From Physcia stellaris (taxonomy: Eukaryota > Ascomycota > Lecanoromycetes > Caliciales > Physciaceae): DNA of 64,000 bases. Positions 1 through 64,000 of the stretch are shown one piece after another (position 1 is the stretch's first letter; each line of letters starts with the position of its first letter). The notes below the pieces were generated by a model. It saw only the letters and a list, made by a program, of their open reading frames with translations. It made no database searches and was not told the origin of the DNA. A program made the position numbers and the translations under genes. The DNA is taken from contig JABSSW010000016.1 in the NCBI GenBank assembly GCA_018902385.1, positions 496,001 through 560,000 of the forward strand, read 5' to 3'.

Positions 1-368
1 TCCCTTAGGTCGAAGGTACCGTCCTTTCGAAGCAGAGGCGGGAGAGACATAGTCAAGGAGCCAGCGGCAAGCGTGTCCATGTGTAGAGCCGTCATGAGTG
101 CGTGCTGGACTTGGGGGAGGGTGAGGTTCTTGCCATCACGCGGGCTGGTTGCAACTCAGTACTTCCATCATGGCTCGAAAGGAAAACCAGCGGTGACATA
201 CAGGTAGCCTTGGTTGGCCAGCGCGTTCAATCCAGGACACGGTCCTCGATTCTCGATGTCGCCGCGGATGTAGGAGTGATCTTCATCGTCGACCAACTTA
301 GATGGAGCCTCCTTTAGGAAGCTGCCTGTGAAGATGATTTTGACGATGTTGGTGATGGTCAGATGCAT
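1..368 (-). CDS. Heme-thiolate peroxidase (chloroperoxidase/peroxygenase family), 5' part
   Basis: N-terminal part of a peroxidase family 2 (chloroperoxidase-like, heme-thiolate) protein; the gene runs off the left edge. Exon 1 is 368-202 and exon 2 is 144 to the edge, with a 57-bp intron (201-145, GTATGT...CAG). The joined reading gives the family signature ENRGPCPGLNALANQGYLPR at about residues 40-59. The Cys in PCP is the proximal heme ligand in this family, and N..AN.GYLPR is its usual continuation. These enzymes use peroxide to halogenate or oxygenate small organics, and many are secreted; here the first 20 residues are only weakly signal-like. The distal Glu (EHD or EGD motif) lies outside the window, so chloroperoxidase and unspecific peroxygenase cannot be told apart. 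It diverges from the alpha-dioxygenase gene at 872. Confidence 0.85.
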
Positions 369-871
369 GATGGGGAATATGAATTTTCTAAAGCAATAAC
401 TTCATCAGAGGTGGTACCAGGAAATGAACAAGGTATTAATAGCCCGGTCAGATGGTTGTACAAGACAGAGCTATCCCTGCTTACAATTACAGGGTTGTAG
501 GAGATTCTAAGACAAGCTGAGCACTCAAGGCTGCCCAAATTTAGAAAATAAAAATAAAATAAAAAATTTCAGTCGCACAAGCTGGTCACGCGTACAACAG
601 TCAGACTCACTCAGCAATTTGACTCACTCAGCGGTCTGACGGCAGGATCACATCCCGGTTCGTAATCCATAACAATCCACCAGTGAGGCCAGGATGCTAC
701 GTATGATTGCCACCTGTCATTGGTGCAGACGCTGAAGGAGCAGCTGAAAGAGCCACTGTTAAAGCGCCCACGGCATCACTTCAATATACTTTATATACTT
801 TACTCATCCCAACCACGATCTCACATTCCTTTTACAATCTGTTTATTTCACCAGAAGCTTGCCAATCGCCC
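369..871. promoter_or_regulatory. Shared divergent promoter between the peroxidase and dioxygenase genes
   Basis: About 500 bp separate the two divergent start codons. Seen in it: an A-rich tract at 540-570, the AP-1/Gcn4-type heptamer TGACTCA at 620-626 with a related GACTCAC at 604-610, both inside a 603-640 stretch bounded by inverted GTCAGAC/GTCTGAC, and TATA-like repeats near 785-800 that suit the rightward gene. A role for bZIP factors is inference. Confidence 0.45.
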
Positions 872-2860
872 ATGGAATCGTCAATAAGTCCCAGCTATAA
901 ACCTAGTCTCGGTGAGCGCTTCTTGGTCAATGTCTTCCACTTCGTCAACAAGTTTGTTGCATGGCACAAGCTACCAAGCATTGTCGGTGCTCTCAATCTA
1001 GACGCTCTGCGCGTCGAGCTTCGTCAGTACAATCTGCACGATGGCTACTCTTCGGGAACATCGCAAGGCAACCAGGCTACCGAACCTCTGACCGATAAGC
1101 GGTTCGAGTATGTACGGAACTCGGATGGCAAATTCAATTCCACTGAAATGCCGTTGATGGGATGCGCCGGCATGCGCTTTGGCCGCAATTTTCCAAGGAC
1201 ATTGACACCGAAGCCGACCGAGGATGAGCTGTGGAATCCGAGTCCAAGAGTCTTGAGCGAGCGCTTCATGGCACGTAAGAAATTCATCCCAGCAACTACC
1301 TTGAATCTGCTGGCGGCGGCATGGATCCAGTTCCAAACCCACGATTGGTTTTTTCATGAAAACGTTCGTTACTTCCTTCCACATCTTGCTTTGCCATACA
1401 GATGGCATATGCTCACAGGACATAGAGTAACGAGAATTATGATATTCCTCTCACCAAGGGTGACGACTGGCCACACAGCAAAATGGAGCTACCGCGTACG
1501 AAACCGGACGAAGTCCTGCACGACACTGATAAAAAGTGCCCAGGATACAAGAACATCAATACAGCATGGTGGGACAGCTCCCAAATCTATGGGTCTAGCG
1601 AAGCTGCAACACAGTCTCTCCGGAACATGCACAGTGACGGAAAGCTGCTGCTTACCAAGGAAGGCCGAGAGCAATTCCTTCCTCGTGACGCTGACGGAAA
1701 CCCACTCACCGGCTTCAACAATAACTGGTGGATAGGCATGGAGATGTTGCATACGCTCTTTGCATTGGAGCACAATGCCATCTGTGACAAATTACGCCGT
1801 GCCAATCCTCACTGGAGCGGCGACCAAGTGTTCGACAAGGCTCGACTTGTCAATTGCGCACTCATGGCCAAGATTCACACGGTTGAATGGGTCGGTACAA
1901 TTCTTGAAACTTCATCTGTAACAATTGGTTGATCATACGTAGACACCTGCCATCCTAGCTCATCCCACCCTCAAGATTAGCATGAACGCAAATTGGTGGG
2001 GTTTGGTCGGTGAGTCCCTGACCAAAATGCTCGGCCGTATCTCAAAGACCAGTGAGGAAATAAGCGGCATTCCTGGCTCCGGAGCTGATCAATTCGGCGT
2101 ACCATACTCCCTGACCGAAGAATTCGTTTCAGTGTACAGGATGCATTCCCTGATTCCGGATACGATTGCTTTCTTCGACGCCGAAGACGGGCAGCACAAG
2201 TCCACCGTTGCCGTCGAGGAGACGCTCTTCACGAAAGCTCAAGACGCATTGGACGAGGGTCTCTCCTTTGCAGATACCTTCTACTCCTTCGGTATCAACT
2301 ACCCAGGCGCCATCACGAACTCAAACTACCCCAACTTCTTGCGCAACCTGACCACCCCCGACGGCCTGCACCGAGACATGGGTACAGTGGACCTTCTCCG
2401 AGACCGCGAGCGCGGTGTCCCCCGGTACAACGAGTTCCGTCGTCTTCTCCGCATGTCCGTACCCAAGACTTTCGAAGAACTGACAGGTGGCAACAAGGAC
2501 CTCGCAGCCGATCTCTCCTCAGCATATAACGGCAACATCGAGCTTGTAGACGCCTTGGTGGGCTCACATAGCGAACCACTCCCCGCAGGTTTCGGCTTCA
2601 GCGATACTGCGTTTCGAATCTTCATCCTCATGGCCAGCCGACGCTTGAAGAGTGACCGCTTCATTGCTGGGCAGTGGAATGCCGAGACATATACGAAGGA
2701 GGGGATGGATTGGGTGCAGAATACGGGGATGAAAGATGTGCTGGGGAGGCATTTCCCGGAATTGAAGGAGGTGTTGAGGAATTCTGAGAATGTTTTTGCG
2801 CCGTGGGAGAAGTTGCCGGAGTCGCTGAAGTATAAGGGTGTTGAGACGAATGCGAAGTAG
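872..2860 (+). CDS. Alpha-dioxygenase (PIOX-like fatty-acid heme dioxygenase)
   Basis: Member of the animal-heme-peroxidase superfamily closest to plant and fungal alpha-dioxygenases, which insert O2 at C-2 of fatty acids to give 2-hydroperoxides. Exons: 872-1363, 1426-1890, 1943-2860; the introns are 62 and 52 bp. The product is 624 residues, close to the roughly 640 of plant alpha-DOX. Seen: the distal-heme HDWFFH motif (His about 157), NTAWWDSSQIYGS, EHNAICDKL, AKIHTVEW, and VYRMHSLIPD with the catalytic Tyr (about 384) and proximal His (about 387). There is no C-terminal P450 domain, so it is not a Ppo/linoleate diol synthase. The reading frame is open upstream to 707, but ATG 872 fits the family start and follows a TATA-like stretch. 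It is the last gene before the AT-rich block and shows no sign of RIP leakage. Confidence 0.88.
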
Positions 2861-3204
2861 CGGGAGTATCGTACAATCAAAGTATGGGACACGAAGTCCT
2901 TTAAGCGTCGATCAGGGAAGTTTGGAACCTGGGAATGGCCAGTGAGCTTAACATATATACTCTTCACAGCTGCAGCTGACTACCCTAGACAGAACAATGC
3001 TCTGAAAAGATGCAATTGTGCTGCTCACTCATCGTTAGTAAATTTTCAAATTTTTAAATCGAAAACGATAAAATGTCGAAAAACAAATCGAAATTTGACA
3101 TTTTATCAAACATGTTAATAAATGATAAAAATAATGCAAAATAATAATACAATTTAAAACATTAATTTATATATAACACGATATCAAATTTTAAAATAAT
3201 GCAT
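2861..3204. other. Transition from gene-bearing DNA into the AT-rich block
   Basis: Balanced sequence continues to about 3030. Composition then drops abruptly to AT-rich sequence full of TCGA, CGA and AAATC words. No gene is visible. The AT-rich flank reaches 170 bp beyond the first recognisable LTR, consistent with mutation spreading out of the repeat or with an older unrecognised insertion. Confidence 0.6.
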
Positions 3205-3523
3205 TGTAAAAAATAAAATTCAAAATTTTCGAAAATACGATTCGCATTTCGTCAAACAATTCGATTATCGAAATTCGAATGATTTCGAAAAAAATCAATT
3301 TCAATTATTTTACAATTCGATCAACAATAAATTCAACAAATTCATATTGTCAATCGAAATCGATCGAATTCGTACGATTAAATAAATAAAATGTAAATAA
3401 AAAACAATTACAAAACGTAATTTGTTTTGTAATGATTAATAAATCAATATATTACATTTCAAATTATATATTTTTAATGTCAATAATTCATTAAATTATA
3501 TTATTTCTAATACGAATTTTACA
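3205..3523 (+). repeat. LTR copy A (family 1), heavily mutated
   Basis: A 319-bp copy of a repeat that occurs four times in the window (3205-3523, 8167-8486, 17200-17519, 21113-21432). It starts TGTAAAAAAT and ends TTTTACA, as LTRs do (TG...CA). The sequence after it (3524 onward) matches that after LTR copy B for about 380 bp, so this is a 5' LTR followed by internal sequence. No matching 3' partner was found in the window. Confidence 0.85.
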
Positions 3524-4272
3524 TTTTAATCGTTATCATATTTCAAAATGATGTCATTCGTGTATATTTAACAAAATACAATTTTGTTGTTTTGCATATA
3601 TCATGTCGAATTTTGATAATGATTTGTTTTTTGAATTTGTCGAAAATGTTAACGTATTTTTTTGATTGATTTATTACAAACAACAAATCGAAAAAAATCA
3701 TAAAAAAAAAATCAAATTGCAAATTCGAAATATCGAACGTTCGAAATTTGTAATTTTTATTTCATTTGTTTTCGTTTTTGTTTTTGATTTTGTTTGAAAA
3801 TTTTTCGTCATGAAAATTATCGAAACGATTTCGAATCAATATGAAAACGAAAATTACAAAAAATGAAAAAAATATTGCAAACAAATGAAAAGTCAATTCA
3901 CGCAAAACAATTTGATTATTTCGATAATACAATCGAAATTTTGACGTTTAATTTCGATTCGAAAAATTTTTTGATTGAAATTATTAATAAAATTTGCTTA
4001 ACGTGATTGTTTATTGATGAATTTCAAAAAAAAAAAATCGAAAATTGTTTTGTTCATTCGTAAAAAATTTTTCGATTAATTCATTTTTTTTTATTCAATA
4101 TTAATTTTTACAACGTTTCATTTTAATTATTTTTATTTTTTGACGAATTAAATCATTGACGACAATTTGATTGAATAACAATTAATTTTCGATATCAATC
4201 AATCGAAATTGTAAATCGAAAAATGTTTGTGTATACACGACGTTTTGACGTTTTTGTTTTTTTAATTGTATA
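3524..4272 (+). mobile_element. Internal 5' fragment of family-1 LTR element (fossil)
   Basis: Remnant of the element headed by LTR copy A. The first 380 bp (to about 3905) are shared with the element at 8487-8880, including the start of a gag-like frame at 3603; then the two diverge. At 4272 it is interrupted by the Copia element described next; its continuation, if preserved, would lie from about 19450. Broken, with many disruptions. Confidence 0.6.
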
Positions 4273-7200
4273 TGTTGAAAAATACGATGACAGAAAATTG
4301 AAATATGAACACGAATAAAATCAGAATTTCTGATTGATCGATTAAACGAAACGTGTCAAAATCGATTATTATTAAAAACATTTGCGCAATCAAAATGTAT
4401 TTATTTCTATACGTAATTTCGATAATATTGCATGCAATGCAATGACAATCATTCATATTCGTTCAATAAATTATGAAATTCGAATTAACATAAATTTTTT
4501 GTGATTGTCAACGTCAATCGTTCGATCACGAAATTACGAAAATTAAACAATTGTGAAAAAAATTCATCGTTCGATCGCGTTAAAACAATAAAAAAAATTC
4601 ACACGATTCGATCGACAATTTCACGAAAAAATACACGACAATAAAGAAAATTTACATTCGAATATATATTTACATATCATATCACGCATCATGAACGATT
4701 TCGAATTCAACAAATTCAACGCGTGTCGAGTTTGCGATATTTTTATTCGTCAAAATTGCGAAAAATGATTCAAATTAATGAAACAATGATTTATCGACGA
4801 AAAAATTTGAATAATCGTCGATTCAAATTATGTGTCGAAATTGTTATCGAATGATTTTCGAAACTCAAAATGAAATGTCGATTTGAATTTTGATGAAAAA
4901 AAAATTGAAAAAAAATTCGACGTAAAAACACAATATCAATTTATCGAATGTATCGATGACGATGATCAAAAATTGATAACGAAATTGAAAATTGTCAAAA
5001 AAAATTGAAAAATTTTTGTCAACAAATACAAACAAAAATTTGTTACAATTGAACGACAATTGTTGCAAAAATTCATGAATTACAAAAAATTTTCAAACGT
5101 GATTATTAAAATCGTTTATATCGATATCATCAAAAAAATCGCAAAATTGCAAACATGCAATCAAACATAACGAATTTGTTCAAATCAAAACGTCGTTTTT
5201 AAACATTTTTAGCATTTTTGTTTATCGAATACGATGTCATTCGTGATGCAATCGACGCATAAAACAATTTCGATATCGATAAATTTATTCAAAAATTGCA
5301 AAAAAAAACACAATTCATTGCAAACAAAATCGTCGAATCGACATTGATAATCAAAAACAATTGTCGTCAATTTTATCGCATATTTCAACGACGATTTTTC
5401 AATTTCGACAAAAATTTTCGTCGTTTCAAAATTAAAACGAAAAAAACGAAATGTTTTTTTTGCGATGATTTACATCGAATCGCAAAATGTGATTTTTTGA
5501 AAAAATTAAAAAAATGAACGAAAAAACAAAAAATCAAGAAATTTTTACGCAAAAATAAAAAGCACAAAACGTATAACGTCGTCGATTTTTTTTCGTTTAA
5601 CAACAATTCAAATTTCGACATCGACATCGATTCAAACAATGAAAAACACATGAAAAAAATCGTCGTTTTATTCAAAAAATTGATCAATAAATTTTTCAAA
5701 TTCGTTTGAATTGCAAACATTGACGTTTCGTTTCACATGATTGACAATTTTCGATTTTTTAATAAATTTTTCAAATCGATTAAAAAGCGCACGATTAAAA
5801 TCGAAAAAAAAAATTGTATTTAAATCAATGTGATTCAATGACGATACGCGTCAAAAACGATAAAAACACGTTGACGAAAATGTTTTATGTATTTGATTTC
5901 GACGTCAATTTTTTATTCGACAAATATTTTATCAAGAAAAAATTGATAAAAAATTTCAACGACGATAATTTGTTTATGCGTATTAAACAAAACGTTGAAA
6001 TATTTCGAACATTTGTTCAAAAAAATATTTACATAATAAACAAAATCACATCAAAATTTAAAAAGTTTGTATTGTCAACAAACAACATGATGTTTGCAAT
6101 TAAATTTTTTGAAATTTTGTTTGTTTCATTTGCAATGTCAACAATCGTGAATTGAAACGAAATTTTGCTCGATACAAATATTGATTTTCGAAATGATGTC
6201 GAAATCGATTTTCAATTATCAAATGTTGATTCGAATGTCGATTCAAATGTTAATCAAAAAAACGTGATTTGTACGAATTATGATATCGACGTTTTGATTA
6301 TATGAAATTTGCAAAATTTCGAAATTTGCACAAAGTCACAATTTTACGCAAATCAATTTTTATTGTTGAAAATCGCAACGATTTATGCAAAATATGTGCG
6401 ATTACGAAAATGATTAATGCATATAATCGTTGTTTAATCGAACGCAAAATTCATATATTGAAATTGATATTTATCGATATTTGTGAATTTTTATTCGTTT
6501 CAAAACTCGATTACGAATATTTTTTAAAAATCGTGAATAATCATTTTCGACGAACGTGAATTTTATTTTTTCGCAAACGAATCGATGCATCAAAAGTTTT
6601 CAACAAATAAAAATTGAAAATGAAATTAGAAATTCAACGAAAATTACAAACAATACGTTGTGACAACGTCAAAAAATTGAAATTTATATTCGATTTTTGA
6701 TGCGAATTTATCGACATTGTTTCACAATACATCGTTTCGTATAATTTCATTCAGAATGACGTAATAAAACGTGTCATAAAAACGATCGAAAATCAAATTC
6801 GAACAATGATTCAAAATGCAAAATTGTTTATAAAATTTTAATTTAAAACAAAAAAAAAACAAATGCATATATTCGCAATCGTATAAATACGAAATCAGTA
6901 ATTGACGACAATTTAACAAATTTTATTGAAATTTGAACAAATATCAAATTGTCAATAAATCACATACGCGTTTGAGAATGCAAATGTTATTCGTTCGTTA
7001 ATATCAAATTATTGTTTGAAAAAAATAAAAAAAATAAATTTGTCAATACAGAAAAATCAAACGTGTTTATAAATTATGACGAAAACATCACGATTCAATA
7101 CAAAATATGAATTTTCGATCGTCGTAATGTCATCAAACATCACAAAATAATGTTTTTTGAACGTGAAAAATGAAAAAATGAATCGTTGAATTTGTTCACG

Positions 7201-8166
7201 ATTACAATGAACGAATTATTTGAAAAACGATTTGTCAAAAAATCATGCAAAATAATTTTTGTATTTGCAATCGTTTCGATGACATCGACGTTTGTATCAA
7301 TATTTGTTGCATCAATTTTTGCGAAATTTTCGATTTTTATTGCGTTTATGATTTCGGAAAAAAAAATTCAATCAATGCACATGAAAAAAAAACGATGAAT
7401 TTATCGATATATCAGATAGAAAAAATGAAATCAACAAATTTATCGCGAAATCGACAATTCAAACGCGTGTTAAATTAGCATTTTTCACGAAATTTTCACG
7501 CATGATACAGCAATTTTTTCACGTGACAATTTTTAAACGTAAACGAAATATCACGAACGAAAAAAAGCGAAATAAATATCGCAACAAGATTGCACGCGTC
7601 ATGATGATTTTTTTAATCGAAAATTTTGATATATGCGAACACGATGAATGAATTTTATTTGCAACAACAAAAAAAATAAATCGACAATTCGTTGAAAAAT
7701 TAATCATATTTGTGTTCGAAAATTATCAAAAAACTGTCAATGATTTCATTTGAAATAAATTCTGATTCGAAATTATTCAAATCGAATTGACAACGTTAAT
7801 AATTAATGAAATTTGAAACGTCGTCATTTCATCGAAAAACGTCAATATCGTTATTAATAAATGAATGTTCAAAATCAAAATGCATATGAATGATACGTTG
7901 AACAAATTGAAAATCAAATTCGTTGCAAGAAATTTTTCGTAAATATATGAAATAAATTATACAAATATTTTTGTTTCAATTGTCAAATTCGATATTTTTC
8001 GTTTGTTTTTTGTTATCGTCGCGTTGAAAAATTTCGAATGTTATTAAATGAACGTCAACAATGTTTTCACGAAATCATTTTTAAAGAAAATAATTTACAT
8101 GAAATCGTCATTCGACGTGAATTTATTTTTCGAATAAACATTTTTGATTCGTCGAAATTTTTATTA

Positions 8167-8486
8167 TGTAAAAAATAAAAATTTAAAATTTTCGAAAATG
8201 CGATTCGCATTTCGTCAAACAATTCGATTATCGAAATTCGAATGATTTCGAAAAAAATCAATTTTAATCATTTTACAATTCGATCAACGATAAATTCAAC
8301 AAATTCATATTGTCAATCGAAATCGTTCGAATTCGTACGATTGAATAAATAAAATATGAATAAAAAACAATTGCAAAACGTAATTTGTTTTGTAACGATT
8401 AATAAATCAATATATTACATTTCAAATTATACATTTTTGATGTCAATAATTCATTAAATTATATTATTTTTAATACGAATTTTATA
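8167..8486 (+). repeat. LTR copy B (5' LTR of the inserted family-1 element)
   Basis: Starts TGTAAAAAAT. Aligns end to end with copies A, C and D. Followed by internal gag-like sequence as in copy A. Confidence 0.85.
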
Positions 8487-10426
8487 TTTTAATTGTTATC
8501 ATATTTCAGAATGATATCATTCGTGTATATTTAACAAAACACAATTTTGTTGTTTCGCATATATCATGTCGAATTTTGATAATGATTTGCTTTTTGAATT
8601 TGTCGAAAATGTTGATTTATTTTTTTGATTGATTTATTACAAACAACAAATCGAAAAAAATCACAAAAAAAATCAAATTCAAAATTCGAATTGTCGAACG
8701 TTTGAAATTTGCAATTTTTATTTCATTTATTTTTGTTTTTGTTTTTGTTTTTGATTTTGTTTGAAAATTTTTCGTCATGAAAATTATCGAAACAACATTG
8801 AATCAATATGAAAAAAAAAATTACAAAAAGTGAAAAAAATATTGCAAACAAATAAAAAATCAATTCACGCAAAACAACGTGAATCACATGATTCAATTTT
8901 CGAATTTGATCAAAATCGCATATATTGATATTTATTTTAAATCAAACAGCAATGCGAACAAATTTTGAAACGCAAAAATCGATTTTCATTCAAACAAACA
9001 ATACATTTGAATCGAATTCAAGATTTTTTTTAAAAACGACATCGAACGAACAATCACGTTGCAACAAAATTTTTTGAAAAAATATCGCAAACACAAACAG
9101 AATCACAATCAATCGATTAAAAATTACAATGTCGAACGAATAAATATGTTTGTTGAATTGAAATTCGAATTCAAATTCACGAAAACAATGAAATTTAACG
9201 ATTTTCGTGACGAATTATGTTTGAAATTTCGTTGCATGTTTTTTAAAAAAAAGAAAATTTTCACAAAAACGAAATTGTTTGAACGACTCAAGCGTATGAA
9301 AAACGTTTAAATTTTGAAAAAAAAATTCAAGAATTTCAAAAAACGTAAAATTTCGTTCGATATTGACAATTCTGAAAACGAAAACGAAAAATTCAAAATT
9401 GCGAAATCTAAAAATAAAAAAATTAAAAATATTAACAAAATCAATTCGAATCACGAATCAATTATATCGAAAAATACTCGAATGTATCGCTAATTCGTTA
9501 ACGAATTCAAAAAAATTCAAAACAAAAATAATTGTATAAATTGTGACAAATCAAATCATCAAATCGAAATTTGCACAAACAAGAAAAACAAAATCATTTT
9601 CGTTGATTAAATTTTTGAACAGTCAAAAAATTAATCGATTTGATGATTTTCGCTCAAATCGTTAAAAAAAAATTTTTTGAATTTTGATTTCGATACGTCG
9701 TTTTTTTCAAACATGAACAAAAATCATGTTAACAAAAAAAAAAAACGACGCAAAAAATTTAGAAAATTTGTGATTCGTAAATGCGTTAAAATCAAAATTA
9801 ACATACAAAACAAAAATCAAATTTGAAACGAATCGAAAACAATATTCGATACAAAAACGAAAATTAATTTGATAAATCATGTTTATGCGAAAAAATTCGA
9901 TTTTCGTCGTTTCGAAATTTTAAATTGTAATGCAATAACAATTGACAATCATCGTTTGAAAACATATGACGTTTATTTCGTACAATTCGAAATGTCAAAC
10001 GTCAAAGAAATCAATCGTTTTTTCGAAAAATCGTTTTTGATCGTGAATTTGAATTGAAATTTAACGTTAAACATGTTTTGAATACAACTTTCGAAAATCA
10101 AAATGAATTGAAACGACGACAATATCAAGACTTGACGTTGCAAAACAAAGCATTTCATTTTCACGACGAATCGTATCGAAAATATCGAATCAAAACAATT
10201 GATCATAAACGTCATCGATAACGAAACTGAAACGTATTTCATGTTCGTACGAATGTATATTGACAAACAATTCGACATGCATGAAATGCACGTTTCAAAA
10301 CGAATTCAAATAAAATTTGTCTTGATTGAAATAAAAAGAAAATTTGATGTCAAAATCACGTTTTTCGATATTTTGAAAACGTATGAAAAATTCGATAACG
10401 AAAATAAAATTTACGAATTATCTGTT

Positions 10427-10708
10427 TGTAAAAAGCATGACATCAAAGATGTATAGCAAAAACAATAGTATGACTAGACTAATAATTGCAAAATTAATTG
10501 CTTTGCAGATTTCGCAATATATATTCGTTCTGTCTGTTGAATTGTACGAATTTCTGAGTTTTTGCGCATGAATATTTAATCGATATGCGATATGCGTGTT
10601 GAATGACTAGTATGATGAAATTGATCGTTTCATGAATTGATGTTTCGAATCTGTTTGACGAAATCCGATTCGCATTTTTTGCAAATTTTGAATTTTGAGT
10701 TTTTTACA
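10427..10708 (-). repeat. LTR of the third-family element (3' copy on the minus strand)
   Basis: 282 bp, aligned without gaps that I noticed to 16093-16374. The roughly two dozen differences between the copies are nearly all transitions at CpT/CpC or their complements. Confidence 0.8.
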
Positions 10709-13700
10709 CGCGCTCTTTTCTAAACATCGAAATTTTTGAAATAACAAAATCAAATTCGAATCATTGTTGAAATTATACGCTGTTGCATTCATTAAACTTG
10801 AAAAATCATTGTGACTGTGATTTTCGCATTCGAAATTCTTTGATTTGAAAAAATCACTATAATCGTGATTTTCGCATCGAATTCATTGATTTGAAAAATC
10901 ATTGTGATCGTGATTTTCGCATCGAATATTTTTTTCGATTCATAATCAATCTGCGATAAAAATCTGAAAATCATCTTCGTGAGTGACTCAAAAAAAGCAT
11001 GATTTGATGACTTCATTGTTTGCTGTTTTCAATATCGAAAGTTTGATTTCGTACAATTCACAACTTTCGATCTGATAATTGACAATTGACTGAATGACAG
11101 AAAAATCGAATTCGAATTCTTCTTTACTTTTTTATTCTTTTATTTTTTACATCGAATCGATGAGTTGCTCGAGAGAGATGATTAAACGCGAAAAACGTCG
11201 AATACTTTATTCTCATTGATGAAATAAACGCGTTCGCATTGAATACATCAAATTTCGAAAATTTTCTCGATTTTCTGTTTTTATTTCACGTTCATAATAT
11301 TCAACGCTCAGTTAGATCGAACAGCAATCTTTGAAAATGATTTTGACACGATTCAGTTCTTCATGCGTCGTAAGTTCTTGACAATAAGCAGTACAAAATT
11401 GATGACATGAAATCGTGATGTTTAACATGATTGTTCGAGTCAATTGCTTCATCAATGAAATTATATTTGTAAACATTGAACGTGTCATGATATTGAATTG
11501 CTTTCGAGTCGATTGCATCATTAGAAGATTGCATTCGCTGTGTTATTGATTTTCAAATATCTTTTCGCTGTACGATTTGGTCGAGACTTGATCACGATGT
11601 TGACATGACTATCTTCGAATCAATTGTTTTATCGATGAATTGCATTTACAGAACACGCTTGAACGCGTCATAATATTTGATGTCAAACTGTTCGAATCAT
11701 TGCATCGTCAAAAAGATTCTCGTTGTGTGATTTGATCATGATTTGTTGTACAGTTTGATTTTGATCAGTAATTATTTTTTGTCAATGTCGATGTCTTATA
11801 AGTTGATACGTGAGTTTAGCGAAATTCTGATGAAATTTTTTTTTCTTTTTTAGTTTGAACTTCTTCAGAAAACAAGACGTCGTTTGAATATAACTATGCG
11901 ATAAACTCATTTTTTGATGAATTACGCATTGCAGATTATTCTGTCATGAACAGTCAATTGTTCGTCAATTGTGTTCAGAATCAGAAAAGTCATGAAATTG
12001 TGCTGTGTGCGAGATTTTTTGCGATCATTTGCACATTTCATGCTTTACTCTTCGATAGTTCGTTATGAAATTCACATAAAGTTAGTTCATATCAATGCTC
12101 GTTGAAATGAAACGATAGTTTATCGTGTAAATAGAATCGAGTTGTTTGTTGCACATTTTCGATTCATGCTCGCATGCTTAGATTTTGTCAAGATGTTTGC
12201 AACATTTTTGCAGTTTATGATTTTACGCACATGTTAAAATATAACGAGATGTCATTGACGCATGTCTCGCAATTTAATTTCTGTATGCGCTGTTCGAACG
12301 AAATGTTTTGCAATTGATCTAATCTCGCTTTCGACTTAATGCACTACACATGAAAATATAAATATACAGAAATTCTGACGAGATGTCTGCAGCACTTTTG
12401 CAATTTATGACTTCGTATAATTTTTCAATTTTTACATGTTTAGATTCTGACGAGACGCTCTAGTTGACAATTTGTCTCGTAATTTACGATCATGTTTGCA
12501 TGCTAAAATCGTGTTCGATGTTCGACAAATCATCTCGTTTGTTGATTCGATTTACAATATTTTCGTATTGATTTTCAAATGCGTTTCACATCGAGATCGA
12601 TCAGATGCGTTTCACATCAATTGTTCGATCAAATGCGTTTCACATCGATGAATCGATCAAAGATTGTTTTGCAATAGCAACGTCTCTTCTAATGTCAATG
12701 CGAACGTGATGTATCAAAAGTAACTAATTTTTGTTTCACAATTGCACACGAGATTTACGTCAATGAACGAATTCAAACATTGAGAGTCGTCGTCATTGTT
12801 TACATCAAATTCGTGAACATGTTTTTGCGTAATCATTTTCATGAAAATCGACTCGAGAATTGTTGCACTATTCAGTATTATTGTACTCGTCGAGATTCAC
12901 GTCTGATGCACGTTCGAGAGCAAAAACGAAATCGTCGAATTCGCACGTCACTCGTTGTTAAAATTCGAATTCGCAATTTTTTTCGAAAATTATCCGAATG
13001 CGCGATAGTCTTCATGAAATTTGTACTCGAAAACGTATTCGTTTCATTGATTTGATTTTGCGTGCTGCTTGAATCGTATCGAAATGATTTGAAAAATCAC
13101 GTTGTGACTTTCGCATTTAGCAGATTCGAATTCATCGACGTTTGCAAAAATCGTTGCAATCACGACATCAAACTGACGATTGTTTCAGTTTCTCATTCAG
13201 TAATTTTCTGATTTGATTGTCTGAATAAAGTCATTCGCTTTGCAGAATCTTTGTTGCCGAAACGATAATCGATGACGAGATTGTGTTCATCGTGCTTGCT
13301 GAAATTTCGATGATGTTATGATCAAAAATTTCTTGTGAATTGTTTCGTTCTGAGCGTTGATTTTCATGCGAACGATTTAGTCGAATCGAACTGTTGCAAA
13401 ATAAATGCTTTCAGAACATTTCAAGAGTACGCTTCGTCGACGAAAATCTGAAAATCGAAATTTTGTATAGCGATTCATTTGATTGCATTCGCGCATCTCG
13501 AATGAAAACGAGTTTTGATCGTTCATACTATAATTCGCAAAGTATATGATTTTTGCCCGAATACATTTTAACGTATAGACTAGACGTTTCGTCAAAAATC
13601 TATTTTGCAAACGAATCAACGAAACAAAAAATGAATGTACTCAACGATTTATTTAAACGTCGCGTAGCGATTATATTTCGTTTCAAACGAAATCTGTTGC

Positions 13701-16092
13701 ATGTCGCATGTCGCAATTATATAAAAATTTGTAACTGCGAGACTCGTTGCTCGTGCAATCATATGATTTGTACAGTTTCGATTGCGAGCCTTCGTCGAGC
13801 GATAATAATCAAATAATTTATAAAGCTCGCATAGATGTCAAATTTGTTCTGTGCAAAATTTTCTGCACGTTACATTCGTGACATCTCGTTCTGACGTTTT
13901 TTATGCTCGTCATCTGATTTTACGCGAAATCTGTTGTATAGATGTTGCATTTCAACGATTCAAATAGACGCAAAGTCGTCGTCGAGCAGTTCAACGATAT
14001 CATTGACGTTTTCGTCGAACGATATATTTCGTTTTTGACGTTGTTTGCGCTCGTCATTTGCTTTACATAAAGTTTGCTATATGTTGCATTTGTAGATATA
14101 GATGTGAAATTTTCGCCGAGCAATTATATGATAGAACGAACGTTTTCGTCGAGCGATTTCTTGATCAAATGATAGATTGACTCGTAGAAAGTAACAGAAT
14201 CGAAAAATTTTTTGATAAGATCGTTTTCGATGTTTGCACAACATATCTTCGTTGCTTAAATACTCAATCAAGTATATTCTCGATACTGTTAGTCATCTTT
14301 CGATAAGAAATAAATGAAACTATGAGATGATTTTTTGCTCAATTGCATGCTCGTGATTCATTGCGAACTCGTCAAACAAATTGTATATTCTTCGAGATCT
14401 GTTGCACGTTTGTTGAGCGTGTTGTATGTTCGTCAAATTCAGAATTCGTCAAATTCATGATTCGAAAATTCGCGAACTTCTTTGTCGATATTTATGTTTT
14501 CGATCTTCGATAAAACTAAATTTATACGAACTCATTGCTCAAAATGCGTTTCATGCGAAATCATATTCTCGCTACGATGTATTCGTACGAATACATCGAG
14601 AGCACAATTCTGATTATAAATAATAGAATCGACTGATTTTTTCGACTCGATGTGCTCGAAACGATTTATGACGAAAAGAATTGCATTGAAAAATGTCAAA
14701 ATCGAATTTAATCGATATATTCATTTTGATTTCCGATAATTGCATTCAGAGCAATTTCACGAACTCGACTGATTTAAATCAACTCTTAGAAGTTTTCGTT
14801 CAGAAAGCGTTTACAGTTGCTTTTGTTCAAAAATGATACTCGTACGAAACAGACGTCATAAATCTGAATTGATTGTTGTTTAAAATCATAACGTCGTGAC
14901 TAAAAATGTGAAACGAAACTGTTTTGAGTTCAGCGAAAACATTATTTCTCAAATTGATTTTTGCATTTGAAATCGATGTAATCTCGTATTCATATCATGA
15001 ATTTTATTGCAATTAGTCATGCAAAACTTTTTTGCGACGATGTTTGATGATAATGTCAGCAAAGTTCGTCGCGAGAAACTCGTTGTTGCTATTGTTGATT
15101 GCTTGATTGTTGAAATCTTCACTATACGATGTGAACTCGATCGAAAATGATCAATTGACTCAATTATTGTTTTTTCATGATCAGTTTTTGCAAAATCAAC
15201 ATCTTTTTTGTGAAACAATATGAAACATTTGCATGATCTCAAATACAATTCTGCTTGTTGCATTGACAGTTCAAACGATCGAAACGTCGACGATACAATG
15301 TATTTTGATTGATTTTCTGTTAGTTTTATCGAACGTGAATTTCTTATCGTCTTTTTGATTTCGACTGTATCGAATTCATATGATTTCTCGATCACGTGCT
15401 TTTGTTGAAATCGTCATGTGATTTTCTGAACAGAATATTTTGTTATGTTTTTGTCAAAATCATCGTTCGATATGTTTTTGACGATGTATTGATATTCTAG
15501 TTCTTTAGAACGTTTTTGATATTCAGATTCTTGATGTTTTACAGTGAAAACAGAACGATCGAAATCGTTGCAATTGTTTTTCGATGACTGAAATATAAAA
15601 TATGAAAAATTCATTTCGCATGAATGTTTCGACAAATTGCGCAGATTTTTTCAATCATTTTAACGTTCTTGATTTGTCGTTATTGTTATGAATAGTCGAA
15701 GATTCGAAATGACTGACGTTTGTCGCTGAAAACGTCAACGAGATCGAATGATTGAAATCATTTGTGTAAGCTCGTTGTACTGAGATAGTTTGCTCTTGAA
15801 ATCTTGTTTCGAGATTTCTTTTTTGTAACTTTTCAAACTCAGATTCGCTTTCTAGATTGAACAATGAGTGATAACAAAATTATACAATCAATCGTGAGTG
15901 CGATATTTAGCTGTATAATGCAGACTTTTCGTTTTCGATCTGCTTCTCGTTCAGACTTTCGTAAAATCGATATCTCGTTCGAATCGATCGTCGAGAACGT
16001 CGTAGTGCATTCAATCGTTGAAAACACTCAATTGTTTGATTGCTAGCTATACACGAATGATGCTAATCTGCTGATTATTGTAATTATTAGAA

Positions 16093-16374
16093 TGTAAAAG
16101 ACATGACATCAGAAATGTATAGCAGAGACAATAGTATGACTAAACTAATAATTGCAGAATTAATTGTTTTGCAAATCTCGCAATATATACTCGTTCTGTC
16201 TGTTGAATTGTACGAATTTCTGAGTTTTTGCGCATGAATATTTAGTCGATATGCAATATGCGTGTTAAATGACTAGTATGATGAAACTGATCGTCTCATG
16301 AGTTGATGTTTCGAATTTGTTTGACGAGATTCGATTCGCACTTTCTGCAAACTTTGAATTTTGAATTTCTTACA
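16093..16374 (-). repeat. LTR of the third-family element (5' copy on the minus strand)
   Basis: 282-bp partner of 10427-10708. It is the less mutated of the two, retaining more CpT and CpC sites. Confidence 0.8.
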
Positions 16375-17199
16375 CAAATTTTACAACGAATTCGATTTCT
16401 ATTATTTGATAAAATGAAAAAATTATAAAAACGCGATTTGAAAATCTGCATCGTTTGTTAAACATTTTCGGAAAATTTTGCGACAATTTCACAACGAAAA
16501 TTCAAAAAAATTTGATGTCAATAAGAAAACAAATCATCGAAAATCACGAAAAAAAATGAATTGAAATATTTATTGCATGTTAACACATTTTCGTTTTCAA
16601 AAATTTTGTGTGTTATTTATTGTTTAAAATTTACGACGCATGAAAAATTAAATTGTGTCAAAAATATTTTCAGAAATTGTTGTTCGATTTGATCGAACGA
16701 TAAATCGTTAAATAAAAAATGTGAAATAAAATAATAAAAAATTTCGAAAATTTGAATATCAATGCGATCGCGATTAATGAACGTTTATCGCGTTACACAT
16801 TTTTTCATGATATCGATGTTGATATTCGAAATGAAAAAATGAAAAAATGAAAAAATGTTCGAATTCAAAATTTTTTGTCAACAAATCAATTGTCAATCAT
16901 TATATCGAAAATTGTGAATGATACGATATCAAACATTCGATCATGAAAACAACAAACAATTGATTTATCAAATTATATTTTTTTTGAATCATTCAAGAAA
17001 ATGTTTTTTCAAGTTTTTAACGCAAATTGATTATTGAATTCGATCAAAAATATTTCGAAATGAAAAAATCACGATTATAATGATTTTTCAAATCAATGCA
17101 AAATCAAAACAAACAAAACACGTCAAAACAAGCAGAATACGTCAAAGTTTCTGTTAACATGTTGATTTCAAAAAATTTCGATGCTTAAAAAAAAGCGTA

Positions 17200-17519
17200 T
17201 GTAAAAAATAAAAATTCAAAATTTTCGAAAATGCGATTCGCATTTCGTCAAACAATTCGATTATCGAAATTCGAATGATTTCGAAAAAAATCAATTTCAA
17301 TCATTTTACAATTCGATCAACGATAAATTCAACAAATTCATATTATCAATCGAAATCGATCGAATTCGTACGATTGAATAAATAAAATGTGAATAAAAAG
17401 CAATTGCAAAACGTAATTTGTTTTGTAACGATTAATAAATCAATATATTACATTTCAAATTATACATTTTTGATGTCAATAATTCATTAGATTATACTAT
17501 TTCTAGTACGAATTTTACA
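17200..17519 (+). repeat. LTR copy C (3' LTR of the inserted family-1 element)
   Basis: 320 bp, the best preserved of the three AT-rich copies. After it the Copia reverse-transcriptase similarity resumes at once. Confidence 0.85.
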
Positions 17520-18719
17520 TATAAATTGAAACAAACGACTAGAAATTGACACGAACGTTGCGTAAAAAAATTGCACAAATTGAATTTCGAACAGATTTCG
17601 ATTGATTTTTGCATGTTTCGTCATAAAAAACGAAAAATCATATTATTTTTTTACGTGAATGACATTTTTGTTGTCGTCAAATTCAACGAGCAAATCAATT
17701 GATTCAAAGATGAATTCAAAAAAATATTCAAAATCAAAAATTTGAAAAAAATAAAAAAAAAATTTGACATTAAAATCATTCGCGATCGTAAAAAACGAAT
17801 TATTCGATTGAATCAAATTCATTATTTGAACGAAATATTGAATGAATTGCATATGAACATCGATAAACACGAACGCACGAAATTATTCATGAACGATTAC
17901 GATTTATTCAAATCAATTGAATCGAACGACGAACGAATTGATTCAAAAAATTATCAACACAAAATTGAAAAGTTCATGTATGTTGTCATACACATTCGTT
18001 CAAATATCGTTTTCGCATTAAAACGATTAAGTCAATATTTTAATAATTTTGCGAAACATCATGACAAAATAATGAAAATTTTATTTCGTTACATTCGATC
18101 GATCATCGATTTAAATTTTGTATACGACTTGAAATTGAACAACAATGAAAATTTCAAAATCAAAATTTATTCGAATTTTGATTACGCAATCGATAAATTG
18201 AACAAAAAATCGATTTTCGAATACGTTTACATGTTCGTTGAGAAATCAATATTTTGAATGAATCGCAAACAAAAATCGATCATTATTTCAATCATTGAAA
18301 TCGAATATATGATTTTATCGACATGCGTTAAAAAAAATTATGAATAGCACAATTTTTTCGAAATTTGAATTTCATCAAATATTTCGAAATCGAATTAAAT
18401 CAAATAGCAATTATTCAAAACGATAAACATGAAATTTGTTCATCAATACAATTTTTGAAAAATAATCAAATCGTTAATTTGTTGATCAAAAACGCACATA
18501 TTCACGAACGATCAAAACACATTGATGTGATTTATCATAACATCAAAAATTTGTATCAGAAAAATTTAATTCAATTGAATTACGTTTCAAATGCAAACAT
18601 GATAATCGATGATTTGATTAAATCATTGTCAAAAAAATAAATTTAAAAAATTCGTGAAACAATTGAAATTGAAAAAATCGAAAATCAAATAAATTTTTTT
18701 CAATAATCAAAATTGTTTT

Positions 18720-19109
18720 TTTCATATAAAAACGTTGATGATTCAATCGTATACATTTGACGAATTATAATCGAAAACAAAATTTCGTTGATCGTGTTCA
18801 AATCTGAATTGCATGATAATTCAAAATGATTTTTTTTAAAATCGTTCGAATTTAATTTTTTGATCAAAAAAAATTAATGTTTTTTTCGTCAATAATTGAA
18901 AAAGTTCGAGTTTGATAAAAGTCACGTCATTTTTTTCATTTTAAAACGATGATGATTCGATTGTACGAATTTAACAAATTATAATTGAAAACAAAAATTC
19001 GTTGATCGTGTTTAAATTCGAATTGCATGATAATTCAAAATGATTTTTTTCGAAATCGTTCGAATTCGATTTTTTGATCAAAGAAATTCAGTGTTTTTTT
19101 CATCAATGA
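18720..19109 (+). repeat. Two-copy direct repeat with 214-bp spacing
   Basis: About 175 bp at 18720-18895 recur at 18934-19109 with scattered transitions. They lie between the end of the Copia coding region and its right LTR, so they are a tandem duplication in the element's 3' untranslated part. Confidence 0.7.
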
Positions 19110-19449
19110 ACGTAAAAATTGAAATTCAGTAAAAATTACGTCGTTGCACGAATTAGCATTCAATGAAAATCACAATCAATACAAAAATTGAAATTCAATG
19201 AAAGTCGCATTCACGAATGCAATGAACATGATTGTCATCGAGTGAAAATGTTGAAAAATACGATGACAAAAAATTGAAATATGAACACGAATAAAATCAA
19301 AATTTCTGATTGATCGATTAAACGAAACGTGTTAAAATCGATCATTATTAAAAACATTTGCGCAATCAAAATGTATTTATTTTTGTACGTAATTTCGATA
19401 ATATTGCATGCAATGCAATGACAATCATTTACATTCGTTCAATAATATA

Positions 19450-21107
19450 ATTGTTTTTGTTTGTTTTTGTTAAATTTTTTGTTTTAATTTTTTGATGATA
19501 TTCATTTTTTTTAAAAACATGAAAATATTTTGTATTTAATTCGTTAATCGTTCAATAACGTTTTTTTAATTTATCAATATTTTTTATCATGAATGAAATT
19601 GATGATTTGACATCTTTGTCAATTAATTTAAAATATAAATTAATTGTTTTTTTTTTCACAATAATAATTTTTTGATTGACGAATTCGAATTTTATGATAA
19701 ATCGTTCATGAAAATGTTTATGTCGAAATTGACGTTAAAATTTAATGATTGAAAATGTTATTTGAAAATCATTTTGACGAATAAACGTGTAAAAATTTAA
19801 ATTTTCATCTTTTTGTGAATTTTTTACATTTTTTTTTTATTTTCTTGTTCGAAGTCGAAAATGTCATGTTTCAATAATGAATTCGAAAAGTTGAAAATTT
19901 TAAACTCGTATGATTTTTTTTGAATAATTTGATTTTAAATATTCAACATTTGTTTTATACGATTTAAACGTGTGTTAAAAATCGATTTTTTGAAAAATTG
20001 ATTTTATTGATTTGCGAAAAATTTCGATATTTGATAAATGAATGTTTTTTCGTCAAATAAATCAAAGTAATGAATTGATTTTTTAATTCGATCGATACGT
20101 TCACGATTCGTCATATTAAAAATGATATGTATTGACGACATTTCAGATTTTGACTTCGAATGAATGAAAAAATTAAGTCGAATCAACGTAAAGATAAAAC
20201 GTTAAACGTTAATAATGTTTTGATTTTTTATTTTTAATTTCAAATATGTTTTGAACTTGCTTGATGTGAAATAACAAGAAATAAAAATAAAAACAAATGT
20301 CGTAAATTTCGTAACGTTGTTTGAATAATAAATAAATAAAATTTAACATTTTAAAATAAATGTTCAATGCAAAACAACATCGAATTTAACATTTTGATTT
20401 ACAATTCACGATATTTTCGTCAAAATTGAATTTTTCAATTCACGATATTTCTGTCAAAGTTGAATAACATTCGAAAAATTATTATTGTGTTATACATTGA
20501 TTACAGTTTTCGATTCACGATATTCTCGTCAAAATCGAATAATTTCGAAAATTACAAAATATTATATTGATATTCTCAATCGTAATTTTCAATTTACGAT
20601 ATTTTCGTCAAAATTGAATGAATAATGATAAATTGAAGATTTTTTTTTCTCGTTCGAAATTAAATAATTCGAACACGATGTTTTCGAATTATCGACAAAT
20701 AATTACAATCGTTGAGTAATCGTCGTTGTCAATCGATTGAATAATTAATATTGTGTCAAAAAGTCGTCGCATGTAATTAATTGTATTAAAATTGACGAAA
20801 ATATTAATTATGCAAAAATATTAATTACATGTTGAAAAATTTTCTATTTGCGATAATCATTCGATTAATCGTTTCGTTGATTCGCAAATTCGTTTCGTTC
20901 GAACATAACAAAAATCGAAATCAAAATCATCACATTATAAAATAAATGTTTGATGAATTTTGTTTGTTATATAAAATTAAAAGAAAAAAACTTTAAATTA
21001 ATGTCAATTAATTATCATTTTGTATTCAATGAATCGTTCGACTTCGTAAATTTTTACATGTATTTTTCTATTTGCAAAATCACATCTTGTTTGTGCTTCT
21101 ATCAGTG
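19450..21107. other. AT-rich remnant right of the Copia element
   Basis: No coding domain or LTR is recognisable. By position it should hold the right half of the oldest family-1 element (LTR copy A), but I see no similarity that proves it. It contains the four-copy hairpin repeat at 20402-20618. Balanced composition returns at about 21095. Confidence 0.5.
20402..20618. repeat. Four copies of a 29-bp imperfect hairpin
   Basis: Near-identical copies start at 20402, 20436, 20511 and 20590. Each begins CAATTCACGATATT or a transition variant and ends AAAATTGAA. The ends CAATT/AATTG and inner ACGA/TCGT are complementary, so each can fold. Spacing is irregular (34, 75, 79 bp). Confidence 0.7.
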
Positions 21108-21112
21108 CATGC

Positions 21113-21432
21113 TATAAAGAATAAGAGTTCAGAATCTCCGGGTCTGCGGCCCGCATCCCGCCAAGCAACTCGGTTACCGATGTTCGGATGGCTCCGGAGA
21201 GGACCAGTCTCAACCAGCTTACAAATCGGTCAACGATGAACTCAACAAGCTAATCCTTCCAGCCGAAGCCTACCGGATTCGTACGGTTGAGTAGGTAGGA
21301 TGTGGATAAGAAGCAGCTGCAGAACGTAGTCTGTTCTGTAGCGATTAGTAAATCAATATACTACATCTCAAGCTATACATCTCTGGTGCCAATAATCCAT
21401 TAGACTATACTATTCCTAGTACGAGTCTTACA
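21113..21432 (+). repeat. LTR copy D: GC-balanced solo LTR of family 1 with target duplication
   Basis: 320 bp aligning base for base with the AT-rich LTR copies A-C but with its C and G bases intact (for example CCGGGTCTGCGGCCCGCATC near 21141-21160). It is flanked by a perfect 5-bp duplication CATGC (21108-21112 and 21433-21437) and has no internal sequence on either side, so it is a solo LTR. It starts TATAAAG where the other copies start TGTAAA. It sits at the very edge of the AT block, yet is almost unmutated. Confidence 0.88.
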
Positions 21433-21437
21433 CATGC

Positions 21438-22221
21438 CTTGATGGAACTAGATACCGAGGTCGAGATGTCTTTGAGGGAATGGGGTTGAAGATGGGGGAG
21501 GGAAGGAGGAATAGTTGCTGTCACGGCAGAAGAGTGAAGGGGGGTATTCAGAAGGATCTAGTATTAAAAAAACACGTTCCAACCCATGAAGCGTCTACAA
21601 CCCGCCGCTCGCCCGAAATCGGGTAGTTTGATCCGGGCGTCGAACTGTCCCCTTGTCTGAAAGGAGCGGAGCGATGAGGAATTGGAGCTTTGCTGGATTT
21701 TAAGGAGTAGCTCGGGGGATAGGTAGGAGGCGAGATGGTGAAAGAGAGGATGGGGTAGGGTAGGGTGTGGCGTTGGGGATATGGGGATATGGGGGCGTTG
21801 AAAGATGGGGGCTTGGATGGTTTCAATCCTTTTGGAAATTAGTAGGATAGCTGTTGTTTTGGAAAGGAGATTAGAAGGAGGTTGGCTTGCGTTGATTCCG
21901 AATTGTGCCGGCAAAAGCATATTTTAGATCTCAACCGTGAATAATGGGGTATGGGTCCTGACAAGGTGTTATCAATAATGGCGATTGTATATGTTGATTA
22001 GTCTATGCGAAACCAGGATGACAAAACATATAAAAGGAAAGAGAGAAGAAAATTGGGTTTGGTTGAGAAATCCTTCGGGTTCCACAATCGACCGAACAAC
22101 GCACATGATCCTCGTTGAACAATAGTCTCAAGCTACCGTGGCCTCATCTCTAAGCTCTCGAAACTTTTTCCATTTAAGAAGCCTCTGAGTTTTTCTAAAT
22201 CTCGTAAACCTCTCTAAACTC
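21438..22221. other. Intergenic region
   Basis: Balanced composition. Two overlapping proline-rich minus-strand frames (21548-21920) are low complexity and match nothing I know. No gene supported. The last 200 bp, CT-rich, are a plausible promoter for the gene at 22222. Confidence 0.4.
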
Positions 22222-22758
22222 ATGTCTCTGACCACCCATACTACAACAAGCACGATCTATCAAGTTCTGTCAGGATACCGTACCCGTACCATAACAAGCA
22301 CGATGTCGTCTCCATCACATACCGTCTCGAGTAACCGGCCCACAATCCGCATGCATTACCTCTGTCAAGCAATAACATTCATCATCAGCTGCTTGACATT
22401 CATCGATGGGTGCTTGGACTTCATCATTGACAGCTTGCTCTCGTTCGGCTACCTTCCATTTTTCAAAGGCTCCATTCTCCCGATTGAAGGCAAATTCCCC
22501 ACGGCCCGCAAGGACTACTTCCGGGTGTCAATAATATTGACCGTGATGGCTTTGTTAGGGTGGGCCTGCCTGATTTTTGCAACCGCCTACCTCGGTGTCA
22601 AGCTGGATACACCTGTAGCGTTCGTGCCGCTTCTGGTTGTCCTTTTGGCTTTCACTCGGGAGCTTGACATGCTCGCTGAAAGATGGAAGCGGGTTCCGGA
22701 ACACTGGCGCGTGAGATTGGAGGATGATGGTTACAATGGCTGGGGCATCTTGCTGTAG
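22222..22758 (+). CDS. Hypothetical small membrane protein
   Basis: A 178-residue single-exon frame starting at ATG 22222. After a Ser/Thr-rich, hydrophilic first 42 residues there are hydrophobic segments at about 49-77 (LCQAITFIISCLTFIDGCLD onward), 100-125 and 130-147, then a charged tail rich in Trp, Arg and Asp. This pattern is consistent with three membrane helices. I do not recognise a family. It is the first gene right of the AT-rich block and faces the F-box genes tail to tail. That it is real rests on the coherent hydrophobicity pattern and normal codon use. Confidence 0.5.
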   Translation: MSLTTHTTTSTIYQVLSGYRTRTITSTMSSPSHTVSSNRPTIRMHYLCQAITFIISCLTFIDGCLDFIIDSLLSFGYLPFFKGSILPIEGKFPTARKDYFRVSIILTVMALLGWACLIFATAYLGVKLDTPVAFVPLLVVLLAFTRELDMLAERWKRVPEHWRVRLEDDGYNGWGILL

Positions 22759-23147
22759 CTTATCCCGTGGTCTGGTGCCGTACGATCTTGCCTTCCAGGC
22801 GTCGGCACTAAGGTAGAAAGGGGGGAGGGCGAGAGATTTTGTGGAAGGAGGACCTTGTCACTGTGTCGTGCCAGTTCTTGAAACTCGAAAATTTGGCGGT
22901 TTGCCCAATGGTCTTGACATGGGGAACACGGCGTAGACGTGAATAGGAAGACTGGCATATCTCATGATCTGGTGTGTTGCGATTTTGCTTTCCATGCATC
23001 GGCACTAATATACTCGTTGTGACAAGACGCGGACCCGCTTCGGCACAAAATGATTGAACATAAGATGAAGAAGACATCTTCTTCTGATTCCATCCCAAGC
23101 CGAATAACCACAGGTCTGTTTGCGTGCTCCAAATCGTGAGAGTAAAT
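22759..23147. other. Intergenic region with a 45-bp imperfect direct repeat
   Basis: Space between two convergent genes. A stretch at about 22772-22815 recurs at 22968-23013 (TCTGGTG...CGGCACTAA, spacing about 197 bp). No gene seen. Confidence 0.5.
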
Positions 23148-25497
23148 CTAAATTAGCCAGTAAGGCTCGAGAATACTAATATCCCTGTACGGATGTTGAT
23201 TAAACTTTGTAGAGCCAGTCGATAAATGAGTCAGTAATGGAGCCCATTCCCCGTGTGAGGTTCTGCGGTAGTCAACCAAAAACGTCTGGAGTGTCTGAAG
23301 ATCATTCTTGATAGAGTTGTCGTACACATGTGCACCATCCCATAAATCCCGATACATCAGCGACCCAAAAGCAATGATGACAATTGACGGAGGATCACCT
23401 AAACCACCCAAAAACTGCAGGCTCTCTCGCTCAACCAGGTTAGCCCATATTAGACTTTCCATCCATTCCAAAGCAAGACCTTTGACCATGGTATCCGTAG
23501 GAATGGCAGTGACAGACTCAGGTATTTCTGGCAAATTACGGATATTTAAGATTTGAAGTTTGGGGAGACATGTCTTGATATAGTTCATGAACTGCGAGGA
23601 TGATCAGTGAATTCCGCAAATATAGCAGCATTTGAATGCAGGCATACCATTCGGCAGTGGGTGCTGCGTAGCGCTAGCTCAGCCCAATCAATGGGGATAC
23701 CTAACTCGATGAGATTCGGACAGTGCTCGATAATCGCTATGCTATACTGCCTTCTCCATGCCGAAACATCTTCTAGAACAGGGATTCTATCGCCATCTCT
23801 GAGGTCCATTACCAAGGCTTGTAGTGATTTGCCATGGATCTCCATGACCGAAATGAGGTCCAAAGTGTCAATGACGCTATCGAGTAGGACGAAAAGGGCC
23901 GTCAAAGGTGGTAGCGCACATAAAAAGCTCTCTAGCATGTTGAGGAAACCGCGATCGATTATTTCCTGTCTGATGTGAAATGACTGAAGACTTGGAAGCG
24001 GTGTGGCGCCCAGCTTCGGCAAAGCATTGATTAGCCCGCAACATGACTCCAGTGTTAAATGGGTCAGCACTCGAAAGTCGATCAGCTGCTGACCATAACC
24101 GTACATCAAGGTGCCGAAGTCGAGACCTCGGAGTCGAAGATGAGTGAGATTCGGAAGGCATACAGGCCGTTCGTCGTCCTGGAAGTTTTTCGAAATCTCA
24201 TATTTTATCCGTTTTGCTATTCGGTTACTCGGGTTGCTGTCTTCGTAGATTGCATCAGACATCAAACTCTTTACCACACGAAACTCGACGCCGAGGTCAA
24301 GACTGCTTAATGAGGAACGATTATGAAAGACGAGCACAATTGTTAACAACAGCTCAACGCTTCGAATAGGTAGAATAGATGGAAGGCATAAAGCCTGTAG
24401 AGAGAGCACATCATCCATCGATGTCGCTCCATCCCAAATGTACGGACCAAGATCAAGACGACGAAGGCTAGCCCCGTGATGAGATGATATGCTTTCCAGG
24501 GTCGCTTTCTTTACCACGCAATTGTGGATCCACCTGCAATTATGGCACGATTAGCTAGATAATATGACAAGAATTTAGGACGATTAGTCCTTGACTTTAT
24601 TTGCTCTGCTTTCCGTGTGTGTGATATTGAGTTGCTGTAAAGAGAGAACGAACAAATGTACATCCGGAGTACATATGAAAGGGCTTCTCTGATGCTTCAT
24701 AATGAAAGATGTAGAAAGCCGACTTGCCCTTGATACAAATGAGTACCATTCTTTCATCAAGTCACAGTTACTGTTGTTTGGATGGAATGTCTAGTTTGCA
24801 TCTGGTATGAATGGAGCTTGGCAAGTGGCATGTTCGCCAAGTCGAGCTCTCAACCCTTTATTCTGAAGAGGGCTTTTTTCCCCCGCCAGGCCGAGCGACC
24901 GAAAGCCAAAGCTCTTCGTGATTGGGCACATGTACGGGAATCTGAGAAGATATATGGTTACGTACGTGAAAGTCTCAAGCGTATTCTTGGGGATCTTCCT
25001 CAAGAGCACTCGGATGAGGGCATTCACAGTCTTCGTCCATGCATCTTCAGGAAGAGACAACTCGGTGGTGCTTGTCGGACGATCGCTGTTGTTTTTCTCG
25101 CGGAAACCGAGGCTTTTCGGCAGAGTTCTTAGTACTACAGATTTCGTGTATCTCAATCCGGCTCCCGAGGAACTCAGAAGATTTTCGAGTATTTTCCACT
25201 CTTTGGCGTGGTGAGGCATATCTAAGTCGACGCAGGGATACAGTCTCGGGAGCACAATGGCGTTCCATGTCGCGGACACTTGAGCTAGGTTACACATATC
25301 CGAGCGTGAAAACTAGCATCATTTTGATTGTGAGCAATTACTCTAGATCATAGCCATTGAAGGTCTCCAGGGATCCGACAGAGCATTAAACTTACAGAAT
25401 CAGCGATGATACATTGCACCTCATGGGGCAGAGAACTAAGGCTGACACCTGCAGGCTTTGACGCCTTCGGTCTTTTCACTATCTTAGTTCGAGCCAT
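23148..25497 (-). CDS. F-box / leucine-rich protein, paralogue 1
   Basis: Four exons: 25497-25396, 25312-24966, 24533-23648, 23591-23148; 592 residues. The N-terminus after MARTK holds the start of an F-box (SLPHEVQCIIADS, residues 21-34), which continues across intron 1 as DMCNLAQVSATWNAIVLPRL. The rest is leucine-rich (LTHLTLESC, LQSFHIRQE, CPNLIELGIP), suggesting irregular LRRs. F-box proteins recruit substrates to SCF ubiquitin ligases; the substrate is unknown. Intron 2 is unusually long (432 bp) for this window. Exon number, phases and the 102-bp first exon match the paralogue at 26439-28502, evidence for tandem duplication. Confidence 0.8.
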
Positions 25498-26438
25498 TGG
25501 AGGTCCGGCGACTGAGATTTTGGTGTGGAGGTTATGTCAGGATTGGTAGAAGACGGGATTGTGGGAAAGACGCGTTGCTATGCCAACTTGATTGTCGCAA
25601 TAGCAGCCTCCCGCAGATCTTCCGCCCACGCCACATCTCAAACGCTACATTTTTTGGGGGACATCGAGACAGCTTCCTGTTTGAGAAATTCAACCACACA
25701 GCAATAGCTTGCAAGAGCTCAGATGAACCGACTTAATGTAGTATCTATTCCGAACATCTTCGGTTACTTACAACTGATCTAATCTCGATATCTACTTTCT
25801 ATACTCCAATCTCCTCTCCAAAGTCAGAGACCCTTGTGATAGCTGCTTGGCTTACGGTGTAAAGATGGGATGTTGGCAGTGAGGGTTTTCACGACCGATT
25901 GATAATATCGAGGACCACTACATTTACCGGACCAGCAGGGCAAATTATTGAACATGCGCTGGATTCCACTAACTTCTTACCCAAAGTATCAAAATGTACG
26001 ATTAGAACTCCTCAATGCGATAATCTTTAAACAAATCGATATTAGCAATTTCAGACCTGTGGTTTCCCAACTTGGGAAAAGTGAGAAGATGAAGATTCTG
26101 TTCTCCTCCAAGAACGGATACCTTCCCACAATGAGAGTCTGAGTCACTGATGACCGGATGGCATTAATGGACCATACTTGGCCATGGAATAACGCACCGA
26201 AACGGTTGCTTGTCCGGTTGATCATCTTAGTAGTAGTGGTAAATTGACTCAGAAGACCAACCCTCGAAACCCAAGTGAGGAGTCGTACCGTTCGATTGGC
26301 GGGTACCTAGAAATAGAGTCAACAATGAGCATTCACTCTTCATGGGATATTGACAGGTAATCTGAATACGACGTATCACATCAGCGGCAGTAAATTCATG
26401 GTTGTTTGATTATCCGTGACAAGCCAACAAAAAAGGTA
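25498..26438. other. Intergenic region between F-box paralogues 1 and 2
   Basis: About 940 bp with only short frames; no gene seen. It must contain the promoter of paralogue 1 and the 3' end of paralogue 2. Confidence 0.5.
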
Positions 26439-28502
26439 TCAACCATCCTTTGTGAAAGGCAACCAATAGGGTTGGAGAATACTGGTGTTCTTCCACGTGT
26501 CCGGGAGCAACCTTGTAGAACCTTTAGAGCCAGTCAATAATGGTGCCCAATTTCCGTTTGACCTCCTCCGGTACTCGATCAAGTACGATCGAAGCGTGAT
26601 GAAATCCTCGAGGTCAGAAGTGCGATCTCGAGTATCACCATACCATATGTCTTTGTACCTTAATGCGCCAAGCGCGAAAACCGTGATTGACGGGTGTCCC
26701 CAGGCGCTACGCTCCTGGGAGAGACTGGAGTGATGAATATTGCGAGCATTCATCACCCCCTCAATGAAGGACAGAGCCATTTCTCTGACCAGTTGAGGGA
26801 CCGTCAAAAAGTCGACAAGATTGCATGTGTCGGGCATGTTGCGTATGTTAAGGGTGCGGAGCTTTGGAAGAAATCTGTTCATATCCTCGCAAAACTATAC
26901 ATAGATTGAGCCTTGTTCGGCGCGTGAGAGAGTGTCCTGGCTGATGCTTACCTTGCGGTGGTGCGAAATCTTCTGAATGTGTTGCCATGTAAGTGGCATG
27001 CCCAGTTCGACAAGGTTCGGACAATATTTGAAGATGAGCGTAGTATCATCCATCGTCCATGTCGATGTCGAACGTGGAAGAAGGAGCCTCTCTCCTTCTC
27101 TGTAATCAATAATGAGTGCCCGCAAGGACTCGCCGTGATTTTGTAGGGTCTGTTCTAGATTGATCCGACGCGAAGCGTATTCTAGAAGCAAGAAGAGCGA
27201 CTCCAATGGAGGCAAAGCGCACAGAAACGCTTCTAAAAGAGACAACAAAGTGCCGCTGCATGCCTCATGCCTAATCTGCAAGAATCGGAGACCTCGAAAT
27301 TGCATTTGCGCCATCATTGATAGACCGGCGTTGAAATTACAGCACGACTCGAGCGTCAAGTGCGTCAACGCTGCCCAGTTAACGAGAGGACAATTTGGGC
27401 CATCAGTCAATGCACCGAGGTCGAGACCACGGAATCTAAGTTGTTTGACGTTGGGAAGACATTCAGGAACAACCAGTCCTACAAGTGCAAGAGTGATAGC
27501 ATTCCTCAGTCGCTTGGTCAACTGCGTTCGACTTCGAGTGCCGCACAATTCGCCAGCCAAGTAGCTCTTGACAATCGCCATCTCGACACCGAGGTCTAAA
27601 ACACGTAATGTCATGTTATTATCAACCACGAGCGAAGGCACAAAAGACGATTTCAAGTCGTCAAGAGACATCAGGGTGGGGATACACAAGGTCGTTAATG
27701 TTTCCGTCATCTCTATCTTCGTGTCCTTTTTCAAGTGGTAAGGCCCTAGCTCTAAGTGATATAGCTTGTCCCTTTGATAAGTAGATAGAGTATCGATGGT
27801 CGCTTTTTTAAGTTCACAGTTATGAGTCCATCTAAGAGTTCAGCTGTGTCAGCTGATTAGACCAAAGCAGTCTCCTCGTTCCATATTCTGTAGCAGGGGC
27901 AGTGGGGAATCTTAGCACTAATCACTGCTGGGTCGCGACACTGCGAGGGTAAATATCTTACTTACGTAAAGCGCTCCAGATTATTACGAGGAACCTTCAT
28001 TAAAAGTAGCCGAACCAAAGTATTCAAGGTATCTGACCACGCGTCTTCAGGAAACTCTAGTTTGAAGGAATTAGGAGAATCATCGTGATCCTTTCCTCCT
28101 CCACCTCGGCGCGTCTTTTGTACAGTACGTATGTTGATAGATCTGGTGAAGTTTAGACCTTCTCCGGAGGAGCTAAGAAGATGTTCCAGTGCATTTGACT
28201 TCCCGCTATGGTGGGGTGCGTTGATATTAATATCAGTGAACAGTCCTGGGAGAACAATGGCTCTCCACGCTCTACATGATCGGCAGAGGCTGCTGCGATC
28301 ATATCGGCGTGTTACCTGCCAATGAAAAAGTCAGCGGCCTATTCAAAACTTTTCCATAGCATATGCAACGACAGCGTCACAAGTCTGATGTGGTACTCAC
28401 AAATCCAGCTATCATGCATTGGACCTCTTGCGGGAGATTCAGTAGATTGGGGGTAATATGTTGCTGAGCTCTTGACCGTCTTACTACCTTCGTCCTAGCC
28501 AT
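26439..28502 (-). CDS. F-box / leucine-rich protein, paralogue 2
   Basis: Four exons: 28502-28401, 28315-27966, 27831-26952, 26894-26439; 595 residues. Begins MARTKVVRRS and carries the F-box start NLPQEVQCMIAGF (residues 22-34), then SLCRSCRAWRAIVLPGLF. The leucine-rich body has the same landmarks as its neighbours (LTHLTLESC, CPNLVELGMP, LPKLRTLNIRNMP, C-terminal SILQPYWL). All three introns have the same positions and phases as in paralogue 1, and the first exon is also exactly 102 bp. Probable SCF substrate receptor by analogy; the target is unknown. Confidence 0.8.
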
Positions 28503-28873
28503 ACCTCTTAACGGATCACCAAGATGCAGGAGGTCAATTTTGACAAGTTGCATGTACCCAATAATAATCGCGCCACTACGCGTCGGGTACGATAGTAGAG
28601 TCTCACGATAGTAAGGTACGGACGGAGGTACTTATGTAATCACGAGTCCCCCACTCCGGGTACAAATAGCCCCAAAGCCCGGAGTGGGGGACTTGCGAAG
28701 ATTGCAACCCCGGGCATCTTACTCTACTCCTTACACTACACCGACACACTTTTGAATACGGCATTTCGACTCTGTTACCGAGCATTTGAACTAGTATAGA
28801 TAGCCAAAAGAGAGCCACCACGTAAGCAGGATCCTTCATGATGGCTGCGTGGCTTTCATGGTTATCCCTCGTA
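28503..28873. other. Promoter side of paralogue 2, with a perfect 16-bp hairpin
   Basis: No gene. Contains the inverted repeat at 28645-28693 described separately and the left flank of the MITE. Confidence 0.5.
28645..28693. repeat. Perfect 16-bp inverted repeat (hairpin)
   Basis: Arms AGTCCCCCACTCCGGG (28645-28660) and CCCGGAGTGGGGGACT (28678-28693) are exact reverse complements around a 17-nt loop. GC-rich stem; function unknown. Confidence 0.85.
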
Positions 28874-29270
28874 CTAGGGGTATTCATGACGGCTTTTTTG
28901 GTCCCATATGGTCCATATGGCCTGTAAACAGGGGGTTGTTTCACCCCCACGCTAGAGTTTATGGCCCATATGGCCCATATTGCACGCAAGTCTTAACGTA
29001 CGAATTCGTCCATTAAGACTTGCTTGAAGAGCCCATATGGGCCATGAGCGCTAGAGCTAGGTTGTTTACACTCGCTTAACGCGTTGTTGTTGTTGTTTTT
29101 CGTGTTTTGATGTGCAGGTCCGCCAAGACGCCCCCATTTAATCCACGGTACTACATCTTGACTAGCTACACCTCCAAGGGGCCCTCACGTTCGAAACAGG
29201 CCATATGGGCCATATGTTACATATGGGCCATATGGCGCATGTGCAAAAAAGCCGCTTTGAATACCCCTAC
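28874..29270. mobile_element. MITE with terminal inverted repeats and TA target duplication
   Basis: A 397-bp non-coding element. Its ends are inverted repeats of about 26 bp with four mismatches, sharing TAGGGGTATTCA and CGGCTTTTTT. The ends are followed inward on both sides by clustered CCATATGG palindromes. It is flanked by the dinucleotide TA (28872-28873 and 29271-29272), as expected for Tc1/mariner/pogo-type transposition. No transposase is encoded, so it would depend on a partner elsewhere. Sequence is not RIP-affected. Confidence 0.75.
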
Positions 29271-29618
29271 TATCGTGCAATTTTTAGGCCTACAACGACA
29301 AAGCTACTGTTACCCGACTTGGGACGGAATCAGGAGATGATGTTTTATTCGTGTCATATTCACAGGTATTGTGCCAAGGAGGGGTACGCATTTTGCCACA
29401 ATGAGTACATATGTTAGTGGCGATGCATGGAAGGCCAAATCGTACCACACCAGCTGAGGTGATGATAGGATAATGAAGATGTTGACATGCCTCTGACGGC
29501 AGGGGCAAGTGCAAAACGGCCATTGAAATGCTAGTAAAATTCCCTCCTAGGTAAATATTGATTTCATGCTCGTGCATTCTTATGATCTTACTCTCAAAAC
29601 GCATCCACAACGCGCTAT
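29271..29618. other. Intergenic region, 3' side of F-box paralogue 3
   Basis: About 350 bp without a supported frame; only short shadows. Confidence 0.45.
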
Positions 29619-31744
29619 CTATCCTAGCCAGTATGGTTTCAATATCTCGATATCACAATATCTCGGGTTTTCGCGTACACAGCCCTTGGCCATAAGAGTC
29701 AAGACAGGCTCGCATCTCCCAATAACTGTTTGACGATAATCAATGTGATACGTGCGTAGTTGTAGGAAATCATCTAGCGGTCCAAGTGATGATATGTCGA
29801 GGAGTGTAGTGGAAGAACTCCATCTGTCGCCCTCATAAACATCGCGATACGTTTGGGAACCAAGGGCAATGACCCGAAGCTCAGGTGGCTCTTCGGGGTG
29901 GTATGCGGGCTTTACTCTTGATCTAGTACGCGCCAGGTCCACCACCGAAGCTGCCAATCCTTTGAGCACCGGCTCGACCGGTAAGGAAACCCCTAGACCT
30001 TCGGCCTGGGGCATGTTGCGAATGTTCAGGACTTTCAGATTCCGAAGGCGTTGGAGTTGAATAGCAACCTAGTGTAGCCATGTTTTGTTAGCAAAGACAC
30101 GTTAAAGGGGGAGGGAATTGGTAAACGTGGCTCGGATATATGGCGATATCAAATTTATCCATACCTCTTGCGAGTCAGACTTTGAGACCACCATCCAATC
30201 AAAATTCAGTCCTAGCTCGACAAGATTGGGACAAAAGTCTGCAATGTCTCCAAGACTGGCAACCGATTCTGACATCAGCGAGGTGCTTCTTTGCATCGAA
30301 GTCCTGGGAGAAGTCCTTCTTTCTAGCACAAGCGTTTTTAATTTCCTCCCGTTTTTTGCTAAGATTGTTTCCGCAGCTATCTCGATGGGGTTTCCCTCAA
30401 ATAGGAGGCTGAGATTAACCAGGTCACTCAAAGAATTGATGAAAGACTCAAGGAGAGACCACAGCCGGGCGCTGCCGAGCTCGGTCCTTATGACCAACGA
30501 TTGTAAATTAGAGGGACTGTCTTGTCGACCTCGGTCGGATGTGAAATAATCCAAGCCATTTTCAAGACCCGAGCAGGACTCTAAGTGTAGAGTTGTCACT
30601 CTGGTGAAGTCCACGAACGGTTTCGAGGGGTGTCTCAGCATCGCGTACAGATCGAAGCTACTAAGTCGAAGAGTTTCGACGGTCAGAACATCTACTGCTT
30701 TGCCTCTTAGTTGTTGCGTCTTCATCGCCTCAGCCATTTTTTCTATGAAAATAGCCGACTTCCGATGAAGCAACCCATTAGCGCCACTGTGGGCCTGTAT
30801 TTTCTGCTTTTCATAGGCCCTTAATGCTTCCTGCTCAAAGCCGATTGCTAGGCTCTTCAGTGTTCTGTTATTGCTCGATATCACATGGTTAAACAACGTT
30901 CCTGGCACACCATTTGGGTCCCCCACTGAGGAGAAATTTGTTGCTAATGACTCAAGGCAAGGAGGCACTTGATCGCTAAACCAATGAGATTCTTCGCTGA
31001 TATCTAGGCATACGAGACTTCTCCGTTGCCAAATAGAGAGAGTAGACATTGTTTCATATTCGAGTCTCTGCAAATGGCGCCACCTAGGATATCATGTAGT
31101 CAGCGCAAGTTCTTCCTCAACAACCTAAGACTCACAAGAAGCGTACAAGCTGATCCGGAGATATTTTCTGTAATAACAATCTCAGCAGTGTGTTGAAGCT
31201 TCCCATAGCCGAGGAGACGGGAGGTCTAGCAGGTGCTCTCATTTGATCAACGCGGTTCACGAGTCTAACTTTACCATCAATTACGGAGCAACGATAGGGA
31301 TGGATTTCGATCCCAGTAGTGTATTTCAGGCCATGACCATTAGAAAGGACAATTTTTTCCAAGGATGTTAGATCAGATTTATATTCCGGTATGGTGAATT
31401 CAAGATGTTTATACAGCTTGGGGACGACAATATTATGCCAGGTTCTACATGTCTGGCTTAGTATATTGAGGGTAGACTTTTCGATGATCTGTTGGGTATG
31501 AATGATTAGCTACACCTGTATGTCAATACTAGGGTCTGGCCACAAATTGAATCCTCAAGTTGAGTGTTCCCCGAAACATGCCTTTGAAACCGAGACGCCG
31601 CGTCATTTAGCTTCATGTGATATAGAGGATACTTACGAAGTCTGCTATCATGCCATGGACCTCTGGAGGAAGTTTCATGATCGAAAAGCCAACTCGACGT
31701 GATGCTTTTGCTCGAACTGGAGCTTTTCTTTTTTTGGATCTCAT
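29619..31744 (-). CDS. F-box / leucine-rich protein, paralogue 3
   Basis: Four exons: 31744-31637, 31488-31136, 31083-30165, 30068-29619; 609 residues. The N-terminus is rich in Lys and Arg (MRSKKRKAPVRAKASRR, possible nuclear signal), followed by the F-box start KLPPEVHGMIADF (residues 24-36) and, after intron 1, LSQTCRTWHNIVVPKLY. The body shares landmarks with paralogues 1 and 2 (VTTLHLESC, CPNLVELGL, LKVLNIRNMP, EILKPYWL) and the same intron positions and phases, but is more divergent. Likely SCF adaptor; target unknown. Confidence 0.78.
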
Positions 31745-32725
31745 CCTTGAACGGTACTGTCAGAATTCAAGCCTCCTACGATCAGTGAATGTCTCGCCAA
31801 ACGAAAATTGCCCAAATTTGGAGTGTTTGCTTTGGATGTACGAGAGCACCAAGAGTAATGTGACTGGAACTCTGGCTTCAATGGTCTTCCTCAGTTGGGT
31901 TCCTATCTTTACAATTTAGAACCAGCGTTCGAAGTCCGAAAAGAACGGTGTTTGGATGTCTTCTATTTTCGTGCCGATGTTATCATCAAGGGTAAGATAC
32001 ATCAGAGGTAATACTAGTACCAAGAGGTACGGAGTACGCAGTTGTATTCACATAGGATGAGGCATCAGGGATTCTTATCTCCAGCTGTCGCGTCTTAGCT
32101 CCGGCTATTGCACCCCTGTTCCCGTTCCCGCCACCCCCCAACCTCTTTGAGCCGTCGTCCATCAATCCGCAAATCGCAAAGCTGCAGTTCACAGCAAACG
32201 TTGATTCTGTGACTCTGTCGAACCCTTTTGTCGCTCGTTCAACTCTTCTCTCAAAGCCCTCCGCCAAATATCATCTGTAAATACCCGTTCATCTAGCACA
32301 CGGCCAAATCCATCCCGCATCTGTTCCACCTCGCTAAACTTCACGAATCGCAAATGCACACTTCATCATACACGGGCCCACTGCATTGACGCCAGATTGG
32401 ACTTCAAGATTGAACACCTCGAGCTCTGACTTCAAACAAGGACCACGGCCAATGTGTTGATTGCGTCTCTGGGTATTGATGCAGCGGAAGACATACAATT
32501 GACCAATACTTCATCACATCAACGGCTCCGACCCTCCTACAAACAACAACCGGACGAGTGCACACCGCTCCCTACATACCCCATCTCTTATTGGCCTACC
32601 TATCCATCTAGCAAACTCGATAAAGGCGCCCTTACTTCTTCTCGGCCTGCTCTACTCCCTCTCCCTCCCTGCTCGCCCTCCGCCTCCGCACCCCTCAAAA
32701 ACCTCACAACAACAACCCACCAACA
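31745..32725. promoter_or_regulatory. Divergent intergenic region between F-box 3 and a membrane protein gene
   Basis: About 980 bp. The right half (32500-32725) is pyrimidine-rich with CAACAACAACC just before ATG 32726, typical of a fungal 5' leader. The minus frame 31986-32267 is not convincing. Confidence 0.4.
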
Positions 32726-33324
32726 ATGACGACTGAAATAATCCGAGTCGTCGAGCGACGGCGCAAATACCACTGGCCCGAAGCTCAGCTCAATTTCTGG
32801 CTCATCGTGATGTGCGCTGCGGGAGCAACACAAGTCGGCGTCTTCGGATACTTCATGCACGTGCAAGCTGTAATGCGGCAGGGCGTTCCTTGGTGTGTTT
32901 CCCTCAGCTGTTATTTCTATAAAGAGCAGAAAGCTAATGAGAGCCCCCTCACAGGATATTCCCCTACATGATCGCAGTCGGCTGCTTGACCCTCATCTTC
33001 CTCTTCATCATCCTCGTCCTCATCTCCCAACGCCAACTCCTGCCCGGCATCGTCGTCCTCGGCTCCTTTATCCTCTTCGTGCTCTGGCTGACAGGCCTGA
33101 TTGAAACCGCAATCCAACTCTACGGTCCCAAGGGATCCGTGAATAGCTACTGCACCGCCTATCGGCCCTCTTCGGGCCCCAGTGCCTCGACCCTGGCGTG
33201 GCTGGAGACGCAGGGGATATGTAATGATTGGCGAGCTGCTTTTGCGATGCTGATTGTGGGAACGGTGTTTTTGCTGTGGATGATGGTTATGGCGTGGCAG
33301 GTTAATAGGGATGACTTTGAGTGA
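32726..33324 (+). CDS. Four-helix membrane protein (MARVEL-like)
   Basis: Two exons, 32726-32892 and 32955-33324 (62-bp intron, GTGTGT...ACAG); 178 residues. Four hydrophobic segments at about 24-45, 57-79, 83-108 and 148-170, short loops and a polar segment with two Cys between helices 3 and 4 (YCTAYRP...GICNDW). This layout resembles small fungal MARVEL-type membrane proteins, but I see no diagnostic motif. Role unknown; probably plasma-membrane or endomembrane. Strong ATG context (CAACAATGAC). Confidence 0.65.
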
Positions 33325-33671
33325 AAGAGGAAGACCAAAAAGAGAAATGGAGGGCATGGTTGCATTAGTGCATAGGATGGAGTATTTAGGGGATAACGTA
33401 TATACCACTTCATGTATCTATGACATTTACCATTTGCGATATGAGCTGCGGAGACTTAGTCGCGGTGTACATTCGGGGTGTACGGTTATCGAACGATTGA
33501 ACTTGAACCCGGACGTGGCAATGATCGATTGATTGATCTAAGCTACCAAGCATCCACCATATCCCATCCCACCAGATGCCCGACCGTGACCTCCATCCAT
33601 CCCTAGTGCTGCAAGCCTAGCCCCTCATCCCCTTGTGTCCCACGTACCACATGTTTCGGAAACAGGACAGT
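33325..33671. other. Intergenic region between convergent genes
   Basis: About 350 bp, shared 3' side of the membrane protein and the 64-residue protein. No gene seen. Confidence 0.5.
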
Positions 33672-34078
33672 CTAATTGGAGACCTTATCCGGGACATTCT
33701 TGCTAAATAACCCCACAGCACGTCAGACATTATCTTTTCAACAACTGTAGCACGCAAGCCGAAGATGCATCAAAGAAAGAACCAGCATTGGCGAAAGGGG
33801 AAAAGAGAAAGACATACCCAGTCGCCTTCTCAAACATGCCCGTCGCCTTATCGGTGATCTTCTCGTTCATGGAACGCGATTTCGCAGGGTCGACCTTGCC
33901 TTGGCCGAACTTCTTCTCTGCTGCGTCGAGGCCTGTTTGGTTGCATAGCGAGTTATTCACGGCTTTTTGGTTGGGAGGGTGGAAGGTGAGCTGAGATTGG
34001 ATTGGTTCAAGAGCAATGGCCTTACGTACCCTTATCGAGGTAATCCTCCTGTCCAGCGGCTGGTTGTTGTCCACTCAT
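33672..34078 (-). CDS. Small conserved hydrophilic fungal protein (64 residues)
   Basis: Three exons, 34078-34030, 33932-33818 and 33702-33672. Introns of 97 bp (GTACGT...CAG) and 114 bp (GTATGT...TTAG). The joined product begins MSGQQPAAGQEDYLDKGLDA, continues AEKKFGQGKVDPAKSRSMNE and ends with TGMFEKATGKNVPDKVSN. Similar short, charged proteins with the EDYLDK...DAAEKKFG...NEKITD...FE.ATGK layout are common in filamentous ascomycetes, but I know of no established function. The last exon is only 31 bp and is chosen because it restores the family's usual KNVP-type tail. Confidence 0.75.
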
Positions 34079-35297
34079 GATTTCGTGAGGGTTTCGATTT
34101 GTGTTGTTATTGTTTAGTCGATTGGATAGGTTGGAGATGATTGGGAATAGTGAGGATGGAATAATGGAAAGGAGCAGGCGGACTTGGAGCAGGTTTTTAT
34201 TGCTTTGGAGGGGCAGCGCTGTGGTACAAATACCCCACCAAGCTTCGTCATAACGCTTTCCAAGGCCGGGCTACCAGCATATCACGTGATGCCGAGGGAC
34301 TTCATGTCATGGTGACGAGTACCTTTTGGTTTGCGAACAACAGCTAATTCGATCTGACCAGTTGATATTAGAGCTGCTCTGAGCATGAAATCATCAAGGA
34401 CAGGATTTCGATCCTTCTCCTACTTTGGACAGTCCCATTCGCTAGCCAGGTGCAAATGGGATTGGTAATTCGGTCACAGAAAGAGGGCGAGTTCAAAGGG
34501 TAGAACACCACGTCAGAGATAAGAGTTATCTCGGATTTTGACGTAGGTAGCCCGAAATAATGATATATCCATCAATAGGTAAGTAGGCTCGGTAGGTACT
34601 CTCCTTCATATCAAGTGTACTCCCGTACCAGATTACCTATCGATACTGGGTGAGATGGTGATTTGGATCTTGTCATACCATGCACACTACTGCACCTCGG
34701 GTTACACCTGCGGCTTTCGTGCATGCCAATTATCCTGCCTCTCCAATTACCTACCATCTCACAATTCTTTGCTATGACAAGCGCAAAGAGCAGTTCAGGG
34801 ACTGCAGCCATTTCCCACCCGAGTCTCGAAGTCCGTGGATTTGAGCCTTTGAGGGAGATCTTGGAGAAGCTCGGAAAAACACGATCGCTCGATAGCCTAT
34901 TCGTGACATCCTCCGAACCATGAGAATCCAGACTGTGAACCCGTACACCAGTGAAAGGCTTCAGCGGGCGGCTGCAACGTCAACGAGAGTGGAACCTGTC
35001 GAGAACAAGGTTCGGACTTTATCGACATGCCTGTTCCATGGAGTAGCGGATCGAAGTACACTTCAACTGGAAGAGGTAAAGTCTCACAGAAAAGTACCTG
35101 GCCAAACGAAGATTCGATCCATACGCCGCCAAGGACACCAGCAACCCGCTGTGGCAACTGGAAAGGTTTTATGATATGCTAGAAATGCAGGGCTTGAAGT
35201 CTAAGGTAGCGCATATGCTGGTAAAAATGCATCATTTTTCACCCCTCCCAACTTAAAGTGGACTACAGCTCCTCACACCACTATCCATCATTGCGCA
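34079..35297. other. Intergenic region, possibly with gene remnants
   Basis: About 1.2 kb. Two adjacent plus frames (34663-34923 and 34920-35174) and the stretch 35090-35190 have some protein-like composition but no start, splice and domain set that makes a gene. Could be a decayed gene. The last 80 bp (TTAAAG...CACCACTATCC) form the leader of the transporter. Confidence 0.4.
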
Positions 35298-36980
35298 ATG
35301 TTCGAACAGGGGAAGAATTCAGATACTCGAGCGTCAGCAACATTGTTGGATTCTGAACAGTCCGACTATGGAGCCATATCAGGGAAAATGCCGGCTTCAC
35401 ACCTACCCAATGGTGATGACGACGCTCAGTCGACGGCCCAAATCATCACCAAAGAGCTCTCGACGACACAGCTTGCTCTTGTATTGGGAAGCACATACTT
35501 GGGCATTATACTTGCAGCACTTGACGGCACCATGGTCGCCACCTTGACCGCTTCCATCTCGGCATCGTACAATTCCCTCACTCTACTTGCTTGGCTAGCA
35601 TCCGCCTATTACATTGCCAACTCCATTCTACAGCCTCTGGCTGGCAAACTGACAGACATCTACGGTCGTCGAGCAGGCCTCGTCCTCTGCAACGTGCTCT
35701 TCTGCGCCGGCAATATAATTTGCGGCCTCGCCAGATCGGAGTCTATCATCATACTTGGGAGGGTTATTGCTGGTCTGGGCGGTGGTGGTCTCAATGCTAT
35801 ACCCTTGTTCATCACAAACGATCTTGTTCCGTTGCGGCGGCGCGGCGTGTGGCAAGGTTTCAACAACATCTGCTTTGGTGTGGGCTCTGGGCTCGGCGGC
35901 ATCTATGGAGGCTGGCTCAACGATACGATAGGCTGGCGCGCAGCTTTCCTTATTCTGGTCCCATTCACGCTTCTGTCTTGCGTCATGGTGGCTGTCTTCG
36001 TGCGCATGCCGACAACGGAAGCCAATGATGTCGAGGACAAGTGGAGACGGGTCGATGTTTTGGGTTCCCTAGTACTCGTCAGCGCAATCATTCTCCTCCT
36101 CGTTGGGCTGAATTCCGGCGGGAATACAGTGCCTTGGAATCATCCCTTGGTTCTTTCCAGTCTACCAATCTCTATCATCCTATTCGCCGGATTCGCCTAT
36201 GTTGAGATATATATGGCATTAGAGCCCATCATTCCCGTCAAGCTGCTGCTGAAGCAGACGGTCCTGGCAGCCTGTCTAACCAGCTGGTTTTTCTCAATGG
36301 CTCAATTAGCACTGACCTTCTACGCCCCCATCTTTTTCCAAATCCAGGGCAAATCTGCCAAAGAGGCCGGACTATTGCTGATCCCCACGTCCGTCGGTGC
36401 AGCGGTCGGTGGTATCGCTAGTGGCATGATCATTCGAGCGTCTGGCAGATATTACCTGCTCAACATTGTAGTCCAAATCCTCTTCCTGCTTCCCCTTGGC
36501 CTGGCGACCAGGTTCGACCTTCATACACCCGTTATACTGCCAATCATATATTTCTTCTTCACCGGCGCCTCCTACGCTGGCAAACTCACCGTCACAGTCA
36601 CCGCCCTCATCGCCGCCGTCGAACAAAAGCATCAAGCCGTCATCACATCCGCCTCGTACGCCTGCCGGGGCACCGGCAGCGCGATCGGCATCGCAGTCTG
36701 CTCGCTCGTGTTCCAAAACATCCTGAGGCGGCGCCTGTGGGAGGAATTCGGACGCGAACGCGGAGCCGCCTCGATCATTGGTCGCTTGCGGGATAATCTG
36801 CGCGAGATCAAGTATTTGCCGAATAACGGCTGGATGGCGAACGCGGAGGATGCGTATATGGATGCTTTGACGGGCGTGTTTTGGACGATTTTTGGCTTGG
36901 CGGCTGTTGGTACCGTGGCGAGTTTGTTCATGAGGGAGCATACCCTGCATAAGAACCTTGCGCGGAGGGATTCGAAGTGA
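35298..36980 (+). CDS. DHA2-type major facilitator (14-TM drug:H+ antiporter family)
   Basis: Single-exon frame of 560 residues. A hydrophilic first 50 residues are followed by hydrophobic segments through about residue 545, consistent with 14 helices. Seen: the LAALDGTMVATL motif in helix 1 (residues about 74-85, motif D1 of the DHA families), GKLTDIYGRR (motif A) near 115-124, LGRVIAGLGGGG near 151-162 and GGIYGGWLNDTIGWR (motif C region) near 200-214. DHA2 proteins export drugs, toxins or iron chelates, or import basic amino acids into the vacuole (Vba/Fnx1 branch); the substrate cannot be read from sequence. No biosynthetic genes adjoin it. Its last codons are part of a tandem duplication (see 36923-37149). 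Confidence 0.88.
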   Translation: MFEQGKNSDTRASATLLDSEQSDYGAISGKMPASHLPNGDDDAQSTAQIITKELSTTQLALVLGSTYLGIILAALDGTMVATLTASISASYNSLTLLAWLASAYYIANSILQPLAGKLTDIYGRRAGLVLCNVLFCAGNIICGLARSESIIILGRVIAGLGGGGLNAIPLFITNDLVPLRRRGVWQGFNNICFGVGSGLGGIYGGWLNDTIGWRAAFLILVPFTLLSCVMVAVFVRMPTTEANDVEDKWRRVDVLGSLVLVSAIILLLVGLNSGGNTVPWNHPLVLSSLPISIILFAGFAYVEIYMALEPIIPVKLLLKQTVLAACLTSWFFSMAQLALTFYAPIFFQIQGKSAKEAGLLLIPTSVGAAVGGIASGMIIRASGRYYLLNIVVQILFLLPLGLATRFDLHTPVILPIIYFFFTGASYAGKLTVTVTALIAAVEQKHQAVITSASYACRGTGSAIGIAVCSLVFQNILRRRLWEEFGRERGAASIIGRLRDNLREIKYLPNNGWMANAEDAYMDALTGVFWTIFGLAAVGTVASLFMREHTLHKNLARRDSK

Positions 36981-37149
36981 AGGGCATGGAAGAAACCGAC
37001 CTATGACGTGCGGTTAAGCGCGTGATTAGACTTATGGTTTGTTCATGAGGGAGCATACACTGCATAAAAACCTTGCGCGGAGGGATTCGAAGTGAAAGGC
37101 ATGAAAGAAATCTACCCATGACATGCCCTCAAGCGCCTGATTAGATTTA
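36923..37149 (+). repeat. Tandem duplication of the transporter's 3' end
   Basis: About 114 bp from 36923 recur from 37038 (offset 115 bp), including the sequence for the last 17-18 codons (LFMREHTLHKNLARRDSK), the stop and 50 bp of 3' flank. The copies differ by roughly a dozen changes, mostly in the non-coding part. The first copy terminates the protein, so the second is untranslated. Confidence 0.85.
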
Positions 37150-37844
37150 TGACGTTTGGATAGAGGATGGAGGATAGACTACAAAGCCCTCCCTGTACCT
37201 GCACCGTTGCTCTACTCTCCTCCTCGTCCGATCCGGGCACACAATCCCACTGAGTTCCAACCCCTTCGACTCCCGAGAAGTTTCCTATGCTGCTCTGTTC
37301 CTGCACCTACCCAGTCCACCCAAGATAGATATCAGTCAAATGACAAGGAAAAGGCTGTACACTTCTCACTGAGCGAAACCTTTCCGATCTCCTTTTTACA
37401 TAACCTGCTCCTGCAAATATTCGATTTCTATAAAGCCGGGTTTTCCAATTTAGATTGCACGAAAGTTAAGCCCCTTTTTCGGGAATGTGGAGTTGAGTAG
37501 ATGAGACGAGAGCAGATGAGACGAATCTTAGAACCAGTAATCATGTCAGCAGACTATCACCGCTCTTTCGCTGGGTTGTCGAGACACACGCTTTCAGGAT
37601 AGGGGGATATCAGCAAAGCGGCAGTATTCAACAAGAATGAGCAATCTCTCTTCATCCCCTGAATACAGCCTAAGCAAAAAAACGGTTTAATTACTCCAAT
37701 GCCTACTTCCTCCCTGCCTCCCTGCATCGTCCTCCAACAAAAACACCACAACCCTTCCCCATTCCCCCTCACCCACAGTCCCTCACCCACCATCCCACCC
37801 CCTCGCCCACAGTCCCTCACCCACCATCCCACCCCCTCCCGCCC
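37150..37844. other. Intergenic region with a C-rich minisatellite
   Basis: Convergent 3' ends. A frame at 37156-37500 is not recognised. At about 37772-37840 a roughly 34-bp C-rich unit (CACAGTCCCTCACCCACCAT plus about 14 more bases) occurs twice in tandem. Confidence 0.5.
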
Positions 37845-38333
37845 CTACCCATTCCTACAATCACGCGGATGGCAAACATTGAAAATCCCGCCATCGCCAG
37901 GACAATGGATGCAGTTCGGCGCCGGGTCGCAGCACATGCCTATGATCCTCCCACACGCATCTACCCAAGCAAAAAAAAAAAAAAGTTAATTAGCCCGTAT
38001 ACCAACTTTGTTCGTGAGGAGGTAAAAATCGACGAAAATGGAAATAATGAGGGGGGGGAAAACTTACTCCCTGGGCTGATGCATTCGATTTTGGGCTGCT
38101 TGAGACCGATGGAGATGAGGATCGCCTCGGTTGTGCTTGCTAGGCTGACGTGGCTGCGGACTGGGGGGTTGATGTCGTTGACACGTTAGTTATTTGGAGG
38201 AAGGGAAGGAGGGAGGATGGGACTAGGGAGAGGGGAGAAGAGCTTTACTTTCGGCGAGCTCCTCGTTGAGGGCCGGGGCCGCGAGGGAGCAAGTGCTGAG
38301 GACGGAAGCTAGGATGAAGGTCGCGAGCTTCAT
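37845..38333 (-). CDS. Small secreted cysteine-rich protein (candidate effector)
   Basis: Three exons: 38333-38249, 38160-38068, 37960-37845; introns of 88 bp (GTAAAG...CCCCAG) and 107 bp (GTAAGT...GGGTAG, with a 14-T tract). The product is 97 residues. The N-terminus MKLATFILASVLSTCSLAAP is a textbook signal peptide, cleaved probably after Ala-19 or nearby. The mature chain has eight cysteines, all in the last 45 residues, spaced C-x6-C-x6-CC-x5-C-x2-C-x9-C-x4-C, ending DCRNG. The C-C-CC-C-C spacing resembles knottin or other disulfide-rich secreted peptides, but I recognise no named family. No single reading frame shows it. The phases of all three exons agree and the only in-frame stop is the last codon. 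Confidence 0.7.
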
Positions 38334-39547
38334 GGTGAGTTGCTCTGCTGGATGGGAGTAAGTATGAGTTTAAAGGCAAGTGTTTGAAGAGGAAAAGACA
38401 AGGTGGAAAGGAAGATGAGAAGTCGGGGGTCCTTATACGCCTTGGGATGGGCCTGGACAATGAGGACCTTCAGAGTCGAACCCGGATTTGCTGGCTCGAA
38501 CGTCATGAACCTCTGATCTTTGCCTTTGTGGACCATGCGGCTTGCCTGGATTGGACTGAGGTTTGCAACTGGATACCGGTTCTGTTGCTGCTCATCCCCA
38601 CTCGAGTGCGTTGGAGGCGTTCTCGATGATGAGCGTTGCAGAGTGATCCAACGTATCATGCGTGTACACGGACGAGGGCCAATCCTTACCAATGTCGATA
38701 TCGAATCTCGTATCAACGATTTTTCATGAAAATGCATACCCCGCTCGGACAATGCTCTGTCTGCGCACGGTCGATATGGATCAGAAAATGGATACGTGAA
38801 TAGGGTCGAATAAGCTGTGTGGCACTGATTTCAAATCGCTCACTTGTTGCTCCGCTGACAGTAGTTTCTGGTCGGCTTCGGTCGGCTTCAGCGCCACCGA
38901 ACTTCCATAAAATAGAGCAGACTAGTCTCCAGCTACACCAATACGGCCGACTTGGGTGCTGCATGCACTTTGGAGCTGCATGTGGGCTCAATAAAACCTG
39001 TTTTGCCAAGTAACAAGCAGATATTTGTGACGAAAGAGCCTGCGTATACCCATCGCCCGGGTAGGATAAAGGAAAGTACGATATCATCAAGAAACAGGCG
39101 TGAACTCTCCTTTCTAGGATGTATTCACCCCTAAGCTTTTTCTAAAACTGTTCGTCACGGGTCGTGCCGCTTAACGGCGTTCTACTTGTTGTGGTAACAA
39201 TATATACTGGACCGGTAAAGAGCTGCATGCGAGGCGCTCAAAGAGGGTCGATATCAGAATGGTGGGGGCAAAATCCTTTTCGGTATCCAGAGAATTTCGA
39301 TGATGTATGTTTCCCCTCTCTTCTCCAGCTCTGTGTAACCCGGGCATTTACTTTGATTCGTTTCGGGCACGTAGAACCAAGTACGTTCCAACACGTCGAT
39401 CTCGAGGATAGGTGACCTTGGGCTGGCTCGGTGACTCGATGCACTGTAGGCCACTTGATTTTCTTTCTACCCACGCGGCCACGCATTTTGAAAAGCAAAT
39501 CTGGGTGAGTTCAGGTGAAAGCTCCTTGCTGGTATCTTGGGGATGTA
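38334..39547. other. Intergenic region
   Basis: About 1.2 kb between the secreted-protein promoter and the NADH dehydrogenase 3' end. Several medium-length frames exist on both strands (for example 38713-39090 minus), none with a domain. No gene supported. Confidence 0.45.
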
Positions 39548-41330
39548 CTAGAATCTCGTGATATCTCTCCCGAAAGCCCAATTCAGAAACCTGTTTCCCG
39601 TCAGCGGAGATCATATACTCATTCGGAACAATGCCTCCCACCAATACGTTGGGATCAAGATCTTGTTTCTCCAGCTCACACTCATCGTCAAGTAGGCTCC
39701 TCTCCACACCAACCAGGCGAGATAGCCTTCCACCCCTTTCCCGCCTCCAGTCTGCAGCAGGCCTTTCGAGCTACCCAGGTAGGTCATGATGCCCAGGTTC
39801 TTGAGTTTGAAAGCCTTTGTAGCAGTCATATCATTGTTGAGATGCTTTCCCAGCCAAAGCGCTTGTTGACTAGCCGTTTGTGCGGTAGCCGGCAAGGGAT
39901 TGTCACGAACATTGGCGTTATCTCCCAGTGCAAAGACATCGGTCATAAAGGCACTGCTAGCCGATTCCGGCGCTGCGTGGCCCTCGGCCTGTTGTGGTTT
40001 TGCCTGTAGCTGAACGCGCATATGGTCGTCTATGACAATAGCCCCTGTCTTTGGATTCTTCTCGATCATCCAGTCCACGTCTTCAGGTACTCCGTCGGTC
40101 TGTGCACCTTTGACGAGTTTCGCTGACGCCGATGGAAAGCCGTGAACTTTCTCAAGCGATCTTTGGACGAAGGGGTTCATCATGTTCCCTGTACTCCAGG
40201 CACACATGCCAATACCTATTTCACCGTCCTCTTTTGTCGTAAGGGTGTAGCATCCTTGATCTTCACCCATCTCATTGGATGTTTTTTCTTTCGCCGCCTG
40301 AGGCAGGCCTGGTCGTAACTCTTGGATATGGTGTGAAGTACGTATGTCCACACGTTCTCTCTTGAAGGTTTCCATAGCGTACTGCCCAAGCTTCTCGTCG
40401 AACATGCTTAGGATCCTTGGTGCAACATCATAGACTGTGATCCGGACCTTAGGTGCTAGTTTGGGATACAGTTTGCTCATATCTTCGCTGACCAAGTCGC
40501 TCAGTTCTGCCGCGAATTCCATACCAGTGGGGCCTCCACCAACGACCGCAAAATTCAACAATTGGGTCCTGAGCTGATCACTCGTGGTCGGCAGAGCTGC
40601 GATTTCGAAGCATTCAAGCACCCTTTTGCGAATCCTCCTCGCATCACCAACATCCTTTATGAAATAGGCGTTCTCTTTCACACCTTTGGTCCCGAAGGTT
40701 TGTGAATAGCATCCTACGCTGACAACTAATTTGTCATAAGCCACTTCCCATCTCTTTCCTTCCTTTTTCTTGAGCCGCTTTTCAGACCGAGCTTCGCTAG
40801 TCATTTCATCAGAGTATGGTGCCTCCACTATCGCGTGGCCTTGTTCCGGATCAGCGACACTCTCTTCGACCGTGAGCATCTTCCGGCTCAAATCCACGTC
40901 ATCGGCCCAACCCTGCATAAATTCTACATTTGGCTTGTATCGGGAACGAACAGGTTCAAGGGCAGTTCGAAATTCGAGCGTGCCAACTGCGGTGGAATTA
41001 AGGAGAGGGGTGAAAACAAAATGTGATCGAGGAGAGATTACTAAGGTCTGAAATTTCTTTGCCGACAGCTTTCGGGATAGTACATATCCTATATAGTCGC
41101 ATCAGCGAATTGAGGACTACCAATGTCTTCGTCTCACCTGCCCAGCCAGAGCCAAGGACAATGACTCTTTCGCGATCGCCTTTGCTGGCGTCGAGAGCAC
41201 TTGGGTCGGTTGCAAACTTCCTGATTTGACGACCAGCTAGTGGTGCTGCAGAACTACCAGCCTCTGAGCTCAATAAGATTGACTCTATCAAGGGATTCGG
41301 AAGCCGCTGGAAGCATCGTGGTGACGCCAT
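39548..41330 (-). CDS. Alternative (type II) NADH:ubiquinone oxidoreductase, mitochondrial
   Basis: Exons 41330-41138, 41088-39642 and 39590-39548; 560 residues. Single-subunit rotenone-insensitive NADH dehydrogenase of the NDE/NDI family, oxidising NADH to reduce ubiquinone without pumping protons. The N-terminus is rich in Arg and Ser, a likely mitochondrial presequence. The FAD-binding VIVLGSGWAG (residues 56-65) is split by intron 1. SPRSHFVFTPLL follows at about 90, and the NADH-binding FAVVGGGPTGMEFAAEL is near 245. The 43-bp last exon restores the family tail TYWFLNWAFGRDITRF, whose hydrophobic end contacts the membrane. Internal versus external orientation cannot be decided here. Confidence 0.92.
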
Positions 41331-41628
41331 TCGTCAATTGGTTAATCTTGGTTCTGTAAAAAATTTACACTGCTGGAGACAATGGCCGGCAGTCCTCTAT
41401 GAGTCTACGGAAAGAACAATTGGAGAAAGAAACAGGAGACAAGTGACTCGGTTTTGTTCATGTTCGGTGAGATGACGCAAATGTGAAAAGCGGAAACAAC
41501 TTCGGCGATAAGGAAATCTTATCGAGCGGAAACACGAACACGAGATCGCGTGACATCGTGAGACAATACTACATTAATCATCAATCCAGTTGTCATCCCG
41601 AGAACTTCCTACCTTTGACTCCATGCTC

Positions 41629-42758
41629 TCATAGAAGTGTGTCTCCCAGTGCGCATCGCACCAGCGAACAGCCCGCGCGGATCGTTTCCTGAGCACCCAT
41701 CGCTTCGAGCGATGGATTGACCTCAACCTGCAGTCTCACATCAGCGGGTGCACTCGGACCGTGTATAATCACTCACCAAATCCATAGCAACCAGGCTCCC
41801 CGTTTCATGAACGCATTCCGCAATGTAGTCTCCCTCCCGCAATGTCAGACCGCCTCTCACCGGTGTTCCTGTGCTGGGCGCCCACTGCGGATCCAAAGCA
41901 TCAACGTCGAATGACAGATGTATTGGGGTATCTGTCCCAATATGACCCAGCGCCATTTCCATGACTCTCCCAATGCCGTATCTAGCACATGTCAGCGTAA
42001 GATTCACTATAAACATGGACCGACAATAACCGTACTTATCCACATCATGCATACTAAACGCCTTGATCCCATGCTCTTTTAATATTCTCTTTTCCCCTCG
42101 GTCCGCATCACGTATGCCAATGTAAACCAATTTCTTGACGCTGATCTTGTGACTAACTTTCAACCAACCGAAGATGTCATCCCGCTTCTCTTCCGCCAAT
42201 CCAGTCAGGAAAGCCACAGGCATACCATGGATGTTCCCGCTGTCGCTCGTCTCAGGCGTGTTGATATCGCAATGTGCATCCACCCAAATGACCGCCATCT
42301 CTTGTCCCAGACGCTCTCGAACGGCCTTTGCTGTACCAGATATGGTGCCGATGGCTATGGAATGATCACCACCCAACGTCAAAACAAAACGGCCGTGCTT
42401 CGCATGCTCGTAGACCTGCTCGCTCAGTTGCTGAGTTACTGCGCTTACGGCTAACGGTCGCTTCATGCCTCTGTAGTCGGGGTCAGACTCAGGGATGCGA
42501 TCCGAATATGAGTGTACGGTGTTATCATGGAGGATATTGTAGCCTAAGTCGTCTCGAAGTTGCGTAAGGAGTCCAGAAGATATAAGGGCCGAAGGGGCTG
42601 CGTCAACGCCAGGCTTGCACTACTCTTCATGAGCAATTACCGTACTTAGGCCAGATATGTTATCGGCTTACCTGACCACCAGAGAAGCCCACGGCCACAA
42701 CCCCTAAATCTTCGCCATTGGCAAGAAACTTTGGCGAGATTGTCGGTGGCGAAGTCAT
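41629..42758 (-). CDS. Arginase
   Basis: Exons 42758-42672, 42619-42036, 41981-41777, 41727-41629; 324 residues, normal for the family. Hydrolyses arginine to ornithine and urea in the cytosol. The binuclear manganese motifs are all present: GGDHSIAIG, DAHCDINTPETSDSGNIHG and SFDVDALDP. The C-terminus NPSLEAMGAQETIRAGCSLV followed by RCALGDTLL matches eukaryotic arginases. Exon phases agree throughout. A frame open upstream of the start ends three bases before the ATG but begins without an ATG; a shorter ATG-initiated leader frame within it (about 47 codons) could act as an upstream ORF if not spliced out. Confidence 0.93.
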
Positions 42759-43279
42759 TTTTAGGTCTCCTTCCGAATCGGTATGGCCACGAGAATCACG
42801 AGAGCAGGAGGAAAAAATGGAAATTGTTCTTGAAAGAAGCTGGCAAGCAGATAGGGTAGGTAATTCTTGGAAACGTACTTGAAGTCCTCTGGGTTGCAGC
42901 GCATGGAGGCATCAACGTGAAGAAAAAGAGCAATCTCAGTCACACGGTAAGGACAGTAGTTATATATCACACGCTTCACCAGAGAAGAGTTCCTATCGTG
43001 CGCTTCACCTCTTTCGCTCCATAACGTAACAATCTTGGTGCAAACCGCGCCTGCGGTTGGCAAAAATCGCGACGAACTGCACTTAGGGTTGATTCATTTT
43101 CGGACCATATCGCCCCTTACCCCTAAGTGCAGGTCCACCACGACTCTGATCGCTAAGTGAAGGTATAAGAGAAGCGTAGAAGTTTGTGACAAATTTGCGC
43201 TGATAACCCCCGCGCTACTATCAATCGACGCTGAAAAAAAAAACGCATGCGCACCAAGAGGATGGTCAAGGTCATAGAT
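42759..43279. other. Promoter side of arginase and 3' side of GatB
   Basis: About 520 bp. Contains the inverted repeat at 43077-43132 described separately. No gene seen. Confidence 0.5.
43077..43132. repeat. 12-bp inverted repeat around a 30-nt loop
   Basis: CTGCACTTAGGG (about 43077-43088) and CCCCTAAGTGCAG (about 43120-43132) are complementary. A shorter related CTAAGTGAAGG follows near 43152. It lies between two minus-strand genes, where a hairpin could sit in a 5' leader or near a 3' end. Confidence 0.7.
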
Positions 43280-45369
43280 TCAAGATGGTTTATCAGTCAG
43301 TAACTCCTCGAGGACAGCCTTGGCTTTATCTGCTTCGATGCTCCCCTTTCCCTCTCTCATCATCTGCCCAACAAACCACATCAATTTGCCACTTTGCCCC
43401 TTGCGGACCTTTGCTGCCATATCTTGATTGCTGTCGACGAGGTTTTGGGCCATGAGACGGTATTCCGCCTCTGGAAGCCTCTCAAGTTCCAAGCTTTCAT
43501 CGTTGATTATAGTTTCCACACTCCTTGTGTCATCTTGAAGGCCTAAGAGGAAAACTCTCTTCGCTGACTGACCTGTGATTCTGTTTCTCACCAAAGCCTC
43601 CAGGACATGGGCCAGAAGCATCGGGCAGTCGAACAACCTGTGGATGGATACTGTAGACGAACTCATGACGCTTCCAAATTCGTGGAGAGCCCTGAAAGGC
43701 TAGTTAGCTTTTAACGATGGCAACGGATCATCTATCTGCTACGCACCAGTTGGCCACCAGTCTCGCATGTTTCGCCTTTTCAGCTTTGGAAATTGAGGTA
43801 TCAGCTACGCATTGTGTTGCATTGCTATTACTTGTCCCATCTTGCAAGCATTTCACAAGGCATGCTAGAGCTTTATCGAAATACTCAAGTCGTTCTCCGT
43901 TGTCGAGCGTTACCAGCGTCTTGGCGTCCTTCAACGTCAGACCAAAATCATCGACAAGCTCTTTGATCGAAGTGTCTGGTAGTTCAGGCAAGGTTTTTCG
44001 AATGTGGTCGACAAGTTCCTATATACTTGCAGGTTAATCTTAGGCAATCTGAGTCGACTACGGTAACGCACCTTGCTGATAACTACCGGAGCCAGATCTG
44101 GGTCAGGCATATAACGATAGTCAACCTCGCCCTCTTTGCCGCGCAGTCTTGTCGTTTCAGTACTACCAAGTGTCCAACCCCTGGTCTCGCCTTCGATTGT
44201 GCCACCCGATTCTAGAACCTCGATTTGTCGGTCTCTTTCAGCAATGATAGCCTCTTCCACTGCTTTGAAACTACTCAGATTTTTGATCTCTGTCCGCTGG
44301 CCCAGGCCTGTTACACCAGAGTATTGATGGTTAACGACTGATCCAGTTCGTCGATCTTTCGAGCAAACGGACACATTCACATCAGCTCGCAACCCTCCCA
44401 TTTCCATGCCAGTCATGACAGCGTTGACCGCCTGTAGGGTGGCTTGGATCTTCTTGACGCATGCTGCCGCTGTTTGAGGAGAGTGAATATGGGGAAGAGT
44501 GATGATTTCAATCAAGGGATGGGAGACGCGATTGAAATCCAGCAGGGTTATCGAGTCTTGCTGAATAGTTTTTGCCGTGTCCTGCTCCATTTGGATCTGC
44601 TTAATGCCAACTGTGACTGATTGACCGTCTTCGGGGGCGATACCATCGTGATCATAGACAACAATTGTACCATCTTTCGCGAAGGGCTCTGAGTTGATGA
44701 TTAGCCCGAGGTCGCCGCTAATATCTAAGATGACGAACCGTAATACTGTGTGATCTGGTACCCAGCTGGCTGATCCGGGTAGAAATAATGCTTCCGATCA
44801 AATCTACTGCGACGCTGAATAGTGCAACCAAAGGCTAATGCGGCACGAAGAGCTGGTATCAGAGTCGCTTTTTGGAAGTTCTACCGAGAGATTAGATCCC
44901 ACTTAGTTTTGGGTCATGCGACGCTTCTCATACTGGCTGACTACCAGGATATGCAAGGTCGAAAACAGCAACATGGGTGTTGGGCTCCGCATCAATCGAT
45001 GTTCTTGCACCTGCAATATCAATGAGACTCCTGCGACATTACAAGTACGAAACTTTAAACCCTACGTGAAAAGAGCTTTCGCTCTGTGTTCAGTTGAGCA
45101 TGAACCTCGATGCCTACGGTCAACTCCCAATTCTCTGCTCTGGCTTCCCTGATCTTTTTTGCGTCATTGTGTTTCGATTCTCCAGCAGCACGTCTCTGCT
45201 TCGCTTCGTCTTTCAGCTGTTTACGGTAAGGAACGTCGCTGTTGATTCGAGCGACTTGTTGAAAGGGTGGCCATTGTTGGAGACGCCGAGGGGGCGAGCG
45301 TGACGATGCAGTCGACGAAAGGTAGGTAGAGAGTTTCCTCAGGCGGATTCCTGACGAAACGATGGACAT
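43280..45369 (-). CDS. Glutamyl-tRNA(Gln) amidotransferase subunit B, mitochondrial
   Basis: Six exons: 45369-45066, 45010-44934, 44880-44739, 44688-44072, 44018-43747, 43691-43280; 607 residues. GatB/Pet112 protein, the tRNA-binding and kinase subunit of the GatAB-type amidotransferase that converts Glu-tRNA(Gln) to Gln-tRNA(Gln) in mitochondria. Seen: a basic, Ser-rich presequence; [68 protein letters not shown]; and [20 protein letters not shown]; and the helical YqeY-type tail domain ([22 protein letters not shown]). Every splice restores a family block, so the exon model is firm. Confidence 0.92.
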
Positions 45370-45603
45370 GAACGCCTCATGTCATAAGTGGAAGTGGAAC
45401 AAGATGCAGTCTTGAGATGCAAGGATTGTCCAATCAGGGCGCGAGAGAGAAAGCTTGCCAAGCTCTCAAGGTCCCCACGAACGTGATTGCGCGACGGGAT
45501 TCAAATATCTTTGCTTGTTCGCACAAAGTACGGTAATAAGTCGAAGGTACAGCAAGATACCATCTCTGCTTCTCTGTCTTGGTCTATGTATGTACGTCTA
45601 TTC

Positions 45604-47318
45604 TCATCCCTTTATCAGTAGGCTCGTTCCTCCCATTTCTTCCGGCTGGCCCAACCCCATAACCTCTAGCAAGGTTGGCGCAACATCTCCCAAGACGCCA
45701 TCCTGCTTCTTCAGACTCCAACCCTCGGGGGCGTTTGCCATGATAAATGGCACTTTGTTGGTGGTATGCGACGTCTTTGGTTTTCCTTCTTCGTTCAGCA
45801 TTTCTTCCGCATTTCTGTTCCTCGTTAGTCTGTCTCCGCAGTGCAAGCTTTTTCCAGCAACGTACCCATGATCCGCTGTAATGAAGAGAACAAATCCTTC
45901 CTTCTTGCAAGTCTCAAATACTTGCCCAATGGCTTTGTCCGTTGCAGCAACACCTTGGATGGCAGCTTCATACACACCCGTGTGGCCAACCATATCCGGC
46001 GGTGCAAAGTTGTTCATCAGGAACTCATGGTTACCTTCTTTTATTCTCTCACATAACTTGTCGGCGACGCCGGCCGCGCTCATCTTTGGATCTAGGTCGT
46101 AGGTCGCGACCTTTGGTGAAGGTACCATATCTCTGTCCTCTCCCGTGAATTGCTTCTCAACTCCACCGTTGAAGAAGAATGTCACATGGGCATACTTTTC
46201 CGTTTCAGCGACATGGCACTGCTTGACACCCTTTTTGCCAAGGTACTCGGCCAACACATTACCCATATGCTGTGGTTTAAAGGCGATAGGGAATGGATAG
46301 TCGGTCTTGTACTGCGTCATTGTCGTTATAGCGATGTTCTTGGGATACGGGAAATCAGGTTTTGGGCTGCGGTCAATGTCGCCGAGGAGTTGAGTCACTT
46401 CTCGGACTCGATCAGAACGGTAGTTGAAAAAGAAAAGCGTGTCGTTGTCTAGCAGTTGGTCAACGATCATTTCTTCAGTCAATCTTCATCCTTCACTTAC
46501 CTTGTACTCGAGCCTCTTTGCCACCAACAATAATTGGCTTCAGGAACTCGTCATTCTCTCCTTTCGAATATCTCTCCTTAACAGTCGCCACTGGGTCTGT
46601 GCTTTCCTCCCCTTCTCCTGTTACGACACCCTTCATCCCAATTTCCACTCGATCCCATCTCTTATCACGATCCATGATATAATACCGTCCAACCACCGTG
46701 GCAATCTCACCAATCCCTATCTCCTTGAGTTTGCCTAAGAGATCCTCCATATACCCAGCACCAGACTTGGGGTCCGTATCGCGACCATCACCAAAAAAAT
46801 GGATAAAAACTTTCGGGACTTCCAACTCCTTCGCAACCTTCAACAGCCCAATCAGATGGTTGATGTGCGAATGGACACCACCGTCCGAGATCAACCCAAG
46901 CAGATGCAATCTGCCGTTCCCCTCTATCGCCCGCTTGAAGCAATCCGTAAGCGTCTTCACTTTGTTGAGCTCGCCCTTCTTCAACGTCTGATCTATCCGG
47001 ACAACATCCTGCCATACCACCCGTCCAGCGCCGATGTTCAGATGACCGACTTCACTATTCCCCATCAGGCCTTCTGGAAGGCCGACGGCTAACGATGAGG
47101 CCTCGAGCTCGGTATAACCTTGTGCTGTTTTGGAGTCTGGAGAGGAAAATGCATCCATGACGGGGGTTTCGGCGGCAGCGATTGCGTCGCCATCTTTGGG
47201 GGAGGATTCGCTGGGAATTCCCCAGCCATCGATAACAACTGGCCAATACGTTAGCAATAAGTAGGGAAGGGAATTGGGCTTGTGTACTCAGTACGGCTTT
47301 TTGATCTACTTTGACCAT
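45604..47318 (-). CDS. 2,3-bisphosphoglycerate-independent phosphoglycerate mutase
   Basis: Exons 47318-47288, 47238-46501 and 46448-45604; 537 residues. Glycolytic and gluconeogenic interconversion of 3- and 2-phosphoglycerate; manganese-dependent enzyme of the alkaline-phosphatase superfamily. The first splice gives AVLIVIDGWG, the metal-binding N-terminus. LMGNSEVGHLNIGAGR carries the catalytic Ser. FFGDGRDTDPKSG and FFFNYRSDRVRE are substrate-binding blocks. FITADHG supplies C-terminal metal ligands. The 52-bp second intron restores RVQDNDTLFFFN. The frame is open to 47324, but that codon is TTG, so ATG 47318 is the start. Filamentous ascomycetes typically have this form. Confidence 0.94.
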
Positions 47319-47655
47319 CTTCAATACCTGACCGTGTCTTCAAGCTGATCTTTCCGATGCTTTCAGAGTAATTGAGCACGGGACCAGGTTAATCCGGTAG
47401 TCAGAAGTATAAATCGAATGTCAATGGCAGTGATTACAATCCGTGATAAGCACCGTATCGTCAACAAAACGAATTCTGCCAATGGTGGGGCTTGGAGGGG
47501 CGCTTGGCAACGTCACTTTCAGGGTCCATTCCCAACTCCTTGTCCCGAATCCCAAAGCGAATCGCGTCCGACCCTAGAAAACCTCTCTCAACTTTACCAG
47601 TACCCCAAACATACCTCAAACATACCCAAACAATCACCACCAACCCGCTCCCAAA
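47319..47655. other. Intergenic region, divergent promoter
   Basis: About 340 bp between the iPGM start and the likely start of the Med9-like gene. The frame open from 47418 contains no domain before 47705. Confidence 0.4.
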
Positions 47656-48097
47656 ATGCCCTCCGCATCCCCACCCACACCCACACCCCCAATCCCCCTC
47701 CCACCCCCTCAACATTCGACATCCTCCCCCCGCTCCACACGCTCCTCACGCGCCTCCTCCTCCCCCGCACCCAACCAGCACCCCGACCGCAGGCTCCCCC
47801 CTCTCTTCCTCCCAGTCCCAAAACCCCCTCCCCCTTTCTCAAACCCAACAAACGAACCCCACCGCGCCCCTCACGCCCAAAACCATCGGCTCCGCTTCCT
47901 CAGCCGTAAAAATCAAGATCCAGAAGGCGCGGGTCGCGGTGCAGGGTCTGCCGGACGGGGAGCGCACGGTTGAGGAGCAGGAGGTTGAGATCGGCGAGCT
48001 GGAGGAGGAGGTTAGGCGCTTGAGGGGGGTGTTGGCGGCGTTGGGAGCGGAGGGGGAGGTGGGGGTTGGGGAGCTGGGGGAGGTGAGGATGTTGTGA
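47656..48097 (+). CDS. Mediator subunit 9 (Med9)-like, reading frame broken or unresolved
   Basis: Three plus-strand frames share one apparent gene. A start MPSASPPTPTPPIPLP at ATG 47656 (good context, CAAAATGCC) is in one frame. TFDILPPLHTLLTRLLLP (47712-47765) is in a second. VKIKIQKARVAVQGLPDGER through VRRLRGVLAALG (about 47906-48045, stop 48097) is in the third. FD.LPPL..LL followed by a helical K.KI.KAR.AV..LPD..R.VEEQE.EI..LE is the layout of fungal Med9, which bridges the Mediator middle module. No convincing GT-AG intron links the frames, and both jumps fall in C-rich runs, so homopolymer sequence errors are as likely as true decay or odd introns. Confidence 0.5.
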
Positions 48098-48595
48098 TAT
48101 GAAACGGAATGAAACGAAGGATGCGAGATGTGAGATATGAGATGCCCTGGGGGTTTTCCGAGGACGGAGGGATCTGGTTGTGTTATGCATCCATGGCTTT
48201 CGATCGACGGTAACTCCAGCTCGACGAAGTTAGGGGAGATGAGGGCTTGAGAGAACGATAGGTGCTGAGAGAATAGTTACCGTGATAGGTGCTGGTGCGA
48301 ATGTTTGGAAAAGCAAAATCTCAAAAGGCAAGGACGAATAAAGGCGATGTCACGGTTGCAAAGCCAAGTCATGGAACGGATGAGTTGGTAAACGAATGTC
48401 AGTAGGAAACAGAGTACTCTAGTTATTCCATAACATCCGGCGCTATGCAATGCGTTGAAGCAGCAGCAGGGATATCTATGCAAAAAGTCGCTATGGAGAC
48501 CAAGATCAAAACGCCAGATTCTACCGCCCTTGGGTATATGTGTGGAACATACACCATATCGTCATACAGTCCGAGTCTCCGTTATAATCATAAAT
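48098..48595. other. Intergenic region between convergent genes
   Basis: About 500 bp; only short frames on either strand. No gene seen. Confidence 0.5.
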
Positions 48596-50225
48596 CTAAA
48601 CCGGCAGCGGGAAAGTTCCTGCCCATTCGGCAATCTCTTTCTTGAGGGAGTTGATCTTGTCGACTTTACCGCTGGCGACCATGGCCTTGAAGTCTTTCAG
48701 TTTGTTGTCTGGCTTTGGCAAGCCTGCTTGGATTTCCTTGCAGAGGTCGATGCAAGTAACGATGTAACCAGCTATCCTCTCAAAGTCCTGCTCACCCATG
48801 CCGCGAGTGCTCATGGCTGGCGCACCAATCCGTATGCCACATGGCGTCAACGCAGACTTATCCCCTGGTATCGCGTTCTTATTGCAAGCAATGTTGACTT
48901 GCTCCAAGACCGCTTCCACTCTGGCGCCGTCGAGAGAGTGTGCCCGCAGGTCCAAGAGGACCATGTGGGAGTCTGTTCCGTCAGCAACCAACCTATAGCC
49001 GCGGCGCTTGAATTCATGCTCGAGAGCTTTGGCGTTCTTGATCACCTGCTCTTGATATTGCTTGAATTCAGGCGAAGCCGCTTGTTTCAGGGCAACGGCA
49101 AGAGCGGTGATTGTGTGGTTGTGGGGTCCGCCCTGATGACCTGGGAAGACCGAGAAGTTGATTGGTCCCTCCAAGTCATACAAAACCTCCTTTCCGGTTT
49201 TGGCGTCGCTTCTCCGAACGCCCTTTCGATAGAAGATCATTGCTCCTCTAGGTCCACGCAGACTCTTGTGTGTTGTGGTGGTAACAATGTCGGCATGCTC
49301 GAAGGGTGATGGGATTACGCCTGCGGATATGAGTCCGGAGATGTGAGCCATATCAACAACAAGGTATGCACCGCAAAGATCAGCGATCTCACGCATGCGT
49401 CCGTAATCGATTAGACGACAGTAGGCGGAGGTACCGGCCACAAGAACCTTAGGTCGATACATGAGGGCATTGTGTTCGAGGGCTTCGTAGTCTATCAAGC
49501 CCGTCTCGAGGTTGACTCGGTAGGGGAATGTCTCAAAATATGTGGAGACGGCGGAGATCCTAGACACGAGTATTAGACATGTAAATTCGTATCAAAAGCT
49601 ACAGATTTACTTCTTCTGGGGCGTTTGATATCCATGGCTCAAATGACCTTCAACTTTGCGTTAGTGACATTTCCCATCAGGAGATTTATAGTAATTACCT
49701 CCATGAGGCAAATCCAGACCCATCAAGCGATCGTGCGGTCTCATGATTGCTTGGTAGACCTGTAGATTGGCCGGGCTGCCGCTGAGAGTTTGCACATTGA
49801 CACCCCATTTCTGAGCATCCAAATGAAACGCTTCCAGCGCTCTAGCTTGGCATGTCAATTCGATTTGGTCTATGAATTCGTTGCCACCGTAATATCGTGC
49901 TCCTGGATAGCCTTCAGAGTACTTGTTGGACATAGGCGAACCGAGTGCATCAAAGACGGCGCGAGAGGTAAAGTTTTCGGATGCGATGAGGACGATTGAT
50001 TCACGTTGGCGTTGAATTTCTTTTTTCTAGTGGACTGAGTGAGCAGCAAGTCACTCTATCGAATTGGGAGGGCCAACCATAATTTCAGCAATATCAGAGT
50101 CTGTGTCCACCAAAGATTTGTGCATCAACTGGCAAACGGTCAGCGGTCTACATATTTTCCCGTTGCCACCACATATTTCGAAGACTCACATCCTTGTGGG
50201 ACTCTGGCAATGCGTAAGAACCCAT
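48596..50225 (-). CDS. Serine hydroxymethyltransferase, probably cytosolic
   Basis: Five exons: 50225-50190, 50128-50078, 50026-49699, 49647-49611, 49559-48596; 471 residues. PLP enzyme converting serine and tetrahydrofolate to glycine and methylene-THF. Seen: [20 protein letters not shown] near the N-terminus, [33 protein letters not shown], and [20 protein letters not shown] with the PLP-binding Lys. The 36-, 51- and 37-bp exons are supported by exact phase agreement and family blocks. No presequence is visible after [12 protein letters not shown], arguing for the cytosolic isoform. Confidence 0.93.
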
Positions 50226-50796
50226 TGTGTAAGACTGCAAGACGAAGTAGATCTGAGATAACGCTTCTGTGATATGTAAGTTGCCTTTGTGTTTTTATTG
50301 TGAATGACCCAGGAGTCAATGACGGTGTACAAGAAGAAAATCGAGGTCGGACCCAAGTGATCTTGCAGGATGGTGCACTGGCAAGATAGAAAATTTGCAG
50401 GGATGCTGCGGACTTAAATAACTTCTGGAACCCTAAGCTATCGATACTTTAGGGTTCACCGCTATCGATTACCCAGGGGACCTGCAAGCGAGACCTCATC
50501 GTACTTAACATTGCTCTGACTTTCCATGTTGACTGTCTCGAAACCCAATTGACTCGACGGGCAAGAGAAAGTACGACCGTTCACAAATTTCCACAAAAGA
50601 AAATAGCCGGGCTTCATGTCCTGCAGTCGCGTCTTGCTTCAAGTACGGTTGCTGGGAAACTAATCGGAAAAGCGCGTCAGCAAGACCGCGAAGTCTGTGA
50701 ATTCACGAGACATTACCTAGTGTGCCTACAAAGAATGCGCAAGATTCAATCCTACACCTCATAAGAACTAGGTTCGCTTGAGCTACCCTCTCAGAT
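50226..50796. promoter_or_regulatory. Divergent promoter of SHMT and the ApsB-like gene
   Basis: About 570 bp. A short direct repeat around 50437-50470 (CTATCGAT...TTAGGGTTCACCGCTATCGAT) is visible. A plus frame at 50549-50764 ends before the ApsB-like start and is not supported as a gene. Confidence 0.4.
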
Positions 50797-53700
50797 ATGG
50801 CGGCCCCGATGGACGTGCCCATCAGACCAAAAGGCTCTCGGCAGGCTTCCCGCGTTCCTGGAGGCTTTGATGATACGGACGACGACTTCCCTCAACCCGA
50901 TGTGGAGAACAGCCAAGGAAATTCAAAGGCAGATCAGGCGAAAATCAGTACTGTTGACCAAGACAATAGCATCATAACGGCATCAAGCGAGACCGGTGGC
51001 ATTGCCTTGCCCGAAGGAGATAGTACACTTGAAGAAACAGAGATTCGGCAGCGTCTAATGGACGAAGACTCCACCTTTCTGCCGCCACTGTCCCCGTTCA
51101 CCGGAACTGGTCGCTACGACACATTGACGTCTGGATCTTTCCGGTCCAGCCCAGCCACCGTGAATGAGGCAGGTCAACAGGATGGACATTCGCCTGAGAC
51201 CAATACCCAGGGACAATCATCGCAGCAGTCTGTGCCACAGGCTTCAGGTGAAGAACATACTCCAGCATCGCCAGATACACCGCCCGGAATGTACCAAACA
51301 CCTGCGCCTGGGCGTGAAGAGTCACCGCCAGAGTCAATGTCGTCCTCGCCCACCGTTCAAGCCGCCGCAAGAAGGCCATCTCGAATTACGTCAACGATCT
51401 CTCCGGGCGGTTATAAGACTGCAAGTGGTGACAGCCACTCTACAACCCAATGCGAAGCAGCGACAACGGAAGATGAGGAAACCCCGCACAAGCCCCGATC
51501 TCGACAATCATCGGTTTCACAAGATACCGAAACGCCAACTCCAAAGCAAATGGCAGTAGACGATCCAGATGGAGGCATGGTTGGTGACACCGAGAGTCCT
51601 GATTTCAACTCAATGCGATCCCGTAAACGGCCTAAATTCTTCAACAGTCGAGTCGCCACACAAACATCATCCTACTCCACATATACAACAACATCAACGC
51701 AAGGTGACAGCGACGTGACCGTAGGAGCAGACTATGCCCTGCAAACTGGGGGAGCAGCTCCTTTTGCTAGCTCGCTGAGTAGTAGGCCTCGTATGGATTA
51801 TTCTCGGACCATCAGTCTTGGAAGCATGGCGTCTGGCGTATCCGGACTCAGTGAGGAGATGCACACCGCAAACCGGGATGAGTTGGATGAAGGGATGCAG
51901 ACTCTGAGCGAAGGGGGGCCTTCTACGATAAGAGGGCAAGACTCATGGACGCCCACCACGCCTAGAGTCGTGAGTAATTCGACTGAGATACCGACTGACA
52001 CTGCCCTAGCGCAGCGCATCAAGGACATTGAGGTTCCGGCGACAGCAGCTCGAGAGTATAGAAACCGACACAGACCTCCATCGCCGAATAAGCGGCTAGG
52101 AGCCTCGACTGCATCGAACAATCGTAATGGTAGAAATCTGACTCTTAAGGAGCAAAGTGGCACAATTGACCGATTAACCAAAGAAAATTGGGATTTAAAG
52201 ATGAAAATCACTTTCCTAGACGACTCTCTGAACAAAAGGTCACCTGAAGGTACTGCGAGCCTTATCAATGAGAATGCGGGTTTGAAGGCTTTCAAACTCA
52301 CAGCTACACAAGAGATCCGGGACCTGAAGCGTTCAATCAGAAATCTCGAACGAACATTGAAAAGCAAAGAGAGTGAGCTTGACGAAGTCCTTCGAAATGC
52401 TAGAAAGGAAACCGACGCAGGCTCAACAAGACAAGACACCCACGCTCTTGAGAGCGAGCTATCCTTTCTGAGAGATCGTGTAATAAGCTATGATGTCGAG
52501 ATTGAGAGAGCTCGGCATGAAACTGTCGAACAGAAGCGAGAGACGGACAAGTTGGTGAAGCTTTTAGATTATCGCCAAAACCATGGTGCCGATGCAGCGG
52601 TGCAGGAGGAAGTCGTGAGTACCCCAAGGGACTTACAAAATACTCTCTCTATTTTGCTAACTGTTCTCTAGAACATGTGGAAGGAACAAATCGACATTGA
52701 AATAGCCCGTCGGGAGCAGACAGATGAAGAGAACCAAAGACTCAAGGATCGAATTTGGCAGCTAGAGCATGGACACCGTATGTCGAACGGCTACCACCGA
52801 AATGAGCATTCTGAGAGGGCGCCAGACGATACCGGAGCCTCAGAAGTATCAAGTCGAACCATTTACGAGACAGTTGAGCAGCTCCAACATGATAACAACG
52901 GCTTGCGGCGTGAGGTCGCAGCACAGATGTCAATGCTCACATCTCGTAACCGTGAGAAGCAATTGTTAGATCAAGAGATTGAGGAATTGAAACTGGCAGC
53001 TCGTCGAGATAGTGCTCGCTCAGTCGCTGGTGACAGTACGCTTGAACGGCCACTCCCAAGATTCCACGGACGTCCCACTTCTCGTGCTAGTAACACGACG
53101 AGAGCAACGCAAATGAGCGATGCTGAGCGTGATACTTACGAAAATAAAAATGCCGAATTACGCGATATCAATGCCGCTCTCAAGATAGAGATTCAAGATG
53201 TCACCAAAGAACTTGATCGATGCGTAGGAGAGCTTGAGCAAATTGACACCTCGCAGCTTGATTACCAAAAGCTTCAGCAAAAGTATGACCGTGATATCGC
53301 CATGGCCACCCAGGACCTACAGGATTTACAAGCTGAGCGTGATGAGGCTCTTGGGCTTCAGGACGTCCTGGAGGACCAATATCAAAAGTTAGAAAGAAAG
53401 GCTCAAGACGAGTACGAACAGCTAGAAAGTATGGCTGGAGAAAAGATCACCTCTTTGACGCAAGAGCTGGACGAGCTTGACTTGGAACTCAAGAGCCGTG
53501 ACGATGCATTGAATGATCTGAGCAACCAGATGAGACACACCAGCGACAATCTTACCCATCTCGAAGAAGTCATGAAAGAGAAAGACCGAGAAATTGAGGA
53601 GTTGGCTGAAGAGAACCAGACAGCCCATGATGATTATCTGAAGCTTCAAACCGAACATCGAGAGCTTGTGACCAAGAGCGATCTCGCCCACGTTCAGAAT

Positions 53701-55253
53701 GAGTCTCACCACAAGGAGATTGCGTTCCTACGAGAAGAGCAAGACGGTGACAAGATCAAGATTGGCAACCTGCAAGCCGAACTAACAAGCCTAAGAGATC
53801 GAGCAAAGGAATTGGAGAATAGGCTAGCACAGGAAAAGCATCAACGGGAGGTGATTGATAGCAGAGAAAAACGTGAAGTGCAGAAAGTGATGGACGACTT
53901 AAATCGCGAGATCTCGGAAGGAAAGGCCGAATGTAGAGATGCCAAACAGGGCCTCCAGTCCCGCGAAGTAGAGGTCACCACCTTCAAGGAGCGTCTGCTG
54001 GAGCTGGAAAGCAACCTCAAAGAGGTGCTTGGTGCGCCTGATGGGACACGATCGAGCTTGCTGGCAGTATGTCTATCAAAGTTCTATCAGTGTTCACTAG
54101 CTAACCTCGATAGTCGATCACGAAGTTGCAGAAAGAGCTTGAGAGCAGAGCCACGGAATTAGACCTCACCAAGGATACGCTGTCGCAGAAGGAAAATCTT
54201 TTGCGCAATCGTGATGCTCTTCTTGAGAGCCATGGACTCGAGTCGAAGAAGCTCTCGGACCTCCTTGATCGCGAGCGTCAAGCTCGTCGTGCCGACAAAG
54301 CCCAACATGAGCAGTGGCAGAAGAGCCACCAGCACACTTCTCGTACTGTTACACAGAAGGATCAGCGCATCACTGAGCTTGAACATGACCGACAGGCAAT
54401 TAGGAAGAAAGTAATAACGCTGGAAACCAACTACAAAGATCAACTCCAGGAACGCAATCAGTTGCTGCTCAGTCTGTGGACAAGACTGGCACCCATGTGT
54501 GGCTCTGATTGGCAGCACCAGAACAATCTCGTGAATAATCACGTTCCAACCCTGGAGGTTGTATCCAGCCAACTCCCCGGCTTTAGCAAGAATCTCCTCG
54601 CAGCAACGAAGACTATCGAAGGCTTGATGATGGGCTTCAAAGGCCGGATCCGTGCCGTAGAAGGAGATCTCTGGAAGGAGTACCAGGAGTTGGAGACGAG
54701 GCTAGATGATCGAGTCAAAAGGATTGATAAGCTGGAAGCCACGGTACAGAGCAACCGCGTCAGTGGTACCTTCTCGGCCGCGCCAGAAATCGCCAAACTG
54801 CGTGGAGAAAATCGATTGCTGAAGTCGGAAATCGCGGCGTTGCAGAAGCTAGAAAGCCAGTCTCGGGCTCGATCGGGCCACTCATCCACCAAAGCCGGAG
54901 GTACGAATGGTGGGAACAACCTCGGGGCTCCTCCACCTAGTCTGTCGCGATCCTACACCTCATCGCACATCGAGACGCTTGAACGGGCAGGGCCCAACCG
55001 AACATCGTCGTCATCCACCATCGCAACCTTGGGCAACCTAATTCCAAGTGGGCAGCTGACCAGCCACCCTATCGAACCCAGCCAGCAACGCTGGATACAT
55101 CGGTTGAAAGAACTGGAGCGGCGACTGAAAGCGGAGCGGGAAGCGAGGTTACTGGACCGCACAGCAGCGAGAAAGAGACTGGAGGAAGGGATGGAGGTCA
55201 ATGAGATGCTCAAAAGCGAGCTGGAGAGGGAAAGAGGAAGGAAAGGGAGGTGA
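50797..55253 (+). CDS. ApsB/Mto1-like microtubule-organising-centre protein with CM1 motif
   Basis: Exons 50797-52614, 52672-54066 and 54114-55253; 1450 residues. The first 400 residues are Ser/Pro/Thr-rich and probably disordered. At about 447-520 lies a centrosomin motif 1 (CM1)-type block, LTLKEQSGTIDRLTKENWDL then KMKITFLDDSLNKR, which in Mto1/ApsB/Cnn proteins binds gamma-tubulin complexes. Coiled coil fills most of the rest (heptads rich in Leu, Glu, Lys). A conserved-looking globular patch LWTRLAPMCGSDWQHQNN is near 1190, and a final basic helix (WIHRLKELERRLKAEREARL) may target MTOCs. In Aspergillus, ApsB acts at septal and spindle-pole MTOCs and in nuclear positioning. The two short introns have clean donors and acceptors and keep phase 0. 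Confidence 0.82.
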
Positions 55254-56346
55254 GCGAGATGGGTGAGTGTAGGATAGTCGCTGTACGACACACTAGGTTG
55301 CATTAGGAGCCGGCGCTTTAAGGTAGGGTTGAAGGACGACGACAAGCCAAGTGCTCAGCAGGTACTTTTGAGGCCCCGAGTATACAGCAAGGTCGTATAC
55401 TTGATGGGGTTTGGAACATTTGAGATGGGTTTCCGGGTGTTGAGCGATATGCAGAGAGTGGACCAGCCCATAGGTAATGAGGCAGGTCTTGTTCCATATT
55501 GATTCGCTTTCAATTGCGATTGCCGTATAAAGTACCGTAGTGGTCATCAATCGGCGATTATCCGAGATGTCAAGGCAAAGCTCGTAGAAGAACTGAATGA
55601 CAGCGGTCTCGATATCTCCCGATAGCTCCTACCACTACCTTGCTACGATAGGGTCTGCAAAACAGTCGTGCTGTACCACATGAAAAATACATAGTATGAA
55701 TCGAGAATCGAGTCCTTATCTCTGCTTGAACCGGGATACTGTAGGAAGCGAAGATGGTGATGGAAAGATCGCAAATGAGGGGATCCTTCCAGTCGCGATC
55801 CCACAAGCTCAATCGCGGAGCCTTTCACCAAAGCGGAACGAGCTGGATCTCGATGGCTCGGACGACTTCCGGAAAGACAGTAAAGGCCCAAGTATCGGCC
55901 CGGGTAAGCGAGTGGCCTGACCAATCAGATCTCGTACCCGCCTCATCTCGGAGACCCTGATGACCCTGACGCCCGGCGGAATTATATCGGCGCGATGAGG
56001 CAGCCCTGCACGATCGAGGATCACTCGATCTTCGGAACATTCTGCTCCTCTGCCACTCCCAACTCCACCACCCAGCGATCGAAGAAGAATCACTGCAAAG
56101 TGCGAACATTGACGAATGGCCTGCCCTGTCATGCCCCCGAAATCGAAACCCAGGATGGCGGTTCTGCTGCATAACATCAGACGCTGCCACTTTTATGTCC
56201 ATCACCCTCTGAACCCCACGTTGCTGCTGCATCCCATTCTTTCCCTCCCAGGGTGAACTACCCGTGGCCATTTGCACCTCAGAAGCCCTCAATCGACTCG
56301 CCTCCCTGCGACCGCTTTCACGGTCACATCAGACGGACAATGATGG
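55254..56346. promoter_or_regulatory. Long upstream region of the frequency gene
   Basis: About 1.1 kb. Contains a cluster of GATC words, CGATCGAGGATCACTCGATC at 56011-56030 and GCGATCGAAG near 56075, plus GGATCTCGATGG near 55852. Neurospora frq is light-induced through White Collar elements built on paired GATC/CGAT half-sites, so these are candidates by resemblance only. Long minus frames here (55809-56292) show no domain. Confidence 0.4.
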
Positions 56347-59125
56347 ATGCAGGTCAAGTCACAGGATATATTATTGTCATGTATTAGCATTCTCCACCCC
56401 CGGTCTTCTTCAGCACTCATCATGGCTCTCGATCATGCACCCGTAGTTCTTCCGTCAACCTTCCGCGATCCTGTGCTCTCATGGTGCCCTCAACGATCGC
56501 GACTCGACTCCCACAAGCGAAATTTTACTCCTCAGGCTCAAGGGCCTCGCTGTCATTCACCTCCTTCCAAACGCCTCAAAACCGCCGCTGCTGTCGACCG
56601 CCCAATAAATTCACCATTCACCACTTCAACCAAGGCGGAAATATCCGTTGGAGACTCTGCCCGAAGACCTAGCACCGAGCAATGGCTCGAGGAGATCGGT
56701 AATGAAATTCCCATGACCGTGGACCCAGGACTTGTCCAACGTAAGCCTGCGAATATACCCTAAAGCTTCGTTGCTAATTACCCTATCTCCAGGTGACCCG
56801 CCGTTCTTCCTTGAGGACAACGCTTCGCCTAGCGCCGGGAATGCGAATCATATGTCGCCTGACTGTTCCCCTCGTGGCCGTTCCAGCTATCGACCCAATG
56901 CTTCATCTCCTAGCGTATTGTGCCATAACTTCCGTGAGAGCAGTGAGGAGTATCGCAGCGTCATTGACGATTTGACGATCGAGAACAAATTGCTTAAGCA
57001 GAAGTTGGAGAAATACGAGCGTTTACGTTGCACTCACTTACAGCATGAGCAACTGTTTGAAGTCAGGATCCACGGCCTGCCAGGTCCCCAGAAACGGGAT
57101 CTTGAGCGGGTCCTTAGGGAGTATACCGCTGGTCTGGATGAGCCTGGCGTTGTGAATGGTGCGAGTGATAATCATCGCTGCTCACCACAGCAGGATTGTC
57201 AGGCCTACACACGACCGAAAGCAGACCCAACACCTGTGGACTCCGCCTATGCCTCGACGGCCGCTTCTGAAAACACTCTCAACAATCGGTTAAAGATGAA
57301 CGGCGTTTACACAGCAGCGAAGACACCTTCAGAGCGAGTTTGCCAACAGACTACGGGATCCGACTTTCACGACCGTCCTGACTGCCTCATCCTCTCACAG
57401 CCAATCCGCATCTCCGAAAGCTCTAAGAAAAAGGCGGTCGTTAAAAGACTGGAGCAGTTATTTACGGGTAGACCCGCAGCTTTTAATCCAGGTAATTCAT
57501 ACCAGCAACAAGATGAATTCCAACCGGGAGTTACGCGCGATAGGCATACTGCAGATGTCGGACCTGCACCAGAAGGAGCACGTGAGGCTAGGATCTCGCC
57601 AACGGAAGTATGCCAAGTTAATGGCACCGTCCAACAATCTCAAAGTCTCCAATCTTCTAATAGCCGTCCTTCATTAACTGGTCTACCTTTGAGCGACATT
57701 TCGCCACGCCAGCGGCCAACAAGACCCATTGATTTGGACATACATCAGACACAAGAAAGCGCCAATAACATGAAATACATTCGGCATCTCGGTTTTGATG
57801 TTTCCACGCCCCATCCCGGAGTAACGGAAGTCAGGGATGGTTGGGTTTACCTGAATTTGCTAATGAGCATGGCGCAGCTACACACCCTAAATGTGACCCA
57901 GGAGTTTGTTCGCAAAGCTGTCATTGACATGAGCTCAAAGTTCGAATTCTCACCCGACGGCCAACAAGTGCGTTGGCTTGGAGGTCTAGATGAATCCTCT
58001 TACGAAGTGAGCTCTGAAGAACATTGCCCGAATAACCCGGAGACTAGCAGATCTGCAGCTTCATCTGCTTCGCCAGAAAAATCAACCAGCCCTCCATACG
58101 CTTCAGGAAGGGGAAGCGGTGGCTTAGCCAGCATCTCGTCCGGCCAGGTTTTTCATTGCAACCCGGTTTGTGCTCATAGATATCCAGGAAATGATCATGG
58201 TATTTCCTGTGAGACCCTGCGAACGGCATGCCACGACTACGATAGTGCTGCTACCAATCTCTCTTGTAGCGCCGACGCAATTCATTCCAGCAACTGGGCT
58301 AATCAAAGAGAACAACGGAAGGCAGACAGTGGGCCCATCATCTTCTACAGCAACCCGTTCTTCTGCACAGATCTCAGTGGCAACGCAAGTTACAACTGTG
58401 GTGATAGTATCCAGTACCTTCGCTGTTCTCTCAGGCCGCTTGGAAGCTCTGATCATTGTGCTACAAGGTCGGGGCTGGGGGGTCTGTTTGAGAAGCGCGG
58501 TCCTCTGTCTCAAGCCACAGAAGCTGCAAGCGACAACGGCAGTAGTACTGCGGTTGAAATGTCCTTGGAATTTCCTGACATGGAGGCCTTATCGCTTGGC
58601 TCCAACGACAATCAACCCCAACCTGTACTGTTGGAAGCCTCGGGCTTGAGCGGCATACAGCCCGAAGACAATTTTATGATCGACGTTCAGATCCAGCACG
58701 ATCGCAGTGGGGGAGCTTATCCACCTCGTATGGATGACCCGAATCTGAAGGAATCTCGTGGCCCCATTGGGCCACGTCTCCGTGCGAATGGGCCCATGCA
58801 GCCGGTCAGCAGCAGAAGGGTGATATCGTCTACGGTGACAGACTTGGCACCCTCTTCGCTGCCATCACCGTCCTACATCTGCTTTCCGTTCTCGTCTTCG
58901 GAGAGTGAGTTTTCAGATAGTGATAGCGATATGCAAGCGGACGAGGTTTCCAGCTTTTCTCACCAAGGCGACCGGCAGGAGGCCAATGAGCCGCTGTTAT
59001 CTGACCGTCTTTCCACCCCGGTCGATCAACCCAGAGGGCTTCTCGGAAGATCAACCGGCTGTCAATTTGGGCGCAGAGGCTCGCAGGATTCGGACGAATC
59101 ATCTGTCAACCTTGTGTCCTCTTGA
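56347..59125 (+). CDS. frq: FREQUENCY-like circadian clock protein
   Basis: Exons 56347-56740 and 56793-59125 (52-bp intron); 908 residues from ATG 56347, or 883 from in-frame ATG 56422. FRQ is the negative arm of the fungal clock: it dimerises, binds FRH and casein kinase 1 and inhibits the White Collar complex. Seen in family order: HPRSSSALIMALDHA (residues about 17-31), the DPPFF block just after the intron, the coiled-coil RSVIDDLTIENKLLKQKLEK at about 185 followed by LFEVRIHGLP, then NMKYIRHLG...DGWVYLNLLMSMAQLH near 457-490 and FEFSPDGQQVRWLGG, and an acidic Ser-rich SESEFSDSDSDMQADE tail at about 830-845. Possible NLS PPSKRLK near 75. The longer start is preferred because HPR..SA resembles other FRQ N-termini. 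Confidence 0.87.
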
Positions 59126-59945
59126 GCGTCGGGTGCATCAGGGGTAGACTGTGCTTGACTGGCGGACACGATGCGGCATCGAGTGGTTGTACAAAAGCAT
59201 GGGTTTGATGGTTGGTAAGGAGCGTCTCTGAGGCCCTGTGAATTCTGTACAGTGAACATTGAAACATTTGCACGGAAGATACCCATAACGGAGCATATAG
59301 ACGATAGAGCAACGAATAAAAGATCAATCGATGCACTGCAGATCATGAGAACGTTATCACCTTAGTGCGACCCCCCACCCAAGCATCTCAATCCAGACCC
59401 GGTTTCCCGACTTTCCATTTCTGATGCCAAGCAAGGCACATGGCAATCCAGAAACGGCTGGGCGGGGTTTCGGCTAATTCGGCCTTTGAGAAGTTCGAGA
59501 TCGAGCTGGGTTTCTTCCTCCAGAAAGCTGAAGCCAAACCCATAGGCTTCAGACAGCCCGTCGCTGATAATCCGATGTTACAGTACGGAAATACTAAGAT
59601 TAATTCAAAGTGAGCAGCCGTCAATAGGGTAAGTGCTGACAGCCCGCCAGCAGCGAATCAGCTCATGTAAATAGCAACAGTTTCAAATCCCAGTCCCGCA
59701 GCCGCAGTGCGGACAATAATCATCAAGAATATTCACAATGGGCACTCACCTATAGGCTGATTCTTTCCTTTTCATCACTTGGCCTCCACAAGCCCCTTGG
59801 CATCACTCTCACCACATTCTGCGTTCCTAGGCGTCCAGCCGCATCAGTAAGGTACCCGCGCTCCTTCAACCCCCTTGAACCCCTCTCCTCCCTCACGAAA
59901 GGCTCGACGACTGATCGTGCCATTTCACAGCCAATTCTGTCAAAC
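59126..59945. other. Intergenic region
   Basis: About 820 bp between frq and the SCOT gene. Minus frames at 59388-59624 and 59750-60100 are shadows or unsupported. No separate antisense gene can be called from sequence alone. Confidence 0.4.
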
Positions 59946-61977
59946 ATGGCCTCTCTTGGCTCTCTTGGCGTATGCCTCAGGGTGGCCTTCCGCACATATA
60001 AGGTATACAGTAGCCCTACGGTGCTCGACAATGGCTCCCTGAGAAGCAATACAGCCCATCCCCACCCTTTCAAAAATGCGTACCATAACCACCACCCCAC
60101 TCCGCCATGAAATCAATAAGCTCGTCTCCTCCGCCGACGAGGCAGTCGCCGACATGCATTCTAACTCTACCCTGTAAGTGGAACCTCGAACCCTTCTAGT
60201 TCTGTCCAACTGCACCTGGTTGGTTTTCCGTTGCTCCCTTGAAGCAGGATCTCGAACACTCCGGCCAATGCCGAATATCATGAGCCGCTTTCAGAAAATC
60301 AATACTGACTTTCCATGTTTTCAGCCTCGCCGGCGGCTTTGGCCTTTGCGGCGTCCCTGATACCCTCATTGCTTCCGTCCTCGCCCATCCAGAAATACAC
60401 TCTCTCACAGCGGTGTCCAATAATGCCGGTACAGCAAATTCCGGCCTTGGGCTTCTGCTCGCTTCCAGACAAATCAAAAAGATGATTGCCAGCTATGTGG
60501 GCAACAACAAAACTTTCGAGCGAATGTACATGCATGGGGAATTAGAGGTCGAACTGACACCACAGGGGACATTGGCAGAGCGGTGTCGTGCTGGAGGAGC
60601 AGGCATCCCGGCTTTCTTCACGCCCGCTGGTGCCGGTACGATTGTGCAGACAGGCGAGCTACCACTGAAGCATAATCCCGATGGTTCAGTCAAGGAATAC
60701 AGTAAACCAAAGGATATGAGAGTATTCAATGGCAAGAGCTACATCATGGAAGAAGCTATCTACGGTGATTACGCATTTGTCAAAGCCTGGAAAGCGGATC
60801 GCCTTGGGAATTGCCAGTTCAGATATTCTGCACATAATTTCAATGGGGTAATGGGACGCAATGCTCGTACTACGATAGTGGAGGCCGAAGAGATCGTGGA
60901 AGTGGGCAGCATCGAACCTGGATGTGTCGGATTACCGGGGATCTACGTGACCAAGGTCGTCAAGAGCACCGCGGAGAAGAAGATTGAACTCTTGACCTTA
61001 ACGGCGGACGATGATACGAAGGATGTCACCGCCACACTTGGGAAAGGCGAAACGGCAAACAAGCGCGAGCGTATAGTAAGACGAGCGGCAAAAGAGTTTA
61101 AGGATGGCATGTACGCGAACCTTGGCATAGGCATGCCAATGCTGGCGCCCAGCTTTGTGGATCCAGGTGTGTCGGTGCAGCTGCAGTCCGAGGTACGTCT
61201 TGCATCTTGGCTTCTGTTCGGTTATCTGATCGTCGTCTCTGGTAATGAGACATTTGCGGACTATAATCGCTTGCTCAAGACTGGCCAGGCTGACTGCAAG
61301 TTCTCCAATAGAATGGGATCCTGGGCATGGGACCCTACCCCAAAAGGGCGCAGGTAGACCCCGATCTCACCAATGCAGGCAAGGAGACCGTAACGTTGCT
61401 TCCGGGTGCGAGTATCTTCGGTAGCGAAGAGAGTTTTGGCATGGTTCGATCTGGGCGCATCGATCTGACAGTGCTGGGCGCTATGCAGGTCTCTGCAAAG
61501 GGAGACTTGGCGAATTGTGAGTTTTGCTCCGCTCTCCTCAATGGACGCCATATGTCTTCAGGATGAGGCGAAAGCCAGACAGAGCCTTATACTAATAAAT
61601 AATCAAGGGATGTTACCAGGCAAGGTCAAAGGTTTTGGAGGGGCAATGGATCTCGTTTCAAACCCTACAGCCACCAAAGTCGTCGTGACGATGGAGCATA
61701 CGGATAAGCAAGGGAAGCCAAAGATTTTGAAGCAATGTATATTTCCGTTGACGGGGAGGAAGTGTGTCAGCCGGATCATCACAGACTTGGTGAGTTCGAC
61801 TCGAGTTCGATGTTTCAAGACTGGAAGATTTAACCTGACTTCTAGTGTGTTTTTGATGTTGATTTCACCACCGGCCTTACCCTTATTGAGCTTGCTGATG
61901 GCGTGACCGAGGACGAGGTCCGTAGCAAGACGGAGCCTGACTTCAAGGTTTCGGACGATTTGAAGCAGATGTTGTGA
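59946..61977 (+). CDS. Succinyl-CoA:3-ketoacid CoA-transferase, mitochondrial
   Basis: Six exons: 59946-60002, 60055-60173, 60325-61192, 61312-61516, 61608-61789, 61846-61977; 520 residues. Transfers CoA from succinyl-CoA to acetoacetate or related acids. The N-terminal exon [19 protein letters not shown] is a basic, hydroxylated mitochondrial presequence and explains why the start lies upstream of the more obvious ATG 60076. Seen: [42 protein letters not shown], and [13 protein letters not shown], in which the Glu is the catalytic residue that carries the CoA thioester. The C-terminal half continues [15 protein letters not shown] and [15 protein letters not shown]. One chain carries both the alpha-like and beta-like halves. 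Confidence 0.92.
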
Positions 61978-62273
61978 TCAGTAATGCCAGTCACGGACGT
62001 TGGGATATCTGGGAAAGGGCGCTTGTCATGAGAAAAGTATATTCCCCTTGACGTACGGGGTTGGTTGGAGTAGCCGCTGGGTATTTGGTCGGCAAAGTTG
62101 GGAATTCATGTACAGCACTGCTTCTTTGGACTCGTCTTCTGCGGTATATACATCTTCGAATTATATAGTATATACTTCTGATTCTTCTTGACTCCTTCTA
62201 GCTCGCTTCAAAGCCTTGTCAAACCCGTTGCATCCCTTAATCAACTATCAAACCGAAAGGGAAATTCCACACC
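61978..62273. other. Intergenic region between convergent genes
   Basis: About 300 bp, TATA-rich near 62140-62180. No gene seen. Confidence 0.45.
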
Positions 62274-62910
62274 TCACGACAACCTGATAAACCCCTTCCA
62301 CCTCTTCACCAACCTCCCAAACCATGACCGATTCGGCGCCTCATCCAGCTCCTTGATCAATTCATCATAGTACCTCGGACTCGACGCCGGCTTCAATATG
62401 CGTTCCGAGAGTGGATACTGTCACCCAGGGATAATCAGCCCCCAACTCCGAGGCCACCAAGTCTCGCGTCCGATCCCTCCTTCAACCTTCAGCTTCTCCC
62501 CCAACCCTGTGCGAACCCTGGCACCAGCCTTTCCTTCCCAGCCCCTATGATAACACACACAATGAAGGGGCAGGACTCACCTTTCGACTATACCGATTCT
62601 CCAGGAACGAGTAGAGCGCATTAACCTGCTCCAGTTCCCCCTTGTGGTCAAAAGGCTTTGGGGTAGGGACGGTAGCTTGCGCTTCGTTGGCGACTACGTT
62701 GCTGGAAGAGGTTGAAGGGGAAGGGGAAAGGCGGTTGTCGATGCGGTGCTGGAGGGCTTTTTGGAAGGAGACGGTGGGGCGGAGGGCGTCGTGGGGCCAG
62801 AGGGTGAGGATGCGGGTGTAGTGTTTTTGGATCAGCTGTAGATTTGGTTGGTAAGTGTGATAGAGATGCGTAGAGGGGATTTAATGGGCCGAACTTACGG
62901 GTTTGGCCAT
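62274..62910 (-). CDS. Complex III assembly factor, UQCC2/Cbp6-like
   Basis: Exons 62910-62899 (only four codons, MAKP), 62835-62581 and 62417-62274; 136 residues. The second exon begins LIQKHYTRILTLWPHDALRP, followed by VSFQKALQHRID. The YTR-LTLWP-DALRP-FQ-AL-HR pattern is that of the UQCC2/Cbp6 family, which binds newly made cytochrome b in mitochondria. The last exon gives YPLSERILKPASSPRYYDEL and WFGRLVKRWKGFIRLS. Intron donors are GTAAGT and GTGAGT, and phases agree. The family assignment rests on motif resemblance by eye. Confidence 0.75.
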
Positions 62911-63222
62911 CTTGGAGATGGGAATTATTAATATTGGCTTGATTGTGAGGGCGCATCATCGACTGGGCGATGGGTGAAGCTGGCGGCTACAAGAGGCTAG
63001 CGCGTCTTTCGGTGTCAGGTGGCGATCGGAAGCATTTGTTTGCCGGCGCCAAGCCCCCTTCCTGACTGGAACGTCCTTCTCTATGATGACAATGCTTCCC
63101 TAGGCTTCTATCAAAGACTCTCCACCACAACCCAGCACAAAGCGATTGAAACCCATTTCAAGCCATAGTCTTGCATCTGCTTCCTTTTCATATTCGGTTC
63201 TATACAGAGAGTGGCTCTCAGA
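62911..63222. promoter_or_regulatory. Divergent promoter of UQCC2-like and Bsd2-like genes
   Basis: About 310 bp between divergent start codons. No frame of note and no clear regulatory motif. Confidence 0.4.
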
Positions 63223-64000
63223 ATGAGCCCACAACGCTACGAACGTGTACGTACCCTGCCAACCGTTCACCCAGATATGCATCAACCTCAAAGGCGAGCA
63301 AGTCGGACTCGCAATACTAACATCTACCAGGTCTCAGAAAACGACCAAGAAGATCCGCCTACTACACCTGAAGGCCACCAAGCCTCACACGCCATCCCCT
63401 CGTCTCCTCCGCCTTCCTTCCGATCGCGCACTTCATCTCCATCAGCACGGCACCTCCTATCATCGGAAGATCCAATCACTTCAGAGGCTGAAAGAACTTT
63501 AGCCGATACATTCGACGATGGCACCGCTTCAGACAACGAGAGTAATGATGGAGATGACCGACAACGCCTCATGCGCGGCAACCCTCAACCCGCCAGCGAG
63601 GACGACGGAAGTAGGCCTGCACTACAACGAGCGGTGACAGAGCTTCCTTCCTTCCCAGCTTCTGCACCTGGCACACTGGCGGCGCCAGTCAGAGTTTATG
63701 GCGGAGGCGCTCGTCCTTCGTCGAATGATGGTGTTTTTGCAAATCTCAGTGCCAAGCCTGAACATGGCGAGAAATTAGAAGAACAACCACCTGTACGTCC
63801 CTCATCAGGCATGACCTTATAATTCTACTATACTAACCTCTCATGTAGACCTATGAACAAGCCGCTGCAGACGCAACCCCTCCATACTGGGAAACCACCA
63901 TCCTCGCCCCAGGCATGTCCACCGATGAAGTCTACTTCGAAGGCCTCCCCGTCGGTTCTCTCTTCTCCTTTGTCTGGAACGGCATGATCAGCATGTCCTT
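63223..64000 (+). CDS. Bsd2-like membrane adaptor (NDFIP family), 5' part
   Basis: Gene runs off the right edge. Exons: 63223-63246, 63331-63792, 63849 onward. The first intron (GTACGT...ACTAAC...CAG) is 84 bp and free of stops, so reading through it is also possible; spliced, the start reads MSPQRYERVSENDQEDPPTT. Seen: SFRSRTSSPSARHLL, ERTLADTFDDG, DDRQRLMRG, VTELPSFP, VRVYGGG, NDGVFANLSAKPE, the PPTYEQAAADATPPYWE stretch with PY motifs that bind Nedd4/Rsp5 ligases, and the start of the membrane part (GSLFSFVWNGMISMSF). Bsd2 proteins are Golgi/endosomal adaptors that send metal transporters and other cargo for vacuolar degradation. Confidence 0.88.

Follow-up and report, generated by a model that had tools for sequence, protein, structure and literature searches.

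The question raised by this locus is what kind of process has turned transposon DNA of the lichen fungus Physcia stellaris AT-rich by changing C to T according to the base that follows. The original prediction placed copies of two LTR families in the window (the whole stretch of 64,000 nucleotides that was analysed), and all of them were recovered at the following positions:

3050..10415, no strand assigned: AT-rich mutated block 1 (GC 0.242), with its left edge between 3000 and 3060
3205..3524, + strand: heavily mutated copy of LTR family 1 (mutated: CpC 32/33, CpT 44/48, CpA 9/33, CpG 2/34)
8167..8486, + strand: heavily mutated copy of LTR family 1 (mutated: CpC 32/33, CpT 45/48, CpA 6/33, CpG 0/34)
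10416..16375, + strand: element of LTR family 2, inserted into older AT-rich DNA and in an intermediate state
10427..10708, + strand: low-coordinate LTR of the family 2 element
16093..16374, + strand: high-coordinate LTR of the family 2 element
16376..21112, no strand assigned: AT-rich mutated block 2, with its right edge between about 21060 and 21120
17200..17519, + strand: mutated copy of LTR family 1 (mutated: CpC 32/33, CpT 40/48, CpA 2/33, CpG 0/34)
21113..21432, + strand: solo LTR of family 1, intact and GC-balanced, which served as the reference; it adjoins mutated DNA and is itself spared

The edges of the mutated blocks are sharp, the left one lying within about 60 bp: near position 3060 the number of CpY pairs falls from 15 to 7 to 0 per 60 bp, and that of CpR pairs stays steady at 6–12. 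The observed/expected ratios in block 1 are 0.00 for CpC (a single CpC on both strands), 0.09 for CpT, 1.32 for CpA and 3.83 for CpG. Block 2, taken over 16376–21000, has a GC content of 0.232 and ratios of 0.01 (CpC) and 0.16 (CpT); the corresponding values for the family 2 element are 0.33, 0.03 and 0.62.

Thirty AT-shifted copies of family 1 were scored against the solo LTR of the window. C was changed to T at 833/987 CpC, 653/1428 CpT, 79/960 CpA and 4/1020 CpG sites, the relative rates (CpC:CpT:CpA:CpG) being approximately 100:35:3:0.2. The three mutated copies of the window follow the rule that had been proposed for them, with mutation before C or T (CpC 96/99, CpT 129/144) and survival of most CpA and CpG (16/96 and 2/102 mutated); dominance of CpA, which a larger set of copies might have revealed, is not seen among the 30. 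Both CpC and CpT are targets, as predicted, but they are not equal ones, CpC being mutated about three times faster. The mean mutated fraction of copies is 0.616 at the 81 CpY sites of the reference and 0.042 at its 67 CpR sites, a gap matched by none of 10,000 relabellings of the sites. The 5' neighbour has little weight (for CpC preceded by A, C, G and T the mutated fraction is.89,.84,.86 and.80, respectively). The copies form a graded series of mutation load. When the tally was restricted to sites at which the solo LTR shares its C with one or both of two other GC-rich copies, it gave CpC 751/867, CpT 509/1008, CpA 49/900 and CpG 4/960, which speaks against the solo LTR being a diverged subfamily; the order is unchanged when no reference is used. 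The intact LTR copies of family 1 differ among themselves at some sites.

The second family obeys the same rule, as had been supposed from its pair of LTRs in the window. These differ at 30 sites, 27 of which are C/T or G/A; among the 25 of these with an unchanged 3' neighbour there are 22 CpT, 1 CpC, 1 CpA and 1 CpG. Over the family 2 copies C is changed to T at 631/725 CpC, 511/823 CpT, 71/874 CpA and 20/520 CpG sites.

Substitutions in family 1 are mostly C-to-T (738) and G-to-A (831), together 1569 of 1885; in family 2 these two kinds make up 1233 of 1338. The change of C:G to T:A on both strands, which characterizes RIP, is thereby found in both LTR families. The two LTRs of one element carry different mutations (10 elements were examined of 11 listed pairs), and the mutation therefore came after integration. 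Mutations on the same strand are coordinated in family 1 (the observed value is reached in 0/2000 permutations): in copy L010, for example, 22/30 sites are mutated on the + strand and 9/37 on the - strand. No such coordination is present in family 2, where 521/2000 permutations reach the observed value, and this counts against the explanation preferred below.

The pattern extends beyond the window. A sample of 60 kb, taken near the midpoints of 20 contigs and not selected for transposons, was divided into 120 windows: 32 are AT-rich, 86 are balanced with ordinary composition and 2 lie in between. The AT-rich ones, recognized by base composition and not all established as repeats, contain on both strands 5 CpC, 293 CpT, 1920 CpA and 1800 CpG, with a CpG observed/expected ratio of 3.55. 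It was also anticipated that the standard RIP indices would misjudge this genome, and they do indeed shift in the wrong direction in mutated DNA. TpA/ApT is 0.47 in AT-rich vs 0.67 in balanced sampled windows, and (CpA+TpG)/(ApC+GpT) is 1.35 in the AT-rich ones; the usual RIP calls require values above 0.89 and below 1.03, respectively (PMC3897900).

The two LTR families and the sample agree that this is neither CpA-type RIP nor decay of CpG, in line with the original prediction. CpG methylation decay is ruled out by the low CpG mutation (4/1020 and 20/520) and the high CpG ratio of the AT-rich sampled windows, and Neurospora-type RIP by the tally for CpA and the lowered TpA/ApT. Methylation without mutation (MIP, known from Ascobolus) is ruled out as well, the repeats being heavily mutated.

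A search of the genome for methyltransferases of the RID and DIM-2 types, suggested at the outset, gave three C5-methyltransferase loci. As judged by relatives and motifs, two of them (RID-A on C6 and RID-B on C5, both with a DNA_methylase domain) are of the RID/Masc1 class; we take the EQT of motif VI to be a mark of this class. The third is presumably DIM-2-like, a label based on its motif and length. The relatives of RID-A include proteins named DmtA, and in the tree it stands beside the DmtA of Eurotiomycetes; this paralogue occurs in Physcia, Heterodermia and further sequences. RID-B has relatives in lichens. The catalytic motifs of both proteins are typical of their 238 relatives (118 rows for RID-A and 120 for RID-B, the motif pattern being unmatched in 47 and 3 of them, respectively). 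The motifs are ordinary and therefore offer no visible cause of the changed preference.

Most probably, the AT-rich DNA consists of transposons that have passed through a RIP-type, repeat-directed C-to-T process with the 3' preference CpC > CpT >> CpA > CpG. Of the predicted RIP variant with different specificity, the changed 3' preference stands in two families and in the sample, and the name RIP is what we infer from the sequence, along with a homology-directed, premeiotic and RID-dependent action. In such a process repeats would be recognized by homology and mutated in the sexual cycle; the species forms apothecia and the sequenced culture was derived from ascospores (PMC7513301). The enzyme at work would be a protein of the RID class, alone or jointly with the DIM-2-like one, whose reading of the base following the target C has changed. 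The mutations have accumulated stepwise after integration, at CpC first and at CpT later. It is possible, though we propose it tentatively, that a RID-class enzyme of this lichen lineage switched to targets gated by a 3' pyrimidine, leading to a RIP confined to CpC and CpT, and that the DmtA-type RID-A brought this switch.

RIP in Neurospora crassa is RID-dependent and has the order CpA>CpT>CpG>CpC (PMC5496416). Physcia resembles it in the change of C:G to T:A on both strands, in the AT-rich transposon repeats, in the control by the 3' neighbour and in the presence of a RID-class gene. In contrast to Neurospora, the order is nearly inverted, with CpC first and CpA and CpG spared, and no TpA is made, so the RIP indices fall instead of rising. 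That the preference of RIP can vary between ascomycetes is also seen in Trichoderma reesei, in which CpA is described as about equal to CpG, followed by CpT and then CpC (PMC5496416); CpC is thus the least used context there and the most used in Physcia. CpT signatures are reported for Botrytis, Sclerotinia and Magnaporthe (PMC4352252), and two further sources note a dominance of CpT by alignment, one for fungi capable of RIP (PMC7882544) and the other for Tad1 of Neurospora (PMC2621366). The CpT target and a RID/Masc1 gene are common to Physcia and the fungi with CpT signatures; however, CpA is also mutated in Botrytis, Sclerotinia, Magnaporthe and Tad1, whereas in Physcia it is spared and CpC leads. 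A term search did not find CpC in the accessible text of PMC4352252 and PMC7882544. Basidiomycota have CpG or TpCpG signatures (PMC4352252). In Rhizoctonia solani AG8 the spacing of heterozygous SNPs is 214 bp for CpC, 370 for CpG, 422 for CpA and 491 for CpT; the text names a CpG bias although CpC is the most closely spaced, and the table gives plain spacing (PMC4014442). The C-to-T bias is common to Physcia and these fungi, but the changes in AG8 span genes and repeats alike, while those in Physcia lie in AT-rich transposon DNA and spare CpG. Zymoseptoria tritici shares with Physcia a DIM-2-type gene and C-to-T change in repeats, but its mutated context is CpA, and the part of the source consulted describes no change at CpC or CpT (PMC8016269). 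Repeats of Monilinia show double changes of CpC to TpT alongside CpA RIP (PMC8959702), a pattern different from that of Physcia. No ascomycete with CpC leading and CpA spared was found in the open-licence literature searched, as far as its text was accessible, the survey of Clutterbuck (2011) lying outside this scope.

The strongest alternative, which we consider rather unlikely, is methylation by a DIM-2-like or RID-class enzyme preferring CpC and CpT, followed by ordinary deamination of 5mC in vegetative growth, without RIP. A third, DIM-2-like gene is at hand for it, Dim2 of Zymoseptoria causes mitotic C-to-T change at CpA (PMC8016269), and DIM-2 of Neurospora favours CpT according to a review (PMC13297926). 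The graded series of copies suits slow decay as well as repeated rounds of RIP, and the strand coordination missing in family 2 also speaks for decay. However, 5mC in transposons of Zymoseptoria is reported to be largely at CpG and hardly ever at CpT (PMC8016269), and methylation of this kind should erode CpG too, in conflict with the CpG retention in family 1. The abrupt left edge and the spared solo LTR at the other edge are further arguments against it, and the strand coordination of family 1 suggests events on one strand.

Deamination in all C contexts with repair of T:G mismatches rescuing CpG and CpA is a still less probable explanation. It would predict the split by the 3' base and the nearly perfect retention of CpG equally well, but the repair must rescue CpA and CpG and yet leave the threefold gap between CpC and CpT; we know of no fungal repair path that rescues CpA and CpG while separating CpC from CpT. 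An AID/APOBEC-like enzyme that edits single-stranded DNA or the cDNA of retrotransposons agrees with the predominance of C-to-T and G-to-A but is very improbable given the nearly equal strands, the small preference for the 5' base and the independent mutation of the two LTRs of an element after integration. An artefact, i.e. subfamily divergence or assembly error taken for mutation, could draw on the variation of intact LTR copies and the 18–27% divergence of GC-rich LTR2-type interiors, but we practically dismiss it, since the reference-free tally and both LTR families concur, the sample not selected for transposons shows the depletion without any alignment, and the assembly combines Nanopore and Illumina data from an axenic culture (PMC7513301).

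A RIP-type process would be confined to duplicated DNA and would require repeats of a minimum length and identity. Both LTR families and the edges in the window fit such a confinement, and 86/120 sampled windows are ordinary. Among the matches listed, 30 loci of family 1 were compared (10 further listed copies being left out), and GC-rich copies make up 3/10 of those without a listed partner LTR and 0/20 of those with one (Fisher p 0.03). Eight dispersed 5S genes are still above the family score cut-off (among 47 of 1658 candidates scored). Mutated rRNA pseudogenes, which would be non-transposon repeats of known ancestry, were sought with 5.8S and a 3.15-kb piece of rDNA; either query matched a single locus, and no pseudogene was found. 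Four GC-rich LTR2-type elements retain both LTRs (C49, C30, C22 and C2), and therefore not every repeat is strongly mutated, which counts against the RIP-type explanation. The LTRs of C22 are identical, and a partner matches this element at 86% over 717 bp; for a 1,501-base piece of its interior no other match above 86% and longer than 100 bases was found (40 of 98 candidates scored). The escaping copies fit a rule of length and identity, a pattern read after the fact among the matches listed.

The interiors of these four elements were compared from their 1.5-kb ends, except for C22. In the comparison of C49 with C30, T is present in C49 at 41/170 CpC vs 19/216 CpA and 19/165 CpG sites, and in C30 at 23/133 CpC vs 16/216 CpA and 14/155 CpG sites. 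A mild excess at CpC only, seen in these two of the four, is predicted by a process that begins with CpC; C22 and C2 have no context bias at all, which counts against it. The interiors were rejected as a clean early spectrum, being 18–27% diverged with all kinds of substitution, and the differences among the four elements look like subfamily divergence.

A kingdom-wide screen describes a common CpA preference of RIP-like defences (Badet and Croll 2025, PMC12543289). A clean inversion in Physcia would show that evolution can change the choice of the neighbouring base almost entirely. It would also supply a natural pair of enzymes for locating the part of RID that reads the adjacent base. Scans based on TpA/ApT and CpA indices can call such a genome RIP-free in spite of a signature in 32/120 sampled windows. 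The consequences for genes would also differ: CpA and CpG are spared, and codons for glutamine and arginine are therefore not converted to stops. As reasoned from the genetic code, the sole route to a stop is tryptophan TGG to TGA, and the damage done to genes by a variant led by CpC and CpT should be mainly missense.

The AT-rich LTR copies of LTR family 1 in the window (at about 3205, 8167 and 17200) were claimed in the original prediction to differ from the intact solo LTR (21113–21432) almost only by C→T where C or T follows (G→A where G or A precedes), CpA and CpG being left intact; a larger set of copies bears this out. The best 40 of 61 candidates were listed, 30 of them were placed at loci, and together with the three window copies they gave 33 aligned sequences. 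In 30 AT-shifted copies compared with the solo LTR, C is changed to T at 833/987 CpC, 653/1428 CpT, 79/960 CpA and 4/1020 CpG sites. More than half of the copies are mutated at 32 of the 33 CpC sites and at none of the 34 CpG sites, and the difference between CpY (CpC and CpT) and CpR (CpA and CpG) was equalled in 0 of 10,000 relabellings. Sites with a C common to another GC-rich copy give CpC 751/867, CpT 509/1008, CpA 49/900 and CpG 4/960, i.e. relative rates of ~100:35:3:0.2. As GC falls from 0.46 to 0.19 among approximately full-length copies (both strands counted), CpC drops from 33 sites to none and CpT from 48 to at most 1; CpA stays at 29–34 and CpG at 32–38.

LTR family 2 (30 copies analysed, from the best 40 of 263 candidates listed) behaves likewise: 26 AT-shifted copies compared with a GC-rich copy give CpC 631/725, CpT 511/823, CpA 71/874 and CpG 20/520. 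A reference-free tally over all copy pairs yields the same context order in both families.

The window itself displays this spectrum as sharply bounded blocks with GC of 0.242 (3050–10416) and 0.232 (16376–21000). The first contains, summed over both strands, 1 CpC and 61 CpT vs 894 CpA and 824 CpG; CpN ratios are ~1 in the flanks. At the left edge CpY falls from 15 to 7 to 0 per 60 bp across 2940–3120, at the right edge it reappears at ~21060–21120, near the start of the intact solo LTR, and CpR is steady at 5–12 per 60 bp over both. Two ORFs at 707–2860, each with a different part of a haem-peroxidase domain (PF03098), adjoin the mutated block, and dinucleotides are ordinary up to ~3000. A 214-bp unit occurs twice head-to-tail (82% alike) at 18716–19143 within AT-rich DNA, and the balanced part of the window harbors a frequency clock protein gene (FRQ, PF09421) at 56732–59125.

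The nested family 2 element (10416–16375) is intermediate: CpC is nearly lost (observed/expected 0.03) and CpT stands at 0.62, a first sign that CpC loss precedes CpT loss. At least four GC-rich members with both LTRs are present among the matches listed, and C→T differences between the LTRs of four of them are mostly at CpC (9/84) and CpT (5/95), with CpA 0/101 and CpG 1/60. Their interiors are 18–27% diverged. The elements on contigs C49 and C30 show a mild C→T excess confined to CpC (C49 vs C30: CpC 41/170 vs CpR 38/381, p 3e-5; reverse: 23/133 vs 30/371, p 0.005), which may represent the initial stage of the process; of the four elements compared, those on C22 and C2 have no such excess in their interiors. 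The GC-rich element on C22 (C22:206753–212945) has LTRs identical over the 227 bp compared, no ORF of ≥200 aa and no CpC/CpT bias, and is a recent insertion, probably non-autonomous.

The assembly comprises 43.97 Mb in 147 contigs, with the window at C16:496001–560000. The genome paper on Physcia stellaris, a lichen-forming member of the Physciaceae, describes an ascospore-derived axenic culture sequenced by Nanopore and Illumina (46.57 Mb, 43.32% GC); no RIP (repeat-induced point mutation) analysis was seen in the part covered (PMC7513301). A sample that did not pick transposons (3 kb from around the midpoint of each of 20 contigs, cut into 120 windows of 500 bp) contains 32 windows with GC <0.35, together holding 5 CpC, 293 CpT, 1920 CpA and 1800 CpG; 86 are ordinary (GC ≥0.42) and 2 lie between. 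In a larger set (518 windows, LTR-biased and partly overlapping), DNA with GC <0.35 has a composite RIP index of −0.9 to −1.0 and DNA with GC >0.40 one of −0.5 to −0.7, so the usual RIP indices point the wrong way.

Both strands are mutated about equally in the LTR family 1 alignment, and the 5' base has little influence in either family. In all 10 LTR pairs examined (of 11 listed) the two LTRs of one element are mutated differently, hence mutation postdates integration. Same-strand coordination of mutations was matched in 0/2000 permutations for LTR family 1 and is absent from LTR family 2 (521/2000). Among the LTR family 1 matches listed, 3 of 10 unpaired copies vs 0 of 20 paired ones are GC-rich (p 0.03; unlisted partners are possible). 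At least eight dispersed 5S genes score above the family cut-off, seven at ≥76.9 bits (47 of 1658 candidates scored), and for a 1,501-base interior piece of the GC-rich C22 element, whose LTRs are identical, no other match >86% exceeds 100 bases (40 of 98 candidates scored). The escaping copies fit a length or identity rule, a pattern seen after the fact. A single 5.8S locus (C41:45899–46052) was found, and assembly searches with 5.8S and a 3.15-kb rDNA piece revealed no rRNA pseudogene; the rDNA array is therefore probably collapsed.

Taken together, strands, 5' base, LTR pairs and escapers are what RIP looks like, here with an altered context. Repeats would be recognised by homology and mutated in the sexual cycle. 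Methylation followed by deamination is an unlikely source of the C→T pattern, and context-selective repair a very improbable one. Classical CpA RIP is contradicted by the sparing of CpA, CpG decay by CpG being the best-kept context, and cDNA editing fails because the strands are hit about equally and the LTRs within an element differ.

A PF00145 search of the genome returned three loci:
C6:790906–792561, RID-A, 513 aa model
C5, RID-B, 934 aa model (932 aa in the database), 100% identical to Physcia stellaris protein G7Y79_00005g016670
C3, Pfam DNA_methylase and DUF7893, here called DIM-2-like on the basis of length and an ENV motif

In a quick tree (no bootstrap, midpoint root) RID-B lies among other lichen proteins, with Heterodermia as its sister (SH-aLRT 98). 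Heterodermia and unnamed sequences accompany RID-A inside a 14-row set (96) containing Eurotiomycete DmtA, and by this tree RID-A is a second RID paralogue of Physciaceae, of DmtA type, placed beside DmtA and not the lichen RIDs; it may be either an ancient paralogue retained or a horizontal gain. Motif VI is EQT in RID-B and EET in RID-A, each usual within its own list of relatives, and nothing in the motifs compared with these relatives accounts for the new context preference.

The RIP order in N. crassa is CpA>CpT>CpG>CpC, and CpC is last in T. reesei as well (PMC5496416). Amselem et al. listed CpA, CpT and CpG signatures, without the term CpC (PMC4352252). CpT-led counts have been reported (PMC7882544, PMC2621366), so the CpT part by itself is not new. 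The 1,239-species screen of Badet and Croll found CpA preference common to RIP-like defences, its main text, as far as covered, mentioning neither Physcia nor CpC (PMC12543289). For Rhizoctonia solani AG8, a basidiomycete, tabulated CpC SNPs have the closest spacing (214 bp), which counts against full novelty, but the accompanying text speaks of CpG bias, with genes and repeats mutated alike (PMC4014442). No CpC-led, CpA-sparing ascomycete was found in the portions of the literature covered, Clutterbuck 2011 lying outside them. Pending relatives, the pattern is a new form of a known process.

In the AT-rich DNA at 3060–21100 stops amount to 0.058 per codon vs 0.085 in a base shuffle, TAG is especially rare (102 of 2103 stops) and the longest open run is 184 codons; scarce stops, TAG in particular, are what a process that makes no TpA would predict. 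Reasoning from the code, with CpA and CpG spared CAA, CAG and CGA would not be turned into stops, and TGG→TGA would be the sole route.
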